In this document: piece after piece, positions 1 to 35,615 of the stretch | Numbering within the stretch: position 1 is the stretch's first letter | Layout: each line of letters opens with the position of its first letter | Source of the DNA: a virus | Reading direction: 5' to 3' (one strand) | Virus record (IMG/VR): IMGVR_UViG_3300030333_006291 | Coordinates: 1-35,615 of that record | Length of the DNA stretch: 35,615 nucleotides | Made by a program: the position numbers and the translations under genes | Notes under the pieces: generated by a model | The model's database searches: none | Seen by the model: the letters and a program-made list of their open reading frames with translations, nothing else | Told to the model about the DNA's origin: nothing

Positions 1-180
1 GGGCAGGATGTCTTCGCGCTCTCGCAGTCTGAGATCCCGCAGGTGGTCCAGCGCCTCGTGCGTCAACACGCCGCCTTTGGTCCACCGATCGACAGGACTG
101 TTGAGTTTCCTGTCCTCTCTTCGAGCGACTCGCTCCTCTTCGTTTAGCTGCGCGCGGGCATCTCTGAACTCGTTCTTCAC
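1..180 (-). CDS. Unknown charged protein, C-terminus outside window
   Basis: The first 60 residues are visible and the frame stays open to the left edge. The start is a GTG placed 4 bases after a good ribosome binding site (GGAGGG), and it overlaps the TAG of a tiny upstream frame by one base. The visible part is rich in Arg and Glu, looks helical, and has no motif I recognise. It is probably the next gene of the polymerase and nuclease operon. No function is assigned. Confidence 0.6.
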   Translation of the reverse strand, partial: MKNEFRDARAQLNEEERVARREDRKLNSPVDRWTKGGVLTHEALDHLRDLRLREREDILP

Positions 181-236
181 TATTCCCTCCAGTGTCTGAT
201 TATCTCTGCGGTGATGTGCTCTCTCCAGTTGGCCAT
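180..236 (-). CDS. Possible 18-residue leader peptide
   Basis: A short ATG frame of 18 codons begins MANWREH and ends at a TAG that overlaps the GTG of the next gene by one base. The binding site GGAGGG for the downstream gene lies inside its last codons, so translation of this frame could influence the next gene by coupling. There is no clear binding site of its own. It may be chance. The rest of the gap, 237-290, holds nothing I recognise. Confidence 0.2.
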   Translation of the reverse strand: MANWREHITAEIIRHWRE

Positions 237-290
237 GTGAAAGAGAGCTGTTGTCTAAGGTGTACCTATCTGGCCCTAATAGGTTGTTGT

Positions 291-725
291 TTAGTTGGTG
301 GGCTTCGGTGGACACTTGAACGGTTCGACCTTCAAGCGTGGCTTGCCGATGCGGCGAAGGTAGCTCGAGGTTAGCAGCCCCGCACTGTCGGAATATCTTC
401 GCAGCTGGTCCATGATCTGCACGCCGTCGGACAGCAGGTCGATCTTCCCCGCGCAGACGTCATCGTGGTCCCACAGGCTTCCGTCCTCTCGCAGCACCCA
501 CGCCGGGAACAGACGCAAGCGCAGGTGCTTGATCTTCAGCCTCTGCTGCACGCTCAACGTTCCGCGTCCGACCTTCAGCTCGAGGTGCCCCGTCCACATC
601 GGTGAGTAGACCTGCAGGTCGGGCCACCCCGGCTCCTGCATCGCGTGACCGTGCACGTTGAACACCATCGCGCCGGCCTTGGTCAGCTTGACCCGCAGCA
701 CTGTTTGAAACTTCGACTCACGCAT
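291..725 (-). CDS. VRR-NUC-type nuclease
   Basis: A 144-residue protein with the layout of the VRR-NUC family, a PD-(D/E)XK nuclease fold related to Holliday junction resolvases. Visible motifs are an early acidic residue (E3), the pair PD at 35-36 in GWPDL, the E-x-K at 49-51 in LELKVG, and the downstream LSVQQ near 57-61. These are the metal-binding and catalytic positions of the family. The ATG at 725 was preferred over the upstream ATG at 782 because AGGAGG sits 11 bases before it and it overlaps the polymerase stop by only 8 bases. In phages such nucleases act in recombination, repair or DNA processing; the exact substrate cannot be read from the sequence. Confidence 0.75.
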   Translation of the reverse strand: MRESKFQTVLRVKLTKAGAMVFNVHGHAMQEPGWPDLQVYSPMWTGHLELKVGRGTLSVQQRLKIKHLRLRLFPAWVLREDGSLWDHDDVCAGKIDLLSDGVQIMDQLRRYSDSAGLLTSSYLRRIGKPRLKVEPFKCPPKPTN

Positions 726-2577
726 CGGCCCACGACCTCCTTGACGTTCCTCTATCCCACTCGATCGGTACTCGCATTCCACCGCACGACTCGCGGAGCA
801 CGTCGAGCACTCCCTCCTGCCACTTCGGGTCCTCGATGATCTCGGGCGGCCCCTCGATCAAGAGCTCGTCGTGCACGTTCGCGATGATGTGGCAGCCCGC
901 GAGCTCCGCGCTGTTGTGCAGCGCCACCATGCGGTTCTTGATGATGTCCATCGCGCAGCCCTGCACGAGCGAGTTGAACGCCTTGTGCGCGCCGACCAGC
1001 GGGAGATGCCTTCGCCTGCCGAACAGGTTGCGCACCCACCCTCTCCGCTTGGTCGCGTCCGTCGCTCTCTCCGCGGTCGACTTGAGTCCGGGAAGTCGCT
1101 CGTGATAGTCGCGGAAGATCTCGGCGGCGCGGCGCTCGCACCGCTTCGCGTACTCACGGGCTCGGTCCTCGTGTCGAACGGTGTCGTCGGCGTCGATGGC
1201 CGCGCCCACCTCCTCCATGATCTTCTTGTTGCCGCTGAGCTCCTGCGTGATCCGCCGCTTGCCCGCGCCGTAGGCCATGGCGAAGTTGATCGTCTTCGCC
1301 GGCGATCGGTCGATGCCGCAGAGGTCGGCGACCCACTGGTGAAAGTCCGTGCCGCGGTCGCCTGCGTACGCTTGAATGACGTCCTCGTCCTTGATGTAGT
1401 GAGCGATGACCCTGAACTCGATCTGAGAGGCGTCCGTGCTGAAGAACGCCCCTCTAGGAACGATCAACGACTTGGCCCGCTTGTTGAACTGCTGGCTGTT
1501 CGGGTCCGAGCAGCTCATGCGACCGGTGCGCACGAGCTGGTTGTAGCTGGGGTGCATCACGCCGTCGACCGCCTTGTCTAGGAACGAGTCGCAGAAGAGC
1601 CCCTTGAACTGGGACTCCGTCCTGTACTCGAGGAGGGTGTCGAGCACCTCCCTAGCCCTGTCGTCCGTGACCACCTCGGGGTGCCCCGCGTACAGCTTCA
1701 GCGCGTGCTTGTCGAAGCTCGGTCCGCCGTTCTCCGTTCTGGCCAACACCGGCAGGCCGAGCTGGACGCACAGAACCTCGTGCATGAACTGCGGACTGTT
1801 CACGAGCTCGAGACCGGTCCACTCTCGAACGCGGTCGCCGCAGTCCACCATTCGCCGCAGGCTCTTGACCTGCTCGATGCGGCACCGCTGCTCGTCGATC
1901 ATCATTCCGCGCTGCTCCATGCTGAAGAGCACCTTGGTCAAGGCCTGCTCCGTCGCCCACAGCTCCTCGGCCTCCTCGGGCAGCCGCTCCATCAGCCACC
2001 TGTACAGCTCTCGGTTGGCCAGAACGTCGACGCACGCGTACTCACCGACGAGATCGCTGGGAGCAGCCCCGTAGTCCTTGCTGCCGGCGCCGCGGAGCCA
2101 CGCCTTGAGGCGAACCTCCTCGCCCATGTCGAGGCCGAGCCAGTCACGGCACACCGGCTTCAACGAGTGAGTCCTAGCGTCGCTGTCGATCATCTTCGCC
2201 AGCACCACGGTGTCGGCCATCGTGCACGAGACGTCGACGCCGTCCGCGGCCAAGAAGTGCGCGTCGAACTTCACATTGTGGTTGGTCCACTGGCCGGCGG
2301 TGCGGAGGATGTCCCCGCACCACTTGGCGACGACCGCCGGATCCAAGTTCGGCCCGCTTTGGTGGCGGCACGGCGCGTACCACGCTCGAGGGTCGTCGTC
2401 CACGGTGACGGCCACGCCGGCGATCCGATGTCCCTTCCACGGGTTCAGCGCCATCTCGTTGTCGTTGAAGCTCGTCGTCTCCACGTCCATGAAGACGTTG
2501 CGCGCTCCCGTGAGATCGGGCAGGTCTTCGGCGCGCTCGACGATGATCGCGCGCCCCGTGGGCGTCAAGACCTCCAC
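718..2577 (-). CDS. polA: Family A DNA polymerase with 3'-5' exonuclease
   Basis: About 619 residues, close in layout to T7-type replicative polymerases, with no 5'-3' exonuclease domain. The proofreading domain shows Exo I (FMDVETTSF), Exo II (NVKFDAHFL) and Exo III (YACVDVL). The polymerase domain shows motif A (TDASQIEFRV), motif B (RSPAKTINFAMAYG) and motif C (NVHDELLIE), so all catalytic carboxylates, the proofreading acids and the motif B Lys, Phe and Tyr are present. The start is uncertain. I use a GTG at 2577; a TTG at 2568 would give a 4-base overlap with the deaminase stop but sits too near GGAGG. The longer frame to 2700 would overlap the deaminase extensively and encodes unrelated sequence. 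It is the phage replicase, next to primase-helicase and nucleotide enzymes. Confidence 0.93.
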   Translation of the reverse strand: MEVLTPTGRAIIVERAEDLPDLTGARNVFMDVETTSFNDNEMALNPWKGHRIAGVAVTVDDDPRAWYAPCRHQSGPNLDPAVVAKWCGDILRTAGQWTNHNVKFDAHFLAADGVDVSCTMADTVVLAKMIDSDARTHSLKPVCRDWLGLDMGEEVRLKAWLRGAGSKDYGAAPSDLVGEYACVDVLANRELYRWLMERLPEEAEELWATEQALTKVLFSMEQRGMMIDEQRCRIEQVKSLRRMVDCGDRVREWTGLELVNSPQFMHEVLCVQLGLPVLARTENGGPSFDKHALKLYAGHPEVVTDDRAREVLDTLLEYRTESQFKGLFCDSFLDKAVDGVMHPSYNQLVRTGRMSCSDPNSQQFNKRAKSLIVPRGAFFSTDASQIEFRVIAHYIKDEDVIQAYAGDRGTDFHQWVADLCGIDRSPAKTINFAMAYGAGKRRITQELSGNKKIMEEVGAAIDADDTVRHEDRAREYAKRCERRAAEIFRDYHERLPGLKSTAERATDATKRRGWVRNLFGRRRHLPLVGAHKAFNSLVQGCAMDIIKNRMVALHNSAELAGCHIIANVHDELLIEGPPEIIEDPKWQEGVLDVLRESCGGMRVPIEWDRGTSRRSWADA

Positions 2578-2927
2578 TTCTCGACCTCCAACCCCGCGTT
2601 CCTGATGATCCGCACGCCCTGCTTGTCTCGGTAGTCGTGCGTGTACGTCACCCGCTTGATCCACCCGACCGCGACGATCAAGTGCGCGCACTGAACGCAC
2701 GGCGCAAGCGTCACTTCAAGGTGCGGGTGCTCGCGCCCCTCCTTGAGCATCTCCATGATGAGCTTGGCCTCAGCGTGCATGCAGCCGCAGTTGCCGACGT
2801 AGCCTGAGCACGTCGATCCGTTCGCAGGTCCGTTGACCGCGATCTTTGGTCCAAAGCGGGCGGCCACAGGTCTCCGCCTGCACTTGCTCGTCACCGGTTC
2901 CAGAGCTCTGTCCATCGTTCTATCCAT
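2565..2927 (-). CDS. dCMP/cytidine deaminase family protein
   Basis: A 120-residue zinc-dependent deaminase. The signature is HAEAK at 51-55 (zinc-binding His and proton-shuttling Glu) and APCVQC at 75-80 (PCxxC, two zinc cysteines). In phages this family usually converts dCMP to dUMP. It sits between a P-loop kinase and the polymerase, in line with dNTP pool remodelling. Two in-frame ATGs (2927 and 2915) are possible, both inside the end of the kinase gene; the longer frame to 3149 was rejected because it overlaps the kinase widely. Cys40, Cys47 and Cys49 just before the HAE might form a second metal site, as in some dCMP deaminases. Substrate is inferred from family and context. Confidence 0.85.
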   Translation of the reverse strand: MDRTMDRALEPVTSKCRRRPVAARFGPKIAVNGPANGSTCSGYVGNCGCMHAEAKLIMEMLKEGREHPHLEVTLAPCVQCAHLIVAVGWIKRVTYTHDYRDKQGVRIIRNAGLEVEKWRS

Positions 2928-3403
2928 CTCGCTATGTCTCCGTCTGTTGGCCAGCCCTTGATGCTGACGTTGTGAACCACGTCCACGTACTGCTCGCCGC
3001 GGTTCGAAGCTTCTGCGATCGAGCGGTACGCGTCGTTCGCGTCGAGGATCAGCTTGTTCGAGTACATCTCGGACTTCGGGCTCTTGAGCAGTCGCTCCTC
3101 GAGCCAAGGCCTCTCCGCCACCAAGCACACCACGAGGCAGCCTTGCCACCGAAGGTACGCTTGAACCTGTCGCATCACCTCGGCCGGCGGGTACGTCCCG
3201 AGGCCCAGCATGCGACCGTAGACCAAGGCACCGAGGTGGTACCGGTCCTGCACGCCGCGGAAGACTCGCTCGACGTACTCGGTCGAGTGATCGAAGTCTT
3301 CCGGCGGCTTGCTCATGTGCCTGCGCTGGACGCTCGCCAGCTCGCAGACCCTGAGTGCGGCGGTCGTCTTACCGACGCCGTCCGCGCCTTCTAGTATCAG
3401 CAT
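2891..3403 (-). CDS. P-loop nucleotide kinase, dNMP-kinase-like
   Basis: A 170-residue protein opening with a Walker A loop, GADGVGKTT at residues 6-14, as in thymidylate and other deoxynucleoside monophosphate kinases. A later QDRYHLGALVYGR stretch recalls the DR(Y/H) substrate-binding region of that group. The ATG at 3403 has a strong binding site (GGAGGAG, spacer 4-5) and puts the P-loop where a kinase should have it, so the longer frame to 3487 is rejected. The gene lies after a hydroxymethylase-like gene and before a deaminase. It could phosphorylate a normal or modified dNMP, as T4 gp1 does. A 5-hmdU DNA kinase is the alternative, since that enzyme is also a P-loop kinase and its usual partner domain appears at 14580-15386. 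Confidence 0.75.
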   Translation of the reverse strand: MLILEGADGVGKTTAALRVCELASVQRRHMSKPPEDFDHSTEYVERVFRGVQDRYHLGALVYGRMLGLGTYPPAEVMRQVQAYLRWQGCLVVCLVAERPWLEERLLKSPKSEMYSNKLILDANDAYRSIAEASNRGEQYVDVVHNVSIKGWPTDGDIARWIERWTELWNR

Positions 3404-3515
3404 GGTACTCCTCCATCTGTCTGTCCGCGCGCGCACCGGCGACGCACAGCGAGTAGAACACGACCAAGGCGACGATGCCCGCGGCACCGCACGCCACTCC
3501 TAGAACGAACTCCAT
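3369..3515 (-). CDS. Small single-pass membrane protein
   Basis: A 48-residue frame whose ATG overlaps the TGA of the hydroxymethylase gene (TGATG), a coupling seen elsewhere in this genome. Residues 3-27 form one hydrophobic segment (VLGVACGAAGIVALVVFYSL within it) and the tail is basic (RRRGRRR). The last 35 bases overlap the kinase start. An N-out or N-in topology cannot be decided. It resembles small phage membrane proteins in size, but a holin role is unsupported because no other lysis gene is nearby. Confidence 0.55.
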   Translation of the reverse strand: MEFVLGVACGAAGIVALVVFYSLCVAGARADRQMEEYHADTRRRGRRR

Positions 3516-4360
3516 CACAGGATCTCCTCCGCCACCATTCGCAGCATCGAGTTCTCGTCGAGCATCTCCGTCACGTCGTGACCGAAGTTGCGTCTCCTGA
3601 ACTCCACCATGACCAGCGCGGCGCACTCGTCGAGCATCGCCAGCGACCCCTTCGGGATCGAGCCGTCGGGCGGGTGGTCGCCGTTGGACTTCCACGATCG
3701 AAGACAGTCCGCCGCCTTCACCGCGTTCCGCTCGTAGAGGTGCATCGAGCCGGCTTGGTGCGTGTACCACCCGAGCTTGAGACTCAAGGCGCCCGCGATC
3801 AACCGCTGGATCATGGTGAAGCAGAACATGTCGTACGGAAGGCCGAGCCATGCGTCGTTGCTTCTCATGGTCGCGATCAAGTTGAGCCTGTCGTCCTCTC
3901 TCAAGAACTGAAGGCTCAGCGTGCACGGAACGTCGGGTCCGTTCGCGTCGGCCTGCGGGATGTCCTTCGACGGCGACCAGCAGCTCATCACCGCCCTTCG
4001 TGAGTCCGTCCCGATCTCTCTGAGCACGTAGCCCATCTGACCGTAGTCGGACCACCGCTTGCCGTACGCGCCGTGAGCCCTTCCGTCTTCCTCGAGGAAG
4101 CGCTCGTACTGCGGGGCGTAGTGCTTCATCCAACCGTCGTCGGTGCCCGAGAGGTACCAGATCAGCTCAGCGCACGCGTACCTCAGCGACGCCTTGCGGT
4201 TGCCGTCGTTGATCCACGCCTTCGTCGGGTCGGTGAGCGTCCAGCTTTGACCTTGAACCTCGCGGCAGTCGCCGTCTCTGCTGTGCCGCATCGGTCGACC
4301 GATCAGTTCGTTTATCACGCCGCGCCAGAGCTCGCGGCCGGTGTCGTGCGTCCTGTTCAT
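3515..4360 (-). CDS. Thymidylate-synthase-fold nucleotide hydroxymethylase, probably dCMP type
   Basis: A 281-residue member of the thymidylate synthase superfamily. Catalytic Cys146 lies in VPCTLSLQF, Glu65 in AELIWYLSG matches the conserved Glu58 of E. coli ThyA, Arg166/Asp169 lie in MRSNDAWLGLP, and His207/Tyr209 in MHLYE match the nucleotide-binding pair. The residue equivalent to ThyA Asn177, which reads the uracil ring, is Asp177 here (LGLPYD). T4 dCMP hydroxymethylase has Asp at this place, so a cytosine nucleotide is the likelier substrate and 5-hydroxymethyl-dCMP the likelier product. ThyA His147 is Thr. It overlaps the pyrophosphatase gene by ATGA and precedes the kinase and deaminase. 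An ordinary dTMP synthase is less likely but not excluded. Confidence 0.8.
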   Translation of the reverse strand: MNRTHDTGRELWRGVINELIGRPMRHSRDGDCREVQGQSWTLTDPTKAWINDGNRKASLRYACAELIWYLSGTDDGWMKHYAPQYERFLEEDGRAHGAYGKRWSDYGQMGYVLREIGTDSRRAVMSCWSPSKDIPQADANGPDVPCTLSLQFLREDDRLNLIATMRSNDAWLGLPYDMFCFTMIQRLIAGALSLKLGWYTHQAGSMHLYERNAVKAADCLRSWKSNGDHPPDGSIPKGSLAMLDECAALVMVEFRRRNFGHDVTEMLDENSMLRMVAEEIL

Positions 4361-4830
4361 CGCTGCGTCCTCAACACCATGGCCGACTCCAGCACTCGAC
4401 GAATGTCCGGCTTGAAGTATCGCTCGCCCTTGGCCGGCTTGTGACCGCCCACGTCCTTGCTCATGTTGGAGGCGTGCACCTCGTCACACAGCGCGTCGAG
4501 AGGGAGTCCGAAGGCGGCGGCCGTGCCGGTCACGACGTAGGCCAAGTCCGCGACGCCGTCGGCGGTTTCGACGACGTCCCTCATCGCCAAGCCGTGCACC
4601 AACTCGCCGAGCTCTTCGACGATCAAGTGAACTCGGTCGATTCGAAGGTCACAGCCCACGACCTCGGTCAAGTCTCGCCTGACGTCTTCGAGCTTCTTCT
4701 CGACCTGCAGCAACAGGAGTTCCACCAGATGCTCCGCACCTTCGTACTCCTCCTTGACGCGCACGTCTTGGTTCAGCGTGAACCCTTGGGTCTCCGCGAA
4801 CTCTCTCACCTGTCTCATCAACTTACTCAT
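4357..4830 (-). CDS. MazG/dCTPase-like all-alpha NTP pyrophosphatase
   Basis: A 157-residue all-helical protein with the metal-binding motifs of the all-alpha NTP pyrophosphatases: EELGE at 72-76 and DGVAD at 91-95. HASNMSK at 119-125 is typical of phage nucleotide pyrophosphohydrolases of this group. Such enzymes cleave a (d)NTP to the monophosphate and PPi; T4 gp56 (dCTPase/dUTPase) and MazG are members. Here it directly precedes the hydroxymethylase gene with an ATGA overlap, so a role in supplying dCMP or dUMP to that enzyme is a natural inference. The start overlaps the primase-helicase stop by one base (TGATG). Confidence 0.8.
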   Translation of the reverse strand: MSKLMRQVREFAETQGFTLNQDVRVKEEYEGAEHLVELLLLQVEKKLEDVRRDLTEVVGCDLRIDRVHLIVEELGELVHGLAMRDVVETADGVADLAYVVTGTAAAFGLPLDALCDEVHASNMSKDVGGHKPAKGERYFKPDIRRVLESAMVLRTQR

Positions 4831-7670
4831 CAGAACTCATCCTCCTCTTGGGGTGTCGTCTCTATGTCTTCCGCCTCCATCTCCTTCAGCAGTCCGATGA
4901 AGTCGGCGGTCTTGTGGTAGCAGTTCTTTCGTCGCTTGATCGCGTGGTTGCGAACCAAGAACGACACGACGCTCTGCGCATCGTCGCGTCCGATCTCACA
5001 CCAGTCCTGAATGTCCACCGGAGTGATGTCGTCGCGGTAGAGCATCTCGGACACTAGGTGCTGCGGGTGCTTCGTGTTGATGAGGTACCTGCGAACCGCT
5101 CTCCTGTCCTTGATGCTCGTCGATCGCGACTGAGCGCTGGAGAAGTCTAGGTACCCGAACGTCTTCGACGAATAGACTCGATCGACGAAGTCGCAGACGA
5201 AAGACGCATGACAGCGACGGACGACGAGCCGCCCATTCCCATCCCTTGAGAAAGTTCTCGCCGCGATCGCCGCTGCCATGCGTGAAAGTTTGTGACGCGC
5301 TGTCCCTCGGTCCACCAGAGGCATGGCCTCCGAGAACTTGTCGCACAGCGCCGCCGAGCGCTCCTTGATGATCTGGCTCGCCTCGGGCTCCCACACGGGC
5401 TCCTGTGACGTCCATGCCCAGAGGATGAGCTTTCGGCAGTGCTCGGACAGGTGGCGGTGGGGGACCTCTGAGGAGCCCACAGAGGCCATATCCTTGACCG
5501 ACACCTCCCCAGCTTGGAGGATGAGGGCCAGATCGAAGCGCCTGACGTCCTCCAGAGCTCCCACGAGCTCCTGTATCGCCGCCAAACCGAAACTGTAGGT
5601 ACTAAGGCTCCTGGAGCCCCTGGGGTTGCTCAGGGCCACCAGACGAGTCCGTGCGTGGGCCCTGCGGCGCTCGATCTTGGGTATCTCGGCCATGCCCGTC
5701 GAGCGCATGTCCGTCAGCCTCCCGATGACCTCGGTCGAGGCGCCCTTCAGCTCCTCGAGAATCACGAGCCTGCGGTCGTGGGTCGGGATCACGCCCCAGC
5801 TGACGAACCACCGAGTCCCCAGCTGCTGAAGACCGCCGAGCAGGCCGGCGACCGTCGCGTTCTTGCACTCGACCTTCTCGCCGAGCCCGTAGTGTCGCTG
5901 CAGCGTGAGACACGTCTCCGACTTGCCCTGCGCTGAGTCTCCAACCACGAGCACCTGCAGCCAACCGTTCACGCGCTTGCCCTCGATGTCTAGGAACAGC
6001 GGGGAGTGGTAGGCCATGTCGATCGCTAGGTGCAGATCGCGGCGCTTGGCGATCCGCGTGACGTTGTTCTCGAGGTCGTCGTAGATCTCGTTCAACTTCG
6101 CGGCCAAGCCGTCGTCGGTCCACTCCTTCGGCTGGAACGTCGCGGCCAACACGGCCTCGTCCTCCTCAGACAGGCGGAACGTCGTGAGGTTGTCCTCCGT
6201 GATCTCGGCGTCGTCGAGCACGAGCGTCGCCTGCTGATGCTTCGGGTGCGGATACGTTCTTCCTCGCATCACGTAGGGAGTGTTCAGCTCGGTGTCCGCG
6301 CCGACCACGAGGGCCGGCTGCGCGATGTTGCCGGCTTGGTCGCCGCTGATCTCCAGCTGCGGGGCGAGTCTCACGTCCCACACGATGTGCTGCGATCGCG
6401 GCTGAACGTCGGCCACCTTGCACGGTGGCACGCCGAGCCCCTCCATCGTCGCCGCACGCATCGCCTTCTTGGGCGCACCGACCATCTCGAGGATCGCCTC
6501 GCTCGACGGCGAGACCTTCAACTTGGCGAAGCCTGCGGCGTCGCTGTCCAATGTGGACACCGGACACATGTGGCAGTTGGGTTGATCTCGCGTGCAGCCC
6601 ACGTCCACCTCGTGGGGAACCAAGTACGGAGTCGAGTCCTCGGCGGCGATCACCGCGTTCATCTCGAGTCTCCATCCCATGTTCTCGGGAGCGGTCGCAC
6701 GTGCCAACGCGACGCGACGCTCACCCTTCTCCTCATCGCGGCCGGGGACGTTCGACAGCTCGAACGGCGCGGCCTGCTCCATCAGTCTGAGCAGGTCGTC
6801 CGCGGTGCCGCCCTCTTGGCCCACATAGTCGTTGACGTCGCCCTTCGGATGGATGTCTCTGTCGAGCGGCAGTGCGACAACTCGCACCTCCGACGCCGAG
6901 GCGTTGAGCAGCGTCCCAAGCTTCCTCGCCGCCGCGCGTCCCGCTGGATCCACGTCCATGCAGATCCACACCCGCTTCCCCTTGAACAGTCTGAGCCACT
7001 CAGCGTCCCACGAACCCTCTCCGCCCGTCGAAGCGCACGCTCCGATGCCGTGCTCCGCCAACATCGACCCCACGAGCAGAGCCTTCAACTCGCCGCCGCA
7101 GAGCCACACCGACTCGCATCTGTCCAACTGCTCCGGCTGGTACAGCCTCGCCTTCCCGTAGCCCCGCGTGTTGAGCATCTTCTTGACGCCGCCGCCGGGG
7201 AGGTAGCGGCGAACGTTGACGATCCGACCGGCCAAGTCGTAGATCGGGATCGTGAGACGCCCCTCGTGATACCCGATCCGCGCCTTGCGGATCATCTCGT
7301 CGCTGATGCCGCGGCGTCGAAGCTCGTTGAGCAGCGGGCCGGCGTCCCACACCTTCGCGTGCATCTTCTCGACCGTGCGTGGGTCGATCTGCTTTTGATC
7401 GTCGAGGTCGTAGCGGGTCGAGAGGTCGACGAGCATCGTCTGTCGCTCGACGGATGAGGCGTGCGCTAGGAACGAGACGATGTCTCCCTTCGCACCGCAC
7501 GAATAGCAAGTCCAGAGGTTCTTCTTGACGTTGAGCGACACGCTCGGCTCGTTGTCGTCGTGAACTGGACACGAGGTCTTGACCTCATCGTCACCCACTG
7601 GTTCAAACTTCCAGCTGAGTCGCTCCAACTCGGCCAGTGCGTTGATCGCTGCTATCTTCGTTCTGCTCAT
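4830..7670 (-). CDS. Primase fused to MCM-like AAA+ helicase
   Basis: A 946-residue protein with three recognisable parts. Near residue 33 there is a DnaG/T7-type zinc finger (CPVH then CYSC). Near 190-260 there is a Toprim domain, with the acidic residue in GGELKALL and DxD in CMDVDPAG. The C-terminal half is an AAA+ ATPase: Walker A GDSAQGKSET near 577, Walker B LVILEE near 633, a sensor 1 Asn in LVALSNPRG near 675, and RRFDLALIL near 707, which matches the arginine-finger segment (RFDL) of MCM helicases. Between primase and ATPase a Cys group (CTRDQPNCHMC) may be a zinc site as in MCM N-terminal domains. The protein ends in an acidic tip with terminal Phe (EEDEF). It would prime and unwind DNA at the fork with the family A polymerase. 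Confidence 0.88.
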   Translation of the reverse strand: MSRTKIAAINALAELERLSWKFEPVGDDEVKTSCPVHDDNEPSVSLNVKKNLWTCYSCGAKGDIVSFLAHASSVERQTMLVDLSTRYDLDDQKQIDPRTVEKMHAKVWDAGPLLNELRRRGISDEMIRKARIGYHEGRLTIPIYDLAGRIVNVRRYLPGGGVKKMLNTRGYGKARLYQPEQLDRCESVWLCGGELKALLVGSMLAEHGIGACASTGGEGSWDAEWLRLFKGKRVWICMDVDPAGRAAARKLGTLLNASASEVRVVALPLDRDIHPKGDVNDYVGQEGGTADDLLRLMEQAAPFELSNVPGRDEEKGERRVALARATAPENMGWRLEMNAVIAAEDSTPYLVPHEVDVGCTRDQPNCHMCPVSTLDSDAAGFAKLKVSPSSEAILEMVGAPKKAMRAATMEGLGVPPCKVADVQPRSQHIVWDVRLAPQLEISGDQAGNIAQPALVVGADTELNTPYVMRGRTYPHPKHQQATLVLDDAEITEDNLTTFRLSEEDEAVLAATFQPKEWTDDGLAAKLNEIYDDLENNVTRIAKRRDLHLAIDMAYHSPLFLDIEGKRVNGWLQVLVVGDSAQGKSETCLTLQRHYGLGEKVECKNATVAGLLGGLQQLGTRWFVSWGVIPTHDRRLVILEELKGASTEVIGRLTDMRSTGMAEIPKIERRRAHARTRLVALSNPRGSRSLSTYSFGLAAIQELVGALEDVRRFDLALILQAGEVSVKDMASVGSSEVPHRHLSEHCRKLILWAWTSQEPVWEPEASQIIKERSAALCDKFSEAMPLVDRGTARHKLSRMAAAIAARTFSRDGNGRLVVRRCHASFVCDFVDRVYSSKTFGYLDFSSAQSRSTSIKDRRAVRRYLINTKHPQHLVSEMLYRDDITPVDIQDWCEIGRDDAQSVVSFLVRNHAIKRRKNCYHKTADFIGLLKEMEAEDIETTPQEEDEF

Positions 7671-7844
7671 CTAGTCCTCCCTTCTTCTCCTCGAGTTGTA
7701 AGTGGAGACGACCCACTGCATTCGCAGCAACCCGCACGCCGGCGAACGAGATCAGTCACGTGCCATCACTCGCTCCCGCTGCCCTTATGAGCGGGTCTCC
7801 TATGGGTTCTCTCTTGGCAGAGAGGGTCGTCTCCTGCCGGTCAA
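7671..7844 (-). other. Intergenic gap with two small hairpins
   Basis: The 174 bases between the candidate SSB gene and the primase-helicase carry two inverted repeats. CTCTCT/AGAGAG with a 4-base loop lies at 7809-7824, and CCCGCT/AGCGGG with a 9-base loop at 7775-7795. Neither is followed by a T-run on the coding strand, so they look like mRNA structures or partial attenuators rather than terminators. A CACGTG core (7758-7763 region) recalls the palindrome at 12272-12283. The primase gene has GGAGG 4 bases before its ATG. No gene is supported in this gap. Confidence 0.4.
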
Positions 7845-8681
7845 CTAGAACTCGCCGCTGTCGGCTGAGCCCTCAGAGCCGTCGTCCCCTTGGTCGACGG
7901 CGAGGCGCGATGCGTCGTGCAGCGCCTTGAGGTCGTCGTGGAAGCCCTTGAAGGTCTCCACCTCATCCTCCTTGATGAAGGGTGACTCACCGCCGGTGGG
8001 GTTGGCGAAGTCGATGCCCCACCAAGTGTTCCCTCCGCGGTCGCGTGTCGCGGTGCCGAACTCCCACACCTGACTCCACAGTGGAGCGACGTGGGCGCCC
8101 GCCTTCCGCAGCAGCGCGGCAGAGCAGAGGTTCTTCCCGACGTTCAACTCGCCCTTGGCGAAGCTGATGGCGACGGGCGTCATGCCCAACTCGTGGTCGC
8201 CGTAGATGACGCCGGCGAAGTTGAGGTGCTCAACGTGGCGCATCTTGTAGGGATCACTCTTGGGTCCTCCGGGGTACACCTCGAAGCGATCGTCCGCACT
8301 CCGCGACTTGCGAGCGATGTCGCCAGCCTTGTCGAACGAACGAGCCTCGATCGGCGAGCCGCCTTGATCGCGGCGGTCCTTCCACGAGATGAACTCCACG
8401 AAGAAGAACAGCGGCACGAACAGGAACGACGCACGCGGGTCAGCGACGAGCGCGTTCCCGGGCTGAAGCACCACGGCTCCCTCGCCGAACTGCTCCTTCA
8501 CGTTTGAGTCGCTCATCGCCTGAACGACCTTGATGCGGGACAGAACGCGATAGCCCTTGAGCTCCTCGACGGACGTGTCCTCCGCCGCGATCTTCTCGAG
8601 GAAGGACGGCGTAACTTTGGTGACCTCGCTTCCGCGAGAGTCGTTCTTCTCCACCTTCTTGGTGGACTTCTTCTTTGCCAT
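7845..8681 (-). CDS. Candidate single-strand DNA-binding protein
   Basis: A 278-residue protein I do not recognise by family. The N-terminus is very basic (KKKSTKK), the middle mixes beta-like and aromatic-rich segments (SFLFVPLFFFVEF), and the C-terminus is an acidic tail, DQGDDGSEGSADSGEF, ending in Phe. An acidic tail with terminal Phe is the hallmark of T7 gp2.5 and bacterial SSB, where it contacts polymerase and helicase. The gene lies just upstream of the primase-helicase, which fits an SSB role. This is inference from the tail, size and neighbourhood; a different replication or recombination accessory role remains possible. Confidence 0.5.
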   Translation of the reverse strand: MAKKKSTKKVEKNDSRGSEVTKVTPSFLEKIAAEDTSVEELKGYRVLSRIKVVQAMSDSNVKEQFGEGAVVLQPGNALVADPRASFLFVPLFFFVEFISWKDRRDQGGSPIEARSFDKAGDIARKSRSADDRFEVYPGGPKSDPYKMRHVEHLNFAGVIYGDHELGMTPVAISFAKGELNVGKNLCSAALLRKAGAHVAPLWSQVWEFGTATRDRGGNTWWGIDFANPTGGESPFIKEDEVETFKGFHDDLKALHDASRLAVDQGDDGSEGSADSGEF

Positions 8682-8686
8682 GGTTT

Positions 8687-9238
8687 CTACCTTGGGTCTT
8701 TGGGGTTGTTGAGTCGTCGGAAAACACAGTTGGAGTCGGTATAGGTACCGACAAGACCGGGAGGTGGATTCTTCCCCTCCTCGGCCATACGGGTGAGCAT
8801 CTCACTCATGCGGTTGAAGTGGATGCTGAGCGTGCCGCCTTCGATCGAGGCGTCGGGAACACCGAGCCAACCGAGCAGCGTCGCATACTCTGGCGTGCCG
8901 ATCTTCGGCAGCTTGGGTCTGATGTGAACGTCGGGAGTCGCCGTGGCCATGGTGCCGCGTGCACGCATCTCTCTGGAGGGGTCCTCCATGTACGCCTTGG
9001 TGATCTTGACGGCGAGCATCTTGGAGATCATCTCCTTCTTCGCCTTCACCTCCTTGCGCGCGTCGTCCAAGAACTTCTCGGTCTCGCGGAGCATGAAGCC
9101 CATGTCGCACAGTTGCTCCTCAGTCAACGAGTCGCCTTGAAGCAGCGAGAGCAGACGATAGCACTGCTCCACTGTGTTCTCGTACGTGCTCGAAACGTTG
9201 TCCAAGAACTCCTTGATGTCTTCAACGGGGTCGTCCAT
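8687..9238 (-). CDS. Unknown helical protein in replication operon
   Basis: A 183-residue protein with no motif I recognise. The first 80 residues are acidic and predicted helical (repeated Glu/Leu/Lys heptad-like spacing), followed by a Pro- and Gly-richer half. It overlaps the preceding small gene by 17 bases at its start and leaves 5 bases before the candidate SSB gene. Co-transcription with the SSB and primase-helicase suggests a replication or recombination accessory, but nothing in the sequence shows it directly. Confidence 0.65.
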   Translation of the reverse strand: MDDPVEDIKEFLDNVSSTYENTVEQCYRLLSLLQGDSLTEEQLCDMGFMLRETEKFLDDARKEVKAKKEMISKMLAVKITKAYMEDPSREMRARGTMATATPDVHIRPKLPKIGTPEYATLLGWLGVPDASIEGGTLSIHFNRMSEMLTRMAEEGKNPPPGLVGTYTDSNCVFRRLNNPKDPR

Positions 9239-9437
9239 TCTCTCCTCTCTCGATGTGCTTCGACCACTCCTCTGGGGTGATGCCGGTCATGATGAACTCG
9301 CGGTCGTCGGGCGACAAGTGCGGGAACACGTCTTGAACAAGCTCACCACGCCGGTGACGCTCCAATTGCTCCTCGGTGCAGTCGATCACGCGAACGCGAA
9401 CGCGGCCGTCGAGGATGCTCTTTCTACGCAGCAGCAT
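9222..9437 (-). CDS. Unknown small protein
   Basis: About 71 residues, rich in Arg, Glu and Asp. I start it at the ATG at 9437, which overlaps the TGA of the previous gene (TGATG) and follows GAGGTGGAG; a GTG three bases earlier at 9440 is an equal alternative. It overlaps the next gene by 17 bases. HLSPDDREFIMTGITPEEW contains two SPDD/TPEE helix caps, suggesting a compact helical protein. No function can be assigned. Confidence 0.6.
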   Translation of the reverse strand: MLLRRKSILDGRVRVRVIDCTEEQLERHRRGELVQDVFPHLSPDDREFIMTGITPEEWSKHIERGENGRPR

Positions 9438-9772
9438 CACTCCACCTCTCGGCTGAAGGAGGGATGATGCACCGTTCGCTCGGCGTACTTGGCCGTGCGG
9501 GCGTCGAACAGCAGGATTCGACAGCGACCGAACTTCGCCATGACGTACGAGAGCGCGAGCGCCACGATCACGTTCTGACCGGTCATGGCAATGAAGTCGG
9601 TGTCGGGGTCGAAGTCCTCGAGCCGCTCCTCGATGAATGCCATCCCGGCGTCCGTGTTGAACATGGACACTCGACCTTCGGGGCTGCAGTAGCGGACCTG
9701 TCCGAAGGTCACGGCGCCCGCTGTGTTGAAGCGCCCGTTGGGGGACGCAAAGACGTAGACTGTTGAGTTCAT
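9437..9772 (-). CDS. Unknown 111-residue protein
   Basis: A compact alpha/beta-looking protein that begins with a beta-strand pattern (STVYVFAS) and contains FIAMTGQNVIVALALSYV, followed by a strand-like RCRILLFDART. The mix of hydrophobic strands and an Asp-rich loop (DFDPDTDF) suggests a small globular domain, but I do not recognise a family. It starts 4 bases after the SNF2 helicase stop, with GAAGGTG as likely binding site, and shares stop/start bases with the next gene. Confidence 0.6.
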   Translation of the reverse strand: MNSTVYVFASPNGRFNTAGAVTFGQVRYCSPEGRVSMFNTDAGMAFIEERLEDFDPDTDFIAMTGQNVIVALALSYVMAKFGRCRILLFDARTAKYAERTVHHPSFSREVE

Positions 9773-9776
9773 TTGC

Positions 9777-11804
9777 TTACACCTTCAGGTCGAGGACCGA
9801 GTGGAGAATATCCTTGATGTCGAGGCTTGCCTGCGCGTTGGCCAACTTGCCCTGCACGCGCTGACGAATGTCCTCGTCGATGGTGCCCGGCACCGTGAGG
9901 TCAGTGATGCGGACGGGCATGCGCGTTCCACGACGGTGCGCGCGGTCTTCTGCCTGTCCACGAAGGATGGCCGACCAGTTCTGCGAGAAGAAGATCTCGT
10001 GGTCGGTGTACATGTCTGAGTTCTCGTCGTACCCGAGGAGGTTGAGACCCTCTCCCGCGGTCTGCGGGTTGAGGATCAGCACCTTGAGACTGTCGTCGCC
10101 GTTGAAGCGGCGCACCAGCTCGTCGCGCTCGCTCTGCGGAGTCGCGCCGTAGTACGTCCCGCACTCGATACCCTCAGCCTCGAGGCGCTCCGCGATCGCG
10201 CGGATGTCCTCGGTGAAGCACGCCCAAATGAGCGTCTTGCCCTTCGGGTCGCGGTCTTCCGCGGTGAGGAGGTCGACGACGGCGTCGATCTTAGGGTTGG
10301 ACGTGCCGAGGCGCTTCGTCTGCTTGGCGCGAAGCTCTTCACCGGTGTCGGGGTCGACGTTGGCGTCGATCACGATGTGGCCGCTGGTGATCTGCGCAAG
10401 ACGAAGCAACTGCGTGAGGATGTTCTGCGCAGTGACGGGGTCGACGTCGCCGCTCATCTTGTCCTCGATCTCCGCCGCGAGATGCTCAGCCATCGCCTTG
10501 TATGCGGCGGACTGCTCCTTCGTCATCTCGACTTCGTGCAGGTCATAGACCTTGTCCGGCAGGTTGAGTCCGGCGTCCTCCTTCGTCACAGAGAAGGTCA
10601 CGCGAGCGAGGCGCTCCTGCAGCAGCGGAACGTTCTTGACGCCCTCGAGGCGCTTGATGCCGTTCTGACCGGCGTCAGTCCACACGCCGTGGAACGAGCG
10701 GAACGCGCTGAACTTGGAGAAGCCACTGTATCCGTGGCCGAGGAACTCCAACTGCGTCCACAGATCCATGAGCGAGTTGCCGATCGGCGTGCCGGTGAGG
10801 ATCATGCGCTGCGCACCGCAGTCACGAAGACCCTCCATCGCCTTCCAACGCTTCGTCGTCGCGCTCTTGATGAAGTGCGACTCGTCGAGAATGATGAGGT
10901 CCCACAAGTTCTTGCGGCCGAACGCGTGCATCGACGCAACGAGTGAGTCGTATCCGATGATGACCGCCGAGAACGCGCAGTCCTCCTCGGTCGTGATGGC
11001 CTGCACGAGCGAGCGAATCCGCTTCTCCTGCGTGCCGCGGATGACGGACACCTTTCCGGGCAGCACGGTGAACTTCGTGATCTCATGCTCCCAATTCAAC
11101 CGGACCTGATTGGGCACGACGATGAGCGCGCGCAGCATCTTCTTGGGATCCTTCTCACGGAGACGCTTCGCCTCCATGCAGATCCGCTGAACAGCCACCG
11201 CCGTCTTGCCGGTGCCTCGATCCATGAAGAGACCGGTGCCTTCCTGTCCGAGACTCATCTGCACGGCGACGCGCTGATAGTCAGACAAGGGGAATTGAGG
11301 GTGGTCGATCCAGTCGGCCGGAAGATCGGGCGTCGACTTGTTGATCTTGTAGGCCGCCTGCATCGCGGCCCTCGCATCCTGCGCCTTGAAGCGCTTGACG
11401 AGGACCTCCATCTTGAGGCGAGCGTCTTCGCCCACCCACTCGATCCTGTCTGCGGGAATGCACGACTTGACCATGATGGCGGTCAAGTCGGTTCCGCCAA
11501 GGCGATACTGATTCCGCTTCTCGAAGTCGCGAGCACCGAGCCACTTGGACTCGGGAACGCGGTTCGAAAGGAACGCGGTCGTCGTGTGGCAACTGAGGGC
11601 CTTGTGGGTGTACCACTTACCCTCGGCGTTCTTGCGATAACGAACGACCTCGGCGATGAAGTCCTTGCCGTCCTTGTCGAGGGAGATGCGCAGGCGCGCG
11701 TTCTCCATCATCTTGATGGGCTTGAGCGCGTGTCCCGTCGCCCGCGTGAGCGGGTCGATGACCGCGCCGGGAAGGTTAGCTGCCGTGTTCATTGAGTTCG
11801 TCAT
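9777..11804 (-). CDS. SNF2-type superfamily 2 helicase/translocase
   Basis: About 675 residues. The SF2 core starts near residue 170 (PLSDYQRVAVQMSL), with Walker A MDRGTGKTAVAV near 190-200, motif II as DESH in LIILDESHFIK near 305, motif III region LTGTPIGNS, and motif VI GQAEDRAHRRGT near 610. DExH combined with QxxxRxHRxG is the SNF2/Rad54 pattern. Phage members are thought to move along DNA to remodel replication, recombination or transcription complexes. The roughly 150-residue N-terminal part is unrecognised. The ATG at 11804 follows the stop of the glycosylase-like gene by two bases; the longer frame to 11969 overlaps that gene and is rejected. Confidence 0.88.
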   Translation of the reverse strand: MTNSMNTAANLPGAVIDPLTRATGHALKPIKMMENARLRISLDKDGKDFIAEVVRYRKNAEGKWYTHKALSCHTTTAFLSNRVPESKWLGARDFEKRNQYRLGGTDLTAIMVKSCIPADRIEWVGEDARLKMEVLVKRFKAQDARAAMQAAYKINKSTPDLPADWIDHPQFPLSDYQRVAVQMSLGQEGTGLFMDRGTGKTAVAVQRICMEAKRLREKDPKKMLRALIVVPNQVRLNWEHEITKFTVLPGKVSVIRGTQEKRIRSLVQAITTEEDCAFSAVIIGYDSLVASMHAFGRKNLWDLIILDESHFIKSATTKRWKAMEGLRDCGAQRMILTGTPIGNSLMDLWTQLEFLGHGYSGFSKFSAFRSFHGVWTDAGQNGIKRLEGVKNVPLLQERLARVTFSVTKEDAGLNLPDKVYDLHEVEMTKEQSAAYKAMAEHLAAEIEDKMSGDVDPVTAQNILTQLLRLAQITSGHIVIDANVDPDTGEELRAKQTKRLGTSNPKIDAVVDLLTAEDRDPKGKTLIWACFTEDIRAIAERLEAEGIECGTYYGATPQSERDELVRRFNGDDSLKVLILNPQTAGEGLNLLGYDENSDMYTDHEIFFSQNWSAILRGQAEDRAHRRGTRMPVRITDLTVPGTIDEDIRQRVQGKLANAQASLDIKDILHSVLDLKV

Positions 11805-11806
11805 GA

Positions 11807-12235
11807 CTACGCCACCCGGCCGTTGGGCCAAAAGTAGTTGATGGAGGGCGCTTCGGACCAACCGAGCGCGCCGTAGTGACTGAACTGCTTGTACAGCAGC
11901 GCCGCACGATGCGATGAGTGGAGACGCTCGTCGCCAAGCCACTCGGGCATCTCGGCCGTGTAGTACCACGGGGCGTACGCTTCAATGCGCGGACGCATGT
12001 TGTCGACGTAGCCACGAACGTCGTGCCACTCGCGGCACATGGCGACACCGTACTGCACGAGCGCCGGCTGCCAGCCGCGCCACATGAGAACGGCGGGATG
12101 CGTGGTCCAGCCTTTCGTTTCGCCGTTGAGGGCGCGCAGGATCTGGAACGTTTCGACGCGCTGCTTGCCGAGGCGCTGGCGGTCGAGAGATGCGGCGACT
12201 TCGGTGAAGTCCGCCAAGGGGAGGAAGGTCTGCAT
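11807..12235 (-). CDS. Pyrimidine-dimer-glycosylase-like protein
   Basis: A 142-residue protein that begins MQTFLPLADF and continues with LDRQRLGKQRVE at 17-28 and HPAVLMWRGW at 46-55. These are the features I associate with the MSMEG_6572-type proteins annotated as pyrimidine dimer DNA glycosylase/endonuclease V, distantly related to T4 DenV. Such an enzyme would cut the glycosyl bond at UV-induced dimers and nick the strand. I choose the ATG at 12235 because it gives the family N-terminus; the frame open to 12325 would run through the promoter region. The context, with DNA ligase, UDG-like and SprT genes just upstream, supports repair. The assignment rests on recalled family likeness, so moderate confidence. 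Confidence 0.6.
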   Translation of the reverse strand: MQTFLPLADFTEVAASLDRQRLGKQRVETFQILRALNGETKGWTTHPAVLMWRGWQPALVQYGVAMCREWHDVRGYVDNMRPRIEAYAPWYYTAEMPEWLGDERLHSSHRAALLYKQFSHYGALGWSEAPSINYFWPNGRVA

Positions 12236-12271
12236 GCTATTGCTATGGGTTGGGCCCCGAAGGGCGGAAGT

Positions 12272-12283
12272 GGGCACGTGCCC
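12272..12283. promoter_or_regulatory. 12-bp perfect palindrome, candidate operator
   Basis: GGGCACGTGCCC is a perfect palindrome placed about 13 bases downstream of the -10 hexamer, so it covers roughly positions +6 to +17 of the transcript. A dimeric repressor could bind here; as RNA it could also form a short hairpin. It lies in the 108-base gap 12236-12343, which otherwise holds only the promoter. Confidence 0.4.
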
Positions 12284-12295
12284 GTTGGGTCTTAT

Positions 12296-12304
12296 CTTAT
12301 ACCA
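12296..12304 (-). promoter_or_regulatory. Extended -10 promoter
   Basis: On the coding strand the sequence reads TGG TATAAG: an extended -10 (TGn) followed by a 5-of-6 match to TATAAT. A poor -35 is acceptable for extended -10 promoters. It lies in a true intergenic gap after the ligase stop and before the glycosylase-like gene, and would drive the SNF2 helicase and replication genes. Predicted start of transcription is near 12289. Confidence 0.55.
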
Positions 12305-12343
12305 TAACGGCGCGACAAAGTACACCTTGAGCGCGCTGTTCTT

Positions 12344-13198
12344 TTAGTCAAGAAGTTGGTCGTAGGTGCACTCCCACGCCGGCTTGTCGTCGCGCCAACG
12401 AAGGAAGCGAGGGAAGCGGAGCGCGCCTCTGTTCTGAAGGCCTTCGTGCTTCACCTCAACAACCTTGCCGAGCACCTCGTCCTCGTCCATGTCGCGCCAC
12501 AGTGAGTCGCCGCCGATGCCGACCTTCCCGCAGTCCACCATGTTGAGTCCCTTGAACACCGCGATCTTCAGCGCGCCGAGTCGCCCTTCGTGTTTGCCTT
12601 GGCCGGGCTCTGTCCCGACGACGATGCAGTCCGCGGACTGCCACCGCTTGACCTTGTACCAACCGCGGTAGTGGCCCTGCTTCAGCATGAAGCCCTCGAT
12701 GTCGAGAGCAGAAGCGAGCGCGCTCAGTTCACCCTCGCTCTCGGGCCAATCACTCTCGTGCTCCGGTGGAAGGAAGTCCAAGTGGCCGAGGATCGCGTCG
12801 CGACGCTCAAAGCTCACGTCTCGGAGGTCGACCTTCGCCGCGAACGGGACCGCGAACGGTTGGAACCGAACGCCGACCCCGCCATTCGCCATTCGCACCG
12901 CAACCTCTGACGCGTAGTCGCCGGGGATGTACAGTTCACCGTCGAGCACCGTGCCGTCCGGCATGTTCGCAATGGCCGTGATGTCGCGCCGCTCGAGGCA
13001 TTCCATCATCTTCGGCCACAGGTCCTCACCGTGCGACTTGCGCCCCACGGCCCACACGTTCTTGCGTCCATCGCGGACCACGGTGACTCTGAAGCCGTCG
13101 AGCTTGTGCTCGCACCGCTTGATGCCACCGATCTTGGCGCTCCACTTCTTCGGTCGGACGCGCTGGTCCCAGCGGACAAAGTGCTCGACGTTCTTCAT
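12344..13198 (-). CDS. ATP-dependent DNA ligase
   Basis: A 284-residue minimal ligase that seals nicks through an enzyme-AMP intermediate. Motif I is EHKLDGFR at 30-37, with Lys32 as the nucleotidylated residue. LDGELY at 85-90, motif IV EGFML at 168-172 and motif V WYKVKR at 180-185 follow. The OB domain ends with RFPRFLRWRDDK at 261-272, the C-terminal motif VI-like signature. Length matches minimal viral ligases with only the nucleotidyltransferase and OB domains. Its ATG overlaps the TGA of a 55-residue gene. The neighbours are repair genes, so it probably seals repair and replication nicks. Confidence 0.92.
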   Translation of the reverse strand: MKNVEHFVRWDQRVRPKKWSAKIGGIKRCEHKLDGFRVTVVRDGRKNVWAVGRKSHGEDLWPKMMECLERRDITAIANMPDGTVLDGELYIPGDYASEVAVRMANGGVGVRFQPFAVPFAAKVDLRDVSFERRDAILGHLDFLPPEHESDWPESEGELSALASALDIEGFMLKQGHYRGWYKVKRWQSADCIVVGTEPGQGKHEGRLGALKIAVFKGLNMVDCGKVGIGGDSLWRDMDEDEVLGKVVEVKHEGLQNRGALRFPRFLRWRDDKPAWECTYDQLLD

Positions 13199-13362
13199 GC
13201 CGACAACTCATCTAGGCGCGCGATGACGCGGGCGCGTTCTCTCTTCAGTCGCGCCTGCTCGTCGCCCTTGGTCAACTCGACTGCGACGTCGAGCCTTCTC
13301 AGTTCCTTCATCAAGAGGTTCGCCTCGTTGCGGTCTCTCGCGTCAATGCATCCGTGTGCCAT
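13195..13362 (-). CDS. Unknown 55-residue protein
   Basis: A small frame between the SprT-like gene and the ligase, with a strong binding site (AGGAGA, spacer 6) and an ATGA overlap into the ligase start. The product is highly charged and helical, with a pattern of ARDRNEANLLMKELRRL followed by an Arg/Glu-rich second helix, so it may form a helical hairpin. No function is recognised. The good binding site and precise packing between two real genes support it as a real gene. Confidence 0.7.
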   Translation of the reverse strand: MAHGCIDARDRNEANLLMKELRRLDVAVELTKGDEQARLKRERARVIARLDELSA

Positions 13363-13371
13363 GTCGGTCTC

Positions 13372-13860
13372 CTATATGCAGGTCCTATGTCGGTACGTTC
13401 TACCCTCGTACTTCGCCATCCGGTACTGTCCGGGGCCGAGGAGTATCTCTTCCCCACAGACGCAGCACGTCCACGGGTATAGCTTCTTGGGTCGCTGCGC
13501 TTTCGGCGTCGCGAGTTCGTGGTACCGCTCACCGTTGCACCCAATCTCCAACGCGACGCGTTGCCACGTTGCGTCGTGTCCATGCCCCGGCGTCAACACG
13601 TGCGCGATTTCGTGCAGCACTGTGTTGCGGAACTCGCTCTCGATGTTCGCTTGGTTGCGGCGGTCAGTCCATATCTTGATCGAGAAGCGAATGCGTCCGC
13701 TGTGAGGCCGCGCGTTGCCGGCGGCCCTCGTCATGTTGCGGCTCCAGTCGTAGTGGATCATGTCCAGTCGAGACGCATGCTCCGGAAACTCGTTCTTCAG
13801 GCGCATCAGCTCGCGAATCGCCACCTCGTGCAGACGCATGATGATCGTGGTCTCATCCAT
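13372..13860 (-). CDS. SprT-like zinc metalloprotease
   Basis: A 162-residue protein with HEIAH at 83-87, a Gly-rich loop PGHGHDATW at 91-99 supplying the third zinc ligand, and a C-terminal zinc ribbon (Cys132/133 and Cys135, then His158 and Cys161). This is the SprT/Spartan layout. Family members degrade proteins crosslinked to DNA. Length is right for the SprT domain plus ribbon. It overlaps the UDG-like gene by 8 bases and precedes the 55-residue and ligase genes, forming a repair operon. The natural substrate in the infected cell is unknown. Confidence 0.85.
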   Translation of the reverse strand: MDETTIIMRLHEVAIRELMRLKNEFPEHASRLDMIHYDWSRNMTRAAGNARPHSGRIRFSIKIWTDRRNQANIESEFRNTVLHEIAHVLTPGHGHDATWQRVALEIGCNGERYHELATPKAQRPKKLYPWTCCVCGEEILLGPGQYRMAKYEGRTYRHRTCI

Positions 13861-14404
13861 TGAACACCTCCCTCAAGAAGTGCTCTGCATGCGCGCGGTT
13901 GTGCGGATCGTTCCACCAGCGAACTATGCCCGAGGGGTGCGGCATGACGGAGATGAAGTACTCGGGGTGAACTTCGCGCCACTGCATCCACGGGTGGTCG
14001 CCAACGCCGCAGACCTTCGCGGTGGCGCGCCCGAGGAGGATCGTGTGCTTACCGCGCAGGAAGGGGACCATCTTCATCCACCCCTCCTCAGCGGACCGCA
14101 CGGGGAAGAAGTCGCCCTTGCCGGTCAGCGACGGCCCGGGCCACCAATCCACTAGGTTCCCGCGCAGCACGCGTCGCTGCAACTCTCCCTCCTCGAGACC
14201 AGCGAGTCGTTCAAGCCGGTCTCCGACGCGCCCCGTGATGGCGAGCGCTCTGCCGCGCTTGCGGCAATCCTCGCATGTGCATCCCCACTTCAAGGGGTGC
14301 GCCGAGGCGCTGCGAGGCGGCGCCTGTCCGATGATGGCGATCTTTGCGTCGTGCGGGCCGACGAGCGGCTCACGCATCCAATCTTCTCTTGTTCTTCGTT
14401 CCAT
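13853..14404 (-). CDS. Uracil-DNA glycosylase superfamily protein
   Basis: A 183-residue protein with the two key signatures of the UDG superfamily: a first motif IIGQAPPRS at 24-32 (in the place of GxxPG) and a second motif MPHPSG at 154-159 near the C-terminus. LRGNLVDWWP near 80-89 and a strand HTILLGRATAK at 120-130 fit the fold. GCTCEDC at 41-47 clusters three cysteines and could bind metal, as some UDG families do. It could remove uracil or a modified base and start base excision repair. The usual catalytic Asp/Asn of motif A is not evident, so activity is uncertain. The ATG is preceded by AATAGC and by GGAGGG inside a small hairpin. Confidence 0.7.
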   Translation of the reverse strand: MERRTREDWMREPLVGPHDAKIAIIGQAPPRSASAHPLKWGCTCEDCRKRGRALAITGRVGDRLERLAGLEEGELQRRVLRGNLVDWWPGPSLTGKGDFFPVRSAEEGWMKMVPFLRGKHTILLGRATAKVCGVGDHPWMQWREVHPEYFISVMPHPSGIVRWWNDPHNRAHAEHFLREVFNG

Positions 14405-14579
14405 GCTATTGGGCAGCGCCCTCCGTACTGTGTCCTCTGTGGGCTTCTGAGAGGCCTCTATTGGTCCATGAGGCTGAATGGTCTAGGCGATCGGTCCGAG
14501 GTCCACACGGGAGCCCACAGGAGCCCGTGAGAGGACCAACCGCCTTGGTCTTGGCGCACTGTGAAGTGGCCACATTCCA
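14405..14579 (-). other. Intergenic leader with stem-loop
   Basis: These 175 bases hold no supported gene. The main structure is a two-part stem at 14500-14537: GGTCC/GGACC outside, then CACGGG/CCCGTG inside with a 12-base loop. TTGGTCC at 14461-14467 could also pair with GGACCAA at 14533-14539, giving an alternative fold. No T-run follows, so this looks like a leader structure before the UDG-like gene rather than a terminator. I see no convincing -10/-35 pair. Confidence 0.35.
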
Positions 14580-15386
14580 CTAGGCGCCGTCGTACCGTTG
14601 CTTGGGTACTCCGTCGCCAAGACGCGCGCGCTCGTACTTGTCGAACTCGCAGAGTGAGTGCTCAATCTCCCGCATCTCGAACGGCAGCCCGCTCTGTGAG
14701 TGCCACCTGTCGAGAGGCAGGTACTGCGGTGCGAGATCGAGCAACTCCATCATTGAGCCGTTGTTCGGCTTCATCCCGAGTCGCTGCAGTCCGCGCTTGG
14801 ATCCCGGTCCCACGTTCGCCCACGTCATGGGGTCGCGCCACGGGATGTTCAACTCAAAGCGCAGATCGGTCACGATCTCGTACGCGATGAAGGGACCGAC
14901 GCATCGGTACTTCAGCAGAAGGTTGAAGGCGTGCTCCAACCTCTCCTCTGCGCGCATCTTCGACTCGAGTTCAACGCGGTCGTTCGCAATGTCTCCAAGC
15001 GAGCGAAGGTTGTCGCGCATCGTGCCGTTGTGCATGTGGCAACCGGTGAACACCTTCGCGCCCGATCGCTCCACGTCGCACATTCGATCGACGAGTTGGT
15101 CGTGCGTCTCGCACCACCCGATGTTCTCCGCGTGCTCCGCTCGATTGAACATGCGGTACCAAGCGACGTTGAAGATCGTGTCGGCCTGCGGCATCCCGCG
15201 GCGAGTCATCGACCGCAGCGCGCGCGTTCCCGTGTCCAACTCTCTGAACACGTTGGTGAACTTGTAGCGACGCATGATCTCGTCCTTGGTCCACGGCTTG
15301 GGTTGCCCCGCGCTTCTGCGCTGCCATATCCGGTGGCGCTCGCGGATCCAAGAGAAGAAGCCGTCTTTGCTGCTGGTCTTCCTCAC
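14580..15386 (-). CDS. HMUDK-helical / aGPT-pyrophosphorylase family protein
   Basis: A 268-residue helical protein. The N-terminal block FFSWIRERHRIWQRR at 10-24, then PKPWTKD at 29-35 and YKFTNVFREL at 41-50, plus GPFIAYEIVTDL at 163-174 and VGPGSKRGL at 191-199, are the conserved blocks I know from the helical domain linked to 5-hmdU DNA kinases and alpha-glutamyl/putrescinyl-thymine pyrophosphorylases. These DNA-glycosylase-like domains act in thymine hypermodification in phages such as phiW-14 and SP10. No P-loop is present in this gene, so it is a stand-alone helical domain. It overlaps its upstream gene by ATGA. Whether it modifies a base, or which one, cannot be read from sequence. 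Confidence 0.72.
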   Translation of the reverse strand: MRKTSSKDGFFSWIRERHRIWQRRSAGQPKPWTKDEIMRRYKFTNVFRELDTGTRALRSMTRRGMPQADTIFNVAWYRMFNRAEHAENIGWCETHDQLVDRMCDVERSGAKVFTGCHMHNGTMRDNLRSLGDIANDRVELESKMRAEERLEHAFNLLLKYRCVGPFIAYEIVTDLRFELNIPWRDPMTWANVGPGSKRGLQRLGMKPNNGSMMELLDLAPQYLPLDRWHSQSGLPFEMREIEHSLCEFDKYERARLGDGVPKQRYDGA

Positions 15387-15709
15387 GCCGTCGCTCCCTC
15401 GGTCGCCTCAAGCAACCGCTCACGCGACTCCTTGTCGCCGGGAAGACGGTCGGTGATCCACTGAATCACCGCTTGCGGCGTCACCATCGACACCTCTCCG
15501 CCGGCGTCCGTGACGATCGACTGCCACGTCGCCTCCATGCGGTCCTCCGTGGCGCGCTCCTCGGACTTGAACACGTACGCGACGAGGGAGAGGGAGTGGT
15601 ACTTGATGCACAGTCCCTCCGCCCACGGGCACTCCGGCCTTTCGTTCGCTTGAAACTGTAGGTACTCTTTGACGCCCTCGGGCATCATGGGCCATGCGAT
15701 GTCTTTCAT
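15383..15709 (-). CDS. Unknown 108-residue protein
   Basis: The ATG at 15709 overlaps the TGA of the previous gene (ATGA), and the stop overlaps the next start in the same way, so the gene is firmly placed. The product has aromatic-rich segments (KEYLQFQ, YHSLSLVAYVF) and an acidic C-terminus. The longer frame to 15937 is the shadow of the coiled-coil gene. I do not recognise a family. Its coupling to the HMUDK-like gene may mean a shared task, but nothing shows what. Confidence 0.65.
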   Translation of the reverse strand: MKDIAWPMMPEGVKEYLQFQANERPECPWAEGLCIKYHSLSLVAYVFKSEERATEDRMEATWQSIVTDAGGEVSMVTPQAVIQWITDRLPGDKESRERLLEATEGATA

Positions 15710-16074
15710 GATTCGTCCTCTAGGTCTGCTTCGAGTTTCGCGAGTTCCGCTCGCTTGGCGTTGACCGCGGCGACCTTCGCCTCGAGTCGTTCCTGTCTCC
15801 TCTCCTTGTTCGGTCCGGGAGGACCTGAGGGGTTGAGGATCTGCTGCTTCGCGCGCTTCGCCGCCCACAGCATCTTCTCTGCCCTCTCCGCTTGCGCAGG
15901 TGCACGCTCCGCGTCCTTTCGCGCCTGCGCCTCCCACGCGTCGAGTCGCGCACGTTCCTTGGCGATGGTCTCAAGCGTGTGCTCTAGACCGTACTCCATC
16001 AGTTTCGCGGACTGCAGGAGCGCCTCCGCGAACTCGATCCGCTCGTCGATCTCGTTGGGTACCTTGCGACTCAC
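15706..16074 (-). CDS. Unknown coiled-coil protein
   Basis: A 122-residue, strongly helical, Ala/Glu/Arg/Lys-rich protein. It reads as two long helices (about 8-85 and 97-122) separated by a Pro/Gly break, NPSGPPGPN, at about 83-91. The start is a GTG overlapping the previous TGA (GTGA); an upstream extension in the same frame would overlap the previous gene. It could be a scaffold or oligomerising accessory protein. No family recognised. Confidence 0.65.
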   Translation of the reverse strand: MSRKVPNEIDERIEFAEALLQSAKLMEYGLEHTLETIAKERARLDAWEAQARKDAERAPAQAERAEKMLWAAKRAKQQILNPSGPPGPNKERRQERLEAKVAAVNAKRAELAKLEADLEDES

Positions 16075-16565
16075 GCAGACACCTCCCCCGTCATCCACGC
16101 GGGAGTCTCTTCGTTGCGGACGACGCAGTTCGGTTGTTGACCGCGGATCCACGCGGCGGACTCGGGCGTGTACTTCGCCTTCCTCCGTCCTTGCTTTGCG
16201 CCGCCGTAGGAGTAGGGGTTGTCCTCTTGGTAGCAGAGATACCCCTTCTTGACCTCCTTGGCGATCTCGTGTTCAACGAGTAGCCACTCGATCACTTGAT
16301 CGGTGTGGTCATTGCCCATGGCCTTGAAGCCCCACCGCTCCCACGTGATCTCGAGGACGGGATGCGCGTTCGCCCACTTCTTGAATCCCTCGAGGCGGTC
16401 GTGGTCGTACGTGCCCTTGACCATCGGTGCGTCGATCATCATCATGCCTCCGCATCCCTCGTCGAAGAAGGTCGCGACGCATCCCTTGGAGTCGTGGACT
16501 TCTCCGCGGCATCCGCGTCCGTCCATCCCGTTCCACTGTTGAAGTTTCTTGATCGTGTATTTCAT
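16071..16565 (-). CDS. Unknown 164-residue protein
   Basis: Begins MKYTIKKLQQWNG and has Gly/Cys/Met-rich turns (GCRGEV, DEGCGGMMM). The aromatic-rich half includes WANAHPVLEITWERWGF. The C-terminus is polar. No domain is recognised. The ATG follows GGAG with an 8-base spacer and the sequence AATAGCA, a pre-start motif shared with other genes here. There are 15 bases between this gene and the preceding one. Confidence 0.65.
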   Translation of the reverse strand: MKYTIKKLQQWNGMDGRGCRGEVHDSKGCVATFFDEGCGGMMMIDAPMVKGTYDHDRLEGFKKWANAHPVLEITWERWGFKAMGNDHTDQVIEWLLVEHEIAKEVKKGYLCYQEDNPYSYGGAKQGRRKAKYTPESAAWIRGQQPNCVVRNEETPAWMTGEVSA

Positions 16566-16580
16566 TGCTATTGCTCCGTT

Positions 16581-16898
16581 CTATTTGGTGTTGAAGATGA
16601 AGCGGGACTTGAACTCGTCGCGAGCGTCCCACGCGTTCTCTAGGATCTGCTTGTTCACGTTGCACTTGTACGAGTCGCCGCGTGAGTAGTTGTCCACCGA
16701 CTTGGCGTACGCCTTTTGCGCGACCGCCACCGTCTCCTCAAGAAGTGCGTCTGCCTTCGCAACGTCCTCCTTGAACTCGGGATGAGACTCCATGATCTCA
16801 ACCGCCGCCTTGATGAAGGGTGCGCACTCACACGGAATCCCGCGGGACTCGTAGTGCTCAAGGACTTGGATGACCTTCGTGATGTTGTGGCGACTCAT
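16581..16898 (-). CDS. Unknown 105-residue helical protein
   Basis: A charged, helical product with three cysteines (in GIPCECAP and YKCNV). It overlaps the previous gene by ATGA. No recognised motif. Composition and size fit the small accessory proteins typical of phage early regions, which often target host proteins, but the target is unknown. Confidence 0.65.
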   Translation of the reverse strand: MSRHNITKVIQVLEHYESRGIPCECAPFIKAAVEIMESHPEFKEDVAKADALLEETVAVAQKAYAKSVDNYSRGDSYKCNVNKQILENAWDARDEFKSRFIFNTK

Positions 16899-17341
16899 GA
16901 CTTCACCGTCAGTTCCATGATCGCCGCGATCAAGGCGTGGTACGAAAAGTCGTGGTCGTCAAACTCTCTACGGACACCGTTGCAGGTGAGAACCAAGTAG
17001 TCGTGTCCGACTTGGACAGTGATCTCTTCACGACCGCCGCGGACGAAGAGTTTGATCTCACCGTCGTACTGTTCAAGGTCGTTGATGCCTTGTTCAATCT
17101 CCGCCTTGATTCCGCGTTCACGAAGGAACTTGGCGACCGCCACTGTGCGGGGACAGTCGTGCGCGTCGTCCTTCTCTTCTTGCTTGAAGACGTCCGAGCG
17201 AGACGCGAGGGTTGAGATCTCGCCAAGCTTTTGGTGGCACTCACGAAGGTGTGCATCACCGTCGGGGCGGAGGCGGTGGAGATCGTCGCGCAGTGCGTCA
17301 ATCCTCTTGATGATCTCTGTGATCGACTCGGCGCGGCTCAC
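16895..17341 (-). CDS. Unknown 148-residue protein
   Basis: Starts with a GTG that overlaps the TGA of the 29-residue micro-gene (GTGA). The N-terminal 60 residues look helical (SITEIIKRIDALRDDLHRL); the C-terminal half alternates strands (EIKLFVRGG, EEITVQVGHDYLVL). FLRERGIKAEI and the following strands recall a small alpha/beta domain, but no family is recognised. Confidence 0.65.
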   Translation of the reverse strand: MSRAESITEIIKRIDALRDDLHRLRPDGDAHLRECHQKLGEISTLASRSDVFKQEEKDDAHDCPRTVAVAKFLRERGIKAEIEQGINDLEQYDGEIKLFVRGGREEITVQVGHDYLVLTCNGVRREFDDHDFSYHALIAAIMELTVKS

Positions 17342-17427
17342 AGTGCCACCTCCGCGAGAAGGGCGTCGATCTCCGCATCCGTGTATCCCTCTGCGTTCGG
17401 GACGTACTCAAAGTCTGTTGCTTCCAT
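17338..17427 (-). CDS. 29-residue micro-protein
   Basis: ATG-started frame of 29 codons, product MEATDFEYVPNAEG then YTDAEIDALLAEVAL, very acidic. The stop overlaps the GTG of the next gene (GTGA), exactly as between larger genes here. There is no strong Shine-Dalgarno, but AATAGAA precedes the ATG, like the pre-start motif of three other genes. The precise coupling supports translation; the product may be functional or just a coupling leader. Confidence 0.5.
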   Translation of the reverse strand: MEATDFEYVPNAEGYTDAEIDALLAEVAL

Positions 17428-17485
17428 TTCTATTTCGTTCTATCGGGTTGTCTCGCCTCTGCGTTTCACGGACTTGGCACCGTCA

Positions 17486-17501
17486 TGACTCACACGAGTC
17501 A
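17486..17501. promoter_or_regulatory. Inverted repeat TGACTC-N4-GAGTCA
   Basis: A perfect 6-bp inverted repeat with a 4-base spacer in the 128-base gap upstream of the micro-gene. It includes a TTGACT hexamer on the coding strand that resembles a -35 box, but no good -10 follows at 16-18 bases. A regulator-binding site is possible. Confidence 0.3.
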
Positions 17502-17516
17502 AGGTCGCATTAGAGA

Positions 17517-17539
17517 CGAGGGGTTGGCAGTCCCCCTCG
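17517..17539 (-). terminator. Possible weak terminator or attenuator
   Basis: A perfect 7-bp stem (CGAGGGG/CCCCTCG) with a 9-base loop starts 16 bases after the stop of the upstream gene. On the coding strand it is followed by TCTCT, not a pure T-run, so termination would be partial at best. Confidence 0.4.
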
Positions 17540-17555
17540 CCCGTGGTGGAGAAGT

Positions 17556-17963
17556 CTACTCGTCGTCGACCGTCACACCCTCTTCGGCCAACTGAGCCTC
17601 GAGGTCGGCAAGCTGCTCGCGGAGCTTGGCCGCGCGCTTCGCCTTCTTGCGGGTCTCGGGGTCGCCGAACTTCCGAAGGTTGTCCGCCTCTGCGCGGTAC
17701 TTCTCGGCGGACGCGGTGAGGTCGGCGGCCTTGGCCTCCGCCTCTGCGGCGCGGAACTCCATGAAGAGCGCGGGGTGCGCGAAGTCGTCCTTGCTCGGCT
17801 TCAGGTGCTTGCTCGTGTCGAAGTCCGTGGGGACCTCGGTCAGCTTGCCCTCGTCGTTGAGGGCGGTGGCGACCTCCATGTAGGAGACGCGAGGGGCACG
17901 AGCGCCGGAGGTGGCGGAGTCGTTCTTGACGGGCGAGTTGACGTTGATCTTCTTGGTAGCCAT
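17556..17963 (-). CDS. Unknown coiled-coil protein, first gene after the late terminator
   Basis: A 135-residue protein. The N-terminus is basic (ATKKINVNS). Residues about 70-125 form a strongly charged coiled coil (AAEAEAKAADLTASAEKY, then KKAKRAAKLREQLADLE), and the C-terminus is acidic. I choose the ATG at 17963, which lies downstream of a candidate promoter; the frame open to 18125 would run through the promoter and terminator. It is flanked by gaps on both sides, so it may be separately expressed. No family recognised; a virion or scaffold-like protein is possible. Confidence 0.65.
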   Translation of the reverse strand: MATKKINVNSPVKNDSATSGARAPRVSYMEVATALNDEGKLTEVPTDFDTSKHLKPSKDDFAHPALFMEFRAAEAEAKAADLTASAEKYRAEADNLRKFGDPETRKKAKRAAKLREQLADLEAQLAEEGVTVDDE

Positions 17964-17999
17964 GGTCTTGGTCTCGTTGAAGTCTTTGGAGTTGCGGCA

Positions 18000-18010
18000 G
18001 TGACTGTCAC
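18000..18010. promoter_or_regulatory. 11-bp palindrome, candidate operator
   Basis: GTGAC-A-GTCAC on the coding strand is a perfect inverted repeat around one base, lying 15-25 bases downstream of the candidate -10 at 18026-18031 and 36 bases before the ATG of the next gene. The position suits a repressor site or early-transcript element. Confidence 0.35.
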
Positions 18011-18025
18011 CGCCACACAGGACCC

Positions 18026-18053
18026 AATATGCCACGAGATTCGGCCATGTACA
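18026..18053 (-). promoter_or_regulatory. Candidate sigma70-like promoter
   Basis: On the coding strand, TGTACA (4 of 6 to the -35 consensus) is followed after 16 bases by CATATT (4 of 6 to the -10 consensus). It stands between the late terminator and the first gene of the next block, a sensible place for a promoter. The match is modest. Confidence 0.35.
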
Positions 18054-18082
18054 GCACAAACCGCCGGAAACTTTCGGGCTGG

Positions 18083-18113
18083 AAAAGGGCCCCCGAGAAG
18101 GCCCCGGGAGCCC
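18083..18113 (-). terminator. Rho-independent terminator of the late operon
   Basis: On the coding strand a 9-bp GC-rich stem (GGGCTCCCG/CGGGGGCCC, one G-U pair) with a 9-base loop is directly followed by TTTT. It lies 65 bases after the stop of the DUF2793 gene, the last tail gene, and is the clearest terminator in the window. Confidence 0.75.
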
Positions 18114-18177
18114 CACCGGACTCAAACGCCGATCTTGACCGCCATGGCCACCGGCCTCGACGGCACTCGAGCCGGAC

Positions 18178-18816
18178 CTAGGAGGTGACGATCCACTGCG
18201 ATGCGGACACCGCCCACAGCTCCATCCACCTGTTCGCGTTGATCGTCGTGCCCGCGTCCGCGGAGAGACCGTTCAGCGTGTCGCCGCTTGCGGGCCACAC
18301 CTTGAGTCTGCTGCCGCCGCCGTTGTAGATCAAGACGTGGCGTCCCGCTTCCGCGCCGGGGAGAGTCAGTGCGTCGTCTTGGCTTCCAACGGTCGCGATG
18401 AAGTTGATGTCCTTCGTCAGCGCGTACCCGCCCGCCTGCGATTGAGTGGTGCTCGCGGTGATCCCCGTCTCAAGACTCATGCCCTGCCAAAGAGTCCACG
18501 CGGAGCCCGAGTAGTGCAGCATCTGCTCTTCGTCATCAACGTGACAGATCCAACCCTCCTTCGGCGTGATGAACTGCCAGCCGCTGAGGTACACGGCGAT
18601 CTTGTTCTCATGGCTCGCCCACGCTCCCGTCGCGGTCGCGGCCGGAATGTAGCGGTCTCCTTCAGACGGGGACCCCGGAGGCGCGGTGAGGTTGCGGTCC
18701 TTGACGGACAAGTGGATGACGGCGTCGAGCTTGTTGATCGCGTCGTTGACTGTGACCTCCGCGGAGGCTTGGCCCTCCACGAGGTGGGTGATCCCAACTT
18801 GAGTGCTTGTGGTCAT
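18178..18816 (-). CDS. DUF2793 tail-associated protein
   Basis: A 212-residue protein of the DUF2793 type. Recognisable blocks are the opening about ligand-like strands with VNDAINKLDAVIHL, SPSEGDRYIPAATATGAWA, and WICHVDDEEQMLHYSGSAW. DUF2793 proteins are common at the end of alphaproteobacterial phage tail clusters and are taken to be tail fibre or tip parts. The last 70 residues (DALTLPGAEAGRHVLIYNG onward, with SGDTLNGL) form a beta-rich domain like those in the DUF2460 and 112-residue proteins of this window. Its ATG overlaps the stop of the gp15-like gene (ATGA). It is the last gene before the late terminator. Confidence 0.75.
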   Translation of the reverse strand: MTTSTQVGITHLVEGQASAEVTVNDAINKLDAVIHLSVKDRNLTAPPGSPSEGDRYIPAATATGAWASHENKIAVYLSGWQFITPKEGWICHVDDEEQMLHYSGSAWTLWQGMSLETGITASTTQSQAGGYALTKDINFIATVGSQDDALTLPGAEAGRHVLIYNGGGSRLKVWPASGDTLNGLSADAGTTINANRWMELWAVSASQWIVTS

Positions 18817-21473
18817 ACTGTGGTGGTGGATGTGTCTCCGAACCTGTGGTACTCGGAGAACTGAGAAACGCGGACGGTGAGAGGGTTGACTCCAGCGGTG
18901 TAGCCGCCGGTCGATTGTGCCGATGCCGTGATTGCCTGCGTCTTGGCCTCGGTCGCGGTGTACGTCGTTGAGACGGCGCCGCTTGTCTTGTGGATCAGCT
19001 CAACCTTGTACTCGTCCTTTCGCTCGTAGGACGGGACCGCGCCCGTGCCGAGGATACGGCTCAGACCTCTGGAGCGTGAGCCCCATGTGACGGTTGCGTT
19101 GCTCGAGCCGTCGATCGTTCGAGATAGCACGACCGGAGGCAGCGGCTTCACCGTGAGCGCCCCGATGGTCAAGGACCACGCCGTGACCTCCTCGACGTAC
19201 CTTCCGGCCGGCACGGCCTTGTAGTGGCGCGTTGATCCGATGGCGCCGGACGGAATCTCGTGGAAGTGAATGTTCGAAGTGCCGAGCAAGGCGAACTGGT
19301 CACGAGCGCCGTGCGTCGCGTCTCCGATCTTCGCCTCCGTGCCGCGAAGACCGCGGAGCAGGTCGGTCAAGTCGTAGGTGTTGTCGGCCACGAGTGTCGC
19401 CGTTTGAAAGCCGATGATCTCGTCACCGAAGACCGCGCGGTTCATTCCGTTCAGCAGCTCGAGCTCGGTGCAGCTCGACAGCGAACCGTTCAGCAGCTCG
19501 ACGCGAATCGTGTTGGCTCTGTCCCACTGCCCGTGGTAGGCGGTCGCTCCCGTGTACGACGTGCACTCTCCGATCGTGGAACCACCGTTGATCTCAGCGA
19601 CCTTCACGTATTCGCCGCTCTCTCCGTTGAGGCTCTCGTACAGCGCGGCACCGGTGAACTCGTAGTTGGGATCCTCCGAGCAGCAGGCCAAGTAGAAGCC
19701 CGGGATCGTCGCGTGCTTTTCTTTGAGCGCGCGGCATTCCCACCAGACTGTTCGAGTGTTCGGCGTGTGGAATGACGGGCCCTGCGTCATGTACGAGCCG
19801 TCGTCTTCGCCGCCCGCGGTCATGCTGAGCGCTTCCTCTCCCGCGGAGTAGCCGGCGACTGTGTTCTGATCTTCGACCTGACCCTCAACTTCCATGATGA
19901 GGTTGTGACCTCTGTCAAGCTTGGTCACGAGCACGGTCCACTCTTCACCTAAGGCGGTGAATCGCGCGATGTCTCCTTCAAGCAGCTTGTCCGCGTACTT
20001 GATAGCTGGAATCGAAAACTTGACCTGCAGACGCGCGGCCCACGCTGTCCAGAGCATCTTGCTGGCGATGGCCCGCGCCTCAGCGGTCTCCATGACCACG
20101 GGCAGCTGAATCGTTTGCGCGACCGACGTTTCATTGTCCACCCGCCGCTGCCTCTGCGATCCGGTGTTGTACTCGTTGTTGGCGTCGATGTACTTGACGT
20201 TCACCTCGTCCGGTAGTTGCGAGGTGGGCGTCTCAATGACCGAGATGGGCGTGTCTCCGGGGTTGGTCTCATAGCAAGCGAGGTCGGCGGAGTCGATATC
20301 CACGATGCGTGCTTGAGACCTTCTGAAGAACCTGATCGCGCTGTCACGCTGCTGGGCCAAGAAGTCCGTCTGCAGCGCCAGCGGTTGAAGACTCGTCGTC
20401 GTCTCCTGCGGCCCCGGTATCACGTATCCAGCGAGGGACTTGTCCGCCGCCTCGATGTCTGACAGATCAAACTCGCCGGGGGCCATGTCGCCTTCGATCA
20501 AGATGCTCTCCATGGCCTCGTGCACCTTTCGTCCCTCATCCTCCTCGATCAACGCTGAGAACGACGGAATGCGGTTGCCCCAGTCGAACAATGCCAGCTG
20601 CTCGAATACCACGTAGGCGGTGTTTCTGAACGCGGGCACCTCACCGATTCCGTGGTACGTCTCTAGGAGGGAGTCGGGCTGCTGGTCCGCGGCGCCGACG
20701 TGAAAGCGCACCGCGTTGAAGTGCTTCTTTGAGAACGTGGGAAGGTCTTGATGCAGGGTGACCGTGCCGCCGGCCGCCCAAGCTGTCCAGCCGTGGCCCG
20801 CGGGTCCGAGTCTGCACTTGCAAGTAGTGACGCCCGTGAGGAGGTTCGTGTTCACCGACTCAACCGTCAGGGAGTAGGGATGGTCGGTGCCCGGATCTCC
20901 GGGCGCGGTGATCTCGATGGACTTGCCACTCTTGAAGAGCGACAGGTCCGGCGAACCACTGCCGCTGCTGGTCAGCGTCAACCAGTAGATCGTCGAGCCC
21001 GCGTACAGTGTGGACGATGAGATCGCACCGGCGATCTGCGTCGACGTGTAGTCAATGTCCGGCGCCACGTTGTAGACGGTCTTGCCGTCCGCCCAGATCT
21101 GTTTGATGCGAGACACGGGCCCAGCGCAGAACGCCACAGCACAGTTGGAGAAGTACTTGTAGGTGACGAAGGTTCCACCGCCGCCGCCCTTGCCGCCGCC
21201 GCTCTCCTCTTCTCGGATCTCTTTGATCGGCGACTGCCAGATGACTTGGCCGGGGACCCGCCCGTTGGCGCCGAACACCCGCGGGATCGGCGTGCCCTCT
21301 GACCAGCGCGCAACCGGTTGGTCCTCAAGCCTCGGCCCTTCAACGGGATCACTGCCGAACAGTGTCGGGTAGGTGTAGGACTGGTCGATGTACATGCCGG
21401 CCGCGATCGCGACGTACCACCAACCTGATCCAACCGCGACACCGGTGACCGCGGGAATGATGAGCGTTGCCAT
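18813..21473 (-). CDS. GTA gp15-like tail tip / host-specificity protein
   Basis: An 886-residue central tip protein. The N-terminus has a hydrophobic segment (GVAVGSGWWYVAIAAGMYI) followed by PVARWSEGTPIPRVFGANG and a Gly-rich stretch, typical of the rcc01698/GTA gp15 and phage lambda J-like tip proteins. The middle holds baseplate-hub-like beta domains and the C-terminus a fibronectin-like segment (PPVVLSRTIDGSSNATVTW). GTA gp15 normally carries a TIM-barrel-like glycoside hydrolase part; I do not see it here, and the length is shorter, so this version appears trimmed. The ATG at 21473 lies one base from the upstream TAG and has GGAGG; the frame open to 21560 is rejected. It would contact the receptor and close the tail. 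Confidence 0.8.
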   Translation of the reverse strand: MATLIIPAVTGVAVGSGWWYVAIAAGMYIDQSYTYPTLFGSDPVEGPRLEDQPVARWSEGTPIPRVFGANGRVPGQVIWQSPIKEIREEESGGGKGGGGGTFVTYKYFSNCAVAFCAGPVSRIKQIWADGKTVYNVAPDIDYTSTQIAGAISSSTLYAGSTIYWLTLTSSGSGSPDLSLFKSGKSIEITAPGDPGTDHPYSLTVESVNTNLLTGVTTCKCRLGPAGHGWTAWAAGGTVTLHQDLPTFSKKHFNAVRFHVGAADQQPDSLLETYHGIGEVPAFRNTAYVVFEQLALFDWGNRIPSFSALIEEDEGRKVHEAMESILIEGDMAPGEFDLSDIEAADKSLAGYVIPGPQETTTSLQPLALQTDFLAQQRDSAIRFFRRSQARIVDIDSADLACYETNPGDTPISVIETPTSQLPDEVNVKYIDANNEYNTGSQRQRRVDNETSVAQTIQLPVVMETAEARAIASKMLWTAWAARLQVKFSIPAIKYADKLLEGDIARFTALGEEWTVLVTKLDRGHNLIMEVEGQVEDQNTVAGYSAGEEALSMTAGGEDDGSYMTQGPSFHTPNTRTVWWECRALKEKHATIPGFYLACCSEDPNYEFTGAALYESLNGESGEYVKVAEINGGSTIGECTSYTGATAYHGQWDRANTIRVELLNGSLSSCTELELLNGMNRAVFGDEIIGFQTATLVADNTYDLTDLLRGLRGTEAKIGDATHGARDQFALLGTSNIHFHEIPSGAIGSTRHYKAVPAGRYVEEVTAWSLTIGALTVKPLPPVVLSRTIDGSSNATVTWGSRSRGLSRILGTGAVPSYERKDEYKVELIHKTSGAVSTTYTATEAKTQAITASAQSTGGYTAGVNPLTVRVSQFSEYHRFGDTSTTTV

Positions 21474-21474
21474 G

Positions 21475-21876
21475 CTAGTTCCTCCTGTAGCGCCAGACGC
21501 TGTGCAGCCTGTCTTTCCATGCGTCGTCGAACGAGACTTCGACGACCTTGTTCGGTCCACCCCTGTAGCTGTGCACCATTCCGCGCATCGTCTTGATCGC
21601 GGCGTGCTGCGGCCACCCGGGCCCGATGTACTGGAACACGAGGATGTCGCCCACCTCGGGATCGCCCTCCACCCTGTCGCAACTCCTTCCTATCAGGCGC
21701 ATCAGCTGTGCGCTGCTCGGTCTGAGAGAGTAGGCGGTGAAGTCGTGCGCCTCAAAGCCCAAATCGCGCGCCACCTGCACCAGCAGTCCAACACAGTCCA
21801 AGCCGTGCTTTGAGCGGCCTTGATGAACGAACGGCGTTCCGACGTAGGCCAACGCTGTGTCTGCGATCTCTCTCAT
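21475..21876 (-). CDS. NlpC/P60 peptidase (GTA gp14-like)
   Basis: A 133-residue cysteine peptidase. The catalytic Cys sits in HGLDCVGLLVQVARDLG and the His in WPQHAAIKT; a polar third residue follows in MVHSYRGG. This is the NlpC/P60 layout, which cleaves peptidoglycan peptides. In GTA and related phages it stands exactly between the DUF2163 hub and gp15, as here, and is thought to open the cell wall during DNA entry. The ATG at 21876 overlaps the hub stop (ATGA); the frame open to 22110 is a shadow of the hub. Confidence 0.88.
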   Translation of the reverse strand: MREIADTALAYVGTPFVHQGRSKHGLDCVGLLVQVARDLGFEAHDFTAYSLRPSSAQLMRLIGRSCDRVEGDPEVGDILVFQYIGPGWPQHAAIKTMRGMVHSYRGGPNKVVEVSFDDAWKDRLHSVWRYRRN

Positions 21877-24800
21877 TGCGTGGGCGTGTCGAACATCTTG
21901 TCCGTTCCGGGGATGTACGGGAAGCCACCGAAGTTCTCGACGTTTGAGAACGTGTCTTTGCAGGTGCTGCGCAGCTTGTTGCACCCCGGCTCTAGGTCGA
22001 ACGTGTCGCCGGCTTGAATCTCTAGCGGCGTGGGCAGAGCCAGTGTGATCTTGTGCTTCACCGCCGTCGTCCATGTCGTTGGAGTCAAGGTTCCGGTCTC
22101 GATTTGGCACTGCGACACTTCAAGGTCTAGGTTGGTCTCAGGGTGGTCCGCGCCGACGCCGACGCCGAGTCGGATGCGCGCGTACCCAGTCTCTGTTCCG
22201 TTCGACGTGTAGCCCATGCTGAGCCTCCACCAGTCCGTGTTGCCGGTCACGTTTGTGATCTCAACCGAGATTCCCGCGTCGTAAAGCTCCGAGGTTCCAA
22301 CCTGCACCCACGCTGAGCCGTTCCACCGGAAGCCGGCTGCGTGCGTGGGCTCCACGGGATCATCTCCAGCGAACGAGGTTGCGATGCTGTCGTCCTCCAA
22401 GCCGAGGCTGAAGTAGCTTGCGGGCGTCGACGACGGTCGCTTGACGTACGCGGACAAGCACACGCGCGTTCCGCTCGGCGCGTACGTGGACCACGCTCCC
22501 GGCGAACCGGACGAGATCGTGCGCATGTACCCGTACTTGGCGGTCGACGAGGTTCGCGCGACGAGGAAGGAGTGCACCCCCGACGAGAACCCATTGGTGA
22601 CCTGTGAGCGCGTGACGTCCGATAGGGACCAATAGCTGCTGTTGTCGATGTCGTTCGCGCCGGGAGCTGAGTTGACCGCTAGATCGCCGTCGTTTGAATA
22701 GACCTCGGTGACCAAGCCTTTGTTGTTCCCCGTGAGCCACGTGAGCTTTCCAAGGGCGAACACGCCGTCCGTATCGGTGATGGCCCCGTCCGCTAAGTAG
22801 AACTCCCTGCGAGCGTCTCCGATGGGTGACTCCACCGTCTTGTTCGATTGCGTCGTGTACACCGCCTTGCACTTGTCGTCGCCCAGCACGTAGCGACACG
22901 TGCGGCCGTAGACGTCCCCGACCTTGTTCTGAAGTATGAACGCCAAGCCCTTGACGTTGGCCTCAAAGTGTTCGCCGGTGAACTTGGTGGACTCGATCGC
23001 GTACCTCGTGACGAGGAGAGGCTTGAGGTGCGGATACCGCCAGTCCACCATGTACTCCGCGATCTTGGCGCCTTGGTAGCGGCCCGCGCGCAGGTCTGCC
23101 TGCGTGATCTGGTCCGACGAAATCGCTCCGCGCACCTCCATGTCGGCGGCCTTGTTGCCGAGCTCTCTGCGACGCGCGCTGGCGTCGAGCGTCATCGGGG
23201 TCCACGTTCGACCCATGAACTCCAACGGTGTGGAGTTGTCCGTCAGCGTCAAGCGCGTGCCGTCTTTTCGGATGATCTCGAAGCATGTGCACACTCGAGT
23301 CCGTCGAGATGGATGCGGGAACTGTGGGTAGGGTCGAGAGCCGTCCAGCGCGCCGATGTCGAACGGCGTGTATCTTCCATTGCCAACCGCGTCGTCAATG
23401 ACGCCGTCGCTGAACAGCGAGTACCCCAAGCCGCTGGCGAACGTGTTGCCGGCCTTCAAGTAGAAGTTGTCGGAGGCGGCGTCAGCAAAGGTCTCCCCTC
23501 CCGTCTTGCCGGTGACGGAGTCGGTGCCGGAGGCTGTTGAGTCGCCAGAAACGTTGTTGGTGCGAACCGTGCCGGCGGGCAAGTTGAAGTCGTCTTCGTC
23601 GGACCCGATGGCGATGCAGTTCCTGACGACGCACCCAGTGGACGAGTCCACCCAGATGCCCTTCTGATCGCCGGCCGCCGAGAGCGTGCCGGTCCCGTAC
23701 ACGGTGCAGTTGTAGATGTTCACGCTGGATCCAGCGCCGCGCACTCGGATGCCACCGTAGATGCTCTTGTTGTCGACGCTGTCGTTGCCCCAGATGACGC
23801 AGTTCCTGATCGTCACGTTCGTCGAGGAGTCGTGCACGATGATGCCCGTCGCAAAACTCATGGCCGCCTGCGATGTGGCCGCGGTCACGAACAGCTTCTC
23901 GATGATCGAGCCAGTTGAACCGGGGCGCACTTCAACCACCCCGCTCGTGCCGGCCGTTCCGTTCGTCGATGCGCCCGTCAGCGTGAGCTTCATCGGGCCG
24001 GACAGTCTGAAGTACCGCTCTGCAATGGCCACGACGGGATACGCCTCGGCCGCGCTGCCGGTCGTGCTCAACGTTGCGCCCGTCAACGAGAACTGGTTCC
24101 AGTGGTTGGTCGCGCTCGGCCTGAGCCACCGATAGCGGACTGGATCGGTGATGGCCCCGTCGAACGTCGCCAACGACGTGCTCGCGTCCAGCGCGCCTGT
24201 GACCTCACCAATGCGCACCTCGTTTCGGTCGATGAGGTTCAGGTCTGTTGCCGCCTCCCACGCGGCGATGGTCGAGTAGTCACCACCGGATCCAATGGTC
24301 TCCACGACCACGGTCGGCGGTGCCTCCGCCGCCAACTGCGCTGAGCCGCCGAACGCGCCCAAGTCAGCGTTGGACGTGCTTCTCGTGTTGCCGTAGAAGT
24401 CCTTCGTGATGCCCGCGTCGTCGTACAGCTCCCAGTTGTCGATGTCTTGAGCCGGCGCCGTGGAGATCAACCTGAAGTCGTGGTTGATGGCGGACAGAAA
24501 CGTCTCAGACGGCGCCACGTTCCACGAGTTGTAGAGCTCAGATCCAAATCCTTGCTGCCCCGTGTAGTCGGACGTTGAGACGCCTCGCACGAAGCTAGTC
24601 TCGCCGTTGAAGCTAATGAGGCCCGAGAGGTCGGTTGCGTAGTCGTTTCCCGTGGTGAGGACTGGGTCGCGCATCACGATGGTGTTGTGCACCCTCTGCT
24701 GCTGGGAGCCGGCGCCACTGATTCCTCGACACGCGCTCGGACTGGACGCGTTCCAACCGGTGATTCCAAACACCGTGCACCCGACGATCTCGGGCACGTT

Positions 24801-25445
24801 GGCGGGGTTGCTCACGCTGTCGATTCTGATCCCGTAGTGGGCCCCACGCTTCGTGCCGACGTTCTGCCCGCCCACGACGATGCAGTTGTGAATCTTGTGG
24901 TCATGGCCACCGTAGACTCGCACGACGGATCCGCTCGCGGTGCCGGCCGTTCCATCCGCATAGAGTCCGCCTAGTCGGAAATAGCACGAGTCAAGTCGAA
25001 TGGACCGACGCGTGCCGACCTCGCTCAACGCGATGAGCTGAGTCGCGCCGCTGGTTGAAGCGCTGGACTCGTCGTCGACCACCGTGACGTCCACCATCCT
25101 GAAGTAGTTCTCGTTGATGGTGAACGCGCGCCTGTTGGCCGAGGTCCCGGAATTGGTCTGCCGCTTGATCCAGAACCCACTGCCCGTCACCGGATCGTAC
25201 TTGTCGCCAGCCGCGACGAACAGCTTTCGGTACCGGCTGGCGTTGATGTTGGATGCGCCGTCGATGGTGACGCCGGCAGTGCTTGAGTCCCACGTGAAGT
25301 CGGGGTTGTTGCCGGCCGCGTCGTGATGCAGCTCACCATAGAAGCCGCCGGAAGACGTCAAGCTGTTGTCCGTGGCGGCCTCCCACGCAGCGATGGTCGC
25401 GTAGTCTCTCCCGCCAGCTGTCCCTATATCGTTCGTCGTCGGCAT
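21873..25445 (-). CDS. DUF2163 baseplate hub fused to two beta-helix modules
   Basis: An 1190-residue composite. Residues 1-375 and about 382-710 are two tandem modules, each opening with a DY(A/S)TIAAWEAATD block and rich in Asn/Thr/Val strands and IxNCxV patterns typical of right-handed parallel beta-helices. From about 716 (VCTCFEIIRKDGTRL) the DUF2163 hub begins, with RADLRAGRYQGAKI-like and YGRTCRYVLGDDKC blocks. After LTWLTGNNKGLVTEV the hub is interrupted at about 915-1127 by a jelly-roll-like, carbohydrate-binding-type domain, then resumes with KHKITLALPTPLEIQ and ends with FGGFPYIPGTDKM. GTA gp13 is a ~300-residue hub alone. Here receptor- or glycan-binding parts are built into the hub. 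The start follows the 112-residue gene by 3 bases. Confidence 0.8.
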   Translation of the reverse strand: MPTTNDIGTAGGRDYATIAAWEAATDNSLTSSGGFYGELHHDAAGNNPDFTWDSSTAGVTIDGASNINASRYRKLFVAAGDKYDPVTGSGFWIKRQTNSGTSANRRAFTINENYFRMVDVTVVDDESSASTSGATQLIALSEVGTRRSIRLDSCYFRLGGLYADGTAGTASGSVVRVYGGHDHKIHNCIVVGGQNVGTKRGAHYGIRIDSVSNPANVPEIVGCTVFGITGWNASSPSACRGISGAGSQQQRVHNTIVMRDPVLTTGNDYATDLSGLISFNGETSFVRGVSTSDYTGQQGFGSELYNSWNVAPSETFLSAINHDFRLISTAPAQDIDNWELYDDAGITKDFYGNTRSTSNADLGAFGGSAQLAAEAPPTVVVETIGSGGDYSTIAAWEAATDLNLIDRNEVRIGEVTGALDASTSLATFDGAITDPVRYRWLRPSATNHWNQFSLTGATLSTTGSAAEAYPVVAIAERYFRLSGPMKLTLTGASTNGTAGTSGVVEVRPGSTGSIIEKLFVTAATSQAAMSFATGIIVHDSSTNVTIRNCVIWGNDSVDNKSIYGGIRVRGAGSSVNIYNCTVYGTGTLSAAGDQKGIWVDSSTGCVVRNCIAIGSDEDDFNLPAGTVRTNNVSGDSTASGTDSVTGKTGGETFADAASDNFYLKAGNTFASGLGYSLFSDGVIDDAVGNGRYTPFDIGALDGSRPYPQFPHPSRRTRVCTCFEIIRKDGTRLTLTDNSTPLEFMGRTWTPMTLDASARRRELGNKAADMEVRGAISSDQITQADLRAGRYQGAKIAEYMVDWRYPHLKPLLVTRYAIESTKFTGEHFEANVKGLAFILQNKVGDVYGRTCRYVLGDDKCKAVYTTQSNKTVESPIGDARREFYLADGAITDTDGVFALGKLTWLTGNNKGLVTEVYSNDGDLAVNSAPGANDIDNSSYWSLSDVTRSQVTNGFSSGVHSFLVARTSSTAKYGYMRTISSGSPGAWSTYAPSGTRVCLSAYVKRPSSTPASYFSLGLEDDSIATSFAGDDPVEPTHAAGFRWNGSAWVQVGTSELYDAGISVEITNVTGNTDWWRLSMGYTSNGTETGYARIRLGVGVGADHPETNLDLEVSQCQIETGTLTPTTWTTAVKHKITLALPTPLEIQAGDTFDLEPGCNKLRSTCKDTFSNVENFGGFPYIPGTDKMFDTPTQ

Positions 25446-25448
25446 GTG

Positions 25449-25787
25449 TCAGGTGGCGTAGTCGTGGATGGTGTATCGGTAGTCTCTGTTCGCGAAGAGG
25501 ATGATTGCGGCCTTTCCGTCCTCGAGCGTGAAGAGCGTGTCGGTGCTGCCGCCCTTGCGGCGCGTGATCGTCACGTCTTTGCTGCCGTCGTTGATGAGGT
25601 AGTAGAGAGGGCCACCGTCGACCGGAGGCTCGTGAGTCGTCTCGTCGGTCGTCGGCAGTTGGCACGAGTAGACACCGACGCTCGTGTGGTTGAAGCGCCA
25701 AACCCTGCCGCGTTGGTGTGACTTGATGACGTGCGCCGCCGCCGAGACCTCTCGTGCGCCGCCGTAGAACTTAGCCGGTGAGATCAC
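25449..25787 (-). CDS. Small tail tip protein with beta domain
   Basis: A 112-residue protein with a GTG start overlapping the DUF2460 stop (GTGA). Residues about 35-112 resemble the C-terminal domain of that protein: GGPLYYLINDGSKDVTITR here against GGPHFYLVNANASNTVAVK there, both then running LFTL. So it is probably a free copy of the same small beta domain. Its place between the distal tail protein and hub suggests a virion part or fibre-attachment piece. No named family recognised. Confidence 0.65.
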   Translation of the reverse strand: MISPAKFYGGAREVSAAAHVIKSHQRGRVWRFNHTSVGVYSCQLPTTDETTHEPPVDGGPLYYLINDGSKDVTITRRKGGSTDTLFTLEDGKAAIILFANRDYRYTIHDYAT

Positions 25788-26737
25788 AGCGTGATCCCCA
25801 CGTACTTGTTCGCACCGCTCACCGTGTAGACAAGGACCACCATGGTGCTGCTAGTGCCGAGCGTGAACAGCGTGGTGGCCCCGTCCTTCACCGCAACCGT
25901 GTTCGACGCGTTGGCGTTGACGAGGTAGAAGTGGGGACCTCCCGGCTCCAGCTCACCGACAGCCGGCAGGGTCAGCGATAGGCTGCCGGCGGTCGGGTTG
26001 ACCATGATGACTCGACCGTCAGACGCCGACACGGTGGCGCTCTGCGTCATCGCGATGTACTTCGCGCCGCCGTAGTCGAAGTCTTCCGGCTGCGCAACCT
26101 CGTCTATGACCTCCACCAGCGGAATAGACCCTGCCGCACCGCCGGTGCTGAAGTCGTCGTATGAAAGCATCAGCGCCTCGTCCACCTCGGCGCCGAATCG
26201 AACATGCGTGTAGTACTCGCACCCCGCTCTGATGACCACACCGTCTGACGGCGCTGAAGAGAACGTGATGATGCCCGTCGTGGCGTTCGTTGAGAACGCA
26301 GTCGTGTTCGCCGCGTCCAACGAGACCAAGACCGTTCCAGCCTTTGGCTTCGTGATGTTTCGATACTTGTTGCCCGCGCTAGACGGATACTTGGCCATCA
26401 GCTGGAAGGTTGTGGTGGAGCCGTCTCCGGTTCCGATGACGACGTCATCGTCCGTGTGCGCTGAGCGGTGATCTGACGCGGTGGTGAAGTCGAGGAAGTC
26501 CTTGTACTTGAAGCTGTGGAGCGGGCCAGACCGCGCAACGTAGAAGTCAACGAGAGTGCTGAGTTGATCCAGCGTCTTGACTCCGTACTCCGCCGCGTAC
26601 GTTCGCCTAGGCGTGGACCACCGAGCGTACCGCTCCTCGGCCCCACTGTCCAGCTGGATGATGTTGGTCTTGAAGCCGGGGCCACCGGCGGACCCGTACG
26701 AGATGTCTTCCGGGAAGACTACGTTGTGGAAAGCCAT
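25784..26737 (-). CDS. DUF2460 distal tail protein (GTA gp12-like)
   Basis: A 317-residue protein. The N-terminal about 210 residues carry the DUF2460 features: FPEDISYGSAGGPGF, RRTYAAEYGVKTLDQL, FVARSGPLHSFKYKDFLDF, and GDGSTTTFQL. In GTAs and related siphophages this protein forms the distal tail ring connecting tube to hub. The C-terminal about 100 residues (after SVDEAQPEDFDYG-like linker) are a beta domain beginning near GRVIMVNPTAGSLSLTLP, absent from the core family and similar to the next small gene. It starts one base from the tape measure stop with GGAGG as binding site. Confidence 0.82.
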   Translation of the reverse strand: MAFHNVVFPEDISYGSAGGPGFKTNIIQLDSGAEERYARWSTPRRTYAAEYGVKTLDQLSTLVDFYVARSGPLHSFKYKDFLDFTTASDHRSAHTDDDVVIGTGDGSTTTFQLMAKYPSSAGNKYRNITKPKAGTVLVSLDAANTTAFSTNATTGIITFSSAPSDGVVIRAGCEYYTHVRFGAEVDEALMLSYDDFSTGGAAGSIPLVEVIDEVAQPEDFDYGGAKYIAMTQSATVSASDGRVIMVNPTAGSLSLTLPAVGELEPGGPHFYLVNANASNTVAVKDGATTLFTLGTSSTMVVLVYTVSGANKYVGITL

Positions 26738-26738
26738 G

Positions 26739-29700
26739 CTATCTGATCCTCCTGAGATCGCGCGAGATCTGGTGTCTTGATCGTCGGAAACTGTCGGCGT
26801 CGGTGGCCGTCACGTTCATCGAGATGTTGGTGACGTTTGTGGGTGCCGTGCTGCCCTCCACGCGAACGCCCAGATCGCCGCTGGCAGTTCTGGTGAGCGG
26901 CATAACCGCCTCGGGTCCAGCCTCGCCCATCAGTCCAACCTTGTTGCCCGCCATCGGGAAGTAGGTTCTACCGGTGACCACACTGCCAGAAGCCATCGGA
27001 ACGACCTCACCTCCGGAGAATGCCGCGCCCTTGGCGAAGCCGCCGGCCACAGACGCGGCGGCCAAGACAGCGGCCGCTGCTTGCGCGTTAGCGAGCAGGA
27101 CCGCCCCAGCCGTCTCTGCGCCTCCCACGATCGTTGCTGAGGCTGAGATTGCCGCCGCTTCTTGAATGGCCGCCGCCATCTCAGCGCCCGTCGTCTCGAT
27201 TGCCGCGTCGCCGAACAGCGTAGGCAGCAACTCAGCCAACTGGCCGGTGATCCAGTCGGTCAGCGGCGTCGTGACCAACGTGTCAAGGACGGTGCGGCCG
27301 ACGCTCTCTGCTATGCCTTGAAGCGCCTCCTCCATCGTTCTCGCACCCAAGATCACGTCGTTGAACGCGCTCCCGAAGGCCGCGCCCATCTCTTCGGCCA
27401 TCTCTTGGTAGATCTCGGCCTCCTGCATGCGCATCAAGAGCTGCTCGTACACCGCGAGCTTTTCTCCGATGTTCTCGGCTTCCGCTTGGTGCAGCTGCAC
27501 CGCGTACTCCATCAGTCGAGATGCGCGCTCGCGCTCCATGTTGGTCAAGCCCAGCGTGTCGAGCTCCAGCATGGAGTTGTTCAAGAGCTGAGCCGCGCCA
27601 GCGGCCGCGCGGTCTCGCACTTGTGCACGCTGCTCCTCCTCGGCCTTCAAGCGCGCCTCTTCCTGCCGCTGCTCCTGCTGCTGCTTCGTGAGGCGCTCCC
27701 TCAGCTCCAACTCTTCCCGCAGCGCCTTGACGTACAGCTCGACGTTGACGACCCCGACGGCGCGCATCTCCGCCTCAGCCCTGAGAAGCGCCGTCTCGAT
27801 GGCCATGTTGACCTGACCGTCTTTCATGAGGTCGTTGAGCTTGGCCAGCGACTGCATCTTCTCGGCGTGACCTGTGAGCACCTTGTCGCGAGCGGCTTGC
27901 TCCTTGATCGCGGCGGTCTGCTTGTTGATGGTCTCGATCTGCTCCTTGAGCTCCGCCTTGAGCTCCTTAGAGTTTTCAACCTTCGCGCTGTCTACGAGCT
28001 GCTCCATCTTCCGAACTTCGTTCAACGCTCTGAGCTCGTCGGACGTCGCCTTGATGTGCTTCTGCGTGAAGTCTAGATCTTCTTGGTACTTCTCCAGCGC
28101 CTCTTCGGCTCTCGCGAGGGCGTCCGCGTCCTCGTCGACGCCGCCAGTCATACCCGCGAAGTCCGGCGGCTCGTACGCTTCGGTGAGCGGCTTCATCTGC
28201 GCCTCGAGGGCGCGCAGCGCCGCGGAGATCGCCTTGATCTGTCCCTCGGGCGAGAGCTCGTCGATGACCGGCGAGACGCCGCGCTGCAGGTTGCGACCGA
28301 ACAGGTCGAGCGTGAAGTCGACGTCGCCGAGTCCCTCCGCGTTGCGCTCGATGTCTGCCTTGATGAGTTTGAAGTAGTCCTCGGAGAGACCTCTGATCTT
28401 TCCAGCTTCGTCGATGAACACCGACTCAGGCACCTCGATGCCCTCAAGCAGCATCTCGGACACCGCCGTCCTCAGATCGGACAGGTCAAGTCCCGCGATC
28501 AACTCTCTGGTGCCATCCTCCGCCTGCTCAAACACAGAGGGCAGATCCTTCCAGAACTCCCACATGCCGACGTCGGGCGCCTGCGTGCCCAGCTCCCTGA
28601 TCTCCACCTGCATGTCTTGAAGCGCGGTGATTGCCGCCCGCAGCGCGCCGAGCTGGCGGCGGGAGTCGCCCTCGTCGTAGCCGATCGAGAACGCTGCCTC
28701 AGCCCTAGTGATTCTGGCGGCGGTCGCCTCCAGCCCCTGCAGCACGTTGTCCAGCTCTGCGGTGCTGGTGGTGGCCTCTTCGACGTCTCTGGTCATCGCC
28801 CAGATCGCGCCGCCCACCGCAGCGATGAGCGCGGCCACCGCCACGAACGGGTTGGCCAAGAGCGCGCTGTTCAACGCCCACTGTGCCGCCGCGGCGACCT
28901 TCGCGCTCGTGGCCAACCTGTACAGTCCGGAGACGAGCGCTTCAACGGCGATGACTGTCGCGGGAACTGCCATGACGGTCAACGCGGCTCCAACCGCCCT
29001 GAGCATGGTCTCTGAGTGCTTGCCTGAAACCGTGAGACCGGAGAAGTGTGCGATGAGGTCGGCGGTGAAGCTGGCCGCGTTCTTCAGCACCCCACCGGTC
29101 TCCTTCACCTGCAGCTTGAGCGCGTCGAACGCGTTCCACATTCTCTGCGTCTGCATGGCCAAGGTGTCCTGCGCTCTGGCGAACTCTTCGTCCGCGGCGG
29201 TCGCGTTCTCAACCTCCGCGGCCTGCATGGCCAACGCGTCCGCGACGTCTTGGGAGCGAAGGGCCATGACGGGGAGCACCTTGAGGATCTCCTCGCCCTC
29301 CAAGCCGAGGGCCTCCAGCGCGGCGGTTGTGTCGCCCCCGACGGCGTCTAGTTCGCCAAGCCCCTCGAGCAGCAGCTGAACACCGCCGACGGCGCTGTCT
29401 CTGAACGCGCTCTCGATCTCCTCGGCGGTCTTGCCGGTGATCGCTTGGAGCGCCTCCATCTCGACGCCGCCCTGTCTGATGGCCTTGTCGATCGAGCGCA
29501 TGGTGCGGCCCAGCGCTGAGCCGGCGAGCTCAGCCCTGATGCCCATCTGCCCCATGGCGGCGCCTAGCGCGGCGGCCTCCGCTGAGGACGTTCCAAAGAC
29601 CGCCGTGCTCAACGCGACTTGGGTGCCGACGTGCGCGATCTGGGACTCGGTGATCGCCATGTTGTTGCCGAGCTCAACGATGACCGATGAAAGGGTTCCC

Positions 29701-30305
29701 ACCGTGCCCACCGACTCGCCCGTCACGTTCAGCATTCGAGCGAGCGCTGTGGCCGCATCGTCGCCGACGAGGTCTGACGCGCTGCTGAGCTTCGCGACCG
29801 CGTCGGTGAACGCCAACACGTTGCTCGACCCGCTGACTCCGAGCTGTCCAGCTGCTTGAGCGATGCCGAGCAGCTCGTCGGTGCTGACGCCTAGGTCCGT
29901 GCTCATCTGCACGATGTCGGCGCCCATTTGCTCGAGTTGCGCGCCGGCCAAGTCGGTGGTCTTGCCGACGCCAACGAGCCCGCTCTCGAACTCGCGCATC
30001 GTCGAGATGATGTCGTTGACGATGAGCATGGCGCTGATCGCTCCGACCAGCTTGCCCACCATGCCGGCGGCGCCTGACGACGCCTCGCCTAGGTCGTCGG
30101 TCGCTGTGGCTAGATCGTCGGCCTCTTTGCGCGTGTCCTTGGCCTCTGAACCGAGGTCGTCGACTTCTTTCTCGAGCTCGTCGACCTGCTTGCTCGCTCT
30201 CGCCGCGGCCCGCCCAATGTCGTCGAACGATCGACTGGCCTGCGCTGCTCCAGTCTGCGCGCCGCGCGCGTCGATGCCGATCCGAATGTTGGTGATCTTA
30301 GCCAT
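26739..30305 (-). CDS. Tail tape measure protein
   Basis: A 1188-residue protein that sets tail length and passes DNA or channel proteins into the cell. Residues 30-80 are a charged coiled coil (EKEVDDLGSEAKDTRKEAD). From about 100 to 290 comes the TP901 tape-measure core with LGVSTDELLGIAQAAGQLG and GSALGRTMRSIDKA. Residues about 430-503 form a hydrophobic block with likely membrane-spanning helices. The rest is a long Glu/Arg/Lys coiled coil, ending in an Ala/Gly-rich tail. At about 0.15 nm per residue the tail would be near 180 nm long (inference). It overlaps the GT frame by 8 bases and starts after AGGAG. Confidence 0.92.
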   Translation of the reverse strand: MAKITNIRIGIDARGAQTGAAQASRSFDDIGRAAARASKQVDELEKEVDDLGSEAKDTRKEADDLATATDDLGEASSGAAGMVGKLVGAISAMLIVNDIISTMREFESGLVGVGKTTDLAGAQLEQMGADIVQMSTDLGVSTDELLGIAQAAGQLGVSGSSNVLAFTDAVAKLSSASDLVGDDAATALARMLNVTGESVGTVGTLSSVIVELGNNMAITESQIAHVGTQVALSTAVFGTSSAEAAALGAAMGQMGIRAELAGSALGRTMRSIDKAIRQGGVEMEALQAITGKTAEEIESAFRDSAVGGVQLLLEGLGELDAVGGDTTAALEALGLEGEEILKVLPVMALRSQDVADALAMQAAEVENATAADEEFARAQDTLAMQTQRMWNAFDALKLQVKETGGVLKNAASFTADLIAHFSGLTVSGKHSETMLRAVGAALTVMAVPATVIAVEALVSGLYRLATSAKVAAAAQWALNSALLANPFVAVAALIAAVGGAIWAMTRDVEEATTSTAELDNVLQGLEATAARITRAEAAFSIGYDEGDSRRQLGALRAAITALQDMQVEIRELGTQAPDVGMWEFWKDLPSVFEQAEDGTRELIAGLDLSDLRTAVSEMLLEGIEVPESVFIDEAGKIRGLSEDYFKLIKADIERNAEGLGDVDFTLDLFGRNLQRGVSPVIDELSPEGQIKAISAALRALEAQMKPLTEAYEPPDFAGMTGGVDEDADALARAEEALEKYQEDLDFTQKHIKATSDELRALNEVRKMEQLVDSAKVENSKELKAELKEQIETINKQTAAIKEQAARDKVLTGHAEKMQSLAKLNDLMKDGQVNMAIETALLRAEAEMRAVGVVNVELYVKALREELELRERLTKQQQEQRQEEARLKAEEEQRAQVRDRAAAGAAQLLNNSMLELDTLGLTNMERERASRLMEYAVQLHQAEAENIGEKLAVYEQLLMRMQEAEIYQEMAEEMGAAFGSAFNDVILGARTMEEALQGIAESVGRTVLDTLVTTPLTDWITGQLAELLPTLFGDAAIETTGAEMAAAIQEAAAISASATIVGGAETAGAVLLANAQAAAAVLAAASVAGGFAKGAAFSGGEVVPMASGSVVTGRTYFPMAGNKVGLMGEAGPEAVMPLTRTASGDLGVRVEGSTAPTNVTNISMNVTATDADSFRRSRHQISRDLRRIR

Positions 30306-31034
30306 GATTCTCCTGCTTCTTTCGTGACGCCTTCAAGAGAGCGTCGTCCATACCGCGCAGCAGCCGAAACCACAGCGACCTCGACTCACCGTCGTGAATG
30401 CCGATGAGGTCGAGGTATGCTGCGATGTCAGAGGGAGGGATGGCCGAAGCGCCGCCCATGCCCACGTGCCTTGCCGAAGACAGCTCCTGAAACGCGTTCC
30501 AAACCGGAACGAGGTCTGGGTACAGCTTCGGTTTGGCGTCGAGTGCCGGCACTTCTTTTCCCCTCCTCTTCGCTATTTGGAGCGCTTCCTCGTGTTCGCC
30601 CCACTCGAGGCACCACTCGAGGAGGCCGATGAGTTTCCCCGCGAGTCTTCTTCCGTCTGAAGACGGAACAGCTCGCGCTCGTTCGCCTGCGTCAGCACGA
30701 ACTGATACAGGTCTCGAAGACCGGGGTCTGTGAGCAGCTCGTGCGCGCGCTTCGGCGTGTACTTCAGCGGCTTGCCGTCTTCATCTTCGATGTTGCGCCA
30801 GCCGACGAGGATGTGAGACGCCATCGCTTTCTGCGACAGCGCCTCCATCTCATCGTCGGGCACTTGGCCGGCGCGGATGCGCTTGGTCAAGGGCGCCGTC
30901 AGCTTCCTGATCTCCGCCTGAAAGCTGGGGTTGTTGAGTCTGGCGATCTTCAGCTCCACGCCGTGATCCCACGTGACCCAAACACCTTCGGACTCTGCGA
31001 CGGAGTCCGCCTTGAGGGAGTTGAGTTTGGCCAT
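30298..31034 (-). CDS. GT tail-assembly chaperone, made by -1 frameshift
   Basis: If ribosomes slip -1 on the heptamer at 30639-30633, the 153-residue G frame joins a downstream open frame to give a 245-residue protein. The first 134 codons come from the G frame, then 111 from the T frame. The T part continues without a stop from LIGLLEWCLEW through EALQIAKRR into LYPDLVPVWNAFQELSS and ends at 30298 (QENHG). EWxxHEEAL-type and WNAFQELSS features match the T segments of other siphophages. In phage lambda G and GT bind the tape measure during tail assembly. The T frame has no good independent start; the GTG at 30552 has no binding site, supporting frameshifting. Confidence 0.82.
30573..31034 (-). 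CDS. Tail-assembly chaperone G
   Basis: The un-shifted product, 153 residues, stops at a TAG at 30573. The body (residues about 1-120) has the compact, charged features of G-type chaperones: WDHGVELKIARLNNPSF, and DPGLRDLYQFVLTQANE. The last 25 residues are Ser/Gly/Ala-rich low complexity (SSASSSGASSGAN) then basic. It lies between the tail tube and tape measure, the conserved place of the G gene. It would coat the tape measure before tube assembly. Strong binding site GGAGAG 9 bases before the ATG. Confidence 0.85.
   Translation of the reverse strand: MAKLNSLKADSVAESEGVWVTWDHGVELKIARLNNPSFQAEIRKLTAPLTKRIRAGQVPDDEMEALSQKAMASHILVGWRNIEDEDGKPLKYTPKRAHELLTDPGLRDLYQFVLTQANERELFRLQTEEDSRGNSSASSSGASSGANTRKRSK
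30604..30639 (-). promoter_or_regulatory. Slippery heptamer G GGA AAC with downstream stem
   Basis: The heptamer GGGAAAC occupies 30639-30633 in the correct register of the G frame (X XXY YYZ), very near lambda's GGGAAAG. Eleven bases later two CTCGAG hexamers at 30621-30616 and 30609-30604 can pair with each other to make a 6-bp stem with a 6-base loop, which could stimulate slippage. The -1 frame is open from the heptamer into the T part. Confidence 0.85.
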
Positions 31035-31046
31035 GAGTCAACTCTC

Positions 31047-32237
31047 CTAGAAGGTCGCCATCTGCAGCGTGTATCCGAGCGTCGAGTGCTTGAACGCTTC
31101 GAAGCCAACTTCCATGATGACGTCTTGGTTCTGACCGCCGGCGACACGCTGCGCGCTCGTGAGTCGAACGGCGGGAATGTCGAGAACAAGCGCGTTCGTG
31201 CCGTCGTCGAACACGATCTGGATCGAGCTGTCAGTTCCCGCGAGGTAGCGGCTCATCGTGTTGACCGGGTCGCCCGCGGCGAAGTACGCTTGGAACGAGC
31301 CGGAGAGCGAGAAGCTGCCCGCTCCGACGCTCGACGAGAACGCGTTGCCAATCTCCTGCCGCTGTCGAAGGTTGTTCGACGCCTGCATGGAAAACTGGGT
31401 GATGGTTTGGTCGAACCCACCCTCTCGGAAGACGTTGACGTTGTCGATGCCTGAGAGGACCGATCCGGTGCCGGCGCTGGATTGAGACCCGCTCGACTGC
31501 GCGGAGGAGGTCTCGTTGGTCGCCTGCTTGCCAAGCCAAGAGAAGGAGCCGTTGATGACCCCGTCAGTCGGAACCGTGAGGCTCATCCCGTCGCACACCA
31601 TGCCCTTGTAGAGGGCGTAGGTGCTGGACAGGTCGGCCCAGTTCTTCTCGAGCGAGTACGAGGCCTGCGTGGTGCCGTTCCTCGCGTAGTCCCCGATGGC
31701 CATCGTCAAGTTGTTGCTGGATTGCTCCTCGTCCACGAGCGTCGTGTTCGCCCTGTCGATGGTGATCTGGGTGGAGGTGTTTGTTGCGATGACGCGGAAG
31801 TAGCCGTTGTTTCCGGAGTTGGAGAATCCAGAGATCTTGACCCACTCACCAACCGCGATGGACGCGAACGGTGTGCCGCTGTCGGCGGTGATGGTTCCCG
31901 CCGTTGCGACGACGTTGTAGTCGACGGACGATCCCAAGGAGATCGTGCCGCCGTCGGTGAGCGCCGCGCCGTGCTGCAGGAAGCCTTCGTACATCAGCTT
32001 CTCCAGCGAGCCGCCACAGTACAGCTCAAAGGCGGTGTCTCCAGACGCTCCGACGGTTGCGCGGGTGACGGTGGGAATCTGACGGTCCGACTGAATCTCG
32101 GAACTGGCCGTCGTCCCGGTGTCTTGGCGAAGCGACTCGCTGGTGAATCGCATCGCGGTCTGAGTCGACGTCGGCGTGGTGCCGTACGTGGACTCCTTCA
32201 CGAAAGACAGGCCGAGCCTGTTAGTTGCTGCGGGCAT
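31047..32237 (-). CDS. Major tail tube protein
   Basis: A 396-residue beta-rich protein with the features of the siphovirus tail tube family (tail_tube_3-like): an N-terminal LGLSFVKESTYGTTPT block, SDRQIPTVTRATVGASGD, then a C-terminal strand set including VFREGGFDQTITQFSM and LAGTDSSIQIVFDDG. Residues about 105-175 (SGTPFASIAVGEWVKISG onward) look like an inserted Ig-like beta domain that would decorate the tube outside. It forms hexameric rings stacked along the tail. It sits directly before the chaperone genes as expected, with TAGGAG as binding site. Confidence 0.85.
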   Translation of the reverse strand: MPAATNRLGLSFVKESTYGTTPTSTQTAMRFTSESLRQDTGTTASSEIQSDRQIPTVTRATVGASGDTAFELYCGGSLEKLMYEGFLQHGAALTDGGTISLGSSVDYNVVATAGTITADSGTPFASIAVGEWVKISGFSNSGNNGYFRVIATNTSTQITIDRANTTLVDEEQSSNNLTMAIGDYARNGTTQASYSLEKNWADLSSTYALYKGMVCDGMSLTVPTDGVINGSFSWLGKQATNETSSAQSSGSQSSAGTGSVLSGIDNVNVFREGGFDQTITQFSMQASNNLRQRQEIGNAFSSSVGAGSFSLSGSFQAYFAAGDPVNTMSRYLAGTDSSIQIVFDDGTNALVLDIPAVRLTSAQRVAGGQNQDVIMEVGFEAFKHSTLGYTLQMATF

Positions 32238-32246
32238 GGGTTGCTC

Positions 32247-33215
32247 CTAGGTTGTTTCGTCCACTTGATATGGACACGAGACAGTGACTTGCCACCACTT
32301 GTCGGTTCTGCCGACAGGCGTGACGTAGGGGATCTTGTACTTCACCCCGTCGTGCGTCGACGGCATGAATGCCTTGGTGATCCTGTCGGCCAAGGCTAGC
32401 GCTGACTGATCGCCCGCGCCGATCGGCACGAAGACTGCGGCATCCATCACTCCGACTGTGCGGTACAGCCCGGACGCCGTCCTCTCCGTTGTCCCGTCGA
32501 GAATAGTGAGCATGATCCACTTGTCGTCGTCGGGATGGTCTAGGTTTGAGTTGTCGTATTGCACCTGCACGCTCTCAGCGTCCGCGACTTGCGTCTTGAA
32601 CCTGCTGCGCAGCTTGTTGTGCAGATACTCTCCGTCCAGCGCGCCGCTTGTCGCGGCCCCGAGCGCGGTCGGGTCTGCTTCTTCGTCAACGTAGAACGGG
32701 CAGGACACGCGGGTCACATGCCATCGCTGCGTGCGCCCCTCGTTCGAGATGGACGGCTGCTCGAACTTGGCTTTGACCACAGTCACGTCGCGGAACAGCG
32801 CACGGACGCTGTCGGCCAAGGCCAGCGCATCGCCGTCGCCGTGGCCGACTTCGGTGTGAATGTCGACGGTCAACTCACCGAACTTCCTGTACGCAATCTT
32901 CGTTCCGTACCCCGTCTGCTCGGCTGTGGTCGTGAGGATCGAGACCTTGGCCCACAAGCCGGAGTCCGGCGGTTCAAAGCTCACATTGTCGTACGCCGCC
33001 GTGACGGTCGTGTTGTCGTCGAAGTGCGCGCGGATTTGGTTGTAGAGGTCCTCCCAGCAAAAGGCCGCGTTGAACTCCAACGTGCCAAAGGCCTCGGCGG
33101 AGGCGATGCCAGTCGGCGAGACGGGCCCAGAGATGGACGGCGTGCCAAAGGCCTCGGCGGAGGCGATGCCACCAGCCGTGCCGGTGATGACCATGATCGC
33201 GCCGATCGGGCTCAT
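32247..33215 (-). CDS. Tail terminator-like protein with duplicated domain
   Basis: A 322-residue protein made of two homologous halves. Domain 1 (about 55-179) and domain 2 (about 195-322) align along their length: DLYNQIRAHF with YLHNKLRSRF, DALALADSVRALF with SALALADRITKAF, and RWHVTRVSCPFYVDE with KWWQVTVSCPYQVDE. Each half matches the size and pattern of DUF4128-like tail terminator/completion proteins, which are normally single-domain and hexameric. The N-terminal 50 residues carry GIASAEAFGT twice. The position, before the tail tube, is that of the tail terminator. Overlaps the preceding gene by ATGA. Confidence 0.75.
   Translation of the reverse strand: MSPIGAIMVITGTAGGIASAEAFGTPSISGPVSPTGIASAEAFGTLEFNAAFCWEDLYNQIRAHFDDNTTVTAAYDNVSFEPPDSGLWAKVSILTTTAEQTGYGTKIAYRKFGELTVDIHTEVGHGDGDALALADSVRALFRDVTVVKAKFEQPSISNEGRTQRWHVTRVSCPFYVDEEADPTALGAATSGALDGEYLHNKLRSRFKTQVADAESVQVQYDNSNLDHPDDDKWIMLTILDGTTERTASGLYRTVGVMDAAVFVPIGAGDQSALALADRITKAFMPSTHDGVKYKIPYVTPVGRTDKWWQVTVSCPYQVDETT
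33081..33171. repeat. Two 31-bp direct repeats
   Basis: Positions 33081-33111 and 33141-33171 are identical over 31 bases and 60 bases apart start to start (20 codons). They encode the repeated GIASAEAFGT peptide at residues 16-25 and 36-45 of the terminator-like protein. Nucleotide identity means a recent duplication or ongoing recombination. Confidence 0.9.
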
Positions 33216-33808
33216 AGCGCGGCCACCAGCTGTGAATACGTGAACGGCGTCTCGTCTCTCGGCGGCACGACCGTCACCGAGGCGTCCATGATCTTGGCGA
33301 TGGTGTCGTCGGAGAGAAGCGTCTCGTAGGGGACTCGGAAGCGCCTGCGTGCGGTGACGGTGGGGGTGATCTTGCCGCTCTCGAGAGTCGTGACCTCAGA
33401 CGTGATCTCGGTGATCTGCTCCATGGTCAAGTCCGCGATCATGACGCCCATCGTCTTCAGCTCCTCAAGGCCCCACGTCGTGTCGACGCCGCCGGCCGCT
33501 TGGATCTTGGCAAGCCTCGACTCCATGTCGACTTTGGCGCGCGTGACGTCGTCCGCTTCGACCCCGTCGCTGACCAACGAGTCGGCGTCGAAGTCCGACG
33601 CGGTGAACACGCGAGCCAGAGAGACGAAGGAGCGGAAGTGTGCGCGCACGCTTTCCTCCAGCGCTGTGATCTGTGAAGGCTCGGCGCCGCCTAGCCACGC
33701 GGTCATCTCGCTGGCGGTGACGTAGGCGCCTGACTGACGCACCTCGACCGGCATGCCGTCTTGCCAGCTGCCGCCGTTTCCGACCTTGTACAGTACCTCG
33801 CAGATCAT
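33212..33808 (-). CDS. Unknown virion-associated protein
   Basis: A 198-residue protein in the neck/tail gene block. Its start and stop both overlap neighbours by 4 bases (ATGA). The middle is helical (EESVRAHFRSFVSLARVF, then TRAKVDMESRLAKIQAAGG), the end beta-like with VTARRRFRVPYETLLSDD. I do not recognise a family. Location between a small virion protein and the tail terminator suggests a neck or tail component. Confidence 0.6.
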   Translation of the reverse strand: MICEVLYKVGNGGSWQDGMPVEVRQSGAYVTASEMTAWLGGAEPSQITALEESVRAHFRSFVSLARVFTASDFDADSLVSDGVEADDVTRAKVDMESRLAKIQAAGGVDTTWGLEELKTMGVMIADLTMEQITEITSEVTTLESGKITPTVTARRRFRVPYETLLSDDTIAKIMDASVTVVPPRDETPFTYSQLVAAL

Positions 33809-34212
33809 AGCTTGAAGATCTTGTTGGCGCCGTTGTCCCAGCTGATGGTGATGTCGCCGCCGTTCGGGGTGACGGGCAGGCCGGTCGCCGTGTCGATGTA
33901 CGCGATGAGCTGTGACGAGCCGGCGGAGCCGGAGTCGCGGTAGATCACGAGCGCCTCGGACTGGTCTCCGGTGACGCTTGACAGCGTGACGTCCGCTGCG
34001 TCGAAGACGCCCGCGGTGGTCGTCTTGCTCGCGAGGTTGCCGCTTGTCGCGACTCGAGCGCCTGACGGTATGTCGTCGAGGAAGTCGTGCGCCGCTAGGT
34101 CGACGGTGTAGTCATTGGTGTCGACAAGCACGACCTTGATGTTGTCGTCGAGCATGTCGATGTCTTTGTCGAGGAACGCCTTCCTCGCCTTGTCGTAGAG
34201 TGCGTTGGCCAT
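33805..34212 (-). CDS. Unknown beta-rich virion protein
   Basis: A 135-residue protein beginning MANALYDKARKAFLDKDIDM, then strands (NIKVVLVDTNDYTVDL, ALVIYRDSGSAGSSQLIAYI) and a C-terminal GGDITISWDNG. Proteins of this pattern are frequent in phage structural clusters and usually described only as virion proteins. The ATG overlaps the upstream TAA by one base (TAATG). No function can be assigned beyond likely structural. Confidence 0.65.
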   Translation of the reverse strand: MANALYDKARKAFLDKDIDMLDDNIKVVLVDTNDYTVDLAAHDFLDDIPSGARVATSGNLASKTTTAGVFDAADVTLSSVTGDQSEALVIYRDSGSAGSSQLIAYIDTATGLPVTPNGGDITISWDNGANKIFKL

Positions 34213-34676
34213 TAGGTGAGACTCCTTGTGATCTCTTCGAGTGTGACGCGAACCATGCCCTTTGGTGCCTGCACTGAGAAGCCGCCCTTGACGAGCGTGC
34301 GACCCGTGCGACCCTTGCGGGGGTCCTTGCTCGGTCCGGGATCTTTGGGCACGAAGCCGCCGAACTCAAGCACTCCGATGTACGGAACGTTGTTAGTCAA
34401 CCAGATGATCCCGTACGGCTTCGCGCTGTTGACTCGCTTTTGTCCCTTTGAGACGGTGCCTGAGCCTGTCTTGTCCTTGGAGCCCAGCTCGTTGCTGGCC
34501 GGCGCGCCGATCGTGATCTGCCAGTTGCCGCGCGCCCTGCCGGTGTCCACGGGCGTCTTCATCACGACACCTCTCAGCAGGTCCATCGCGATCTTGCGCT
34601 GGATCGTGGTGACGTCAATCTCGACCTCTTTCTGGAAGTCAACGATCGCGGCGTTCAAGTCTGAAACGTCAATCAT
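34212..34676 (-). CDS. HK97 gp10-like neck/head-tail joining protein
   Basis: A 154-residue protein with features of the HK97-gp10/minor tail family: an N-terminal helix (MIDVSDLNAAIVDFQKEVE), then TPVDTGRARGNWQITIG, the VDTGxxRxNW signature, and YIGVLEFGG near the centre, followed by GMVRVTLEEI. These link head to tail. The ATG at 34676 overlaps the previous stop by 4 bases; a longer frame to 35123 overlaps the stopper gene almost fully and is rejected. Confidence 0.85.
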   Translation of the reverse strand: MIDVSDLNAAIVDFQKEVEIDVTTIQRKIAMDLLRGVVMKTPVDTGRARGNWQITIGAPASNELGSKDKTGSGTVSKGQKRVNSAKPYGIIWLTNNVPYIGVLEFGGFVPKDPGPSKDPRKGRTGRTLVKGGFSVQAPKGMVRVTLEEITRSLT

Positions 34677-35041
34677 TGCCTGAGCTGCACCTCGTACGCG
34701 CAGATGCTTGTGCCGGAGTAGAGCGGGTTCAACGACACGATGTCGAACGCTTCGCTGTCGAACGTGACCTTCATCCCAAGGTCCGGGGTGAACGCGAGGT
34801 TCTTGGCCGGCAGGATGACTTGAACGTCTCGAGCCTGAACGAGCTCCCCGTCCACGTACCTGCGGTCGTACTGCTCCGGCGGCGTGACGTTGACGGTGTG
34901 CGTCACGACGGAGCCCTCCGTGACCTTGCCGGTGGACGGCGCGTACGTTGAGCTGCCGGGGACAGTGAACACCACGGACTTTCCGTAGGTCTCCGCGATG
35001 GTGTAGACCTCCGCGAGCAGTTTGGTGTCGATGGCTGTCAT
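34673..35041 (-). CDS. Head-tail stopper-like protein
   Basis: A 122-residue beta-rich protein between the adaptor and the gp10-like gene, coupled to both by ATGA overlaps. It has an N-terminal helix, then alternating strands with VNVTPPEQYDRRYVDGE and LAFTPDLGMKVTFDSEAFDIV, the pattern of head-closure or stopper proteins in siphophages. Identification relies on gene order and fold pattern more than on a motif. Confidence 0.6.
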   Translation of the reverse strand: MTAIDTKLLAEVYTIAETYGKSVVFTVPGSSTYAPSTGKVTEGSVVTHTVNVTPPEQYDRRYVDGELVQARDVQVILPAKNLAFTPDLGMKVTFDSEAFDIVSLNPLYSGTSICAYEVQLRQ

Positions 35042-35550
35042 GCGCGCTCGATTCCGCTACGAAGAAGCGGTCTGAGAATGTTGTCCACCAACCTGTACCG
35101 CTTGATCTGCGACTTGCCTCCACCGGCGTACTTGGTCCTGCTGCTCACGGAGCCGGCCTGCACCTCCTCCTCGGAGATGTTGTACGGGTTGGTGATGTCC
35201 GGCATGAGATCACCGTCCGACAGCTGCCTCAGCGCCATCTCGGCGGTCGCGTGCTTCAACTCGTCGGGCAGAACCGCGGTCGAGTGGACGTAGATGTCAT
35301 ACATGACGACGTACGAACGAGGCCAGTTGAGCGCTTGGTCAAGCGACCATCGCGTTCCAACCCACCGTCGTCCGTACGCCGCGTCTAGATACTGAGATGC
35401 GAGCCGTATGGCCTTCTCCTTGTTTGCAGTGGACGCGCTAGACCAAGTGGACGACGCAGAGTGATCCGTGTGGTACGTGTCAGCGTCGGCGACCGAGATG
35501 TACCCGTTCGCGTTCTCGAGACCAGTTCCGTCTTCTACAACAAGGGCCAT
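35038..35550 (-). CDS. Head-tail adaptor, DnaT-like/gp6-like family
   Basis: A 170-residue protein opening with MALVVEDGTGLENANGYISV, the standard N-terminus of a family often labelled putative DnaT-like ssDNA-binding protein but found in the head-tail connector slot. Other family blocks are LASQYLDAAYGRRWVG, ALNWPRSY and LPDELKHATAEMALRQLSDG, followed by a C-terminal LVDNILRPLL. It would bind the portal ring in a gp6-like way. The DnaT label is probably misleading here. It starts 3 bases after the upstream stop. Confidence 0.82.
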   Translation of the reverse strand: MALVVEDGTGLENANGYISVADADTYHTDHSASSTWSSASTANKEKAIRLASQYLDAAYGRRWVGTRWSLDQALNWPRSYVVMYDIYVHSTAVLPDELKHATAEMALRQLSDGDLMPDITNPYNISEEEVQAGSVSSRTKYAGGGKSQIKRYRLVDNILRPLLRSGIERA

Positions 35551-35553
35551 GAC

Positions 35554-35615
35554 CTACTCCTCCTCGCTCTCTTCTTCCTCTTCCTCTTCTTCCGGCTCCG
35601 GCTCGGGCTCCGGCT
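35554..35615 (-). CDS. Acidic C-terminus of an upstream protein
   Basis: Only the last 20 codons are inside the window; the frame is open to the right edge. The visible tail is Pro/Glu repeats then a Glu run (PEPEPEPEEEEEEESEEE) ending at a TAG at 35554. From the gene order it should lie between the capsid genes and the head-tail adaptor. Its identity cannot be told from this end. Confidence 0.65.
   Translation of the reverse strand, partial: PEPEPEPEEEEEEEESEEE

Follow-up and report, generated by a model that had tools for sequence, protein, structure and literature searches.

The gene at positions 14,580–15,386 of the window (the whole 35,615-nucleotide stretch of viral DNA analyzed here), on the minus strand and with a GTG start, encodes a stand-alone protein of 268 residues from the HMUDK_hel family (formerly aGPT-PPlase1), with a predicted HhH-glycosylase-like fold and no P-loop. 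Our preferred reading, to which we give a probability slightly above one half, is that of a subunit which flips out and presents the base when 5-hydroxymethyl-pyrimidine DNA is first tailored, and which works with interchangeable enzyme partners. It draws on the family, the fold class, the conserved residues, the association of the family with tailoring cassettes, the exclusivity and swapping of these cassettes, and the hydroxymethylase residue type; from these we infer that the protein binds DNA, flips a base, and presents it to a partner, as well as what that partner is and that the base may be cytosine.

Membership in the HMUDK_hel family is genuine and far beyond chance. The Pfam profile PF18723 matches the ORF with an E-value of 3.2e-44 and 151.8 bits against a cut-off of 25, and the match is near full length, with residues 7–256 placed on profile positions 4–276 of 281. 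It is the sole Pfam match, and PHROG 2396 matches as well (E 2e-52). The original prediction had assigned the protein to the HMUDK-helical/aGPT-pyrophosphorylase group and had seen no P-loop in the gene; the profile search bears out the assignment, and no Walker A motif is present anywhere in the 268 residues. In an alignment with 14 environmental homologs, nearly all invariant residues of the family are kept in the window protein: E16, R17, the PWTxD motif, N45, R48, D51, R78, N81, D174, D185, W189, the GPG, RG, and CE motifs, D249, K250, R253, and G259. The departures are A116 to C and one conserved Lys set against a gap. The ADDT family (PF18724) has no Pfam match in the protein or elsewhere on the contig, and a sequence search of the PDB matched no solved structure. 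A small upstream gene (15,383–15,712, minus strand), coding for 109 residues of no family, overlaps the HMUDK_hel start by 4 bases.

The AlphaFold model of the window protein is all-helical, with a mean pLDDT of 85.8 and a pTM of 0.84. When compared with solved structures by VIA-align, it is best matched by PaMx11 gp46 (PDB 8z2m), with a Z-score of 10.8 and an r.m.s. deviation of 4.0 Å on 214 aligned residues, followed by the AGOG 8-oxoguanine glycosylases, queuine-salvage DUF2419, OGG, AlkA, Mag2, and MutY (Z from about 10 to 4.5). This list is coherent, with a top Z-score that is moderate and below the value of 13 advised for all-helical models; Foldseek alone found nothing significant in the PDB for the same model (best E 0.39). 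At this moderate Z-score, the protein is predicted to adopt the HhH DNA-glycosylase fold. The Lys of lyase-type glycosylases is absent from its HhH motif, as judged by inspection of the motif. PaMx11 gp46 is a 5-PmdU glycinyltransferase (PUGT), which puts glycine onto 5-phosphomethyl-dU in DNA, and belongs by Pfam to the ADDT family. The HMUDK_hel and ADDT profiles align with each other at the HhH motif and at a C-terminal E-x-E-x-x-LC motif (hhalign, 89%, E 2.3e-6), a match that is weak with few ADDT sequences and significant with more.

HMUDK_hel is a separate gene in phages M6, PaMx11, ViI, and PhiW-14, Rhizobium phage RHph_I65, and Microbacterium phage Golden, and it stands alone in essentially all 108 HMUDK_hel ORFs that we collected, among which two Walker A matches, within a GLRRLGKS stretch, look like chance. 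Fusion to a kinase is seen only in SP10, as a 637-residue "5-hmdU DNA kinase" (Foldseek E 2e-9, BFVD). The expectation that this helical domain accompanies a P-loop kinase thus holds in fused form for SP10, whereas elsewhere the domain is a gene of its own. A kinase of about 190 residues, of or near PF18748, lies directly upstream of HMUDK_hel in M6 (gp55, 35% identical to the window protein) and in PaMx11 (gp50); a PF18748-like kinase of the same size lies upstream of it in RHph_I65, one small gene away, and a P-loop kinase of another family directly precedes it in Golden. The kinase-like proteins of M6 and PaMx11 (L019 11,420–11,983 and L023 11,414–11,983) carry the misleading RefSeq name "terminase small subunit." In ViI (a 157-kb genome, where Vi01_130c matches PF18723 only), the kinase maps to 38.2 kb, some 49 kb from HMUDK_hel (about 88 kb), so that a kinase far from HMUDK_hel is a known arrangement. 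The stand-alone, kinase-distant state of the window gene is therefore mostly ordinary.

The HMUDK_hel relatives carry two main kinds of tailoring cassette. Among 50 HMUDK_hel-bearing viral records, each searched whole and many of them fragments, the TAGT glycosyltransferase (PF20691) is present in 24, the PF18748 kinase in 11, and ADDT in 11 (kinase or ADDT in 13), and none of the 50 combines TAGT with kinase or ADDT. When the loci are clustered at 60% HMUDK_hel identity, 11 are of the TAGT type and 21 of the kinase/ADDT type, with no overlap (Fisher p 7e-4, in a test that ignores the remaining relatedness). Two loci considered as carriers of both TAGT and ADDT (L037 and L038) were discarded, the ADDT match being HMUDK_hel itself. 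The median distance from HMUDK_hel is 85 bp for TAGT, which is less than 1 kb away in 54 of 56 cases, and 283 bp for the PF18748 kinase; a hydroxymethylase is nearby in 84 of the 106 collected loci. Since glycosyltransferases adjoin HMUDK_hel about as often as kinases do, it is probably a general helper; the same HMUDK_hel residues are invariant in the TAGT and kinase/ADDT classes. On an HMUDK_hel tree, a quick one with open forks, the cassette type needs at least nine changes and the window falls into a supported clade with both kinds, which implies that the cassettes have been swapped repeatedly. The cultured and complete Brevibacterium phage LuckyBarnes has the gene order TS-TAGT-TAGT-HMUDK_hel and no PF18748 match in its genome.

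Other genes occur near HMUDK_hel. A glycosyltransferase-like family without a Pfam match (c14) is represented by L017 12,659–13,603, with homologs in L003, L005, L012, L030, L032, L036, and L040. Its model best matches T4 BGT with a Z-score of 13, a low-confidence model (pLDDT 65) that we use as support only. Because this GT-B, T4-BGT-like gene can coexist with the kinase, as in L030 and L032, only the split between TAGT and kinase is exclusive. In L007, where neither kinase nor TAGT was found, HMUDK_hel is followed two genes further downstream by a Mom-family gene (12,317–13,159, PF25680, E 4e-20), which may represent another, third type of tailoring cassette. L017 has a gene with a weakly sulfotransferase-like product (11,515–12,288, GSGRCGTS motif, PF17784, E 0.014) that is flanked by HMUDK_hel and the hydroxymethylase. 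PF18748-like kinases of the window lineage are found within longer proteins, of 378 residues in L121 (18,780–19,916, which also has a methyltransferase domain) and 412 residues in L119 (18,002–19,240), both genes adjoining SPASM radical-SAM genes. HMUDK_hel relatives are further present on 14 bacterial or archaeal genome contigs (L103–L116), two of which, from Erythrobacteraceae and Sphingomonadaceae (L109 and L114), have a common neighborhood in which neither tailoring cassette was found.

No PF18748 kinase, ADDT, or TAGT was found on the linear 35.6-kb contig, a genome fragment, and Pfam scans of the family-less neighbor genes returned no transferase. Seven syntenic relatives have a stretch of 6–13 kb between HMUDK_hel and the VRR-NUC gene, which holds a tailoring cassette where examined, and every one of these records shows TAGT or a PF18748-like kinase near HMUDK_hel. 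On the window contig, the genes that come after HMUDK_hel encode UDG, SprT, and ligase, and the family A DNA polymerase gene (718–2,700, minus strand) leads directly into that of a VRR-NUC-like nuclease (291–782, minus strand), where the contig ends. The tailoring enzymes of this virus are either encoded on the unsequenced part of the genome or lost. Elsewhere on the contig, the products of 7,845–8,681 and 9,437–9,772 resemble gp34 and gp32 of phage Pam3 (PF23977 and PF23992).

The TS-fold pyrimidine hydroxymethylase expected in HMUDK_hel genomes is encoded at 3,515–4,360 (minus strand), next to a MazG-like nucleotide pyrophosphohydrolase (4,357–4,830, minus strand; Pfam and PHROG). A dCMP-deaminase-like protein, whose real start is probably internal, is encoded at 2,565–3,149 (minus strand; Pfam scan). 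The best solved-structure matches of the hydroxymethylase are CMP 5-hydroxymethylases. It carries Asp177 at the base-discriminating position (Asn177 in TS, Asp179 in T4 gp42), where Asn selects uracil and Asp cytosine, a role of the residue that is established for TS and T4 gp42. SPO1, M6, PaMx11, ViI, and PhiW-14 have Asn there, and the T4 dCMP hydroxymethylase has Asp; one alignment puts T4 off by a residue, and BLASTP pairs the window Asp with the T4 Asp. Asp is found in every syntenic relative examined, including the kinase-bearing G018 and G022, and Asn in the other HMUDK_hel phages where the motif was found. A dUMP-type enzyme with Asn would be expected in a 5-hmdU DNA kinase system; by its Asp177 the window enzyme appears to be of the dCMP type. 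Because it has this residue rather than the dUMP-type Asn, the window lineage may modify cytosine. The tie to thymine hypermodification that had been proposed is doubtful here because of this cytosine-type Asp.

It had also been pointed out, correctly, that the only small P-loop kinase recognized on the contig lies 11 kb from HMUDK_hel beside the TS-fold gene, and that the kinase function might be split between the two. This kinase (2,891–3,487, minus strand, likely start at the ATG near 3,403) shows only weak similarity to thymidylate kinases (Pfam and PHROG), has no match to PF18748, and no BLASTP similarity to M6 gp54. Within the phage collection it is most similar (47% identity) to a protein of ctIqW946, a complete 56-kb genome that is syntenic with the window (polymerase, deaminase, kinase, hydroxymethylase, MazG, primase, helicase, ligase, and UDG) and in which HMUDK_hel is absent. 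Relatives of this kinase coexist with a separate PF18748-like kinase in L030 and L032 and with TAGT in L028, L037, and L044, at a median of 8.5 kb from HMUDK_hel, to which they are unlinked. The gene belongs to the polymerase/hydroxymethylase block and its product is probably a nucleotide-pool (hydroxymethyl-dNMP) kinase, not a DNA kinase; we rejected it as the HMUDK_hel partner, and a kinase split over these two genes is improbable in the extreme. A true PF18748-type kinase on the missing part of the genome, with HMUDK_hel serving kinases only, has a better claim and is still unlikely. Such kinases are near HMUDK_hel in M6, PaMx11, and RHph_I65 and fused to it in SP10, the closest relative of the window (L027/G018) has one downstream of HMUDK_hel, and the window is a fragment; however, more than half of the collected relatives have TAGT and no kinase, and the complete LuckyBarnes genome is without a PF18748 kinase.

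A role in repair or exclusion, with HMUDK_hel working as a DNA glycosylase alongside the neighboring UDG to excise wrong or unmodified bases, would fit the HhH-glycosylase fold and two neighbors. The UDG-superfamily gene adjoins HMUDK_hel directly downstream (13,853–14,404, minus strand, PF03167, E 2e-9), as had been noted, and a pyrimidine-dimer DNA glycosylase (11,807–12,325, PF03013, E 1e-22) is nearby. However, a relative of the UDG is present in ctIqW946, which has no HMUDK_hel, and a search of close relatives that carry HMUDK_hel found none, so that the link between the two genes was dropped. With the lyase-type Lys missing and HMUDK_hel tied instead to hydroxymethylase and tailoring genes, we consider such a role very improbable. 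The suggestion that the domain does something other than complete a kinase fares well in one part: recognition of a modified base is favored by the HhH fold and the kinase-free glycosyltransferase cassettes, whereas work beside the UDG is not. Lookalikes of the pyrimidine-dimer glycosylase (cluster k7) directly precede HMUDK_hel in many loci of the TAGT type, as does a 47% relative in G022. The main rival of the presenting role is that HMUDK_hel is itself a transferase and catalyzes a tailoring step, for instance by loading the hydroxymethyl with a phosphate, a pyrophosphate, or some other group, with the kinase or glycosyltransferase acting before or after. Its homolog PUGT/ADDT (gp46) is a catalyst, about a dozen charged or polar residues are invariant in both cassette classes, the family name reads "5-hmdU DNA kinase," and PhiW-14 is known to have an hmU intermediate that is pyrophosphorylated (PMC5977210). 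On the other side, HMUDK_hel has no nucleotide-binding motif, and two chemically different classes of partner would already do the chemistry; we regard a catalytic HMUDK_hel as a serious contender, though a somewhat improbable one.

In the presenting role, HMUDK_hel would be a stand-alone, catalytically repurposed protein of DNA-glycosylase fold that binds phage DNA containing 5-hydroxymethyl-pyrimidines and flips out the base for presentation to another enzyme, which acts on the hydroxymethyl group. In phages of the M6/ViI type, the partner would be a P-loop 5-hmdU DNA kinase, with an amino-acid transferase acting next; in many others it would be a TAGT (GT-A) or T4-BGT-like (GT-B) glycosyltransferase. 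In the window, the hydroxymethylase would form a 5-hydroxymethyl-dNMP, probably derived from dCMP as suggested by Asp177, the small kinase would help to raise it to the triphosphate, and the polymerase would incorporate it; HMUDK_hel would then act after replication, together with a partner whose gene lies on the missing part of the genome. The absence of HMUDK_hel from SPO1, which was searched and has a dUMP-type hydroxymethylase, counts for this role. Against it, residues R17, N45, R48, D51, R78, N81, D174, C246, E247, K250, and R253 could equally form an active site, the family is called a kinase domain in Pfam and UniProt, a hint that biochemistry has been published, and T4 glycosylates hmC without HMUDK_hel (also searched). 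The contig without a tailoring enzyme, the Foldseek search of the PDB without a significant match, and the VIA Z-score below 13 weigh on the same side. A broader version is possible but doubtful in our view: HMUDK_hel would be a general 5-hydroxymethyl-pyrimidine presenter, and not a kinase domain, swapped between kinase/amino-acid and glycosyltransferase cassettes, which in the window lineage acts on 5-hydroxymethylcytosine, so that in the kinase-bearing members (G018 and G022) cytosine would be phosphorylated and then carry further decorations.

From a hydroxymethylase of the Asp type in a lineage with kinases, one would predict hypermodifications based on cytosine, and to our knowledge nobody has looked for any of this kind. 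If HMUDK_hel does present modified bases to transferases that are unrelated to one another, it would amount to a portable DNA-decorating tool and its Pfam name would need changing. A 2026 study of 753 phage genomes that have DNA glycosyltransferases counted 288 with TAGT but neither of the usual alpha- and beta-GT enzymes, and proposed novel transferases for them (PMC13216743). The hydroxymethylase-TAGT-HMUDK_hel operon offers a concrete missing partner, and LuckyBarnes and M6 are cultured phages.

Compared with known systems, the window protein is of the same Pfam family as M6 gp55, PaMx11 gp50, and ViI Vi01_130c, stands alone like them, and has the same invariant residues. M6 also encodes a UDG-like protein, gp48, annotated as hypothetical and a relative of the UDG-superfamily protein of the window. 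These three phages differ from the window in having a PF18748-type kinase and, by Pfam, ADDT as well in M6 and PaMx11, none of which is seen on the window contig, and an Asn-type (dUMP) hydroxymethylase where that of the window is Asp-type. In the SP10 5-hmdU DNA kinase, HMUDK_hel is one domain of a long fused protein, whereas the window gene encodes the domain alone. The AGOG, OGG, AlkA, MutY, and DUF2419 proteins have the all-helical overall fold in common with the window protein; it differs from them in that its HhH motif lacks the lyase-type Lys by inspection, its sequence matches no solved structure, and its genomic context is one of base modification rather than repair. PaMx11 gp46 (PUGT) is at once its closest solved structure and, by profile-profile comparison, a distant homolog, but belongs to PF18724, which the window protein does not match. 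LuckyBarnes gp38 is a stand-alone HMUDK_hel protein (E 5e-68) like that of the window, in a complete genome with no recognizable kinase, and, unlike the window gene, it adjoins two TAGT genes and an Asn-type hydroxymethylase.
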